This document shows, in pieces, positions 1 through 38,352 of a DNA stretch of 38,352 bases (within the stretch, counting starts at the first letter, position 1; every line of letters starts with the position of its first letter). The stretch is taken from NCBI GenBank assembly GCA_027067055.1, contig JAMOMK010000074.1:1-38352 (forward strand). Direction: 5' to 3'. The notes below the pieces were generated by a model. That model was not told the DNA's origin. It ran no database searches and saw only the letters and a list, made by a program, of their open reading frames with translations. Source of the DNA: Lysobacterales bacterium. Its GTDB lineage: Bacteria > Pseudomonadota > Gammaproteobacteria > Xanthomonadales > Marinicellaceae. Made by a program: the position numbers and the translations under genes.

Positions 1-787
1 TAACGGCTTTTTCATGAAAGCCCTTTAAAGGTTGAATATCACCTTCACGGTAATACTTCATACAATTATGGAATTCCTTTTTATCTATATTTTTAAGATA
101 AATCGCCAATAAAGACGCAAAGACAAACCCATAGTGTTTTTGCACAATATTGATTAATAACAAACGTGACAATCGACCATTGCCATCACGAAAGGGGTGA
201 ATAAAGATAAACTGCAACAATGCATATAAAGCTTTATTAATAGATTTGTCATCATTATTGTAAAAAGCTAAATAATCTTGCATATAATCCACAACCAATT
301 CTGGTGGAATGCAATAAAAAGCATTGGGGTTGGTTTTTGGATTACCTGCCCGCATTCCACTTGTTCGCACACCGTAGTTACGTTTTTTGGGTCGTAAACT
401 GGTATTGATTTTAGTTAGTTCATCAAGAGTCAATTTTTTACTTTTGTTTAACTCATCAAGAGCTTGATTAAATCGACTCACTGCTGAACACACATTTTTG
501 ACAAAACGGTTAGAACCACCCCGCGCAACATCCCACAGATACAATTCATCAATGGCACAATCGGCAAAACCGCTAGCGGTATTTTTATCCCCTGCTAAAA
601 ACTTAAGTAAATACAAGCTCAAAAAGCCACTATCAAAAGTCAGTGGCTTTAATTTGACATTTTCATTTATTCTTAAGGCTTCAAGTATTTCATTAGAAAC
701 CTTAATGGGTACAAAAATATAGCAATCTTTAATACTAGAATTAAATAAGTCGCCAACTAAATGCGTGTTATGCTTTTTAAAAGTCAT
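1..787 (-). CDS. Fic family protein (3' end outside window)
   Basis: A reading frame on the minus strand starts with ATG at 787 and runs off the window edge, leaving 262 residues visible. The Fic core HPFRDGNGR is seen at about residues 197-205, with the catalytic His at about 197 and a complete nucleotide-binding loop. Fic proteins usually transfer AMP from ATP onto target-protein hydroxyls; the target here is unknown. The N-terminal half resembles the Fic/DOC N-terminal region, and residues AGNPKTNPNAFYCIPP lie before the core, where such proteins have a flap-like stretch. I did not find a clear class II inhibitory motif (S/T-x3-E-G/N). The gene starts 22 bases after the stop of the membrane protein at 810-1619, so it is probably the third gene of a minus-strand unit led by the repeat-bearing gene at 2263. 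Confidence in the family is high; the biological role is unknown. Confidence 0.88.
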   Translation of the reverse strand, partial: MTFKKHNTHLVGDLFNSSIKDCYIFVPIKVSNEILEALRINENVKLKPLTFDSGFLSLYLLKFLAGDKNTASGFADCAIDELYLWDVARGGSNRFVKNVCSAVSRFNQALDELNKSKKLTLDELTKINTSLRPKKRNYGVRTSGMRAGNPKTNPNAFYCIPPELVVDYMQDYLAFYNNDDKSINKALYALLQFIFIHPFRDGNGRLSRLLLINIVQKHYGFVFASLLAIYLKNIDKKEFHNCMKYYREGDIQPLKGFHEKAV

Positions 788-809
788 ACTAATGAGGTTT
801 TAACAAAAC

Positions 810-1619
810 TTATTGTGATAATATATTCCTTAATATATTAACTATATTTTGAAATTCATAAACCTGATTAGAGGTGTACCTTATATTTAAATAGTCATAA
901 AAATTCATTTCACAATATTCATTGAATGAGATACATAATGTAAGCATAAAAATGCTATTTCTTTCACACTTACTAGTATTCCCATAATTACACCAATATA
1001 AATCATTTATAGTATCGGCATAGTTATATATCAACGTTTTATCCTTACTACCTAACTTAAAAGTTATCTGAGAAACTAAATTACTGTCATTTTTCAATAA
1101 ATATTTCAATGCATTATATTTTAGGTCACTAAATTCATCAGAGCTTTTAATATCATCTTTTGCTTTTTTTAAAAGCTTTAAAGAATATTTAGTTGAGCTG
1201 TAAACTAATGCATTAGATTTCTGGTTTTCAAGTTCTTTTTGCTGTATTTTCTTTTTTTCATCAGATAAAACACTTTGCTCTTGATAAGCAAGATCACATG
1301 TTTCTAAAATAAAATTAATTGCCATATTTTGCTTTTCGGATAACTGCAAATTTTTTGGCATATCATTAACATCAGAACAAACATTTAGAAAATTGTTTTT
1401 TTTCATATTTGAAAATGAATTATATAATAATTGAGGAGAACTACCAACTTCCACTTTGGGCTTATCTTTAGTTATACTTTCATTAAATTCTTGATTATAG
1501 TGAGACTTTTTTACCAATATACTTTTATTTATCTCAATCGGGTTACTCTTATATTCTACTATGAAATACAAAATCATCATAAGTATTGAAAGAACAATAA
1601 TTTTTTTAAATATAAGCAT
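810..1619 (-). CDS. Membrane-anchored protein of unknown function
   Basis: I do not recognise this 269-residue protein. It begins MLIFKKIIVLSILMMILYFI, a short basic start followed by a hydrophobic segment, so it is either membrane-anchored with one helix or exported. The rest is polar, Lys/Asn/Ser-rich and mostly helical-looking, with a Gln/Lys-rich coiled-coil-like stretch near residues 115-135 and a few Cys residues (for example CDLAYQ, CSDVND, WCNYG, CERNS). I chose the ATG at 1619 over an upstream in-frame TTG at 1628 because the ATG shares its first base with the TAA of the gene before it (TAATG). That arrangement is typical of translational coupling. Its very low GC content and its place between a repeat-bearing secreted gene and a Fic gene suggest accessory DNA. 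Confidence 0.7.
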   Translation of the reverse strand: MLIFKKIIVLSILMMILYFIVEYKSNPIEINKSILVKKSHYNQEFNESITKDKPKVEVGSSPQLLYNSFSNMKKNNFLNVCSDVNDMPKNLQLSEKQNMAINFILETCDLAYQEQSVLSDEKKKIQQKELENQKSNALVYSSTKYSLKLLKKAKDDIKSSDEFSDLKYNALKYLLKNDSNLVSQITFKLGSKDKTLIYNYADTINDLYWCNYGNTSKCERNSIFMLTLCISFNEYCEMNFYDYLNIRYTSNQVYEFQNIVNILRNILSQ

Positions 1620-2263
1620 TATAAACAAGAAGTTTCAACTAGAAATGGCACAGAAAGCTGCGGGGCAGATATTAAATACTTCCCAACACTTCTATCTGGC
1701 CAGGTGTGAGTGAAAGTATCTCCATGTTTATGATTATCCAACCAAATACGATGGGAAGCTCCAAACCAACCAAAACTTCTTGCTTTATGCCAGTGATATA
1801 GTGATTTAAAAATTAAAGCTGCTTGGTCAATCCTATTACCAGGAGCTTTATCAGAACACCCTCTGATCACATAACAAGCTTCATTACTTCCAAACGCACT
1901 AATAGAACCATTCTTATTAACTGTTCTAGCTTGAATAGAAGAAGGCATTCCCGGATATTCACACAATTCGATAGGATCATTACTACCATCATCATCACCG
2001 GAAGAATCATCACCACAAAGCCATTGACAAGCACTTCCAAAATCAATAGGGCAACTCAAAGTCCCAGATGACCAATTCCAATCACATCCATTTTGAGCAA
2101 ATACTGGTAAAGATACCAAACAAGATACTGTAAAAGCTGAGACTTGAACTATGCGTTTGGTGAGTTGTCTAAGAGTTCTGTTCTGTTCTGTTCTGTTCTG
2201 TTCTGTTCTGTTCTGTTCTGTTCTAGCCAAGCCTAAAGCACTTAAGATTTTATTTTGTTTCAT
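1619..2263 (-). CDS. Secreted Cys-rich protein with pentanucleotide repeat in its 5' coding region
   Basis: This 214-residue protein has no recognised family. The start is supported by a GGAG ribosome-binding site 7-8 bases before the ATG. Residues 14-30 are encoded by ten uninterrupted copies of a 5-base unit and read RTEQN repeated. A signal-peptide-like segment follows (KRIVQVSAFTVSCLVSLPVFA, near residues 36-56), with likely cleavage before QNGCDW. The mature part has about nine Cys, an acidic linker (DDSSGDDDGSND) and a C-terminal region rich in His and Trp (YHWHKARSFGWFGASHRIW). Since five is not a multiple of three, gain or loss of one unit would take the signal peptide and mature protein out of frame. 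No in-frame ATG lies between the repeat and the signal sequence. The stop overlaps the start of the next gene. Confidence 0.75.
   Translation of the reverse strand: MKQNKILSALGLARTEQNRTEQNRTEQNRTLRQLTKRIVQVSAFTVSCLVSLPVFAQNGCDWNWSSGTLSCPIDFGSACQWLCGDDSSGDDDGSNDPIELCEYPGMPSSIQARTVNKNGSISAFGSNEACYVIRGCSDKAPGNRIDQAALIFKSLYHWHKARSFGWFGASHRIWLDNHKHGDTFTHTWPDRSVGKYLISAPQLSVPFLVETSCL
2175..2224 (-). repeat. Ten tandem copies of a 5-base unit (AGAAC on the coding strand)
   Basis: The 50 bases are a perfect pentanucleotide array (GTTCT on the plus strand, AGAAC on the coding strand) with no interruption. It sits inside the coding region of the secreted protein, 13 codons after its start codon. Perfect short arrays in the first codons of surface or secreted genes are typical of slipped-strand phase-variable loci. 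Confidence 0.97.
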
Positions 2264-2395
2264 TTATTTCTCCATTTTTTAAAAATATAAATGCAACAGA
2301 TGTTAAGAATCATTGGTCAAATCGGTCATTTTTCATGGAGGGATTACTCCGTTTTTGTCAAATTTTTGCAATATCCATCAACAAGTTGCACTTTT

Positions 2396-2423
2396 ATATT
2401 AGCCATGTAAAAAAAAGAGTCAA
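2396..2423 (-). promoter_or_regulatory. Candidate sigma-70 promoter for the repeat-bearing gene
   Basis: On the minus strand a TTGACT box (2418-2423) and a TAATAT box (2396-2401) are separated by 16 bases. Transcription would begin near 2389, giving a leader of about 125 bases before the ATG at 2263. The stretch 2264-2490 holds no gene that I can see. Confidence 0.45.
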
Positions 2424-2490
2424 GATTTTTTTATAAATCATTTATAGATTAGAGTCTTCTAATATTTGCATTTCTATAGCGAACAAAAAA

Positions 2491-2513
2491 GCCTCAAGAA
2501 AATCTCTTGAGGC
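2491..2513 (-). terminator. Intrinsic terminator after the FadL-like gene
   Basis: A perfect 9-bp stem, GCCTCAAGA with TCTTGAGGC, has a 5-base loop. It is flanked by six A on one side and seven T on the other, so it could work in both directions. On the minus strand it lies just past the stop of the porin gene and upstream of the promoter for the repeat-bearing gene. Confidence 0.85.
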
Positions 2514-2541
2514 TTTTTTTTAACTTACTTTTTGACTAAAC

Positions 2542-3999
2542 TTATTTTCTTGAATAAGTAAAACCAACTTGGTATTGATTCATGTCAATTGAAATAGTCT
2601 GACTTGAATCAAATGGGTTTGGACCTGTTACTTTTTCACCTGCGCCGTACATGAAGGACATAGTCATTTCATTGCCACTTGCTAACTGCTTGGTGAAGCC
2701 TGCTGTAATATGTGATTTGATTACTGCTGGAGCTAAGATATTAAAGATAACATCTGATGACTCAATTGGTTGGTCGGTAATGCTGTAACCAACTCTTAGG
2801 ATTAAATCATCACTTTGCGACCACTCATAACCTGTTTTAACAATAGTCATGTCATTGTAACCAAAACCGAAACCGTTGCTTCCACCACCACAACCAGGAC
2901 CTGATGCTGCTAAAGAACCAGTAATCAAGAATGCATTTAAGGCATCAAAACATTGACCACCTGTTAATGGTGTAATGTCATTGCCAATTGACTTAACATC
3001 AGAATAATTGATGCGTTGAATATCAGCAACAAACGTGCCTTTTTCGCCAACATCAGCAGAAATACCGAATGTCCATGTTTCAGGAATATCAAAGTCACCA
3101 CCTTCTGCAAATAAACCTTTGTATTCATCAAATTCACCCATACTCATTTCTGACTGGTAAGATGCTCCAAAACGAATACCATCTGAAATCTGGCTATTAA
3201 AACCAATCTTTAATCCTCCACCATAAGAAGTAGAGTAACCATTATTAGTCAAATTTTCTGGTGAATTAGTTACACCAGCAAAAGACCCTAAACCCTTGGC
3301 TTCGAAACGTTGAAAAACACCAATTAAGCTAACACCAATTGATGAGTTTTCACCCACTTTCATTGAATAAGTTGGAGCAAAAAACAATTGCATTAAGTCA
3401 ATTCCTAATGTGCCATTACCAAATGTACCTGGAGCTGTTACTATTGTTTGTGTATTAGGGTTAAAAACATTGGCAGATCCGCCTTGGTATTCTGTATTCA
3501 TGCCGCCATTTCCATAAACCATAATACCAACAGATGAACGGTCAGATAACATTTTGTTCCAACCAAAACTTGGTACTGGGAATAAAGTATTTTCAGATTC
3601 AACATTGCCTGAACCTATTGAAAATGGTAGTTGGCATGGATTAGTTTGGGAAAACCCAGTTTGTCCAGGATTACAACTTGGAATAAATGTATTTGGTGTA
3701 AAAGGGTTGTAACCATTTGGCAAAGCAGGATTGCCTGTGACTTCGTATTCACGTTGCGGGCTAAACAAAGCAATTCCAATATCCATGCGATCACCAGCAA
3801 AAACCATATTAGCTGGATTTGTAGAACCAGCTAAAGAATCTACATTTTTTGCTTTTGCAACACCTGCTCCAGCTAGTCCTGCTTCAGACGGTGAGTAAGC
3901 ATGAGCAAAATAACCATTGGTTGCAGATGCAGATCCTGCCATTGTTAGTGCTGTTGTTATAGCAACAGTTATTAGTGACTTTTTATTCAAAAATGTCAT
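2542..3999 (-). CDS. FadL/OmpP1/TodX-family outer-membrane transport protein
   Basis: The 485-residue protein has a signal peptide ending near SASA and a mature start TNGYFAHAYSPSEAGLAGAGVAKA. This matches the FadL family N-terminus, in which the conserved NGYF..G start forms part of the hatch plug. The N-terminal pattern SLAGSTNPANMVFAGDRMDIG is also typical. The body alternates polar and hydrophobic residues as in a beta barrel, and the protein ends in a strand (YQVGFTYSRK). Members carry long-chain fatty acids or other hydrophobic compounds across the outer membrane; the substrate cannot be told here. Length is in the usual range of 420-490. The ribosome-binding site AAGGAG lies 9 bases before the ATG. 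The gene is divergent from clpS and followed by a strong terminator, so it is probably transcribed alone. Confidence 0.9.
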   Translation of the reverse strand: MTFLNKKSLITVAITTALTMAGSASATNGYFAHAYSPSEAGLAGAGVAKAKNVDSLAGSTNPANMVFAGDRMDIGIALFSPQREYEVTGNPALPNGYNPFTPNTFIPSCNPGQTGFSQTNPCQLPFSIGSGNVESENTLFPVPSFGWNKMLSDRSSVGIMVYGNGGMNTEYQGGSANVFNPNTQTIVTAPGTFGNGTLGIDLMQLFFAPTYSMKVGENSSIGVSLIGVFQRFEAKGLGSFAGVTNSPENLTNNGYSTSYGGGLKIGFNSQISDGIRFGASYQSEMSMGEFDEYKGLFAEGGDFDIPETWTFGISADVGEKGTFVADIQRINYSDVKSIGNDITPLTGGQCFDALNAFLITGSLAASGPGCGGGSNGFGFGYNDMTIVKTGYEWSQSDDLILRVGYSITDQPIESSDVIFNILAPAVIKSHITAGFTKQLASGNEMTMSFMYGAGEKVTGPNPFDSSQTISIDMNQYQVGFTYSRK

Positions 4000-4093
4000 A
4001 TTGTTAAACTCCTTGATTAATATTAAGTTAAGATAGCGTTAAAGGTTAGCCTAAAAGCGAATCTTTGTAAACTATTTGGATGAATATTAGAGA

Positions 4094-4121
4094 AATGTAA
4101 TATATAAAAGTAAATTACATT
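4094..4121. promoter_or_regulatory. Palindrome between the FadL-like gene and clpS
   Basis: A perfect 8-base inverted repeat, AATGTAAT and ATTACATT, has 12 bases between the arms. A third copy of ATTACATT lies at 4177-4184, just before the clpS start. The spacing and repetition suggest an operator for a dimeric regulator, but a chance occurrence in AT-rich DNA cannot be excluded. Confidence 0.3.
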
Positions 4122-4199
4122 GAAATTTTTTTAGAAAAATCTTGAAAAAACATGAAAACAACTCAAAATTAAAACAATTACATTTAAGCACTAAATTAT

Positions 4200-4520
4200 A
4201 TGTCTGACAAAGATTTATCTTGGGATAACCAAAGCCTTGTTTTTGAAGAAACACAGGAAGAAATAAAAGAACCTAATATGTACAAGGTTCTAATAATTAA
4301 TGATGATTTCACACCAATGGATTTTGTCATTGATGTATTAGTGCGTTTTTTTAGAATGGATGAAGAGAGAGCAACTCAGGTGATGATGCATGTACACACA
4401 CGCGGAAAAGGACTTTGCGGGATATTTACTCATGAAATTGCCGAAACTAAAATATTACAAGTCAATCACTACGCCAAAGAAAATCAACACCCTCTTTTGT
4501 GTATCATGGAGCAAGCGTAA
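4200..4520 (+). CDS. clpS: ATP-dependent Clp protease adaptor ClpS
   Basis: The 106-residue protein has the ClpS core: YKVLIINDDFTPMDFVIDVLVRFF, then the helix with HTRGKGLCGIFTHEIAETK. The NDD(F/Y)TPM segment and the downstream His and Met positions form the pocket that binds destabilising N-terminal residues (Leu, Phe, Tyr, Trp). ClpS delivers these substrates to ClpAP and blocks other ClpA substrates. The flexible acidic N-terminal tail (residues 1-25), which inserts into ClpA, is present. Its TAA shares a base with the ATG of clpA, so the two are co-translated. The gene aat, which adds Leu/Phe to N-termini, lies 2.6 kb away, so both ends of the pathway are in this window. Confidence 0.97.
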   Translation: MSDKDLSWDNQSLVFEETQEEIKEPNMYKVLIINDDFTPMDFVIDVLVRFFRMDEERATQVMMHVHTRGKGLCGIFTHEIAETKILQVNHYAKENQHPLLCIMEQA

Positions 4521-6775
4521 TGTTAGATAAAGAACTAGATCAAAATATAGGCAATATCTACCAACAAGCTATTTTTAATCGTCACGAATACTTGACGATG
4601 GAACATTTAATGTTAGGGTTGTTGAAAAATTCTAATGTCATTAAAGTTCTCGAAGAAATAGATTGCGATATTGAGTTATTAAAAATCGAGCTAGAACAAC
4701 ACATCGAACAATACATCGAAGTCTTGCCTGAAGATGTAGAATTTAATCCGCAACCTACCACGGCATTTCAACGTGTTATGCAACGGGCAATTTTTTCTAG
4801 CCAATCAGCAGAAGTGGATATTGTTACTGGCGAGCGCGTTTTGGTTTCCTTTTTTGAAGAGCATGAGTGTCATATTATTTTTCTATTTGCTAAACAAGGC
4901 ATCGAACGATTTGATATTGTTAGTACAATTGCTCACGGTGACTTTTCGCCGATGGATGGTTACGACAATTCCAGCGATGAAGAAAGCGAAGACCAATCCG
5001 ATGGAGTTGAAAGTTATTTAATCAACCTCAATGAAAAGGCCCAAGCTGGCAAAATCGACCCACTTATCGGCAGACACCAAGAGTTAGAGCGCGTTATCCA
5101 AATTTTACTTCGTCGTCGCAAAAACAATCCATTACTAGTGGGTGAACCTGGTGTTGGTAAAACTGCGGTTGCCGCCGGTCTTGCTAAACGCATTGTCGAT
5201 AAAGAAGTTCCTGAATTAATCCAAGATGCCATTGTTTTTTCATTGGATTTAGGCAGTATGTTGGCAGGTACTAAATACCGTGGTGATTTTGAAAAACGCA
5301 TGAAGAAAGTGATTCAACATGTGCAGAATATAGAACACTCTATTCTTTTTATTGACGAAATTCACACCATCATTGGTGCTGGAGCAGTCTCTGGTGGAAC
5401 TATGGACGCCTCCAATATGCTCAAGCCTGCATTAAGTAATGGTGAACTGCGTTGCATTGGTGCAACCACAGCGCAAGAAGCACGCAGTGTTTTTGACAAG
5501 GACCGTGCACTGGCACGTCGTTTTCAAAAAGTAGACATTAATGAACCAACAGTAAGTGAAACAATAGAAATCTTACAAGGACTAAAATCTCAATTTGAGT
5601 CCCATCATGGAGTCAAATACAGTAACGAATCCATCAAGGAAGCGGTAAAAATAACTTCGCGTTATTTAAACGACAAATTTTTACCTGATAAAGCCATTGA
5701 TGCTATAGATGAAGCAGGTTCGTGGCAACGCATCAAGGGGTTGCAAGAAACCTCAATTAACGAAAGTGACATTCGTCGAGTTGTTGCTTCTATGGCAAAA
5801 ATTCCTGTCAATGATTTAAACGGCGATGATATTCAACGATTGCAATCAATTGAACGCAATCTCAAAATGGTTATCTTTGGACAAGATGAAGCCATTAATA
5901 CCTTATCTACTGCTATCAAAATGTCACGAGCCGGTATGGCAAAAGTAGATCAACCTATTGCCAATTTATTATTTGCAGGACCAACGGGGGTCGGTAAAAC
6001 TGAAGTGGTCAAACAATTGTCGAATTTACTGGGTTTAAAATTACTGCGTTTTGACATGTCTGAATACATGGAGTCTCACAGTGTCGCTCGCCTAATTGGC
6101 TCGCCTCCTGGTTATGTGGGCCATGAAGAAGGTGGTTTATTGACTGATAAAGTTCACCAAAATCCACACAGTATCGTATTATTGGATGAAATTGAGAAAG
6201 CCCACCCTGATATTTTTAATGTCTTATTGCAAGTCATGGATAGAGGTACTCTAACCGATTCTAACGGCAGGGAAACGGACTTTAGAAACGTCTTGCTGAT
6301 CATGACTACCAATGCTGGAGCCGCAGAACAATCGCGTGATTCCATGGGCTTTACCGAACAAGACAACTCAAGTGATTCAGAACAAGCCATTAAACGTTTA
6401 TTTTCACCAGAATTTAGAAACAGATTAGATGCAACCATACAATTTAACCATCTAGCGCAAATGCATGTACTCAAAATTGTTGACAAAATTATTATTGAGC
6501 TAGAAGCTCAAATGTCAGATAAGTCTTTACGCTTCAAACTCAGTAACAATGCCAAACAGTGGTTGGTTGATAAAGGCTATGATAAGTCAATGGGCGCTAG
6601 ACCAATGCACCGAGCAATAGAACACTACATTAAGAAACCATTGATTGATGAGATATTATTTGGAAAACTAACCCAAGGTGGACTGGTTGTTATTGATGTC
6701 ATCAATGACAAACTGTCTTTTGCGATTAAATCTAATACACCGTTACTAGAAACTGATAAAAGCTCAGTTAGCTAA
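4520..6775 (+). CDS. clpA: ATP-dependent Clp protease ATP-binding subunit ClpA
   Basis: The 751-residue protein is a two-ring AAA+ unfoldase that feeds substrates to ClpP. The Clp N domain comes first (LDQNIGNIYQQAIFNRHEYLTMEHLMLGLL). It is followed by an acidic linker and the first ATPase domain, with Walker A GEPGVGKTAV and Walker B SILFIDEIHTIIGAG. The second ATPase domain has Walker A GPTGVGKTE and Walker B VLLDEIEKAHPDI, and the C-terminal domain contains GARPMHRAIEHYIKKPL. Length matches ClpA (about 750) rather than ClpB (about 860), and the long coiled-coil insert of ClpB is absent. I chose the ATG at 4520 over a GTG at 4499 because it sits in the TAATG overlap with clpS. clpP is not in the window. 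Confidence 0.97.
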   Translation: MLDKELDQNIGNIYQQAIFNRHEYLTMEHLMLGLLKNSNVIKVLEEIDCDIELLKIELEQHIEQYIEVLPEDVEFNPQPTTAFQRVMQRAIFSSQSAEVDIVTGERVLVSFFEEHECHIIFLFAKQGIERFDIVSTIAHGDFSPMDGYDNSSDEESEDQSDGVESYLINLNEKAQAGKIDPLIGRHQELERVIQILLRRRKNNPLLVGEPGVGKTAVAAGLAKRIVDKEVPELIQDAIVFSLDLGSMLAGTKYRGDFEKRMKKVIQHVQNIEHSILFIDEIHTIIGAGAVSGGTMDASNMLKPALSNGELRCIGATTAQEARSVFDKDRALARRFQKVDINEPTVSETIEILQGLKSQFESHHGVKYSNESIKEAVKITSRYLNDKFLPDKAIDAIDEAGSWQRIKGLQETSINESDIRRVVASMAKIPVNDLNGDDIQRLQSIERNLKMVIFGQDEAINTLSTAIKMSRAGMAKVDQPIANLLFAGPTGVGKTEVVKQLSNLLGLKLLRFDMSEYMESHSVARLIGSPPGYVGHEEGGLLTDKVHQNPHSIVLLDEIEKAHPDIFNVLLQVMDRGTLTDSNGRETDFRNVLLIMTTNAGAAEQSRDSMGFTEQDNSSDSEQAIKRLFSPEFRNRLDATIQFNHLAQMHVLKIVDKIIIELEAQMSDKSLRFKLSNNAKQWLVDKGYDKSMGARPMHRAIEHYIKKPLIDEILFGKLTQGGLVVIDVINDKLSFAIKSNTPLLETDKSSVS

Positions 6776-6782
6776 GTACTAG

Positions 6783-6820
6783 AACCTAGTTGCTACAATA
6801 AGTAATGTATCAACTAGGTT
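6783..6820. terminator. Stem-loop between clpA and infA
   Basis: A perfect 10-bp stem, AACCTAGTTG with CAACTAGGTT, has an 18-base loop and is followed by TATTTAT. It lies between two converging genes and could end transcription from both sides, although the T tract is short and the loop is long. Confidence 0.5.
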
Positions 6821-6843
6821 TATTTATGATGCAATATCAGGTA

Positions 6844-7062
6844 TTATTTTTTTCTAAAAGTGATACGACCCTTAGATAAGTCGTAAGGTGTTAATTCAAC
6901 AGTAACAGTATCACCTGTCAATATACGAATATAGTGCTTGCGCATGCGACCAGATATGTGTGCCGTTACTACGTGACCATTTTCTAGTTCTACTCTAAAC
7001 ATTGTGTTAGGTAAAGTCTCTGTGACTCTTCCTTCTAACTCAATTACATCTTCTTTTGCCAT
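6844..7062 (-). CDS. infA: Translation initiation factor IF-1
   Basis: The 72-residue protein is a complete single S1/OB-fold domain: [19 protein letters not shown], then [20 protein letters not shown] and a C-terminal [10 protein letters not shown]-1 binds the ribosomal A site during initiation. Length and sequence are fully typical. It lies convergent to clpA and upstream of aat's 3' end on the same strand, in the conserved gammaproteobacterial clpS-clpA-infA-aat neighbourhood; the tRNA-Ser found there in E. coli is not seen here. Confidence 0.97.
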
Positions 7063-7135
7063 ACTTCCTACGTGTTTTTAAATTGATGCGTATATTAGCA
7101 GATATACATGAACATTACATTAATGAATTCTGCAA

Positions 7136-7813
7136 TTATTGGCATATTTGACCTATATCTAGGTTTTTGGGTAAATATTGCTTAAATTCTCGAATTGAAA
7201 TCAATTCTGCCCCCATTGTCTCTAGGTGATCGCTGTGAGCTTGACAATCCAGAATTTTAAACTTGTTCTTGATTAAATGAGAACACAATTCATATAAGGC
7301 AAATTTTGATCCATTGGTTTGAACACTAAACATGGATTCGCCGTAAAATATATTCTCCAAAGCGATGCCGTAAATACCTCCGGCTAATTGTCCATCAATA
7401 TCAATTTCAAGGCAGTGGGCTACACCCATTTCATGTAGCTTTTGATAAGCTTGTTTCATCTCCTGTGTTATCCATGTACCTAAACCATCTTTTCGTATTT
7501 TGGCACATTGATTAATGACACTCGAAAAATTTCGATCAAAATGAACCGTATATTGAGTCTTTTTTAAAGCACGCTTAAAGCTTCGGGAGGCATGAAATTT
7601 ATCAGGGAAAAGCACCATACGTGGATTAGGCGACCACCATAAGATTGGCTCTTGTTCTGAATACCAAGGGAAAATACCATGACTGTAAGCCTTGGTTAAT
7701 GTTTCTGGATTTAGATTACCACCAAATGCCAGTAAACCACTGGGTTCACTTAAAGCTTCTTCGATGGGTGGAAATTCATCCTTTCCATCCATTGTTGGCA
7801 GATAAAATTGCAT
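7136..7813 (-). CDS. aat: Leucyl/phenylalanyl-tRNA--protein transferase
   Basis: The 225-residue protein transfers Leu or Phe from aminoacyl-tRNA to proteins with N-terminal Lys or Arg, creating signals read by ClpS/ClpAP. Family motifs are clear: GLLAFGGNLNPETLTKAYSHGIFPWY near residues 28-53, ILWWSPNPRMV after it, then GLGTWIT, YGIALENIFYGESMFS and LDCQAHSDHLETMGAELISI. Length matches the family (about 230). It reads toward infA on the minus strand with a gap of 73 bases. Its upstream region is shared with the divergent acetoacetyl-CoA synthetase gene. Confidence 0.96.
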   Translation of the reverse strand: MQFYLPTMDGKDEFPPIEEALSEPSGLLAFGGNLNPETLTKAYSHGIFPWYSEQEPILWWSPNPRMVLFPDKFHASRSFKRALKKTQYTVHFDRNFSSVINQCAKIRKDGLGTWITQEMKQAYQKLHEMGVAHCLEIDIDGQLAGGIYGIALENIFYGESMFSVQTNGSKFALYELCSHLIKNKFKILDCQAHSDHLETMGAELISIREFKQYLPKNLDIGQICQ

Positions 7814-7910
7814 ATGATAATGACTTAAAAATTTAGATTATAACGCAATCAACTGACTTTACCCTTTAGAATTTGTTAAAATATCTGACATTCTATTCCA
7901 TCAAATACTA

Positions 7911-9950
7911 ATGCCAGAAAATAATTCACAAGCAATTTGGACACCAAATAAACCTGAATCTCTCAACATGATTAATTTCCAAAATTACATCAATGAATCA
8001 AACAAGCTCAGAATCAAAGATTATCAACAGTTACATCAATTTTCAGTAGATAAAACAACAAAGTTTTGGCAGTCGATTGTGGAATTTTGTGGAGTAGACT
8101 TCATCCAGAACTCAACCCAAGTAGTTGAATATGGAGAACATAAAATCGATACGAGTTGGTTTGTCGATGGCACTCTCAATTATGCTCAAAATATCCTCAA
8201 ACACCGCAGTGACAAGACTGCCATCACTTTTGAAAGTGAAAAAGGTGTGAAAGTCTCAATTTCTTATAACGAACTTTACCAACAAGTTGCTAAATTACAG
8301 CAGTTCTTAAAAAACCAAGGCATACAGAAAAATGATGTGGTTGCTGGGTTTTTACCCAATATTATTGAAACTGTTGTTGCCATGCTTGCCACCGCCTCTC
8401 TTGGTGCTATTTGGACATCCACTTCCCCTGATTTTGGTTTTGAAGGAGTGGTTGATCGTTTTGGGCAAGTCGAAGCAAAACTCATGTTTGTCACCGATGG
8501 GTATTATTACAACGGTAAAACCCATGATTGTTTGGAAAAAGCCAAAATCATTAACGACAAGATAGATTCCATTGAAAAGGTTGTAGTGATAAATTTTACG
8601 GATAACCAACCTCAATCACAAGAAAAAAACCGTCATTCCTGCGAAGGCAGGAATCCCCTAAAAGAAAATGTATCAACTCAAGGAGATTCCAGCCTACGCT
8701 GGAATGACGATGCTCGTTTCATCTCATGGGATAGCGCTCTTGACAATAACAACAGAGAAGTTCATATCGAACCTGTAGATTTCAAACATCCACTTTATAT
8801 TCTTTATTCATCTGGCACTACAGGTAAACCCAAGTGTATTGTGCATGGTCATGGTGGAATTTTATTACAACACAAAAAAGAACTGGTTTTACACAGTAAT
8901 GTCAATGCAGATGATACTTTGTTTTATTTTACCACTTGCGGTTGGATGATGTGGAATTGGATGGTTTCGACCCTCACTACGGGAGCGAGTCTGTTTTTAT
9001 ACGATGGCTCACCGTTTTATCCTGATGGCAATCGTTTACTTGATATTGTTAATGACAATAAAATCACCCACTTTGGCACTTCAGCCAAGTGGATATCTGC
9101 CATAGAAAAAGCAGGTGTCATTCCCAACCAACAACGTGAATTTTCACAACTTACCACAATATTTTCCACTGGCTCACCGCTAATGCCTGAAAATTATGAT
9201 TTTGTTTATTCGCAGTGGAAAAATGATGTGTGTCTTTCCTCTATTTCTGGCGGCACTGATATTTGCTCTTGCTTTGCTCTTGGTAACCCTGCCCTGCCTG
9301 TTTACAAAGGCGAATTGCAATGCCTTGGCTTGGGATTAGATGTCGCCATATTGGATGATGAAGGCAATCGATTATTTGATGAAACAGGCGAACTCTCGTG
9401 TATGAATGCCTTTCCAGCAATGCCCGTTAAATTTTGGAATGATGAAGGCAATAAAAAATATAAATCTGCCTATTTTGAGAAGTTTGACAATATTTGGTGC
9501 CATGGTGATTTAGCCAAAATAACACAGCATGGCGGTTTAATCATTTACGGGCGTAGTGATGCCACCTTAAACCCTGGCGGTGTTCGAATAGGAACGGCGG
9601 AAATTTACCGCCAAACAGATAATATGGAAGAAGTGATTGAGTCTATTGCCATCGGACAAGATTGGGACAACGATGTGCGAGTGGTTTTGTTTGTTATCTT
9701 GCAAAATGAGTTGAAATTGGATGAAGCATTGATCAAAAAAATCAAAACAACTATTCGCTCAAACACCACACCACGTCATGTACCAGCAAAAGTCATTCAA
9801 GTCACCGCCATACCCAAAACGTTAAGCGGCAAAATAGTTGAATTAGCCGTTAAAAATGTTGTTCACGGCCGACCAGTGACCAACACCGATGCTTTAGCCA
9901 ATCCTGAGGCATTGGAGCAGTATAGAGATTTGCACGAGTTATCATATTAA
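7911..9950 (+). CDS. aacS: Acetoacetyl-CoA synthetase with an in-frame repeat insertion
   Basis: The 679-residue enzyme activates acetoacetate to acetoacetyl-CoA through an acyl-adenylate (ANL superfamily). The P-loop YSSGTTGKPKCIVHGHGGILLQH is seen near residues 301-323. TTCGWMMWNWMVS, GGTDICSCF, the hinge region HGDLAKITQHGGLIIYGRSDATLNPGGVRIG and the catalytic Lys segment PKTLSGKIVELAVK near the C-terminus are also present. These are characteristic of the AacS branch rather than acetyl-CoA synthetase. Between the N-terminal domain and the P-loop, residues RHSCEGRNPLKENVSTQGDS plus SLRWNDDA are a translation of a palindromic repeat (8631-8709) and are not enzyme sequence. The frame is preserved across it, so the enzyme may still work with a surface loop about 26-28 residues longer. 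Confidence 0.92.
   Translation: MPENNSQAIWTPNKPESLNMINFQNYINESNKLRIKDYQQLHQFSVDKTTKFWQSIVEFCGVDFIQNSTQVVEYGEHKIDTSWFVDGTLNYAQNILKHRSDKTAITFESEKGVKVSISYNELYQQVAKLQQFLKNQGIQKNDVVAGFLPNIIETVVAMLATASLGAIWTSTSPDFGFEGVVDRFGQVEAKLMFVTDGYYYNGKTHDCLEKAKIINDKIDSIEKVVVINFTDNQPQSQEKNRHSCEGRNPLKENVSTQGDSSLRWNDDARFISWDSALDNNNREVHIEPVDFKHPLYILYSSGTTGKPKCIVHGHGGILLQHKKELVLHSNVNADDTLFYFTTCGWMMWNWMVSTLTTGASLFLYDGSPFYPDGNRLLDIVNDNKITHFGTSAKWISAIEKAGVIPNQQREFSQLTTIFSTGSPLMPENYDFVYSQWKNDVCLSSISGGTDICSCFALGNPALPVYKGELQCLGLGLDVAILDDEGNRLFDETGELSCMNAFPAMPVKFWNDEGNKKYKSAYFEKFDNIWCHGDLAKITQHGGLIIYGRSDATLNPGGVRIGTAEIYRQTDNMEEVIESIAIGQDWDNDVRVVLFVILQNELKLDEALIKKIKTTIRSNTTPRHVPAKVIQVTAIPKTLSGKIVELAVKNVVHGRPVTNTDALANPEALEQYRDLHELSY
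8631..8709. repeat. Palindromic repeat element inside the acetoacetyl-CoA synthetase gene
   Basis: Two 25-base arms (8631-8655 and 8685-8709) are inverted copies differing at three positions and enclose 29 bases. Each arm is itself a hairpin: ATTCCTGC-GAAG-GCAGGAAT and ATTCCAGC-CTAC-GCTGGAAT. The difference between the arms is paired (T/A on one side, A/T on the other), so both stems stay perfect. A second copy with the same outer ends (CGTCAT...ATGACG, then GATGCT) is at 27931-28029. It resembles a small non-autonomous element of the kind often translated as RHSCEGRNP...LRWNDD in bacterial proteins. Confidence 0.88.
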
Positions 9951-9978
9951 TATTTGTCTTAATTCAAAATAAAACACC

Positions 9979-10007
9979 GTAGCGACAAGGCAATGCCTTA
10001 TGCCTAC
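9979..10007. repeat. Imperfect palindrome between converging genes
   Basis: GTAGCGACAAGGCA at 9979-9992 faces TGCCTTATGCCTAC at 9994-10007. The arms pair for most of their length, with a mismatched middle. It lies between the end of the acetoacetyl-CoA synthetase gene and the end of the zinc-ribbon gene at 10029. It could be a decayed dispersed repeat or a weak terminator. Confidence 0.4.
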
Positions 10008-10028
10008 ATGACATTCTATTTTGTAAAT

Positions 10029-10976
10029 CTAATGCTTTCTTGCTACTGCACTAAGCGTCCATGAATAGGGAGTTTGTGTTACATATTTATCCGCTTTTAG
10101 GGTAAATACTGAAGTTTGCTTGGCTTTTATATTGGTTGTCGATGCGTAGGCTTTTGCGTAACCCACTGTTTTTCCTTGTTTATCTTTTGCTAAAGCGATT
10201 ATTTCGACAAAGTCCACTTGATAATCAAAAGGGTTAGCAACAGTACCTGTTAATTCAAACTGTGTTTTCGCTTCATCTATAATAGAAACAGTAAAATCTT
10301 GAACAACTAAAAACTGCTGGGCTTTATCGTATAAACTTGCTGGACTTGATTGTGCACTCATCTCACTGTGAAATTCTTCTTTAGGAACTTTGGGCAAATC
10401 GATTAATACGGTTGTAGTTGCCCCTGCAGGTAATGCTTCTAGTTTTGACCAAGCCGAATAACTTTCTATTTTTTCATTGCTGTTATTAAAGAGCTTCAAT
10501 ACAACTCGTGGCCTTGTAATACTTTTGTTGCTCTGGTTTTCTATAGTGGCAATCCAGAACTGTCCACCCTTATCCTTTTTTGCTGATACCGAACTTATAA
10601 TCTCTAATTTCGCACTCTTTTGTTTATCTTGTGACTCTTTAAACTGATCACTGGTAATGGTCATTGTGTTATTCTTTAGTTTTGGTATAGCATTAAGTGA
10701 TTTTTTAATAGGCACATTTGGTGCAACAGGCTTCTCTGATGACTTGGTTATTTCTTGAAGAACTTCTTCAGTCTTTGTGGATACATAATAGAATCCTGCA
10801 CTTGACAATAGCACCAAAAAAAATGCTGTACTTAAGGTTTTTTTCAAACCACTTCTTTTATTAACAATAAATAAAAGATTAGCTCCACATTGAATACAGT
10901 TGATTCGGTTTTCACCAAGCTCTTGCATATTGGCTGCACCACAACTTGGGCATTTGCTTATATTCATATCATTCAT
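10029..10976 (-). CDS. Zinc-ribbon membrane protein with a C-terminal FxLYD-like domain
   Basis: The 315-residue protein starts with a zinc ribbon, CPSCGAANMQELGENRINCIQCGANLL (two CxxC pairs near residues 9-36). One membrane helix follows (LSTAFFLVLLSSAGFYYVST, near 49-68), then an exposed region. That region contains two beta-rich stretches resembling FxLYD/DUF3426 modules: GQFWIATIENQSNKSITRPR, and FELTGTVANPFDYQVDFVEI ending in TPYSWTLSAVARK. The ribbon would be cytoplasmic and the beta domain periplasmic. Function is unknown; the general build is shared by proteins proposed to sense or scaffold at the membrane. It is two bases from the preceding zinc-ribbon gene, which overlaps dusA, so the three form an operon. 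Confidence 0.7.
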   Translation of the reverse strand: MNDMNISKCPSCGAANMQELGENRINCIQCGANLLFIVNKRSGLKKTLSTAFFLVLLSSAGFYYVSTKTEEVLQEITKSSEKPVAPNVPIKKSLNAIPKLKNNTMTITSDQFKESQDKQKSAKLEIISSVSAKKDKGGQFWIATIENQSNKSITRPRVVLKLFNNSNEKIESYSAWSKLEALPAGATTTVLIDLPKVPKEEFHSEMSAQSSPASLYDKAQQFLVVQDFTVSIIDEAKTQFELTGTVANPFDYQVDFVEIIALAKDKQGKTVGYAKAYASTTNIKAKQTSVFTLKADKYVTQTPYSWTLSAVARKH

Positions 10977-10978
10977 CG

Positions 10979-11395
10979 TTACATCTTAAATATATTGCGC
11001 AAAACATTAAATAAAATAATCCAAAAAATTATTGTACCTAAAGGAAATCCTTTCTTTTTCTTGGGTAAAACTTTGGCTGTTTCGCTCTTTGTTTTTGTCT
11101 GTACCTGTGTGCCTTGAGCTGAATTCTTTAGTGCTTTTAATTTACGCAAAAGGGTTTGCATATCTGGTTTGTTTTGCCCTTGAATTGCTGCATTGGGCGA
11201 CACACTTGCAGCTTCTGTTTGTTGTATAATTTGTGGTGAGTTCCCATTAATTGTTCGTGGTCTACGTTGTTGAGAATTTTTAGTCATCTGGCCAAACTGA
11301 TGCCCACATTGAACACAATGGGTCAATTTTTGACCAGACATTTCAACTAATCCAGCATCACATTTTTTACATTTTATAACTTTAAAATCATTCAT
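10979..11395 (-). CDS. Small zinc-ribbon protein with C-terminal membrane helix
   Basis: The 138-residue protein has an N-terminal ribbon CKKCDAGLVEMSGQKLTHCVQCGHQFG (two CxxC pairs near residues 9-32). A polar Gln/Lys/Thr-rich linker follows, then a hydrophobic C-terminal segment (FPLGTIIFWIILFNVLRNIF), as in a tail-anchored protein. Its ribbon resembles that of the next gene, suggesting a duplicated module. Its ATG overlaps the TGA of dusA (ATGA), a sign of translational coupling. Function is unknown. Confidence 0.68.
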   Translation of the reverse strand: MNDFKVIKCKKCDAGLVEMSGQKLTHCVQCGHQFGQMTKNSQQRRPRTINGNSPQIIQQTEAASVSPNAAIQGQNKPDMQTLLRKLKALKNSAQGTQVQTKTKSETAKVLPKKKKGFPLGTIIFWIILFNVLRNIFKM

Positions 11396-12348
11396 AATTC
11401 TATTAATTCTCTTGCTTCATCAAAGACTGTAATATCCTTAACTCGTTTTGGTGCTTGAGTAACAAGATAAGATTTCCACTTTTTATTACCTGCTATACCA
11501 TGATATAAATTCAAGACTGGTGGCAATAACCAATGTAGTTTAACATCTTTTTGCATTTGAATTTGGCAATATTTTATATAGTGTTGTAAAATTTGGTCTC
11601 GAGTATTACTAGAAGAGGCAAGTATTTTGTTTTGTAAATCATGCAATAGCCACGGATTATTCCAAATCGCTCGACCTAACATCACACCATCAACTTGTTG
11701 TAAATGTTGTTGTGCTTCTTCAACTGTATTAATACCACCATTAATCACAATGGTGAGTTCTGGAAATAAAGTTTTTATTTTGTATACATAATCATAATTC
11801 AAAGGTGGAATGTTGCGGTTTTGTTTTGGGCTTAAACCTTTTAGTAAAGCTTTGCGAGCATGAATAATGATTGTTTTTACACCAGAATCTGCCACTTGCT
11901 GGATAAAAGAGTGTAAGTTTTCAAAGCTATCATTATCATCCACTCCGATTCTGCATTTAATTGTAATAGGAATATCAACAGCTTTCTGCATGGATTTCAT
12001 ACAATCGACAACCAACTGAGGCTCATTCATTAAACAAGCACCAAACCGCCCCTTTTGCACTCTATCACTGGGACAACCAACATTGAGGTTCACTTCATCG
12101 TAACCGTATTCTTGGGCTATTACACAACTCTTCGACAAATCTGTAGCGTTCGAGCCTCCCAATTGTAACACCACGGGATGTTCTTGTTGGTTATAACTAA
12201 TATATTTCTGCGTGTCACCTTGTAAGATGGCAGGAGTCGTTATCATCTCTGAATACAAAACAGTATCGGCAGAAATCAATCGGTGTAAATAACGGCAATG
12301 TTTGTCGGTCCAATCAAGCATTGGCGCAACACTAATGGTGTGATTCAT
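11392..12348 (-). CDS. dusA: tRNA-dihydrouridine(20/20a) synthase DusA
   Basis: The 318-residue flavoenzyme reduces uridine at positions 20/20a in the tRNA D-loop using NADPH and FMN. The N-terminus ISVAPMLDWTDKHCRYLHRL with SEMITTPAILQGD is the DusA signature. The catalytic Cys sits in the motif NVGCPSDRVQKGRFGACLM, and KCRIGVDD, HARKALLKGLSPKQNR and INGGI follow as expected for the TIM barrel. Length fits DusA (about 320-330). The stop overlaps the start of a zinc-ribbon gene. Confidence 0.96.
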   Translation of the reverse strand: MNHTISVAPMLDWTDKHCRYLHRLISADTVLYSEMITTPAILQGDTQKYISYNQQEHPVVLQLGGSNATDLSKSCVIAQEYGYDEVNLNVGCPSDRVQKGRFGACLMNEPQLVVDCMKSMQKAVDIPITIKCRIGVDDNDSFENLHSFIQQVADSGVKTIIIHARKALLKGLSPKQNRNIPPLNYDYVYKIKTLFPELTIVINGGINTVEEAQQHLQQVDGVMLGRAIWNNPWLLHDLQNKILASSSNTRDQILQHYIKYCQIQMQKDVKLHWLLPPVLNLYHGIAGNKKWKSYLVTQAPKRVKDITVFDEARELIEL

Positions 12349-12458
12349 GTCAAAACTACTAAAAAAACACTATTGTACGGCATTTTCACTTTCTTTTAGT
12401 TCACAGCATGGCAAGTTGTGAGTAAAATTACCCTTTTTACAGATTTGAGAAAGACATT

Positions 12459-13184
12459 ATGGGAAGAGCATACCAAAACAGAAAAGAATCCATGGCAAAA
12501 ACCTCCGATATGAATGCACGAATTTATTCAAAACATTCTCGCGGAATTTATGTTTGTGCCAAATCTGGTGGTCTTGACCCTGAGGGAAATGTTGCCCTTC
12601 GTGGCTTAATCGAACGTGCCAAACGTGACCAAGTTCCAGCACACGTTATTGCTAAAGCCATTGATAAGGCCAAAGGTGGAGCTGGAGAAGATTTTGCTGT
12701 TGCTCGTTATGAGGGTTATGGCCCTGGAAAGTGTATGGTTATTGTTGATTGCCTAACAGACAACCCTAACCGTACTTTTGGTGATGTGCGCCTCGCTTTT
12801 ACTAAGACCCATTGCACTATTGGCACACAAGGTTGTGTTTCTCATATGTTTGACCATGATGCTATTTTTGTTTTCTCTGCTGATGGTAAGGATGATGAAG
12901 ATATTTTAGAGATTTTAATGGATGCCGATGTTGATGTATCAGATGTCGAATGTGAAGATGGCAAGATTTCTGTTTTTTCCCCTCACACAGAATACTTTAA
13001 AACCAAGAATGCATTAACTGAGGCCTTAGGCGAGATAAAATTTGAAGTGGATGAAATTCAATTTATTCCACAAAGCACGGTTAAGATTACGGATGAAGAT
13101 GATTTAGCTAACTTTGAGAAGTTTAACGAAATGCTTGAGGACTTAGAAGATGTACAGAATGTTTTTCATAATGCTGAGGTTTAA
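12459..13184 (+). CDS. YebC/PmpR-family protein (YeeN-like branch)
   Basis: The 241-residue protein has the family's three-domain layout. It starts [20 protein letters not shown], has the conserved [24 protein letters not shown] region with ARYEGYGPG and [10 protein letters not shown], and ends with acidic [14 protein letters not shown]...[17 protein letters not shown]. The start (MGRAYQNRK rather than AGHSKWANIK) points to the YeeN-like branch. YebC proteins were long called transcription regulators, and recent work links them to translation of difficult peptide stretches. It stands alone, divergent from dusA. Confidence 0.92.
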
Positions 13185-13215
13185 ACTTTAAAATACATTA
13201 ACTACTCACACTCCT

Positions 13216-13250
13216 GTCATTCCAGCCAAGCCTAAGCGAAAGCAGAAATT
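13216..13250. repeat. Decayed arm of the GTCATTCC palindromic repeat
   Basis: GTCATTCCAGC at 13216-13226 matches the outer end of the elements at 8631 and 27931. It is followed by a degenerate inverse (GCGAAAGCAGAAAT). Only one imperfect hairpin is left, so this looks like a remnant. Confidence 0.45.
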
Positions 13251-13293
13251 TAAGTTATTTGATAAAACAAACAATAATTAAATCATAAAAAAA

Positions 13294-13313
13294 GCCTTTG
13301 AAATTTCAAAGGC
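13294..13313. terminator. Bidirectional intrinsic terminator
   Basis: GCCTTTGA and TCAAAGGC form an 8-bp stem with the loop AATT, preceded by seven A and followed by five T. It lies between the converging YebC-family gene and the secreted Ig-like protein gene and can serve both. Confidence 0.85.
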
Positions 13314-13344
13314 TTTTTGTTTGTCTTGACATTGTTTCAAAAAT

Positions 13345-15666
13345 TTACTGCCACGTAATCACTCTTCCAAAACCACCTGGAGGTGTTGGGTTAGTAATTG
13401 AGAATGGAGGAAAACCACTTCCTGCTCCTGTGACAGTTGTTGTTCCCGTACTAGTACTTGTGACAACAGCACTACAAAGTCCTGCAACATCTGTTGTACT
13501 ACCACAGCCAACAAAATTTGGCGTATTTGCCCCTGATGCATCAGATAGTTCAAACGTAATTGGTACTCCTGACACAGGATTTCCATATTGATCTTTAACT
13601 TCCGCTATCAAATTAACATTAGTACTGGTGTTTGCTGTTGAAGTATCAGACCAAAAGTTTGAAGCTGATGCATCAGGTGCTCCAGCAACCCAAGTCGTTG
13701 AAGAACTTAATCCTGCTGATACTGTTGGTATATTGCTACCACTAATATTTGCTGTCACACTTGTTGAGCCAACTAAGGTACTACTTGTATCTACACTACA
13801 TGATCCCGTAGCATCTGTTGTACAGTTAACATCTGCCGTATTAGCCCCAGTATTTGTCATTGCAAAACTGACCAATATGCCTGAGCCTACTGGTGTTCCT
13901 GTAGCATCCTTAATAATCGCACTATACGTTACATTAGTTCCTGCAGTTTCAGAACTAGCACTCACGCCGTATTCAGAATTAGCTGCAACTGGTACGGCAG
14001 TAATATTAAACGGATCAGAATCTGTAAAGGGCACACCACCAAGATTAGAATTAAATCTTAACTGGTAAGCTGTACCTGTGGCATTAATACTTAATGCATT
14101 AAAGGTAGCAACACCACTACTTACTGTCACAGTATTGGTTCCGGTTAAAGCTCCGCCACCAGTAAAGGGTGTAATTGAAGCCTGAATTTGACTACCCGAA
14201 CTTGGTACTAGGTTACCATTCAAATCTTGAAGCTCAACAACAATGGTATTTATTGTTCCACCTGCCACAGTATCTGCAGGTTGAGTGCTTATTGCTAATT
14301 GCGATGCAACCGCAGGCGTTATATCAATTGCATTGGATGTTGGCGCTGTAAAACCACCACCATTAGCAACTAGAGTATAGCCTGTTCCAACCAAATCAAT
14401 ACTTAAGTCAGCAAAAGTAGCTATACCATTGACTGCTGCCTTGGTAATAGTTCCTGACAAGGTTCCTGCGGCAGGGTTGCTTCCAATGGCAATAGTTACA
14501 CTACTTGTATTACTTGCATCAACAAGCCCTCCAGCATCTTGAAACTCTACTACTATTGAACCTAGTGAGTCACCAGAGACTACACTAGAAGCTGGTTGGC
14601 TTGTCATTACTAGCTGTGTTGCTGTGACTAATGAGCTACCAAACTGTTGATAAGTTGTGTTGTTATCTAAATAACCATCTGTTACAGCTGCATCAACAAC
14701 AAATGCAGAGGCTAACATATCTAGTTTTAAGTTGTTAGCAATATCAGCCGCATCAACAAGAGCCTCTCTTTTAGCATAAATAATTAAATTGTCGCCAGAG
14801 GCAATTACTGCATTATCCAGTCTAACCGTTTCACTTCCGAAAGAAACCACTCCGCACGTTGTTGCAGCATTTGAACCCACTGGAACTGTACAAGTCCAGT
14901 CCTGCACATCATCAAAAATCGGACCATCACTTGCTATTAAACTATAAAATTCAACAAAATCAACAGTTAAAGGGGTGCTTAATTGTGAATTGTTATTAAT
15001 GACATATTGATACTCAACTACTTGGTTATTTGAAACCGAAATAGGCGTGGCAGGAAATGGTTCTGTAACCATAGGAACAGTATTAGAATCAATGACTTTC
15101 AATAAAACTAGTTGAATATCATTGCTGGCAAGTGACGCTGTACTTTCAAACCCATCTTGATAAACCACATCTGGATGAGGAAGAACCGTAGTGTTATTTG
15201 CTGCATCAGCAATAGTTGCACAGGCAATAGTGTTATCTGTAGTGATATTAAATTGATCATTATCTAAATCATATTCAGTAGTAATGATGTTGTTTTGCAT
15301 TGTTGTGACTTCAATACCATTGCCATCTTGTACTTGAGTAATAATATTAGGAGTAGTAGAGTTTGCCTTACTAGCACAAACAAGCGGGTCAGCAACATGA
15401 AAACTCACTGTAGCAGGAGTAATATCATAATCATATTCCATTAAACTTGTGGTAGGCATACCACTACCGTCTAAAATTGCTGTTAATCCTAGATACTCTG
15501 AACCGTTTATAGAAATATCATAGGCAGATACGTTTAATGTAAGAAGCGATAAACTTGCAATAGTTATTAACCGTTTTGTCTGACTAACTAGCTTTTGTGG
15601 TAATAGAGATGTCATTTTCATAAATCTTGTCATTGTTATGTGTTGTTTTGTTGTGTTTGGACGCAT
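13345..15666 (-). CDS. Secreted protein with invasin/Ig-like domains
   Basis: The 773-residue protein has a signal peptide (KRLITIASLSLLTLNVSA), an N-terminal beta-rich region and then repeated Ig-like modules. Two copies resemble TQLVMTSQPASSVVSGDSLG and SQLAISTQPADTVAGGTINT, each followed by IVVE(F/L)QD and a TFADLSI or TFNALSI strand. Two Big_1/invasin-like modules follow, with KDATGTPVGSGILVSF and KDQYGNPVSGVPITFELSD. The C-terminus FGRVITWQ has no LPxTG, type IX or autotransporter sorting signal that I recognise. Adhesion or surface roles are common for such repeats, but none is shown here. The ATG at 15666 has a weak GAAG site; ATGs at 15633, 15621 and 15615 would give more usual signal-peptide lengths. 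Confidence 0.75.
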   Translation of the reverse strand: MRPNTTKQHITMTRFMKMTSLLPQKLVSQTKRLITIASLSLLTLNVSAYDISINGSEYLGLTAILDGSGMPTTSLMEYDYDITPATVSFHVADPLVCASKANSTTPNIITQVQDGNGIEVTTMQNNIITTEYDLDNDQFNITTDNTIACATIADAANNTTVLPHPDVVYQDGFESTASLASNDIQLVLLKVIDSNTVPMVTEPFPATPISVSNNQVVEYQYVINNNSQLSTPLTVDFVEFYSLIASDGPIFDDVQDWTCTVPVGSNAATTCGVVSFGSETVRLDNAVIASGDNLIIYAKREALVDAADIANNLKLDMLASAFVVDAAVTDGYLDNNTTYQQFGSSLVTATQLVMTSQPASSVVSGDSLGSIVVEFQDAGGLVDASNTSSVTIAIGSNPAAGTLSGTITKAAVNGIATFADLSIDLVGTGYTLVANGGGFTAPTSNAIDITPAVASQLAISTQPADTVAGGTINTIVVELQDLNGNLVPSSGSQIQASITPFTGGGALTGTNTVTVSSGVATFNALSINATGTAYQLRFNSNLGGVPFTDSDPFNITAVPVAANSEYGVSASSETAGTNVTYSAIIKDATGTPVGSGILVSFAMTNTGANTADVNCTTDATGSCSVDTSSTLVGSTSVTANISGSNIPTVSAGLSSSTTWVAGAPDASASNFWSDTSTANTSTNVNLIAEVKDQYGNPVSGVPITFELSDASGANTPNFVGCGSTTDVAGLCSAVVTSTSTGTTTVTGAGSGFPPFSITNPTPPGGFGRVITWQ

Positions 15667-15751
15667 TTTAGCTTCTTTTTATTTTTACTGTGTTAAAACT
15701 TTGTTAGTTTAGGTAAAATATTGTCAATTAATTAAAATAAATGAGAAAAAT

Positions 15752-16261
15752 ATGCGTAATTTAATAATTTTATCACTAATCTTACCATTTTCGTCTTATG
15801 CTTTAGAGGATGTTTTTAGCAAAATGGATAAAGAAACAGCTCTAAGCACAGGAATTTACAAGCTTTCTTCTTCCGAAAAAAAAGCATTACTTAATTGGTT
15901 AGCCGGTCCCAAAAAAGAAGCTAGGCAAAAACTAAAACAAGAAGTCCGAACAGAAATCAAAAAAGAAGTCATAGCAGAGGAAGTTAAAAAAGAAAAGAAA
16001 AGGTTTATGGGGTTTAGAAGAGAAGAATCAGAACGTGAATCAATCAAATCCACTATTATCGGCGAATTCAATGGATGGAAAGGCAAAAACACTATTTTCA
16101 AACTTGAAAATGGACAAGTTTGGAAACAGTCAGACAACTCATCTTTCTATATACCAAAACAAACTAATACTGCTGTCACTATTAAACCAAAATCCATGGG
16201 TAGTTGGCAATTAAAAGTTGATGGTTTTGGACGTGGTGCCAAAGTTAAGCGAATTAAATAA
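15752..16261 (+). CDS. Small exported coiled-coil protein
   Basis: The 169-residue protein has a short signal peptide (MRNLIILSLILPFSSYA). A highly charged Lys/Glu helix lies near residues 50-90 (KKEARQKLKQEVRTEIKKEV). A C-terminal beta module begins at GEFNGWKGKNTIFKLENGQV with WKQSDN following. That C-terminal pattern recurs in hypothetical periplasmic proteins of Gammaproteobacteria, but I know no function. The last 8 bases overlap, tail to tail, the end of the RND permease gene. Confidence 0.72.
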   Translation: MRNLIILSLILPFSSYALEDVFSKMDKETALSTGIYKLSSSEKKALLNWLAGPKKEARQKLKQEVRTEIKKEVIAEEVKKEKKRFMGFRREESERESIKSTIIGEFNGWKGKNTIFKLENGQVWKQSDNSSFYIPKQTNTAVTIKPKSMGSWQLKVDGFGRGAKVKRIK

Positions 16262-19200
16262 AGCTTTTAAGCCACTTCTTCAACTTATCGAGTATTACAT
16301 ACCAAACAGGTATTAAGATTAGTGTAATTACTGTAGCAAACAAAATACCAAAGGCAAGTGATATTGCCATTGGTATTATTACCTGTGCCTGCAGAGATGT
16401 CTCCAGCAACATTGGGACCAACCCAAAGAAGGTGGTTAGAGAAGTTAATAAGATTGCCCTAAAGCGGCGTGTCCCTGCTTCAAGAGCTGCCTCTAATATG
16501 CTATGACCAGCTAGTCGGTATTTATTGATAAAATCCACCATTACCAAAGAGTCATTGACTACCACCCCTGCCAAAGCAATTACGCCAAACAATGAAATCA
16601 TACTCATGGTATACCCAGTAATCCAGTGCCCGAGTATCGCACCTGTGATACCAAAAGGAATAACTGCCATAATAATCAGAGGTTGAGTATAAGACTTTAA
16701 TGGCACTGCCATTAGCATATAAATAAACAAAAGAGCAACTAGAAAACCTGTTTTTAATCCTTCACCTAGTTCTGCCATTTCTTTAGCAACCCCATCAGGC
16801 GATGATTTAATTGATGGATACTTTTGTTTAAGCTTTTCCAAAAAACCACCTTCTTGTTTTATCTCAGCCATAATTGCATTGGGATTAACTAATTTTAAGT
16901 CAGCATCACCTGTGACAGTGCTTGATCGTTTTTTATCAATTCGCGTAATCACGTCGCTGGCTTTGCCCATTGTAATTGTTGCGACAGATTTGATTGGAAT
17001 AGCTGTACCATCTTTCAAACGGATACGCATGTTTTCTAATGTTGCTAAAGTTTCTCGTTCCTTCAATGGGTACTTGAGCATAACCTTGACTTCATCAATT
17101 TCACGTTGCAGACGTTGAATTTCATCCCCATAAAATGCTTGTCTGACTTGGTTGGCTAAATCACGTTGAGACAACCCTAAATTTCGACCACGTGGTTTTA
17201 ATGTCAATTGCACTTCGTCCTTTCCATCTTTCATTGAGTTGCGAATATCTTCAACACCTTGGTATTCTCGAATTTTATCAGCGAGTTCTGCAGATGCTTT
17301 TTTTAGTTCTTCGACATTATCTGAGGATAATTTAAAAGCAATTTCAGGGCCATCACCTGGCCCACCCAAGGCGCGATACGCCAAAACTTCTGAGCCATTG
17401 ATTATGCCAACGCGTTCTCGCCACAACTTCATTAATTCATCACTGGTGATTTGACTGTCTTCTTTTACTAATTCAACTAGTACACGTCCATCTAGTTGAT
17501 TCTCTTTAACAACTGACATATGCTCAACGACCGCACCCTTCTCTTTACCTGTTTTTTGAGAAAATTCTTTATCAATTGCAATTAAAGCTTCTTCAAGTTT
17601 TGCAATAGCAGACTCAGTAATCACATCAGATGTCCCCTCAGTCATTTTGACTTGCCCATAAATATAATCGGCTGAAAATTGTGGGTTCATGACAAATCGC
17701 ACCACTCCTGTATTAAGCATTACAATTGACAAACCCAAGATACAAATAAACACCAGAGTAGCCAAAAATGGGCGGCGAACAGCTTTATGTAAAAGTGGTT
17801 GGTATTTGTTTTTGATAAAATTATCTAAAAAGGAATTAACTTTACGTTGTATACGCAATAGCCAACCTGGGTTTTCGGTTTCTATATCACTAAGTTTCAT
17901 GTGTGACAAATGCGCTGGCAAAATAAACTTAGACTCAACTAGAGAGAATAATAAGTTTAGGATAACAACCCAAGCAATGGCTTCAAAAAAACTACCAAAC
18001 ATGGTGCCGACAAACAACAAAGGCACAAAAGCGGCAATGGTTGTCAACACACCAAAAGTTGCTGGCAGCGCCACTTTTTGTGCGCCTTTAACTACATTTT
18101 CAATGGTGTGTCCTTTGTCTTGAATCTCTTTGTAAGCACTTTCACCAATAACGATGGCATCATCAACCACAATCCCAAGTACCAGTATAAAACCAAATAA
18201 TGACAACATATTAATGGTAACACCCAAGTAACCCATGACCAAAAAAGTTCCTAAAAATGCCACCGGCAAACCAACCATCACCCAAAAAGCAACTTTAAGG
18301 CGTAAAAACAGGGTTAGAATAATCAAGACCAACAAAGCCCCTAAAAATAAATTTTTTGTCATTAAGTCAATTCGACCATGTACATAATGTGAAATATCTG
18401 ACCAATGAGCAATATTTAAATTCTCACTTAAGTCTTTTTGTTTACCTTCAACGTATTTTTTCACCTTGTCAGTCACATCAATAATGTCATCATCGCCAAT
18501 GGCATTAATGCGAATGGATAAAGCTGTGCCGCCATCAAATTTGGCAAAGCGTGAAGATTCCGAAAACCCATCAGTCACAGTAGCAATATCTTTAAGCTTT
18601 AAAATCCCACCATTAGGGTAAGAGCGCACAATAATATTACCAAAGTCTTCAGCAGTATCTTTTAAACCCAAGGCGCGAACCAAAATATCTCCTTTTTTAG
18701 ATTTAATAGCACCAGCAGGCAAATCAAGGGAAGAGCTACGAATCGCCAAAGCAATTTCATCAAAGGTTAAATTGTATTTTCTTAAAGTACTCTCTGAGAC
18801 TTCTATACTGACTTCTAAATCCCGAGCACCTTCAACCTTTACCGCTGAAATTCCGGGTATATCAATCAGATCATCTCTTACATCAAAGGCAAATTCTCGC
18901 AAAGCTTTAGGACCTACATCACCAAAAACAGAAACATAAATCGCTTGAAAGGCAACATCCAGCTGACTGATAATGGGTTTTTCTACCTGTTCAGGAAAAG
19001 AGTTAATGCCATCAATCTTATTCTTGATATCGTTGGTTACTGTACCTAAATCGTATGCATCATCCACTTCAATTAAGGTAGAGCCAAAATTTTCTGAAGC
19101 GGTACAAGTGACTTTGTCAATTCCATTGATGCCGTTTAGTGCTTGTTCCACTTTTAAACAGACACCCTCTTCCACCTCTGAGGGCGAAGCACCAGGAAAT

Positions 19201-19376
19201 GCCACGGTAATATTAACCATATTGATTTGAGTGGTCGGAAACATCTCTTTACGAATAGAAGACAAAGAAATCAAACCAACCAAAACAATTATGATCATTA
19301 ATAAATTGGCAGCCACAGGATTAACCGAAAACCAATAAATCAGGCCTTTACGCCAATTATTCATATTCATTTCCAT
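16254..19376 (-). CDS. RND efflux permease (AcrB/MmpL-type, HAE1-like)
   Basis: The 1040-residue inner-membrane pump subunit has the RND layout: helix 1 near residues 15-35 (NPVAANLLMIIIVLVGLISL), a large periplasmic loop, helices 2-6, a second periplasmic loop and helices 7-12. LGIVVDDAIVIGESAYKEIQ carries the paired acidic residues in helix 4 used for proton transfer, and ALAGVVVNDSLVMVDFINKY is the matching helix 10 segment. FPGASPSEVEEGVCLKVEQA is the conserved first-loop motif. Substrates cannot be told. It begins two bases after the adaptor gene; no outer-membrane TolC partner is in the window. The start could be any of the Met residues 1, 3 or 5. Confidence 0.93.
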   Translation of the reverse strand: MEMNMNNWRKGLIYWFSVNPVAANLLMIIIVLVGLISLSSIRKEMFPTTQINMVNITVAFPGASPSEVEEGVCLKVEQALNGINGIDKVTCTASENFGSTLIEVDDAYDLGTVTNDIKNKIDGINSFPEQVEKPIISQLDVAFQAIYVSVFGDVGPKALREFAFDVRDDLIDIPGISAVKVEGARDLEVSIEVSESTLRKYNLTFDEIALAIRSSSLDLPAGAIKSKKGDILVRALGLKDTAEDFGNIIVRSYPNGGILKLKDIATVTDGFSESSRFAKFDGGTALSIRINAIGDDDIIDVTDKVKKYVEGKQKDLSENLNIAHWSDISHYVHGRIDLMTKNLFLGALLVLIILTLFLRLKVAFWVMVGLPVAFLGTFLVMGYLGVTINMLSLFGFILVLGIVVDDAIVIGESAYKEIQDKGHTIENVVKGAQKVALPATFGVLTTIAAFVPLLFVGTMFGSFFEAIAWVVILNLLFSLVESKFILPAHLSHMKLSDIETENPGWLLRIQRKVNSFLDNFIKNKYQPLLHKAVRRPFLATLVFICILGLSIVMLNTGVVRFVMNPQFSADYIYGQVKMTEGTSDVITESAIAKLEEALIAIDKEFSQKTGKEKGAVVEHMSVVKENQLDGRVLVELVKEDSQITSDELMKLWRERVGIINGSEVLAYRALGGPGDGPEIAFKLSSDNVEELKKASAELADKIREYQGVEDIRNSMKDGKDEVQLTLKPRGRNLGLSQRDLANQVRQAFYGDEIQRLQREIDEVKVMLKYPLKERETLATLENMRIRLKDGTAIPIKSVATITMGKASDVITRIDKKRSSTVTGDADLKLVNPNAIMAEIKQEGGFLEKLKQKYPSIKSSPDGVAKEMAELGEGLKTGFLVALLFIYMLMAVPLKSYTQPLIIMAVIPFGITGAILGHWITGYTMSMISLFGVIALAGVVVNDSLVMVDFINKYRLAGHSILEAALEAGTRRFRAILLTSLTTFFGLVPMLLETSLQAQVIIPMAISLAFGILFATVITLILIPVWYVILDKLKKWLKSFI

Positions 19377-19378
19377 AA

Positions 19379-20560
19379 TTATTGAGTAAGTTTAAGCTCA
19401 TCGCCAGCTTTAATGTGTGACAATCCAGTGATTATGATTTTATCATTAGCGTTAATTCCAGAACTGATGTAATTATAATGTTCATCTGCATATTCAATTT
19501 TGATGTCTTTATATATTAGTTTGGATTTCGATGAAAAAACTTTCACTTTATTATCAAGTGTCACGTATCCACGTTCAATTGGGTAAACTTGATGCAGTGT
19601 TCTACCTGCCAAATTCACATTAACAAAAGTATTAAACCGCAAAGCCGTACTTTGTTGAGTAAAAGGTTGTGCCACTTCAATTATGGCATAATTGAATAAA
19701 GTTTTGGCATCGCGTTGAGCTTCGATACGTGCAACTGTACCCACCCACTGCACACCTTGCACCTCTTCACTGCTTATGCTTACTGTGATTTTTTGAGAAC
19801 CATCAAATTTATCCAAACCACTGTTGTGTAATTGTTCGTCCGACAAACTCATGCGAATTTCAGCAATTTGCGTCGATGCTACACTTGCTAATGGTGTAGA
19901 CATATTGACAAACTGCCCTAAATCCACCATTTTGGATAATATTACACCTGAAAATGGCGCAATAACCGTGGTTTTTTGTAAGTTCCTTTTGGCAAGTTTT
20001 AAATCAGCATGTGCGCCAGATAATGCCGCTTTAGCACTGGCAACTTGTGGCAAATTTAAATTCAAAGCATTGGGTTTGCCTTTTTTACCGTATTTTTTCC
20101 AATCGCTTTTAGCTAAATCGCTTTTGGCTTGTTGTAAATCTAAATTTGCTTGCTGGGCTGCGACATTGGCTTGTGCGCGAGTGATGGCTAATTCGTAATC
20201 AACGGGGTCAATTTTAACTAAAATATCGCCTTTAATAAATGAGTCTCCATTACTGAAATTATCTGACACATAAATAATCCTACCACTGGTTTCTGCAGAA
20301 ATATCAATCTTAGTCTTTGGAACAATCAAACCATCGGATTTAATGGGTACGGTATAATCAACAGGACTCACTTGAATAACCTCAACCGCAGGAACAAGCT
20401 TAGTATTTTCTTTTTTCTGCTCTTTTGGTTTCATTTGAATCATCACAAAGGTCAAAACTGCAGTAACCAGCAAAACAATCATAACTGGAATGATTTTATT
20501 GGCTTTGTTCGAACCTTTTGACGTTCCCATTGGTGGTAGTTGATATTCTTGATTTGACAT
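19379..20560 (-). CDS. RND efflux periplasmic adaptor (HlyD/AcrA-type membrane fusion protein)
   Basis: The 393-residue protein has an N-terminal membrane anchor (KIIPVMIVLLVTAVLTFVMI, near residues 22-41). A barrel-sandwich (lipoyl) half follows, with IIYVSDNFSNGDSFIKGDIL and VKIDPVDYE. An alpha-helical hairpin rich in Ala/Gln runs near residues 125-190, then the second lipoyl half (TTVIAPFSGVILSKMVDLGQ) and beta-barrel domains. It bridges the inner-membrane pump and an outer-membrane channel. It precedes the permease in an operon and is itself preceded by pyrF with a 50-base gap. Confidence 0.92.
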   Translation of the reverse strand: MSNQEYQLPPMGTSKGSNKANKIIPVMIVLLVTAVLTFVMIQMKPKEQKKENTKLVPAVEVIQVSPVDYTVPIKSDGLIVPKTKIDISAETSGRIIYVSDNFSNGDSFIKGDILVKIDPVDYELAITRAQANVAAQQANLDLQQAKSDLAKSDWKKYGKKGKPNALNLNLPQVASAKAALSGAHADLKLAKRNLQKTTVIAPFSGVILSKMVDLGQFVNMSTPLASVASTQIAEIRMSLSDEQLHNSGLDKFDGSQKITVSISSEEVQGVQWVGTVARIEAQRDAKTLFNYAIIEVAQPFTQQSTALRFNTFVNVNLAGRTLHQVYPIERGYVTLDNKVKVFSSKSKLIYKDIKIEYADEHYNYISSGINANDKIIITGLSHIKAGDELKLTQ

Positions 20561-20610
20561 AATTTAATTTATTGTGATTTTTGTTAATTGTATAAGTAAA
20601 ATGAGTTAAG

Positions 20611-21432
20611 TTATATAGACCAAAAGTCATTGATTTGCTGATTTAACTCTAAACAAGCCTGTTTTGCCTTCTTTGCAAAGTCATCTTGGTATTTTCCTGC
20701 ATAAATAATACCTCGCGACGAGGAAATGATTAACCCTGATTGTTTGGGGTTTTCATTCAACCCAGCCTTTAAGGTTGCTTCCACATCTCCACCTTGAGCG
20801 CCAATTCCAGGAATTAACAAAGGCATACCGCCGACTATTGAACGAATTTTTTCAAGTTCTTGAGGATAGGTTGCACCCACAACAAGCAAGAGGTTTTTAT
20901 TGACATTCCATTTAGTTGCTGCATTTTCTGCCACTTGCTCAAATAGAGTCTTACCGTTTTCCAATAGTAAGTTTTGAAACTCATTAGAACCTGCATTGGA
21001 TGTTTTGCATAAAACAATCACTCCTTTATCAGCATAATCCAAAAAAGGTTGCAGTGAATCTTGACCGAGATAAGGATTAACCGTGACTGCATCCGCTTTA
21101 TAGATTTCAAAAGCCTCACGTGCATATTGTTGTGCGGTCGAACCAATATCTCCACGCTTAGCATCCAAAATAACAGGAACATCAGGGTGTTTTTCATGAA
21201 TATAGGCAATAATATTTTTCAAATCATTTTCGGCACTAAGCGCCGCAAAGTGTGCTATTTGCGGTTTAAAAGCACAAACATTATCAGCTACAGCATCAAC
21301 AATTTTAACTAACCAACTAAATAAGTCCAATCCAAGAACATTAATATTACCCATATTGGGATCAAGACCAACACAAACTAGTGAATTGTTTTGTGCTTGT
21401 GCTTGGTACAATTTATCAATAAATTTATTCAT
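20611..21432 (-). CDS. pyrF: Orotidine 5'-phosphate decarboxylase (longer subfamily)
   Basis: The 273-residue protein makes UMP from OMP, the last step of pyrimidine synthesis. The active-site segment VILDAKRGDIGSTAQQYAR (near residues 85-103) contains the Asp-x-Lys-x-x-Asp catalytic network. CVGLDPNMG is at the start, and LIPGIGAQGGD and SGLIISSSRGIIYAG form the phosphate-binding end. The length and sequence match the subfamily of about 270 residues, not the 230-residue E. coli type. It is divergent from the protease gene at 21505. Confidence 0.94.
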   Translation of the reverse strand: MNKFIDKLYQAQAQNNSLVCVGLDPNMGNINVLGLDLFSWLVKIVDAVADNVCAFKPQIAHFAALSAENDLKNIIAYIHEKHPDVPVILDAKRGDIGSTAQQYAREAFEIYKADAVTVNPYLGQDSLQPFLDYADKGVIVLCKTSNAGSNEFQNLLLENGKTLFEQVAENAATKWNVNKNLLLVVGATYPQELEKIRSIVGGMPLLIPGIGAQGGDVEATLKAGLNENPKQSGLIISSSRGIIYAGKYQDDFAKKAKQACLELNQQINDFWSI

Positions 21433-21504
21433 AATGACTTGAAAACCTTTTGGAAAATCCTATTTTAACTGAACTTGACAATTATTTATATGTCCATTAG
21501 TGCT

Positions 21505-22842
21505 ATGAAACAAATACTTATTTTTTGCGTAACATTATTCACCACAATTTCTCATGCGGGCTTACCCACTGCTGTAGATGGTATTGCTGTTCCATCACTG
21601 GCTCCAATATTAGAAAAAGTCACTCCTGCAGTGGTTAATATTCACTCGACAACACGGCAAAAAATTAATTCACGCAACCAAAGTTTTTATAATTGGTATT
21701 ACGGTTTGCCTAATGTCCCACAGGAAAGAGTTACTCAATCACTGGGTTCTGGTGTTATTGTTGATGCCCAAAATGGTTATATTCTCACCAACAATCATGT
21801 TATTGATGGTGCTACCGATATACAAATTTCATTACAAGATGGTCGTAGTTTTACAGCCAAGCTTATAGGTACAGACGAAGGTACAGACGTTGCGGTTGTA
21901 CAAATTAATGCTAAAAACCTAACACAAGTTAATCTAACTGATTCTAAAAAGTTACGTGTTGGTGATTTTGTCGTCGCAGTTGGCAACCCATTTGGCTTAG
22001 GTCAGACCGTGACATCAGGAATTGTTAGTGCCTTAGGGAGAACAAGCATACAAGGATTAGGCTACCAAAATTTTATTCAGACCGATGCATCCATAAATCC
22101 AGGAAATTCTGGTGGGGCACTAATTAATCTCAAGGGTGAATTAATTGGAATTAATACCGCCATTTATTCACCCAGCGGCGGTAATGTCGGCATTGGCTTT
22201 GCTATACCTTCCACATTAGCCAATAGAATCATGAAGCAACTGATTAATTTTGGACAAGTAAGGCGTGGATCTTTAGGCGTAGATGTCCAAGACATTACTG
22301 CTAACTTAGCACGTGCTTTTAACCTCAATAAAAATAGCGGAGTTATTATCACAGATGTAGAACCAGACTCTCCAGCAGACTCAGCTGGGTTGCAAGCTGG
22401 TGACATTATTACTCAATTAAATGGTGTCATTGTGAAGAACCAACACGATTTTGACAACCAAGAAGGTTTATTTGAATTAAACACCCCTATTGATATCAAT
22501 TATATTCGCAATGAACAAGCAAAATTTTCTAAAACAAAAATACACGCGTTTGACCGTAAAGAATTTGATGGCAAAGAATTACACAAATCATTATCGGGCG
22601 CTCACTTTATCAATTTGCCCGCACGGTTAAAAAGCAAATACCAAGGCATTTTGATTGACGAAATAAAACGTGGGAGTCACGCCTGGAATCAAGGATTACG
22701 CAGTGGTGATTTAATTACAACAGCCAACAAGAAGGAAATAACAAATCTTAAGCAACTGAAAATTGTATTGGATAATTCACGAAAATCCCCTATTTTAACT
22801 ATTTACAGAAATTATAGAAATTATATTTTAGTCTTAGAATGA
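21505..22842 (+). CDS. Periplasmic DegP/DegQ-family serine protease
   Basis: The protein (445 residues from this start) has a signal peptide MKQILIFCVTLFTTISHA. A trypsin-like domain carries the catalytic triad His (ILTNNHVIDGA), Asp (DEGTDVAVVQI) and Ser (INPGNSGGALI). Two PDZ domains follow: GSLGVDVQDITANLARAFNL with VEPDSPADSAGLQAGDIITQ, and a more diverged one ending in GLRSGDLITTANKKEITNL. The layout with two PDZ domains suggests DegQ or MucD-like quality control of unfolded periplasmic proteins. In-frame starts at 21490 (ATG) and 21475 (TTG) are also open; none has a clear ribosome-binding site, and I chose the one giving the most usual signal peptide. Confidence 0.92.
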   Translation: MKQILIFCVTLFTTISHAGLPTAVDGIAVPSLAPILEKVTPAVVNIHSTTRQKINSRNQSFYNWYYGLPNVPQERVTQSLGSGVIVDAQNGYILTNNHVIDGATDIQISLQDGRSFTAKLIGTDEGTDVAVVQINAKNLTQVNLTDSKKLRVGDFVVAVGNPFGLGQTVTSGIVSALGRTSIQGLGYQNFIQTDASINPGNSGGALINLKGELIGINTAIYSPSGGNVGIGFAIPSTLANRIMKQLINFGQVRRGSLGVDVQDITANLARAFNLNKNSGVIITDVEPDSPADSAGLQAGDIITQLNGVIVKNQHDFDNQEGLFELNTPIDINYIRNEQAKFSKTKIHAFDRKEFDGKELHKSLSGAHFINLPARLKSKYQGILIDEIKRGSHAWNQGLRSGDLITTANKKEITNLKQLKIVLDNSRKSPILTIYRNYRNYILVLE

Positions 22843-22899
22843 TGGCATTAAATAGACATTGAGCTGATAAAATTTTATTATAGAGGGTGTTTTATCAAT

Positions 22900-24582
22900 T
22901 TGAAAACCTCAGTGACAGGATCTACATTTAATCAACTATTTGAATATTGCAAAAAAGGTAAGGCGCAAAATTTACTCAGTGCGCTTGGTGATACCGAAGC
23001 ATGTTCTGTCATTGATGAGCGCGGTCAAAGTCTACTTTGTGTTGCATTAAAAAACGGGCATTCTTTATTAGTCAAGACACTTCTATCCGAAGGATCGAAA
23101 TTTAAAACTAAAAATCCACCACTTATCTCTGCCTGTCAATACCCAAAAGACGAGTGTGATTGCTTAGAAATCGCTTTGCAAATAGATGACGGCATCAATG
23201 CATTAACATCAGCCAATAGAACTGGCTTGATGACAGCATGCCTTCTTGGACATCTCAACAAAACACAACTATTATTAACATTAAATGCTGATATAAATCA
23301 ACAAGATATATACGGCAATACGGCACTCATTGAAGCCGTTCAATCAAATAAAAAAACTTTAGTTAAATTAATCCTGCAACACCACCCAAAAGTCAATCAC
23401 GCAAATAGTCAAAAAGAAACCGCCCTGATTTTAGCATTGAGACAAAAAACACCATCTGAAGATATTGTTATGCAATTATTGCAAGCTCAAGCTGATCCAG
23501 AAATAGTAGATAACAACAATCGCTCGGCATGGTTAATTGCAAAACAGAAACACCCTAAAATCGCACGCCAAATTGAAAAACATTTAAACAGTATTAACCA
23601 AATTGAATTACCTTTTTTTACCAACAACTATGAAAGTGATCTAGAAGAACCCATTGATGACACGGTCGTTGCCACACCACAAGATAACGGGCAACTCTTA
23701 GATGAAGAAAAAACCCTGAACAATGAGAAGCCAAGTAATCTGAAAAAGACGAATGACACATCACCTCAATTATCCAGCCAGTCAGTAGAAACTCCCAGCA
23801 AAGCCAATAAGCCCTTGTTTTTTCAAAAAGAACCTGCAAAATCAAACCAACAAGCCTGGTTTCATGCCGCAAAACAAGGCAATTTAGGCGGCCTTAATCG
23901 CATGATAATCGAAGGCATAAACATTAATTGCACCGACTCTAAGGGTTGCACTGCCTTAATTCGTGCCTGCGGTCATTCTCGCCGAGCAGTTGTTTCTTTT
24001 TTACTGCAGCAAAAAGCTGATATTGAAGCCCGTTCTGACAATGGCAGTACGGCTTTATCATCGAGTATCATCGGCAATTGCCGCAGAGTTACAGGTTTAT
24101 TGCTTGACAAAAAGGCAAACCCAAACGGGCTAGGCCCTGCTGATTACACCTATGCCACTATCGCAGCTGCTGGTTGGAATGATGCCATGTTAAGTATTCT
24201 TTACCGTTATAAGGCTGACATATTTATCATTAATAAACACCAACAATCCTTATTGCATATTATTGCTCAAGCCGCTGAATACAATAACAATATTAATAGC
24301 GCAAAATCCTGTTTTGCTTTTTTGCTTGATCATGGCTTAGACATCAATGCCAAAGACATCTTTGGAAATACAGCATTAATGCTCTTATGCGGAGCTCATA
24401 AAAAACGTTACAAGGTTGATGATAGAAATATAGCAGCACTGGTGTATCAAACAATAAAACTGGGAGCATCAGCGGCTCTAACCAATCAACAAAAACGATC
24501 CGCTCTTGATGCCGCACATTTTCACAAATTAATTCAAACCAAAGGTGTACTGATGAATGCACTGTCTTGGAATGACAGTTAA
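22900..24582 (+). CDS. Ankyrin-repeat protein
   Basis: The 560-residue protein has two ankyrin blocks. The first, near residues 40-230, includes NRTGLMTACLLGHLNKTQLL, YGNTALIEAVQSNKKTLVKL and KETALILALRQ. The second, near residues 315-530, includes KGCTALIRACGHSRRAVVSF, NGSTALSSSIIGNCRRVTGL and FGNTALMLLCGAH. A polar, probably disordered linker rich in Gln, Ser and Pro joins them. There is no signal peptide or membrane segment, so it should be cytoplasmic and act by protein binding. Translation would start at TTG, with GAGGG 12 bases upstream; no ATG gives the full N-terminus. It is followed after 14 bases by a sigma factor gene, so it may feed into that regulator. Confidence 0.82.
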   Translation: MKTSVTGSTFNQLFEYCKKGKAQNLLSALGDTEACSVIDERGQSLLCVALKNGHSLLVKTLLSEGSKFKTKNPPLISACQYPKDECDCLEIALQIDDGINALTSANRTGLMTACLLGHLNKTQLLLTLNADINQQDIYGNTALIEAVQSNKKTLVKLILQHHPKVNHANSQKETALILALRQKTPSEDIVMQLLQAQADPEIVDNNNRSAWLIAKQKHPKIARQIEKHLNSINQIELPFFTNNYESDLEEPIDDTVVATPQDNGQLLDEEKTLNNEKPSNLKKTNDTSPQLSSQSVETPSKANKPLFFQKEPAKSNQQAWFHAAKQGNLGGLNRMIIEGININCTDSKGCTALIRACGHSRRAVVSFLLQQKADIEARSDNGSTALSSSIIGNCRRVTGLLLDKKANPNGLGPADYTYATIAAAGWNDAMLSILYRYKADIFIINKHQQSLLHIIAQAAEYNNNINSAKSCFAFLLDHGLDINAKDIFGNTALMLLCGAHKKRYKVDDRNIAALVYQTIKLGASAALTNQQKRSALDAAHFHKLIQTKGVLMNALSWNDS

Positions 24583-24596
24583 ATTGGTAATGCATA

Positions 24597-25151
24597 ATGC
24601 CAAGTAAAGCACAAATACAAAAAATATTTGCTCGAAATCATGCATTGGTAATAAAGGCTGTTTCATTTCAAAGACCCGAGATAAAAGGACTCACTGCAGA
24701 TGACATCGAACAAGAAGTCTGTATTAAATTATTAAATTTAATAAAAAGTGACCCGGAAAATGAAAAGATCTCGTCTTATAGTTACATATACAGAATTACA
24801 GCCAATGTTATTATTGATTTAGCCCGTAAAAATCAAAAACTCAAAGGTGAAATGACGATTCCGGATGAAAATGATGAAGAGTATTATGCTCCCAGTCTAA
24901 TTTCAGAAGCATCTAAGCCGGATGAAGATCATGCTAACGAAGAAATGATTAAACGTGTATTAGTTGTAATTGAAACATTAAAAGAAAGTCGTCGTGTCGC
25001 GGTCAAATTGCGGTTACAAGGATTTTCAGTAAAAGAAATAGGTGGAATGACCGGCTGGTCTTTTCACAAAGCAGGCAACCTCTCAAAAAGAGGGATGAGT
25101 GATTTAAAAGATAAACTGCACGAATTAGGTATTGAATATGAAATTAACTGA
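24597..25151 (+). CDS. ECF-type RNA polymerase sigma factor
   Basis: The 184-residue protein contains sigma region 2 (LTADDIEQEVCIKLLNLIKS, then SYSYIYRITANVIIDLARKN, residues about 30-80). An acidic linker follows, then region 4 (ESRRVAVKLRLQGFSVKEIG with GMTGWSFHKAGNLSKRGMSDL), which forms the helix-turn-helix for the -35 element. Regions 1.1, 1.2 and 3 are absent, as in ECF factors. It overlaps the next gene, a short membrane protein in the position of an anti-sigma factor, and follows an ankyrin gene. The target promoters are unknown. Confidence 0.86.
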   Translation: MPSKAQIQKIFARNHALVIKAVSFQRPEIKGLTADDIEQEVCIKLLNLIKSDPENEKISSYSYIYRITANVIIDLARKNQKLKGEMTIPDENDEEYYAPSLISEASKPDEDHANEEMIKRVLVVIETLKESRRVAVKLRLQGFSVKEIGGMTGWSFHKAGNLSKRGMSDLKDKLHELGIEYEIN

Positions 25152-25608
25152 ACAACAATTATCACAACTATTTAAGCAATCCAAGACGACCGAGGTTGAC
25201 TCTTGTATTGATAGCTTAAATGATTTTTCGCAAGCATCAGATGCGCGAATTGCAGTGGCTGAAAAAATTGCTGATAGCAGCCACTTAAGTGCGAGTTACC
25301 ATGTTATTAACCAATTACAAGACTGGTCTAAGTCTGTAGCTACGGATATAGCCTCTACACGCCAGCCTGCCTTTGAAGGCTTATTTGCATGGTTGAGACC
25401 CGTTTTAGCAACGGCTGCATTGGCATCTATCGTATACATCAGTTACCCACAATTTGAACCTTCACAAATCACACCACTTGCAATATCAGAAAAAGGTGTT
25501 TTTACGGCTAGTTTCGAAGATACTCCAACCAAGCTCCAACCTCAATTGCCGACAAAAGCAACAAAGAAAACAATTAGTGACGTTATTTATTCGGGTGGAT
25601 TTGGTTAA
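25138..25608 (+). CDS. Short single-helix membrane protein, candidate anti-sigma factor
   Basis: The 156-residue protein begins MKLTEQQLSQLFKQ and has a helical N-terminal half of about 75 residues. A single membrane segment follows (RPVLATAALASIVYISYPQF, near 81-100), then a short C-terminal part. The overlap with the sigma gene, the soluble N-terminus and the one helix match RseA-type anti-sigma factors by position and build. No zinc-binding HxxxCxxC motif is present. I chose the ATG at 25138 over a TTG two codons earlier. The role is inferred from context only. Confidence 0.65.
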   Translation: MKLTEQQLSQLFKQSKTTEVDSCIDSLNDFSQASDARIAVAEKIADSSHLSASYHVINQLQDWSKSVATDIASTRQPAFEGLFAWLRPVLATAALASIVYISYPQFEPSQITPLAISEKGVFTASFEDTPTKLQPQLPTKATKKTISDVIYSGGFG

Positions 25609-25636
25609 ATAATGCTCCAAAACAAACCTTTTTGAA

Positions 25637-25661
25637 AAAGAGTATTGTTATAATACTCTTT
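25637..25661 (+). terminator. Intrinsic terminator after the sigma/membrane-protein operon
   Basis: AAAGAGTATT and AATACTCTTT form a 10-bp stem with the loop GTTAT, followed by five further T. It separates this operon from prmC. Confidence 0.88.
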
Positions 25662-25681
25662 TTTTATACCCAAACACCTAA

Positions 25682-26509
25682 ATGACGTTACGTTCTTTTA
25701 TTCAAAAACTACAAAGACAATACCAACTCAACAAAAGAGAAATTGAAATTGTCACCTGTTATGTGTTAAACACAAATACCGCAGGATTATTTGTTTATGA
25801 GAAAGAACTGAGTCAGCACCAATTAAATAAAATCCATCAACTGCTAGAAAAGAGGAAACTAGGCATTCCTTTTGCCTACTTAACAGGTGTCAAAGATTTT
25901 TGGTCGCTAACCCTAAAAGTGAATAAACACACTTTGATTCCACGCCCAGAAACAGAACTAATCGTCGAATATGTCTTAAATAAAACAAAAAGCAATTTTG
26001 ATGGGGCAATCTTAGACTTAGGCACAGGTACTGGAGCTATTGCCTTAAGCCTTGCACTTGAACGCCCAAAGGCAAAAATAGTAGCCGTTGATCAATGTAT
26101 TGAGTGCGTTAAGACTGCGATAGAAAACAAAAACAACTATCAACTTAACAATGCCAAAATCTTTCAAAGCAATTGGTTTGATAAACTAAAAGGACAAACT
26201 TTTGATTTTATTCTATCCAATCCTCCCTATATCGACAATGACGATAAACACCTTGAGAACTTACAATATGAACCTCGCTCAGCACTGGTAGCTGCCAACA
26301 AAGGCTATTCTGATTTAGAACATATTATTATTCATGCTCAAGATTACATGAGTGCAAATGCAAAGCTTGTTTTAGAACACGGCTATAACCAATCCGAAGT
26401 TGTCAAACAAAAACTGACCTCTAATTGTTATTTAAATGTTAAATCACACAAAGATTTGGCAGGGATCCTACGAATTACTACAGCAGATGTGCCAAAATCT
26501 TGCTATTAA
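25682..26509 (+). CDS. prmC: Peptide chain release factor N5-glutamine methyltransferase
   Basis: The 275-residue protein methylates the Gln of the GGQ motif in release factors RF1 and RF2. It has the helical N-terminal domain, then IPFAYLTGVKDFWSLTLKVN and TLIPRPETELIVE, which are typical of PrmC. The SAM-binding motif ILDLGTGTGAIALSLALERP and the catalytic motif FILSNPPYIDNDD are present. Length matches the family (about 275-280). prfA and hemA, common neighbours, are not here; it stands alone after a terminator. Confidence 0.94.
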   Translation: MTLRSFIQKLQRQYQLNKREIEIVTCYVLNTNTAGLFVYEKELSQHQLNKIHQLLEKRKLGIPFAYLTGVKDFWSLTLKVNKHTLIPRPETELIVEYVLNKTKSNFDGAILDLGTGTGAIALSLALERPKAKIVAVDQCIECVKTAIENKNNYQLNNAKIFQSNWFDKLKGQTFDFILSNPPYIDNDDKHLENLQYEPRSALVAANKGYSDLEHIIIHAQDYMSANAKLVLEHGYNQSEVVKQKLTSNCYLNVKSHKDLAGILRITTADVPKSCY

Positions 26510-26561
26510 AAGATCAAACTTATACAATTCAACAACTAATATATTGAATTAAATTTTTACT

Positions 26562-27254
26562 ATGAAAAAATCTGTTATCCAAAAATCATTAATCACTTTA
26601 TTGTTTGCCACATTCATAACAACAGCTCAAGTAGCTCCGACAGACCAAGGGTTTACTGATACAGAAGATTTGCCTGGTTGGACTATATCAAACCAATCCT
26701 CGCCAATGGGTGACTCTTCTTGGTTCCAAGGCACATCATCACTGACAATTTTCACTGCCCAAGACGGAGAGCCAGATTCTTATATTGCGGCTAATCACCG
26801 TAATACTCGCTCACAATCTGGCACCCCTGGCACAATTTGTAACTATTTAATCATGCCAGATTTAGGCAACCTTGAATCTGTTTCATTTTACTCCCGTTCT
26901 CGCATTGCTAATAATAACTTTACAGTCTTTCCTGATCGTTTATACATGGTTTACAGCCCAACAGGAGAGATTAACACAGGTAATTGCACTGATGGTTTTG
27001 GCGACTTTACTGAGACACTAATAGTTATCAACCCAGAGTTAAGCAAATCAAGCGATGACACCATAGGCTACCCTTTAGTAAATTGGAAACAATTTAGTGC
27101 TGACATTAACGGTAATGGTCGCGTAGCTTTTGTTTACTATGTTGAGGATGCTGGATTTTATGGAAACAATTCTAACTATATTGGTATTGACTCTGTTTCT
27201 TGGGTACTGGCACCAACACCAGTAAGTCAAATAAATTTTAATCCTTGGAAATAA
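26562..27254 (+). CDS. Secreted choice-of-anchor J-like domain protein
   Basis: The 230-residue protein has a signal peptide (KSLITLLFATFITTAQ). A single beta-sandwich domain follows: GFTDTEDLPGWTISNQSSPM with SSWFQG, then SYIAANHRNTRSQSGTPGTI, CNYLIMPDLGNLESVSFYSR, and NNSNYIGIDSVSWV at the end. These are typical of cleaved-adhesin/choice-of-anchor J modules, which are usually linked to larger exported enzymes. Here the domain is free-standing with no sorting tail. Function is unknown. Confidence 0.7.
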   Translation: MKKSVIQKSLITLLFATFITTAQVAPTDQGFTDTEDLPGWTISNQSSPMGDSSWFQGTSSLTIFTAQDGEPDSYIAANHRNTRSQSGTPGTICNYLIMPDLGNLESVSFYSRSRIANNNFTVFPDRLYMVYSPTGEINTGNCTDGFGDFTETLIVINPELSKSSDDTIGYPLVNWKQFSADINGNGRVAFVYYVEDAGFYGNNSNYIGIDSVSWVLAPTPVSQINFNPWK

Positions 27255-27280
27255 ATTTAATCTAAATTTTAGAGAAGAAA

Positions 27281-27305
27281 AAACACCTCTTTTACAGAGG
27301 TGTTT
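27281..27305. terminator. Bidirectional intrinsic terminator
   Basis: AAACACCTCT and AGAGGTGTTT form a stem around the loop TTTAC. The stem extends by A/T pairs on both sides, with A and T tracts flanking. It lies between the converging choice-of-anchor-like gene and the rhodanese gene. Confidence 0.88.
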
Positions 27306-27317
27306 TTTTGTACATAG

Positions 27318-27701
27318 TTATTGTGTTTTTTGCTTCTCATATTCTTTTTTAGCCGCTTTCATAGCACTTAATCCACCACCATTAAAAACATTGGTATAAC
27401 CCAACTTTTTCAATTCTTCTAAAGTTACAGAAGCACGACGTCCCGAACGGCAATACAAAACAACCGAACGCTCCTTGTTCTTCCCTATTCTTTTAACAAT
27501 TTGGGGAATATTTTCATACTCAATATTAATTGAATGGGCTAGATGCCCATCATCAAACTCTTGCTTAGTTCTAACATCTAAAATCAAAGCACCTTTGTCA
27601 ATATGACTCCAGGCTTGGGTTTGCTCAGGTCCAAATCGTGTACAGGCGGTTAATGATATAAATGATGCCAGCAAAATTAAATTGAAAATGAGTTTCTTCA
27701 T
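27318..27701 (-). CDS. Rhodanese-domain lipoprotein
   Basis: The 127-residue protein has a lipoprotein signal peptide with lipobox LTAC (Cys about 20). A single rhodanese domain follows: GALILDVRTKQEFDDGHLAH, then VVLYCRSGRRASV with the active Cys at about 84, and a C-terminal GYTNVFNGGGLSAMK. Rhodanese domains move sulfane sulfur between carriers. As a lipoprotein it would sit in the periplasm, facing from a membrane. The start at 27701 was chosen over an upstream one because it begins directly with MKKLIF, has a GGA site, and avoids overlap with the stop of the small upstream gene. Confidence 0.88.
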   Translation of the reverse strand: MKKLIFNLILLASFISLTACTRFGPEQTQAWSHIDKGALILDVRTKQEFDDGHLAHSINIEYENIPQIVKRIGKNKERSVVLYCRSGRRASVTLEELKKLGYTNVFNGGGLSAMKAAKKEYEKQKTQ

Positions 27702-27733
27702 AATTATTTCCGTAAAGTATTTTTGAGCAGATA

Positions 27734-27904
27734 TTAACACACAAATAAATAAGGACCAAAATTATTGGTCCTTATTTGCTTTCGAAGCTTTTGTTTAAGC
27801 TTGCATCTTTTGGCTTTGTTCGTTTTATCATGAACGCCACCTTTTTTCATAATTGGTAATCGAGCTACCACATTTCTTATGCTTGTGTTTTTAATTTTTT
27901 TCAT
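27734..27904 (-). CDS. Small basic protein; coding region runs through a terminator hairpin
   Basis: A 56-codon frame starts with ATG at 27904, preceded by a perfect AGGAGG site five bases away. The protein is strongly basic: MKKIKNTSIRNVVARLPIMK, KGGVHDKTNKAKRCKLKQKL, RKQIRTNNFGPYLFVC. A strong hairpin (27747-27777) lies within its last third, and the expected end of transcription falls just before the TAA. This layout, together with a basic body with a KKGG stretch and a hydrophobic C-terminus beyond the hairpin, recalls genes for the ribosome-rescue factor ArfA, whose mRNA lacks a stop codon. The match to the ArfA KKGKGSY motif is poor, so the family is uncertain. Only the gene call is well supported. 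Confidence 0.62.
   Translation of the reverse strand: MKKIKNTSIRNVVARLPIMKKGGVHDKTNKAKRCKLKQKLRKQIRTNNFGPYLFVC
27747..27777 (-). terminator. Hairpin inside the 3' coding region of the small basic protein
   Basis: AAATAAGGACCAA and TTGGTCCTTATTT form a perfect 13-bp stem with a 5-base loop. On the minus strand it is followed by ATTTGTGTG and then TAA. The T tract is interrupted but termination 7-9 bases past the stem would leave the message without a stop codon. It also separates this gene from the rhodanese gene downstream. Confidence 0.65.
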
Positions 27905-27930
27905 ATTTTCCTCCTATGTATCAAAACCTC

Positions 27931-28029
27931 CGTCATACCTGCGTAGGCAGGTATCTCTAATATTTTAGTGTATTTTTTGTTTAGAACACCATAATACTTA
28001 TTGAGATTCCTGCCTACGCAGGAATGACG
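27931..28029. repeat. Palindromic repeat element, second copy
   Basis: Inverted 25-base arms at 27931-27955 and 28005-28029 differ at two positions. Each arm folds on itself (ATACCTGC-GTAG-GCAGGTAT and ATTCCTGC-CTAC-GCAGGAAT). The inner 49 bases are unrelated to those of the copy in the acetoacetyl-CoA synthetase gene, while the outer ends match. It lies between rtcB and the small basic gene. Confidence 0.88.
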
Positions 28030-28070
28030 ATGCTTTTGGGGATGACAATGTTTTTGGGGATGACGATATT
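28024..28070. repeat. Three 18-base tandem copies at the end of the palindromic element
   Basis: The units ATGACGATGCTTTTGGGG, ATGACAATGTTTTTGGGG and a partial ATGACGATATTTTC follow one another. The first overlaps the right end of the palindromic element, so its terminus seems to have been copied in tandem. It ends next to the rtcB stop codon. Confidence 0.75.
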
Positions 28071-28071
28071 T

Positions 28072-29271
28072 TCACCCTTTCACACACACCACTTGTTTCA
28101 ATGTATGCTCTATAGACACCAAATCGTGTTGGTTGTTCATCACCGTTTCAATGTCCTTGTAAGCTCCAGGGATTTCATCCACTACGCCTTTATCTTTTCG
28201 GCATTCGACACCACTGGTTTGATTTTGTAAATCAATGGCGTTAAATTGCTTTTTGGCTTGGGTTCGACTCATTGCTCTTCCTGCACCGTGCGAACACGAA
28301 CAAAATGAAGATTTTGAACCTTTGCCTTTGACAATAAACGACTTGGCTCCCATGGAACCTGGGATGATTCCCAACTCATCGAGCTCTGCACTGATTGCAC
28401 CTTTACGTGTGACGTAAACTTTTTCACCATAATGTGTTTCATAAGAAATATAATTATGGTGGCAATTTATGGCCTTTTTGGTTAAGGTGAATTTTGGCAA
28501 TTTTGAAGTTTGTAATGCATTAACCACTAATTTCATCATCTCACGGCGGTTTATCCACGCGTATTCTTGCGCCCAATTGACCGCTTGCACATAGTCATCA
28601 AAATACTGCGTGCCTTCATTAAGATAGGCTAAGTTTTTATCAGGTAAATGAATCTGATGCCTTTGCATATCTTTTTGTGCAAGATTGATAAAATAACGAC
28701 CAATGGCATTGCCAACACCGCGCGAACCCGAGTGCAGCATAATCCACACATCATCGTTTTCATCCAAACAGATTTCAACGAAGTGGTTGCCACCACCCAA
28801 TGTACCGAGCTGTCGGTGCCAGGTTTGGTGAAATGTGCGAAACATCTTGGCAATGCTTGGATGTTTGTACAAAATTTCATCAAGTGGTTTATCAAGTGCT
28901 TTGACCGTGGATGATTTCACCACCGCACGGCTGTGCCAGTTAAACCCTACAGGTATCAATCGCTCGATATTCCGCCTGATACTGTATAAATTATCAGGCA
29001 AATCCGTAGCTTTCAAACTGGTGCGAACGGCATTCATACCGCAACCAATATCCACACCAACGGCGGCTGGTATCACCGCATTGAGTGTCGGAATCACCGA
29101 ACCAACGGTTGCACCAATCCCTACATGCACATCAGGCATGGCTGCCACATGATGGTGCACAATCGGTAAATTAGCAATATTAACCAACTGATCAATCGCC
29201 TTAGAATTGATGTCAGTGGTGTAAATCTTAATAGGCACGCGTGCCTTGTTTATTTGTTTTAAAATGGGCAT
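28072..29271 (-). CDS. rtcB: RNA-splicing ligase RtcB
   Basis: The 399-residue enzyme joins RNA 2',3'-cyclic phosphate or 3'-phosphate ends to 5'-OH ends using GTP and manganese. It aligns by eye along its whole length with E. coli RtcB: AMPDVHVGIGATVGSVIPT, VGVDIGCGMNAVRT (metal ligands Asp 74 and Cys 77), LGTLGGGNHFVEICLDE, LHSGSRGVGNAIGRYFI, GSMGAKSFIVKGKG. SFCSCSHGAGRAMSRT contains the His that carries GMP, and the end TLKQVVCVKG is also conserved. The start at 29271 has AAGGA about 9 bases before it and matches the family; upstream in-frame codons would run into a structured leader. No rtcA or sigma-54 activator rtcR is nearby. Confidence 0.96.
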   Translation of the reverse strand: MPILKQINKARVPIKIYTTDINSKAIDQLVNIANLPIVHHHVAAMPDVHVGIGATVGSVIPTLNAVIPAAVGVDIGCGMNAVRTSLKATDLPDNLYSIRRNIERLIPVGFNWHSRAVVKSSTVKALDKPLDEILYKHPSIAKMFRTFHQTWHRQLGTLGGGNHFVEICLDENDDVWIMLHSGSRGVGNAIGRYFINLAQKDMQRHQIHLPDKNLAYLNEGTQYFDDYVQAVNWAQEYAWINRREMMKLVVNALQTSKLPKFTLTKKAINCHHNYISYETHYGEKVYVTRKGAISAELDELGIIPGSMGAKSFIVKGKGSKSSFCSCSHGAGRAMSRTQAKKQFNAIDLQNQTSGVECRKDKGVVDEIPGAYKDIETVMNNQHDLVSIEHTLKQVVCVKG

Positions 29272-29291
29272 ATCTGCTTTCCTTTTTAAAT

Positions 29292-29384
29292 AATTCGTAA
29301 ATGACCAAGCATGAGTAAGATGGGCCTCGCCCATCATTGATTAAACTCATTACTTTATGATGGGCAAGGCCCATTTTACGAATT
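29292..29384. repeat. Cruciform-type repeat in the rtcB leader
   Basis: An outer stem (AATTCGTAAAT at 29292-29302 with ATTTTACGAATT at 29373-29384) encloses two hairpins. These are GATGGGC-CTC-GCCCATC (29319-29335) and ATGGGC-AAG-GCCCAT (29360-29374). The outer arms overlap the second hairpin by two bases. It ends 20 bases before the rtcB start codon, so in RNA it would form a large structure close to the ribosome-binding site. Confidence 0.7.
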
Positions 29385-29407
29385 TTACTTTTGCTTCAGG
29401 CATAAAA

Positions 29408-29439
29408 AAAGCCTGAAATACAAGTGCGTTTCAGGCTTT
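29408..29439 (-). terminator. Terminator upstream of rtcB, with an alternative pairing
   Basis: AAAGCCTGAAA and TTTCAGGCTTT form an 11-bp stem with a 10-base loop; on the minus strand it ends in a run of seven T. It lies between the leader peptide and rtcB. An upstream TTTCAGG (29452-29458) can pair with the CCTGAAA of the first arm (29429-29435), which would prevent the terminator from forming. Confidence 0.82.
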
Positions 29440-29474
29440 AATTTTTAGATTCCTGAAAGGCACGATTCTTCATC

Positions 29475-29506
29475 AAGCCTTCCAGATATTTTTGTGCTGG
29501 AGGCTT
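29475..29506 (-). promoter_or_regulatory. Hairpin directly after the leader peptide
   Basis: On the plus strand AAGCCTTCCAG (29475-29485) faces CTGGAGGCTT (29497-29506), a ten-pair stem with one bulged base and an 11-base loop. The leader peptide's stop codon overlaps the edge of this stem, so a ribosome stopped there could change the fold. Confidence 0.55.
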
Positions 29507-29537
29507 AAGTGTTTATTCTCATTTGTAAGTGTTTCAT
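29505..29537 (-). CDS. Candidate leader peptide MKHLQMRINT upstream of rtcB
   Basis: A ten-codon frame begins with ATG at 29537, preceded by a perfect AGGAGG six bases upstream, the best ribosome-binding site in this region. It ends in TAA right before a hairpin and a terminator/antiterminator pair. No residue is strongly over-represented (two Met; one each of His, Gln and Arg), so what it would sense is not evident. It may also be a chance frame. Confidence 0.45.
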   Translation of the reverse strand: MKHLQMRINT

Positions 29538-29595
29538 GGTTTACCTCCTAAAATTATTGGTGTAAATTAAAGCTATATTGATTTAATTTGTGGGT

Positions 29596-29623
29596 ATCTT
29601 AAGTTTTTTTGTTTAAATGTCAA
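29596..29623 (-). promoter_or_regulatory. Sigma-70 promoter for the rtcB leader
   Basis: A perfect TTGACA (29618-29623) and TAAGAT (29596-29601) are separated by 16 bases on the minus strand. The start would be near 29589, giving about 50 bases to the leader peptide and about 320 to rtcB. It lies just after the stop of fghA. Confidence 0.6.
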
Positions 29624-29644
29624 ATTTTTTAATTACTTATTGCT

Positions 29645-30484
29645 TTAAAATAGTAAAAAATCATTATGATACCTCAAATGCTCTTCAATAAAACTTGCAA
29701 TAAAATAATAGCTATGGTCGTAGCCTTCTTGCATTCGCAGTGTTAAAGGGTGATTGTATTGTTCACAAACTTTTTGTAAGCGTTCAAGTTGTAGGTATTC
29801 TTTTAAAAATTCATCATCTGTGCCTTGGTCGATAAATAATGGCAGCTTTGTTATGGCTGTTTTGACCAATTCACAACTATCGTATTTTTTCCATGCTTGT
29901 TTATCATCTCCTAAATAACCTTTTAATGCCTTTTGCCCCCAAGGGGTTTGTGATGGAGCGACGATGGGTGAAAAGGCACTAACGCTTTGGTATTTATCGG
30001 GATTTCTAAGAGCAATCATTAATGCACCGTGTCCACCCATTGAGTGCCCGCAGATGCTTTTTTGCTTACTGACATTGAAATTCGATTCGATGATTTGTGG
30101 TAATTCTTCGGTGATATAGTCGTACATATTGTAATTGGCTGACCATTTAGGCTCAGTAGCATTAAGGTAAAACCCTGCACCACTGCCAAAGTCATAACTG
30201 TCATCTTCACCTTCAATTCCTAGATTACGTGGACTGGTATCCATGGTGACGATAACCAAACCAAGTTCTGCAGCAACACGTTGAGCTCCAGCTTTGATAA
30301 CAAAATTTTCTTCGGTGCAAGTTAAACCTGATAACCAATAAAGTACCGGAAGTTTTTTATCTGTGATTTGTGGTGGCAAATAAACTGCAAAGGTCATGGG
30401 TGCATTATTGACCAGTGAATCGTGTTGGTAGAATTCTTGTGAACCACCGAATAATTTGTATTTGTTTTTTAATTTTATTTTCAT
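29645..30484 (-). CDS. fghA: S-formylglutathione hydrolase
   Basis: The 279-residue esterase hydrolyses S-formylglutathione to formate and glutathione, the second step of formaldehyde detoxification. Its partner FrmA is encoded at 34264. The alpha/beta-hydrolase fold shows PVLYWLSGLTCTEENFVIKA, the nucleophile elbow ICGHSMGGHGALMIALRNP with the catalytic Ser, an Asp in IDQGTDDEFL and a His in GYDHSYYFIASFIEEHL. Length matches the family (about 280). I chose the ATG at 30484 because GAGG lies six bases upstream; the ATG at 30496 overlaps that site. Confidence 0.94.
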   Translation of the reverse strand: MKIKLKNKYKLFGGSQEFYQHDSLVNNAPMTFAVYLPPQITDKKLPVLYWLSGLTCTEENFVIKAGAQRVAAELGLVIVTMDTSPRNLGIEGEDDSYDFGSGAGFYLNATEPKWSANYNMYDYITEELPQIIESNFNVSKQKSICGHSMGGHGALMIALRNPDKYQSVSAFSPIVAPSQTPWGQKALKGYLGDDKQAWKKYDSCELVKTAITKLPLFIDQGTDDEFLKEYLQLERLQKVCEQYNHPLTLRMQEGYDHSYYFIASFIEEHLRYHNDFLLF

Positions 30485-30499
30485 GGTTTTCCTCATACT

Positions 30500-30547
30500 G
30501 GGGAATGGACTTTAGTCCATTATTTCATCGGCTAAAGCCGATGCCCC
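30500..30547. repeat. Double-hairpin repeat, copy next to fghA
   Basis: An outer GGGG/CCCC pairing encloses two perfect hairpins, AATGGACT-TT-AGTCCATT and ATCGGCT-AA-AGCCGAT. The copy at 34204-34251 has the same order and orientation. Base changes between the copies occur in pairs that keep both stems (GGACTTTAGTCC against GGGCTTCAGCCC; CGGCTAAAGCCG against CGACTAAAGTCG). Confidence 0.88.
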
Positions 30548-30854
30548 AATTAAAAATCAGTCTATCACTAAGTAATCTATGATACTTTTTTCAAGGTTTT
30601 AACAGGGTGTATATTATCTCACATCATAGTAACATGTACCAAAAATACAAAAATGAGTACAAGTTAGCTTATTGTGGGATATTTTATCTCATCGAACATA
30701 ATTAGCTTATTTTTCCAAAAGCCAATCAAATACATTTTTATGAATTATGCCACCCTTGTTTTGAGTGAAAGACTCAGTTGTTTGTAGAGTTTTAGAGTAA
30801 CTATATTTGATGGTAAAATCAGCTTTGCCACCTCAAAATGCGCCTGTCCAAATT
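30548..30854. other. Intergenic stretch with no recognised feature
   Basis: I see no open frame with a ribosome-binding site, no strong hairpin with a T tract and no tandem repeat in these 307 AT-rich bases. They lie inside the fghA-frmA interval and downstream of the serine hydrolase gene. Confidence 0.6.
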
Positions 30855-31892
30855 TCATTGATTGTCATGGGCTTTTTTATTTCTAATTATTTTTACTATT
30901 CGATTATATTCAACTTCTGCCAAATACCACATAGATAGTTTCGGATCTGTTGTGTTATTAAACAGTATGACAACGGTATCAATATCTTTGTGGTATTCGG
31001 CAAAACTTTGGTATCCAGTCACCCATCCAGAATGTTTGAACACATAAATTGATGAATAGATTTCTTGCTCACCTTCGCCGAATACCGAGCCATCATTTAA
31101 TGCCCTCAAAAATTTACCAACATCCTCTATGGTTGCCAACATTCCTTGTTCTTGTTTTTTTAAATCGTAAGGATAGCCTTGATGATAGCCACTCATAACA
31201 TCATCTATATTCACTTCATTAAGCGAAAAAAAAGTATTATTAAGTCCGAAAGGCATCAATATTTTTTCCTTGATGTATTGTTGATGGCTATAACCGACCA
31301 CTTTATCAATGAGTTCCCCAATCAATAAATAATTAGTGTTGGAATAGCCATAATCTTCATTTGGTTCAAAATTAGCGGGCAAATCTAGTGCAAGTTCAAG
31401 GGTTTCTTTACGGCTTTCTGGTGGATTTTCCCAATAGCCCTCGTGGTCACTATAATTAGGGATGCCACTTCTATGTTGTACCATCATTCTTAAGGTGATT
31501 TTTTCTGCATGTTCTATTCTTCCCACAAGTTCAGGAAAGTAATCAGCCAGCGTTTTATCCAAAGACAGACGTTTATCTTTGACCAATTTAGTGATAGCAA
31601 CTGCAAGGTATAACTTGCTGATACTGGCAATTTTGAATAAAGCTTGTGGGTCGGCAGGTATTTTATTTTTTCGGTCTTTCCAACCGCCTGTATAAAATGC
31701 TGGTGGCTTGCCTGCTTCATCCACATAAACAATCATTCCATCAAATCCATTGCCAATGGCTTCATTTACTTGTTCTTGAACGGTATCAGGCAGCGGTAAA
31801 ATCCAAGCCTTTACCAAAAACCAAGGAACGAAGAACAAGGATGTTATGGTTGCAATAAGCATAACTATTTTAAGTGTTTGCTTCTTTGTCAT
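30855..31892 (-). CDS. Beta-lactamase-family serine hydrolase, membrane-anchored
   Basis: The 345-residue protein has an N-terminal hydrophobic anchor (LKIVMLIATITSLFFVPWFL, near residues 7-26). A class C-type penicillin-binding fold follows. The nucleophile motif is S90-I-S-K93 in FKIASISKLYLAVAITKL; the Tyr motif is YGYSNTNYLLIGELI; the third motif is HSG in YVFKHSGWVTGYQSF. All three are intact. Such proteins include esterases, D-aminopeptidases and carboxypeptidases; true beta-lactamase activity is unlikely to be the main role. It lies between fghA and the Fic gene, in the same strand as fghA, with more than 350 bases before fghA. Confidence 0.87.
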   Translation of the reverse strand: MTKKQTLKIVMLIATITSLFFVPWFLVKAWILPLPDTVQEQVNEAIGNGFDGMIVYVDEAGKPPAFYTGGWKDRKNKIPADPQALFKIASISKLYLAVAITKLVKDKRLSLDKTLADYFPELVGRIEHAEKITLRMMVQHRSGIPNYSDHEGYWENPPESRKETLELALDLPANFEPNEDYGYSNTNYLLIGELIDKVVGYSHQQYIKEKILMPFGLNNTFFSLNEVNIDDVMSGYHQGYPYDLKKQEQGMLATIEDVGKFLRALNDGSVFGEGEQEIYSSIYVFKHSGWVTGYQSFAEYHKDIDTVVILFNNTTDPKLSMWYLAEVEYNRIVKIIRNKKAHDNQ

Positions 31893-31925
31893 ACTGTTTC
31901 AGGAATATTCATTTTTATAATTGCT

Positions 31926-32093
31926 CATAACATCGTAATACACACACAATTGTATATACTACGGCTATATGTTATATTATTTTGTATGTACTTCGTAAAA
32001 TAAGCCATATTTTATGAGAAAATAAGAGATTATTAGCAAATTTATAAAACAGACTCGGGTTGAGAACTATTCCTAGGTAACGGTTAAAAACCA
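31926..32093. repeat. Direct repeat of about 160 bp, left copy
   Basis: This stretch is largely repeated at 34038-34199 in the same orientation. Two blocks are nearly exact: 29 identical bases at 31959-31987 against 34063-34091, and a second block at 32058-32092 against 34163-34197 with one or two changes. The 5' end forms an imperfect palindrome from CATAAC to ATGTTAT (31926-31975). The two copies bracket the Fic and NUDIX genes. Confidence 0.82.
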
Positions 32094-32172
32094 TGCTTCG
32101 GTTTTAAAGTGGTTTTTGCAGTGAAAATCAAGCTCGATTCTTTGTAAATATTGTCTCAAAAAATCTTAATTG

Positions 32173-32283
32173 TGAGCTGTATTATCTTATTATTTGAGCT
32201 TAATTGCTGTTTAAGCTCATCTTGCAACTAGTTAAAGCTCATATATGTGCTATTATGGTCTTTTAGTAAAATTAAATTGAGCT
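32173..32283. promoter_or_regulatory. Array of TGAGCT/AGCTCA half-sites before the Fic gene
   Basis: Five half-sites occur in 110 bases: TGAGCT at 32173, TTGAGCT at 32194, TTAAGCTCA at 32211, AAAGCTCA at 32234 and TTGAGCT at 32277. The second and third form a perfect palindrome, TGAGCTTAA with TTAAGCTCA. They lie directly upstream of a gene whose product has an N-terminal winged-helix-like domain, so autoregulation is plausible. Confidence 0.55.
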
Positions 32284-32296
32284 ACAAAATAGAGTT

Positions 32297-33337
32297 ATGA
32301 AAGCAAATGAGATCAATCAAATCTTACAACAGATAACAAAACAACCCAATCAATCTTCCAAAACCCTGTATGAAAGTTTAGCAATAGGAATAAGTTATGC
32401 CACTTTCAAACGGCGTATAAAGGCGCTATTAGATAAAAATTTGATTGAAGCAACGGGAAAAGGAAGAGCAACAACCTATCATGTTTCTCCTACCCAATGT
32501 TTGTTCTTACCGATAGATATTGACAGTTATTTTGATAATGAAATTGATGAAAGACAGGTTAAAGAAAATTTTAATTTTGAGTTGATTTCTAATGTGTTGT
32601 CTAGTGTTAGTTTGTTCAATAAAGATGAATTGCAAAATTTAGATGACTTGCAAAAACAATTTCAGAAAAATATTGATGGATTGTCTCAAAACGAATACCA
32701 CAAAGAAATGGAGCGATTGGCTATCGATTTGTCTTGGAAATCATCGCAAATTGAAGGAAACACCTATTCATTATTGGAAACAGAACGGTTGTTAAAAGAA
32801 AAACAAACCGCAGAAGGAAAAAGCAAAGATGATGCCATCATGCTGCTCAACCATAAACAAGCTTTGGATTTTATCATCAACGATCCAAATTATATCACTC
32901 CATTAAGTATTGCACGGATTGAAGATATTCACAGTATTTTAATTAAAGAGTTAGGCGTGCAAAGAAATATTCGCAAACGACGTGTGGGTATTTCAGGCAC
33001 TAATTATCGCCCATTGGACAACGAATTTCAAATCAGAGAATCGCTGCAACAGATGTGCAAGCTGGTAAACAACAAAGAAAATATTTTTGAAAAAGCATTA
33101 TTGGTTTTATTATTAATTTCCTATATCCAAGCCTTTAATGATGGCAACAAACGCACCGCAAGAATCATCAGTAATGCCGTTTTAATCAGCCACAATTATT
33201 GCCCAATATCTTTTCGTACAGTTAATTCAATTGATTATAAAAAAGCCATGTTGTTGTTTTATGAACAAAACAACCTCACGGCATTTAAAGATATTTTTAT
33301 ACAACAATTTGAATTTGCAGTGAAGACTTATTTTTAA
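32297..33337 (+). CDS. Fic-fold protein with winged-helix-like N-terminus; catalytic His replaced by Gln
   Basis: The 346-residue protein has an N-terminal helix-turn-helix-like domain (NQSSKTLYESLAIGISYATF then KRRIKALLDKNLIEATGKGR, residues about 18-57). A helical region follows, then a class II inhibitory motif SSQIEGN (Ser 149, Glu 153, Gly 154). The Fic core reads YIQAFNDGNKRTARI: position 278 is Gln (codon CAA) where the catalytic His is normally found, while the following F-x-D-G-N-K-R loop is intact. AMP transfer is therefore doubtful, although Fic-fold proteins with Gln here do exist in families with other or unknown activity. The stop codon overlaps the left end of a palindrome (33336-33398). 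It is bracketed by direct repeats with the NUDIX gene, suggesting recent acquisition. Confidence 0.88.
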   Translation: MKANEINQILQQITKQPNQSSKTLYESLAIGISYATFKRRIKALLDKNLIEATGKGRATTYHVSPTQCLFLPIDIDSYFDNEIDERQVKENFNFELISNVLSSVSLFNKDELQNLDDLQKQFQKNIDGLSQNEYHKEMERLAIDLSWKSSQIEGNTYSLLETERLLKEKQTAEGKSKDDAIMLLNHKQALDFIINDPNYITPLSIARIEDIHSILIKELGVQRNIRKRRVGISGTNYRPLDNEFQIRESLQQMCKLVNNKENIFEKALLVLLLISYIQAFNDGNKRTARIISNAVLISHNYCPISFRTVNSIDYKKAMLLFYEQNNLTAFKDIFIQQFEFAVKTYF

Positions 33338-33398
33338 CGTTAAGTGTATGACATCGTAGTCTGGCGATAGCCGACTATGATGTCATACACATTGTTAT
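33336..33398. repeat. Long imperfect palindrome between the Fic and NUDIX genes
   Basis: An 18-bp stem (33344-33361 with 33373-33390, one G-T pair) has an 11-base loop TGGCGATAGCC. AAC lies at 33336-33338 and GTTAT at 33394-33398 just outside the stem. The Fic stop codon lies in the left AAC box. The shape resembles an integron attC site, but the outer boxes fit the consensus (RYYYAAC/GTTRRRY) only in part. It may also act as a terminator for the two converging genes. Confidence 0.6.
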
Positions 33399-33436
33399 GA
33401 TTTGTATTTAATTTTTCTTCTTTTTTGTTTACATTT

Positions 33437-34009
33437 TTACTTTCGATTTTTTGAACTAAACAATGGATAAAATTCCTCCATTATTTTATAACTCCATTTA
33501 TTATTTTCCCTTATGGCACTAATAGAACCACCCCAAACTACATTGGGGTTGTCATGAGTCTGTTTTATAAATAATCTTGTTGATTCGAAAGGAATAATAG
33601 AAAGTGCCTCCTCTATTGGGAGCCATTTTATTTCATCAATTTCGAAAGGTTGATTTTCTGGAAAATGTACTTTACCGTCAAGGTGTTTACAATGATAAAT
33701 ATTTCGAATTAGCATTTCTCTTGTTTCACCAATTTCACGTCTCATTGAAAATATTCCTTTTAATTCAGGGTTTGATATTTTCATTCCATATGTTGATGCA
33801 ATGCCATGAAGTCCCTCTTTAATAAATTGAATACTATCTTGATAAAAACCAGGAGTCAACCACATTTCAGAATTCTTTACTTTAACAAGCATGATTTCAT
33901 TATCAGAGTTATAGACTATTAATCTGTGAAAAATTGAAGTGTTTGAATTGCCTTGTGCAAGGCTTGGTTGACTGATTAATAATAGTAGTAATATAATTAA
34001 ATTTTTCAT
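33437..34009 (-). CDS. Exported NUDIX-fold protein with degenerate NUDIX box
   Basis: The 190-residue protein has a signal peptide (MKNLIILLLLLISQPSLAQ). A NUDIX-like fold follows: FHRLIVYNSDNEIMLVKVKN, WLTPGFYQDSIQFIKEGLHG, IASTYGMKISNPELKGIFSM, and EIDEIKWLPIEEALSIIPFE. In the NUDIX box (G-x5-E-x7-REUxEExGU) the residues that should bind the metal (REUxEE) read HGIAST, so pyrophosphohydrolase activity is unlikely. An export signal is also unusual for NUDIX enzymes, most of which act on cytoplasmic nucleotides. It converges on the Fic gene. I am fairly sure of the fold and less sure of any function. Confidence 0.72.
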   Translation of the reverse strand: MKNLIILLLLLISQPSLAQGNSNTSIFHRLIVYNSDNEIMLVKVKNSEMWLTPGFYQDSIQFIKEGLHGIASTYGMKISNPELKGIFSMRREIGETREMLIRNIYHCKHLDGKVHFPENQPFEIDEIKWLPIEEALSIIPFESTRLFIKQTHDNPNVVWGGSISAIRENNKWSYKIMEEFYPLFSSKNRK

Positions 34010-34037
34010 TTCTTAAGTTTTCGATTTTTTTATAATA

Positions 34038-34199
34038 CATAACATACGCTCAATTACATATTCTACGGCTATATGTTATATTATTTTGTATATACTACTT
34101 AAAATATACTTTATTTAATGAAAAAGCAAGAAATCATTAGCAGATTTATAAAACAGGCTAATGGTTGAGAACTATTCTTAGGTAACGGTTAAAAACTAT
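34038..34199. repeat. Direct repeat of about 160 bp, right copy
   Basis: This is the partner of 31926-32093, in the same orientation. Its 5' end forms a palindrome from CATAAC (34038) to TATGTTAT (34079). It ends five bases before the double-hairpin repeat next to frmA. Confidence 0.82.
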
Positions 34200-34203
34200 C
34201 TAA

Positions 34204-34251
34204 GGGAATGGGCTTCAGCCCATTATTTTCATCGACTAAAGTCGATGCCCC
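34204..34251. repeat. Double-hairpin repeat, copy next to frmA
   Basis: Two perfect hairpins, AATGGGCT-TC-AGCCCATT and ATCGACT-AA-AGTCGAT, lie inside an outer GGG/CCC pairing. It is in the same orientation as the copy at 30500-30547, 12 bases from the frmA stop codon. Confidence 0.88.
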
Positions 34252-34263
34252 AGAATGAAGTAA

Positions 34264-35379
<1,116 letters not shown>

Positions 35380-35444
35380 TCAATTGTTGTGAAAAACTAA
35401 TAGTATATTTTATTTTACAGTTTTCGTAAAGCAATCCAAAAACT

Positions 35445-36329
35445 TTAAAAATCAACATTCACATAGTTGTCATTCAATACTTTTCTTAAATCAGCAGTTT
35501 TCCAATTGCGGTTGTAACGAACGATTTGGTCTAAAATTGCGGTGTGACCTCCGCCAAAAAGTACTATGATTTTTTTATCATTTTCATCGACAATTTTTTG
35601 AATGCTTGACCATATGAGTAAATTACGTTTATACCATTGCGAAACCATTGTTGCACCAGTTGTGTTTTCTAATCTACCTGCTTTGACTGATATTTCGTTA
35701 TAGAGCTCAATATTGGCAGCGACTTCTTCTGGTTTATTGCCATCAATATAAAGTTCTTCTAAACTCATCGTTGCCATTTTTTCACTCATATTTTTACTCA
35801 TTTCTTCAAGTGTTAAATTTAACTTTTCTTGCAAATCTTGCTGTTTCGCATCGCTTATGGATTTAATCATGGCTTCAAAATCCATTTCTACATTTGAATA
35901 ATCAACGCCATAGATTTTGCTGTGGCCTAGTTTTTTTGCTATACGAAACCCTAATTGAAATATTTCATTTTTACGATAGAAGTCATTCAATTTTTCATCA
36001 TCAAAATAAGTGCCATTAAGGTATTTTTGATAAAGTTTATCCAGTTTATCTTGCTCACTTAAATTCCACTCGACAAATATTTTTGATGGATTATATTTAA
36101 CTATTTTATCAGCTAATTTCTCTAATTGCTTTTGGCCATCATCTGTCATCACATCAAGCACATCATGTTTTACTGCATCAGCACCTGGATTATTGTAATG
36201 AAATGTGCCAAGTAAAAGAATTTCTTTGGCATCTGCTTTGTTTATACTTGTACCATTATGTTTGATATTTGTGGCACAAGAAGTGAGTAAATAAGTGAAT
36301 GTTATAAGTAATAAAGTTAAAGATTTCAT
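35445..36329 (-). CDS. DUF5694-like lipoprotein (TraB/TIKI-type fold)
   Basis: The 294-residue protein has a lipoprotein signal with lipobox LTSC. The family pattern is ILLLGTFHYNNPGADAVKHD near residue 36, FVEWNLSEQDKLDKLYQKYL, YGVDYSNVEMDFEAM, and the C-terminal KKIIVLFGGGHTAILDQIV. The paired TFH and GGGH motifs with acidic residues resemble the metal-dependent TraB/TIKI/EreA group. Activity of the bacterial lipoprotein members is not established, as far as I know. It converges on no gene and is divergent from the MerR-type regulator. Confidence 0.78.
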   Translation of the reverse strand: MKSLTLLLITFTYLLTSCATNIKHNGTSINKADAKEILLLGTFHYNNPGADAVKHDVLDVMTDDGQKQLEKLADKIVKYNPSKIFVEWNLSEQDKLDKLYQKYLNGTYFDDEKLNDFYRKNEIFQLGFRIAKKLGHSKIYGVDYSNVEMDFEAMIKSISDAKQQDLQEKLNLTLEEMSKNMSEKMATMSLEELYIDGNKPEEVAANIELYNEISVKAGRLENTTGATMVSQWYKRNLLIWSSIQKIVDENDKKIIVLFGGGHTAILDQIVRYNRNWKTADLRKVLNDNYVNVDF

Positions 36330-36400
36330 GTGTTTTCCTATGTGATTTACTCTAAGACGTATTGAATCTCAATAAGTTACAAAACAATTTAATTATACAT

Positions 36401-36431
36401 TTGACTCTATAGTATACTTTAGGGTTTAAAA
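36401..36431 (+). promoter_or_regulatory. MerR-type promoter and operator
   Basis: TTGACT (36401-36406) and TTAAAA (36426-36431) are separated by 19 bases, the extended spacing that MerR-family activators untwist. Between them lies the dyad ACTCTATAG-TATA-CTTTAGGGT (36404-36425; seven of nine positions symmetric). Transcription would start at about the ATG (36439), so the regulator's message may be leaderless. Confidence 0.72.
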
Positions 36432-36438
36432 TGGACTC

Positions 36439-36834
36439 ATGAAAATTGGTCAATTAGCAAAAAATGTCGATATAGACATTCAAACCCTCCGCTATTATGA
36501 GTCACAAGGCTTATTGAATGAACCTAATCGACTTGAAAATGGCTACCGTGATTATCCGATCGAATCCATACAACGCTTACAGTTTATTAAAAAAGCCAAG
36601 CTTGTGGGCTTTACCTTAAAAGAGATTAAAGAGTTGTTAGCAATCCAAGTAACCAAGGATGAACACACTTGCCAAGAAGTTAAAAACTTCACTCAGGTTA
36701 AACTGGATGAAATTAATCAAAAGATCAATGAATTGAGCGAAATCAAATCCGCTTTGCAAAAAATCCATACCTCTTGTTGTGGTGGTAATGAAACAGCAGC
36801 GCATTGTTCAATCTTGCAAGCCCTTGAGAATTAA
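36439..36834 (+). CDS. MerR-family metal-responsive regulator (ZntR/CadR-like)
   Basis: The 131-residue protein has the MerR helix-turn-helix MKIGQLAKNVDIDIQTLRYY with ESQGLL and NGYRDY. The dimerisation helix follows, with Cys in DEHTCQEVKNF. The C-terminal metal loop SCCGGNETAAHCSILQALE is of the ZntR/CadR/PbrR kind, so it probably senses Zn, Cd or Pb. It lies eight bases before a Cys-rich metal permease gene on the same strand and shares its promoter. No ribosome-binding site is seen before its ATG. Confidence 0.9.
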   Translation: MKIGQLAKNVDIDIQTLRYYESQGLLNEPNRLENGYRDYPIESIQRLQFIKKAKLVGFTLKEIKELLAIQVTKDEHTCQEVKNFTQVKLDEINQKINELSEIKSALQKIHTSCCGGNETAAHCSILQALEN

Positions 36835-36842
36835 TTAACGAG

Positions 36843-37967
36843 ATGGAATTAAACATGAAAGACTTTTTATACAATTTATACTACTTGGCGCTTGATGCTT
36901 CCTTTTGGTTGGTTATCGGTTTATTCATTGGCGGCTTGTTTAAAACACTCATTCCAACTGAGTTTTTACAACGGCATTTGAGCAGTGAAGGGTTTGGCTC
37001 TATTGTCAAAGCAGCTATTCTTGGTGCGCCTTTACCTTTATGTTCCTGCGGAGTGATTCCGGCAGCAATGGGTTTGCGAGAAGCAGGTGCTTCAAAATCA
37101 GCGACCACTTCTTTTTTAGTTTCAACACCTGAGACTGGTGTGGATTCAGTATTTATCACCTATGCTATGATGGGACCATTTATGGCTGTTGTTCGTCCTA
37201 TTACTGCTTTGGTCTCAGCTATAACTACAGGTGCTTTGGTTAGTTTATTTGATTATGAAGAAGGTGATAAAGCATTAGAAAAGCCACATAAACACGAAAG
37301 CAGCTCTTGTTGTTCGATTGAAAAAGAAGAGTCTGCGATTGAGGACTCTTGCTGCGCATCAAAACAAACACCACCTGAAGAAACTTCATGTTGCTCCTCT
37401 TCTCATGTAGAATCAAAAAATGAAGTGAGTTTATTTGCAAAAACAATCAATGGCGTTAAGTATGCTTTCACCGAGCTATTGGATAATATTGTTTTTTGGT
37501 TGGTTATTGGTTTGGTATTTGCAGCCATTGTTCAAACTTTTGTGCCGAGTGATACTTTAATTAAATACGGTTCTGGCTGGCTAGGGATGTTGGTGATGTT
37601 GCTTGTGGGTATTCCGATGTATGTTTGTGCCACTGCATCCACACCACTGGCTGCTGGATTTTTATTGGCAGGAATTTCCCCTGGTGCAGTGATTGTGTTT
37701 TTATTAGCAGGACCTGCGACTAATATGGCAACCTTAGGCATCATAACCAAACAAATGGGCAAGCGCACTATGTTGTTATATTTGGCTGGAATTATGTCAA
37801 CTGCATTAATCAGTGGCTTTATAGTCAATTATTTAGTTGGATTATGGCATATTGACTTAAGCAAACACTTAGAAATGAGTCATGGGCACATTCCTGAATG
37901 GTTGCAACTGACTTCATTTTTGTTATTATTTATTCTGAGCTTAAGGAAATTTCATTCTAAAAATTAA
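36843..37967 (+). CDS. SO_0444/ArsP-type metal efflux permease with Cys-rich central loop
   Basis: The 374-residue protein has two homologous membrane halves, each starting with a helix like ASFWLVIGLFIGGLFKTLIP or NIVFWLVIGLVFAAIVQTFV. Each half also has a core motif: GAPLPLCSCGVIPAAMGLRE in the first, and GIPMYVCATASTPLAAGFLL with LAGPATNMATLGI in the second. The loop joining them (near residues 145-200) contains three CC pairs (SSSCCS, DSCCAS, TSCCSS) plus His residues, suggesting metal capture in the cytoplasm. The family has been linked to Cu/Zn efflux; ArsP relatives export organoarsenicals. The start may instead be the ATG at 36855, which has GGA eight bases upstream. Confidence 0.87.
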   Translation: MELNMKDFLYNLYYLALDASFWLVIGLFIGGLFKTLIPTEFLQRHLSSEGFGSIVKAAILGAPLPLCSCGVIPAAMGLREAGASKSATTSFLVSTPETGVDSVFITYAMMGPFMAVVRPITALVSAITTGALVSLFDYEEGDKALEKPHKHESSSCCSIEKEESAIEDSCCASKQTPPEETSCCSSSHVESKNEVSLFAKTINGVKYAFTELLDNIVFWLVIGLVFAAIVQTFVPSDTLIKYGSGWLGMLVMLLVGIPMYVCATASTPLAAGFLLAGISPGAVIVFLLAGPATNMATLGIITKQMGKRTMLLYLAGIMSTALISGFIVNYLVGLWHIDLSKHLEMSHGHIPEWLQLTSFLLLFILSLRKFHSKN

Positions 37968-37968
37968 A

Positions 37969-38002
37969 AAAGGCATAACTGTGTAATTTCAATTATACCT
38001 TT
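37969..38002. terminator. Weak stem-loop between converging genes
   Basis: AAAGGCATAA (37969-37978) and TTATACCTTT (37993-38002) pair with one mismatch. A-rich and T-rich flanks are present. It would end the permease message and perhaps that of the repeat gene. Confidence 0.45.
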
Positions 38003-38036
38003 AACTTAATTTATTAATTCTCTTAAAACCTAAATT

Positions 38037-38352
38037 CTATATATCAAAATCTATTCCACTAGTTGGGTCTGATATTTTCTTTTTTGGCTTTGCTTCAGTC
38101 TTTGGTTTAGCTTCAGCTTTTGGCTCAGCTTCAGTCTTTGGCTTTGCTTCAGCTTTTGGCTTTGCTTCAATCTTTGGCTTTGCTTCAATCTTTGGCTTTG
38201 CTTCAACCTTTGGCTTTGCTTCAGTCTTTGGCTTTGCTTCAGTCTTTGGCTTTGCTTCAGTCTTTGGCTTTGCTTCAGTCTTTGGCTTTGCTTCAGTCTT
38301 TGGCTTTGCTTCAGTCTTTGGCTTTGCTTCAGTCTTTGGCTTTGCTTCAGTC
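38037..38352 (-). CDS. C-terminal end of a Lys/Pro/Glu-rich repeat protein (5' end outside window)
   Basis: The minus-strand frame shows 104 residues. They consist of TEAKPK hexapeptide repeats, ending in KKKISDPTSGIDFDI. Only the C-terminus is visible, so the family cannot be named. Lys/Ala/Pro repeats of this kind occur in histone H1-like proteins, in spacers of envelope proteins (TonB-like) and in tails of RNA-processing or division proteins. Each repeat is 18 bases, so copy-number change would alter length but not frame. Confidence 0.7.
   Translation of the reverse strand, partial: TEAKPKTEAKPKTEAKPKTEAKPKTEAKPKTEAKPKTEAKPKTEAKPKVEAKPKIEAKPKIEAKPKAEAKPKTEAEPKAEAKPKTEAKPKKKISDPTSGIDFDI
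38092..38352 (-). repeat. 18-base tandem repeat array, continuing past the window
   Basis: About fourteen units of TTTGGCTTTGCTTCAGTC (plus-strand reading) run to the window edge. Units nearest the stop codon differ by several bases; the last seven or so are identical, suggesting expansion at the distal side. Confidence 0.93.

Follow-up and report, generated by a model that had tools for sequence, protein, structure and literature searches.

How do bacteria that lack the regulator RtcR sense RNA damage? The question is raised by an rtcB gene in the stretch of DNA analysed here (the window; 38,352 nucleotides of contig JAMOMK010000074.1 from a Lysobacterales bacterium), which belongs to a genome of 3.42 Mb in 145 contigs with Marinicella sediminis, M. 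meishanensis and uncultured bins as its nearest named relatives. A first-pass annotation had noted that no RtcR is encoded nearby, and a search for RtcR (PF06956, E<=1e-5) agreed on a wider scale, with matches in 0 of 33 genomes of the family, some of them incomplete, and a positive E. coli control. The same annotation had proposed that an attenuation system controls rtcB, a claim that conservation and covariation now support and that remains a prediction from sequence. The coding region of rtcB probably begins at the ATG at 29271; the longer ORF opens at 29337, but homologues align to it by tblastn only from residues 15-19 onwards.

Table 1. Features of the rtcB leader region and its flanking genes in the window
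Feature	Position	Strand	Remarks
rtcB, putative controlled gene, 399 codons from probable start	28072..29271	-	PF01139, 433 bits
Esterase gene (fghA)	29645-30496		PF00756; leader region lies between it and rtcB
Leader promoter TTGACA-16-TAAGAT	29596..29623	-	TTGACA 29623-29618, 16 nt, TAAGAT 29601-29596
Segment 1, leader Shine-Dalgarno (SD) AGGAGG	29544..29549	-	Can pair with segment 2
Leader frame ATGAAACACTTACAAATGAGAATAAACACTTAA, MKHLQMRINT	29505..29537	-	Ten codons and TAA
Segment 2, GCCTCCAG	29497..29504	-	Adjoins leader stop codon; partner 1 or 3
Segment 3, CTGGAAGGC	29477..29485	-	Partner 2 or 4
Segment 4, GTGCCTTTCAGG	29452..29463	-	Partner 3 or, via TTTCAGG, 5
Segment 5, AAAGCCTGAAA, terminator 5' arm	29429..29439	-	Partner 4 or 6
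Intrinsic terminator 5:6, seven-T run	29404..29439	-	Models R1 and R3 match here

The TTGACA-16-TAAGAT promoter, the AGGAGG and the ten-codon MKHLQMRINT frame described by the first-pass annotation were all found in place (Table 1). The promoter matches at 10/12 and is the best among 16 promoter-like sites in 3 kb, where shuffles lead one to expect 10.8, and a TTGAC lies 25-140 nt upstream of the leader ATG in 29 of 38 rtcB leaders, compared with 10% of base-shuffled stretches. The hairpin of GCCTCCAG and CTGGAAGGC, lengthened by AA/TT, does overlap the leader stop codon, the terminator with its seven T is present (29439-29404, 5' arm AAAGCCTGAAA), and TTTCAGG (29458-29452) competes with this terminator for CCTGAAA (29435-29429), making the two folds exclusive as had been claimed. 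To these elements we add two further pairings, one of the SD AGGAGG with a CCTCC after the leader stop (1:2) and one of CTGGAAGGC with GCCTTTCAG (3:4), giving a chain of six segments, in which segment 4 is given as GCCTTTCAGG and segments 5 and 6 are the terminator arms; the pairs 1:2, 3:4 and 5:6 exclude 2:3 and 4:5. Both added pairings are found in the minimum-energy fold, which lies 4.9 sd below dinucleotide shuffles (0/200 as good). Judged by its sequence features, namely a promoter and SD, a terminator and conserved exclusive folds, the switch is a predicted leader-peptide attenuator. Between the terminator and rtcB, at 29319-29375, the window also carries an inverted repeat, AATGGGCCTTGCCCATCAT...ATGATGGGCGAGGCCCATC; short palindromes of similar pattern occur at 24127 and 34210, and a different repeat occupies this position in two relatives (L022, L023).

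Conservation of the switch was followed through three sets of rtcB loci. An RtcB-family match at E<=1e-50 was present in 15 of the 33 family genomes, 13 of which have a close rtcB (76-100% identity), and in all 13 the leader and segment chain precede this gene, as recognised by eye in twelve and by a stem-chain detector in the thirteenth (L033). Among 80 named loci, the best 80 of 555 relatives, the leader stands directly before rtcB in 41 (11 on contigs shared with the family set, 26 others found by hand and L090, L097, L104 and L109 from the detector) and heads a slipin-rtcB operon in seven more, with slipin identified by tblastn (L091 by detector; L092, L098, L100, L106, L108 and L111 by eye). 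Genera with the leader include Leucothrix, Cocleimonas, Thiothrix, Thiofilum, Marinobacter and Alloalcanivorax, joined by Competibacter relatives, a granulosicoccacean and a methylococcalean bin. No switch was recognised in 32 of these best 80 loci, including one from Marinobacter (L063), and some of the 32 (e.g. L093, L117) begin within an operon. In a class sample of 184 evenly drawn genomes, 60 had RtcB at E<=1e-60; 20 stretches were taken before shorter-type RtcB genes, and in 5 of the 19 that were readable (L156, L157, L160, L162 and L164, three of them already in the named set) the leader was seen by eye directly upstream. Relatives had been suggested as the place to look for a conserved short frame, and both the frame and the position of its stop next to segment 2 are indeed kept over many genera. 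In many marine and freshwater bacteria rtcB lies behind such a leader, and translation of the leader probably decides whether the gene is read.

The stem-chain detector recovers only 14 of 38 hand-found leaders on cut-out sequences. On 1.02 Mb it returned 73 rows that reduce to 39 distinct sequences, including 5 that look spurious, compared with 1 row in Markov-resampled DNA; it returned none in eight slipin loci, in six of which a switch was recognised by eye while the other two begin within the operon. The leader also occurs in two genomes that lack an RtcB-family match at E<=1e-50: G008 has it complete and alone (L210), and in G001 it is cut by the contig end (L211) and followed by an rtcB remnant of ~25 codons, with a gene for a small basic protein coming next in both. 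A small basic protein with the motif GGVHxK is encoded between switch and slipin, or left where rtcB is lost, at L091, L108, L221 and L222; one copy matched no Pfam family and one no NCBIfam family. At L217 (G359:C13), a ten-codon leader, MIHLNPTPIK, and the full chain precede not rtcB but a PcfJ-like ORF of 478 residues. A second rtcB paralogue (57-62% identity) is present in eight family genomes (L034-L041), where no leader of this kind was seen by eye or pattern search; the window's genome yielded no match to this paralogue at E<=1e-50.

Covariation, which had been put forward as a check on both alternative pairings, is present in the antiterminator and in the terminated state on alignment A2 (16 sequences, mostly Thiotrichales relatives) and is weaker on A1. 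On A2, the antiterminator 2:3+4:5 is paired in 85.6% of cells, with a covariation of 0.347 versus a shuffled mean of 0.255 (0/500 reach it) and slid controls of at most 0.175; its pair counts and pair types do not exceed shuffles, 157/500 and 500/500 of which reach the observed values. The terminated state 1:2+3:4+5:6 is paired in 91.0% of cells, with a covariation of 0.362 versus 0.230 in shuffles and at most 0.114 in slid controls, and 16 of its pairs are changed on both sides, which 0/500 shuffles reach; its pair types are reached by 331/500. Five columns of A2, one in each of segments 2-6 (73, 87, 123, 169 and 192), read A-U-A-U-A in seven rows and G-C-G-C-G in nine, a split that requires five matched changes but may reflect few events because the two groups in A2 are each internally related. 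On A1, 98 of 119 cells retain pair 4:5 and 58 of 84 retain 2:3, where A1 is partly misaligned. The SD also fits its own segment 2, at a mean of -10.5 kcal/mol compared with -9.0 for swapped partners (P = 0.0005; 20,000 permutations, 21 loci). In these alignments, the six segments in front of rtcB are seen to be kept by compensatory changes.

The effect of ribosome position was modelled by folding 21 leaders up to the terminator 5' arm with a 31-nt block as the ribosome, and antitermination was read out as the probability that the terminator 5' arm pairs upstream. Mean antitermination across the 21 loci was 0.69 for a ribosome at codons 1-3 and 0.58 for a ribosome-free leader, falling to 0.49 when the stop codon occupied the A site, and in this computed folding the early position exceeded the stop position in 19/21 leaders. 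The early-minus-stop difference was 0.205, whereas shuffling the interval from leader stop to terminator gave -0.001 (sd 0.029, maximum 0.062, 40 shuffles), a distance of ~7 sd. Among the 21, the gain was absent in L026 and L029, and L056 was flat. The window's own leader (L021) gave 0.71 early, 0.69 without a ribosome and 0.43 at the stop, with a dip to 0.05 at codon 7; in its equilibrium fold, the early and ribosome-free states are barely separated, and the decrease comes only at the stop-codon position. From the folding averages we predict the rule that a finished leader leads to termination and an early hang to readthrough.

On this basis we propose that a ribosome finishing the leader would cover segment 2 at the stop codon, such that 3:4 and then the terminator 5:6 would form and rtcB would be off. 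Were the ribosome to halt at the first codons, it would cover the SD and leave segment 2 free, such that 2:3 and 4:5 would form, the terminator would fail and rtcB would be transcribed. With no ribosome on the leader, pairing of the SD with segment 2 should favour termination, and in the folding model the early position exceeds the ribosome-free state by >0.1 in only 7/21 leaders and hardly at all in that of the window. Our main reading, to which we assign a probability of about 0.8, is that rtcB is switched on by a ribosome-controlled transcription attenuator when the ribosome falters on the short leader.

A set of 35 short leaders was picked by hand, 34 before rtcB and one before the PcfJ-like gene. 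Exactly ten codons make up 20 of these 35 distinct short leaders (range 9-15), and the stop lies directly before segment 2. Relative to gene starts, short leaders are enriched in Asn (3.2x), Gln (2.9x) and His (2.2x); after control for base composition (31 leaders), enrichment of Gln (2.0x), Asn (1.6x) and Phe (2.2x) is left and that of His is gone. Gln is codon 3 in nine of the 35 and codon 4 in ten, and Phe is codon 2 in eight. The likely signal would be elongation that slows or fails at the early codons, rich in Asn and Gln, and such an early stall could arise from damaged or missing tRNA or from impaired ribosomes, which RtcB could repair. Leaders of the Thiothrix and Leucothrix type (L103, L112, L116) have TACATGC at the start codon and its complement GCATGTA just upstream of the terminator, which might give the leader start one further pairing partner.

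Leader-controlled resistance genes exist in which the nascent peptide arrests its own ribosome. We consider it improbable that the rtcB leader is of this drug-responsive type, its peptide stalling the ribosome on a specific small molecule, even though armZ, in the available text of PMC12057347, is induced by ribosome-targeting antibiotics. The sequence of the leader peptide is not conserved and has no invariant codon; it differs between groups (MKHLQMRINT, MSQLKQVSSN, MFNYQSRLIS, MLNQPRRNKQII) while length and position stay, which argues against an arrest peptide. A stall at codons 1-3 would, moreover, leave almost no peptide in the exit tunnel.

Less probable still is that the leader SD reports on the 3' end of 16S rRNA, ribosomes without an anti-SD being unable to hold the SD, which would then pair with segment 2. 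The cut that truncates 16S rRNA in E. coli lies near the 3' end. The SD does form a specific, covarying pair with segment 2, and E. coli RtcB is said, in the available text of PMC10272220, to re-ligate truncated 16S rRNA, but loss of the anti-SD would favour 1:2 and with it termination, the opposite of what induction requires. Among the long-leader switches described below, furthermore, the SD lies at least 23 codons upstream of segment 2, so that the SD:segment 2 pair is not common to the switch family.

Lower again in our estimate is a ligand-binding riboswitch or the target of a trans-acting small RNA, to which stable alternative folds would be suited but a conserved translatable frame would not. 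Rfam gave 0 matches in the window at gathering score, riboswitches and T-boxes included, and in nine related loci 22 matches, all to tRNA. Ten below-threshold matches around the leader are at chance level or to generic leaders, with Thr_leader at 24.5 bits against a gathering cut-off of 55, which does not place the region in this family of amino-acid biosynthetic leaders. Least probable of all is that the terminator simply ends transcription of the upstream fghA and the ORF beside it arose by chance, with rtcB read from its own downstream promoter: the hairpin alone is a good intrinsic terminator and an inverted repeat separates it from rtcB, but conservation extends to frame length, stop position and exclusive pairings, the leader is kept in the two genomes without an RtcB-family match (complete in G008, cut by the contig end in G001), and, with flanks of ~1.5 kb on each side, fghA was matched in only one of 20 loci (L001) and rtcB in 12, so that the switch stays with rtcB and not with fghA.

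Attenuators of the same kind were sought elsewhere with the covariance model R3, built from 20 switches with the short rtcB leaders excluded. In the window's genome (G000) it gave three matches at E<=0.003, one of which is the rtcB leader of the window (29404-29507, 42.7 bits), on which it was untrained; the other two, on C47 and C138, were in the training set. At C47 (L238, 670-2743), a 32-codon leader, MKKHYLHNLIASRTLNMFGNFPCQIQSWTCMK, whose stop adjoins segment 2, is followed by a terminator, tRNA-Gln(ttg), a tRNA-Asn-like gene and slipin (Band_7), and a switch with slipin occurs in 14 other family genomes, tRNA-like genes being called between the two in 13 of the 14. At C138 (L223, 220-3500), the leader MNNKPNNYRTQKGNSYPMSACACLQLCIFIS precedes genes identified through Pfam as Hen1 (Hen1_L, 348.9 bits) and Pnkp (AAA_33, Metallophos, PNKP_ligase). 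Only the window's genome, among the four family genomes with Hen1, has Hen1-Pnkp with a switch, none having been seen by eye or with R1 upstream of Pnkp in the other three, in one of which the stretch is short. Family-wide, R3 matched 18 of 33 genomes at E<=0.001 in 28 rows. Slipin, confirmed each time by tblastn, follows in fifteen rows, 7 of them from training and 8 from outside it, and rtcB in eight, none from training; the others are one row each for Hen1-Pnkp, the lone G008 leader, a protein of 622 residues with no Pfam family, a slipin match read on the reverse strand and a match that looks spurious.

A class-wide search of 369 genomes with R3 gave matches in 20 at E<=0.003, and inspection covered all but G089, G177 and G383. 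Five matches from outside the training set reach 1.3e-6 or better: G201:C6 lies before nine tRNA genes, G235:C9 before rtcB, G061:C114 before tRNA-Thr and slipin, and G139:C253 before tRNA genes with slipin, while at G275:C187 an evident partner gene is absent. Weaker matches precede slipin operons (G185:C21, G408, G207 and G317, in the last with rtcB after slipin) or six tRNA genes with an HNH gene (G359:C7), and no switch was recognised on inspection of the matches in G407, G250, G138 and G181, while the one at G294:C339 was ambiguous. At G300:C13 (L321, 1851-4500), an EF-G gene (NCBIfam, 911 bits) lies behind two switches in series, the second seen by eye. At G185:C18 (L260, 1257-1480), a Cys-rich leader (CRCCC), MKNFAQNLVTICRCCCVKFSCVLH, and an attenuator stand directly before tRNA-Cys, an arrangement that resembles the classical single-amino-acid attenuator, here on a tRNA gene; a weak match of model R2 (L245) is this tRNA-Cys switch. 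R2 had matches in 9 of the 369 genomes, and its weak matches L243 and L244 were judged by eye to be terminators; R1 had matches in 19, and the inspected ones under ~40 bits (L177-L181, L192) are terminators without this leader.

Groups of spare tRNA genes, some with HNH or slipin, are headed by switches in G061, G201, G359 and G139 (L235, L218, L219, L320, L319, L318), with leaders of 42-60 codons where the start is clear and, at G061:C120 and C106, two switches in series. Rfam recognises 46 tRNA genes in G061; such switches precede 16 of these, and anticodons were read for the other 30. Gly(tcc), Lys(ttt), Tyr(gta), Asn(gtt), Asp(gtc), Glu(ttc), Val(tac), Gln(ttg), Thr(tgt) and Met(cat) are duplicated elsewhere in the genome, so that the copies behind switches seem to be spares; no further copy was found for Phe, His, Thr(cgt), Ser(gct) and Arg(acg), the genome being incomplete. 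Leader composition fits the tRNAs behind it in two cases that were chosen as striking (P <= 0.0003), the Cys-rich leader before tRNA-Cys (L260, Cys 5/23) and a Ser/Arg-rich leader before tRNA-Ser and tRNA-Arg (L219, Ser+Arg 15/47). A permutation over all 16 leaders gave P = 0.017; the other 14 show no match (P = 0.53), and we therefore claim no general rule. The idea that long leaders are pangrams, sampling every amino acid, has modest support: of 25 leaders, those of the Marinicella slipin operons (L226, L229, L230, L231) and two before tRNA/HNH genes (L218a, L220) lie above background (P ~0.001-0.016), and the remaining 19 do not reach 0.05 against internal windows.

Since the same kind of switch precedes other RNA-repair and spare tRNA genes, damaged protein synthesis could turn on its own repair. 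We give even odds to the broader reading that these loci form a dispersed regulon without a regulator protein, in which one attenuator family, with its stop adjoining segment 2, guards a kit for repairing or replacing parts of the translation machinery in Gammaproteobacteria (rtcB, Hen1-Pnkp, slipin-tRNA operons, spare tRNA arrays and an EF-G gene), the armZ switch being an offshoot. Each leader would then serve as a test message that releases the genes behind it when left unfinished. If so, bacteria without RtcR would sense damage by its consequence, a ribosome unable to finish a ten-codon test, the same logic would serve RNA ligases, methylated end repair and spare tRNAs alike, and the armZ leader of Pseudomonas would be placed in an older RNA-repair setting. 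The leaders would in that case offer short, transplantable elements with sensing codons open to direct testing in E. coli K-12.

In the attenuators of amino-acid operons (thr, trp, his), the position of the ribosome in the leader selects between exclusive folds, as we predict for rtcB. Unlike in these, no single amino acid dominates the rtcB leader, RNA repair would be the function controlled, and the leader SD is itself a pairing segment. In enterobacteria, rtcBA is under RtcR/sigma-54 control, with RtcR sensing tRNA fragments from damaged tRNA, as set out in the available text of PMC7790460; the gene controlled is the same, whereas the RtcR protein was found in none of the 33 family genomes here. 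A similar gene set answers translational stress in Anabaena, where TrcR represses a 26-gene tRNA operon, rtcB, slipin, HNH, rsgA and rimK and antibiotics against translation release this repression (available text of PMC10272220), but it does so under a protein repressor, where we find an RNA switch for each operon. The closest known system is PA5471.1/armZ of Pseudomonas aeruginosa, which likewise has a short leader frame. The first-pass annotation knew of no description of such control; this stands insofar as the open-licence literature yielded no rtcB attenuator beyond armZ, and has to be amended for armZ itself, described as RtcB-like (PMC12057347) and under leader-peptide attenuation. In the available text of PMC13041342 and PMC12057347, complete translation of its leader leads to the terminator and stalling leads to transcription, and in a mutant without the CCA-adding enzyme the stalling involves codons 3 and 4, Gln and Phe (PMC13041342). 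The gene behind the switch is of the RtcB family (PF01139) here as well; armZ is reported to encode an efflux anti-repressor, whereas the switches described here stand before rtcB in many genera and also before tRNA, slipin and Hen1-Pnkp genes. Common descent of the rtcB-type switch and the armZ leader is plausible.
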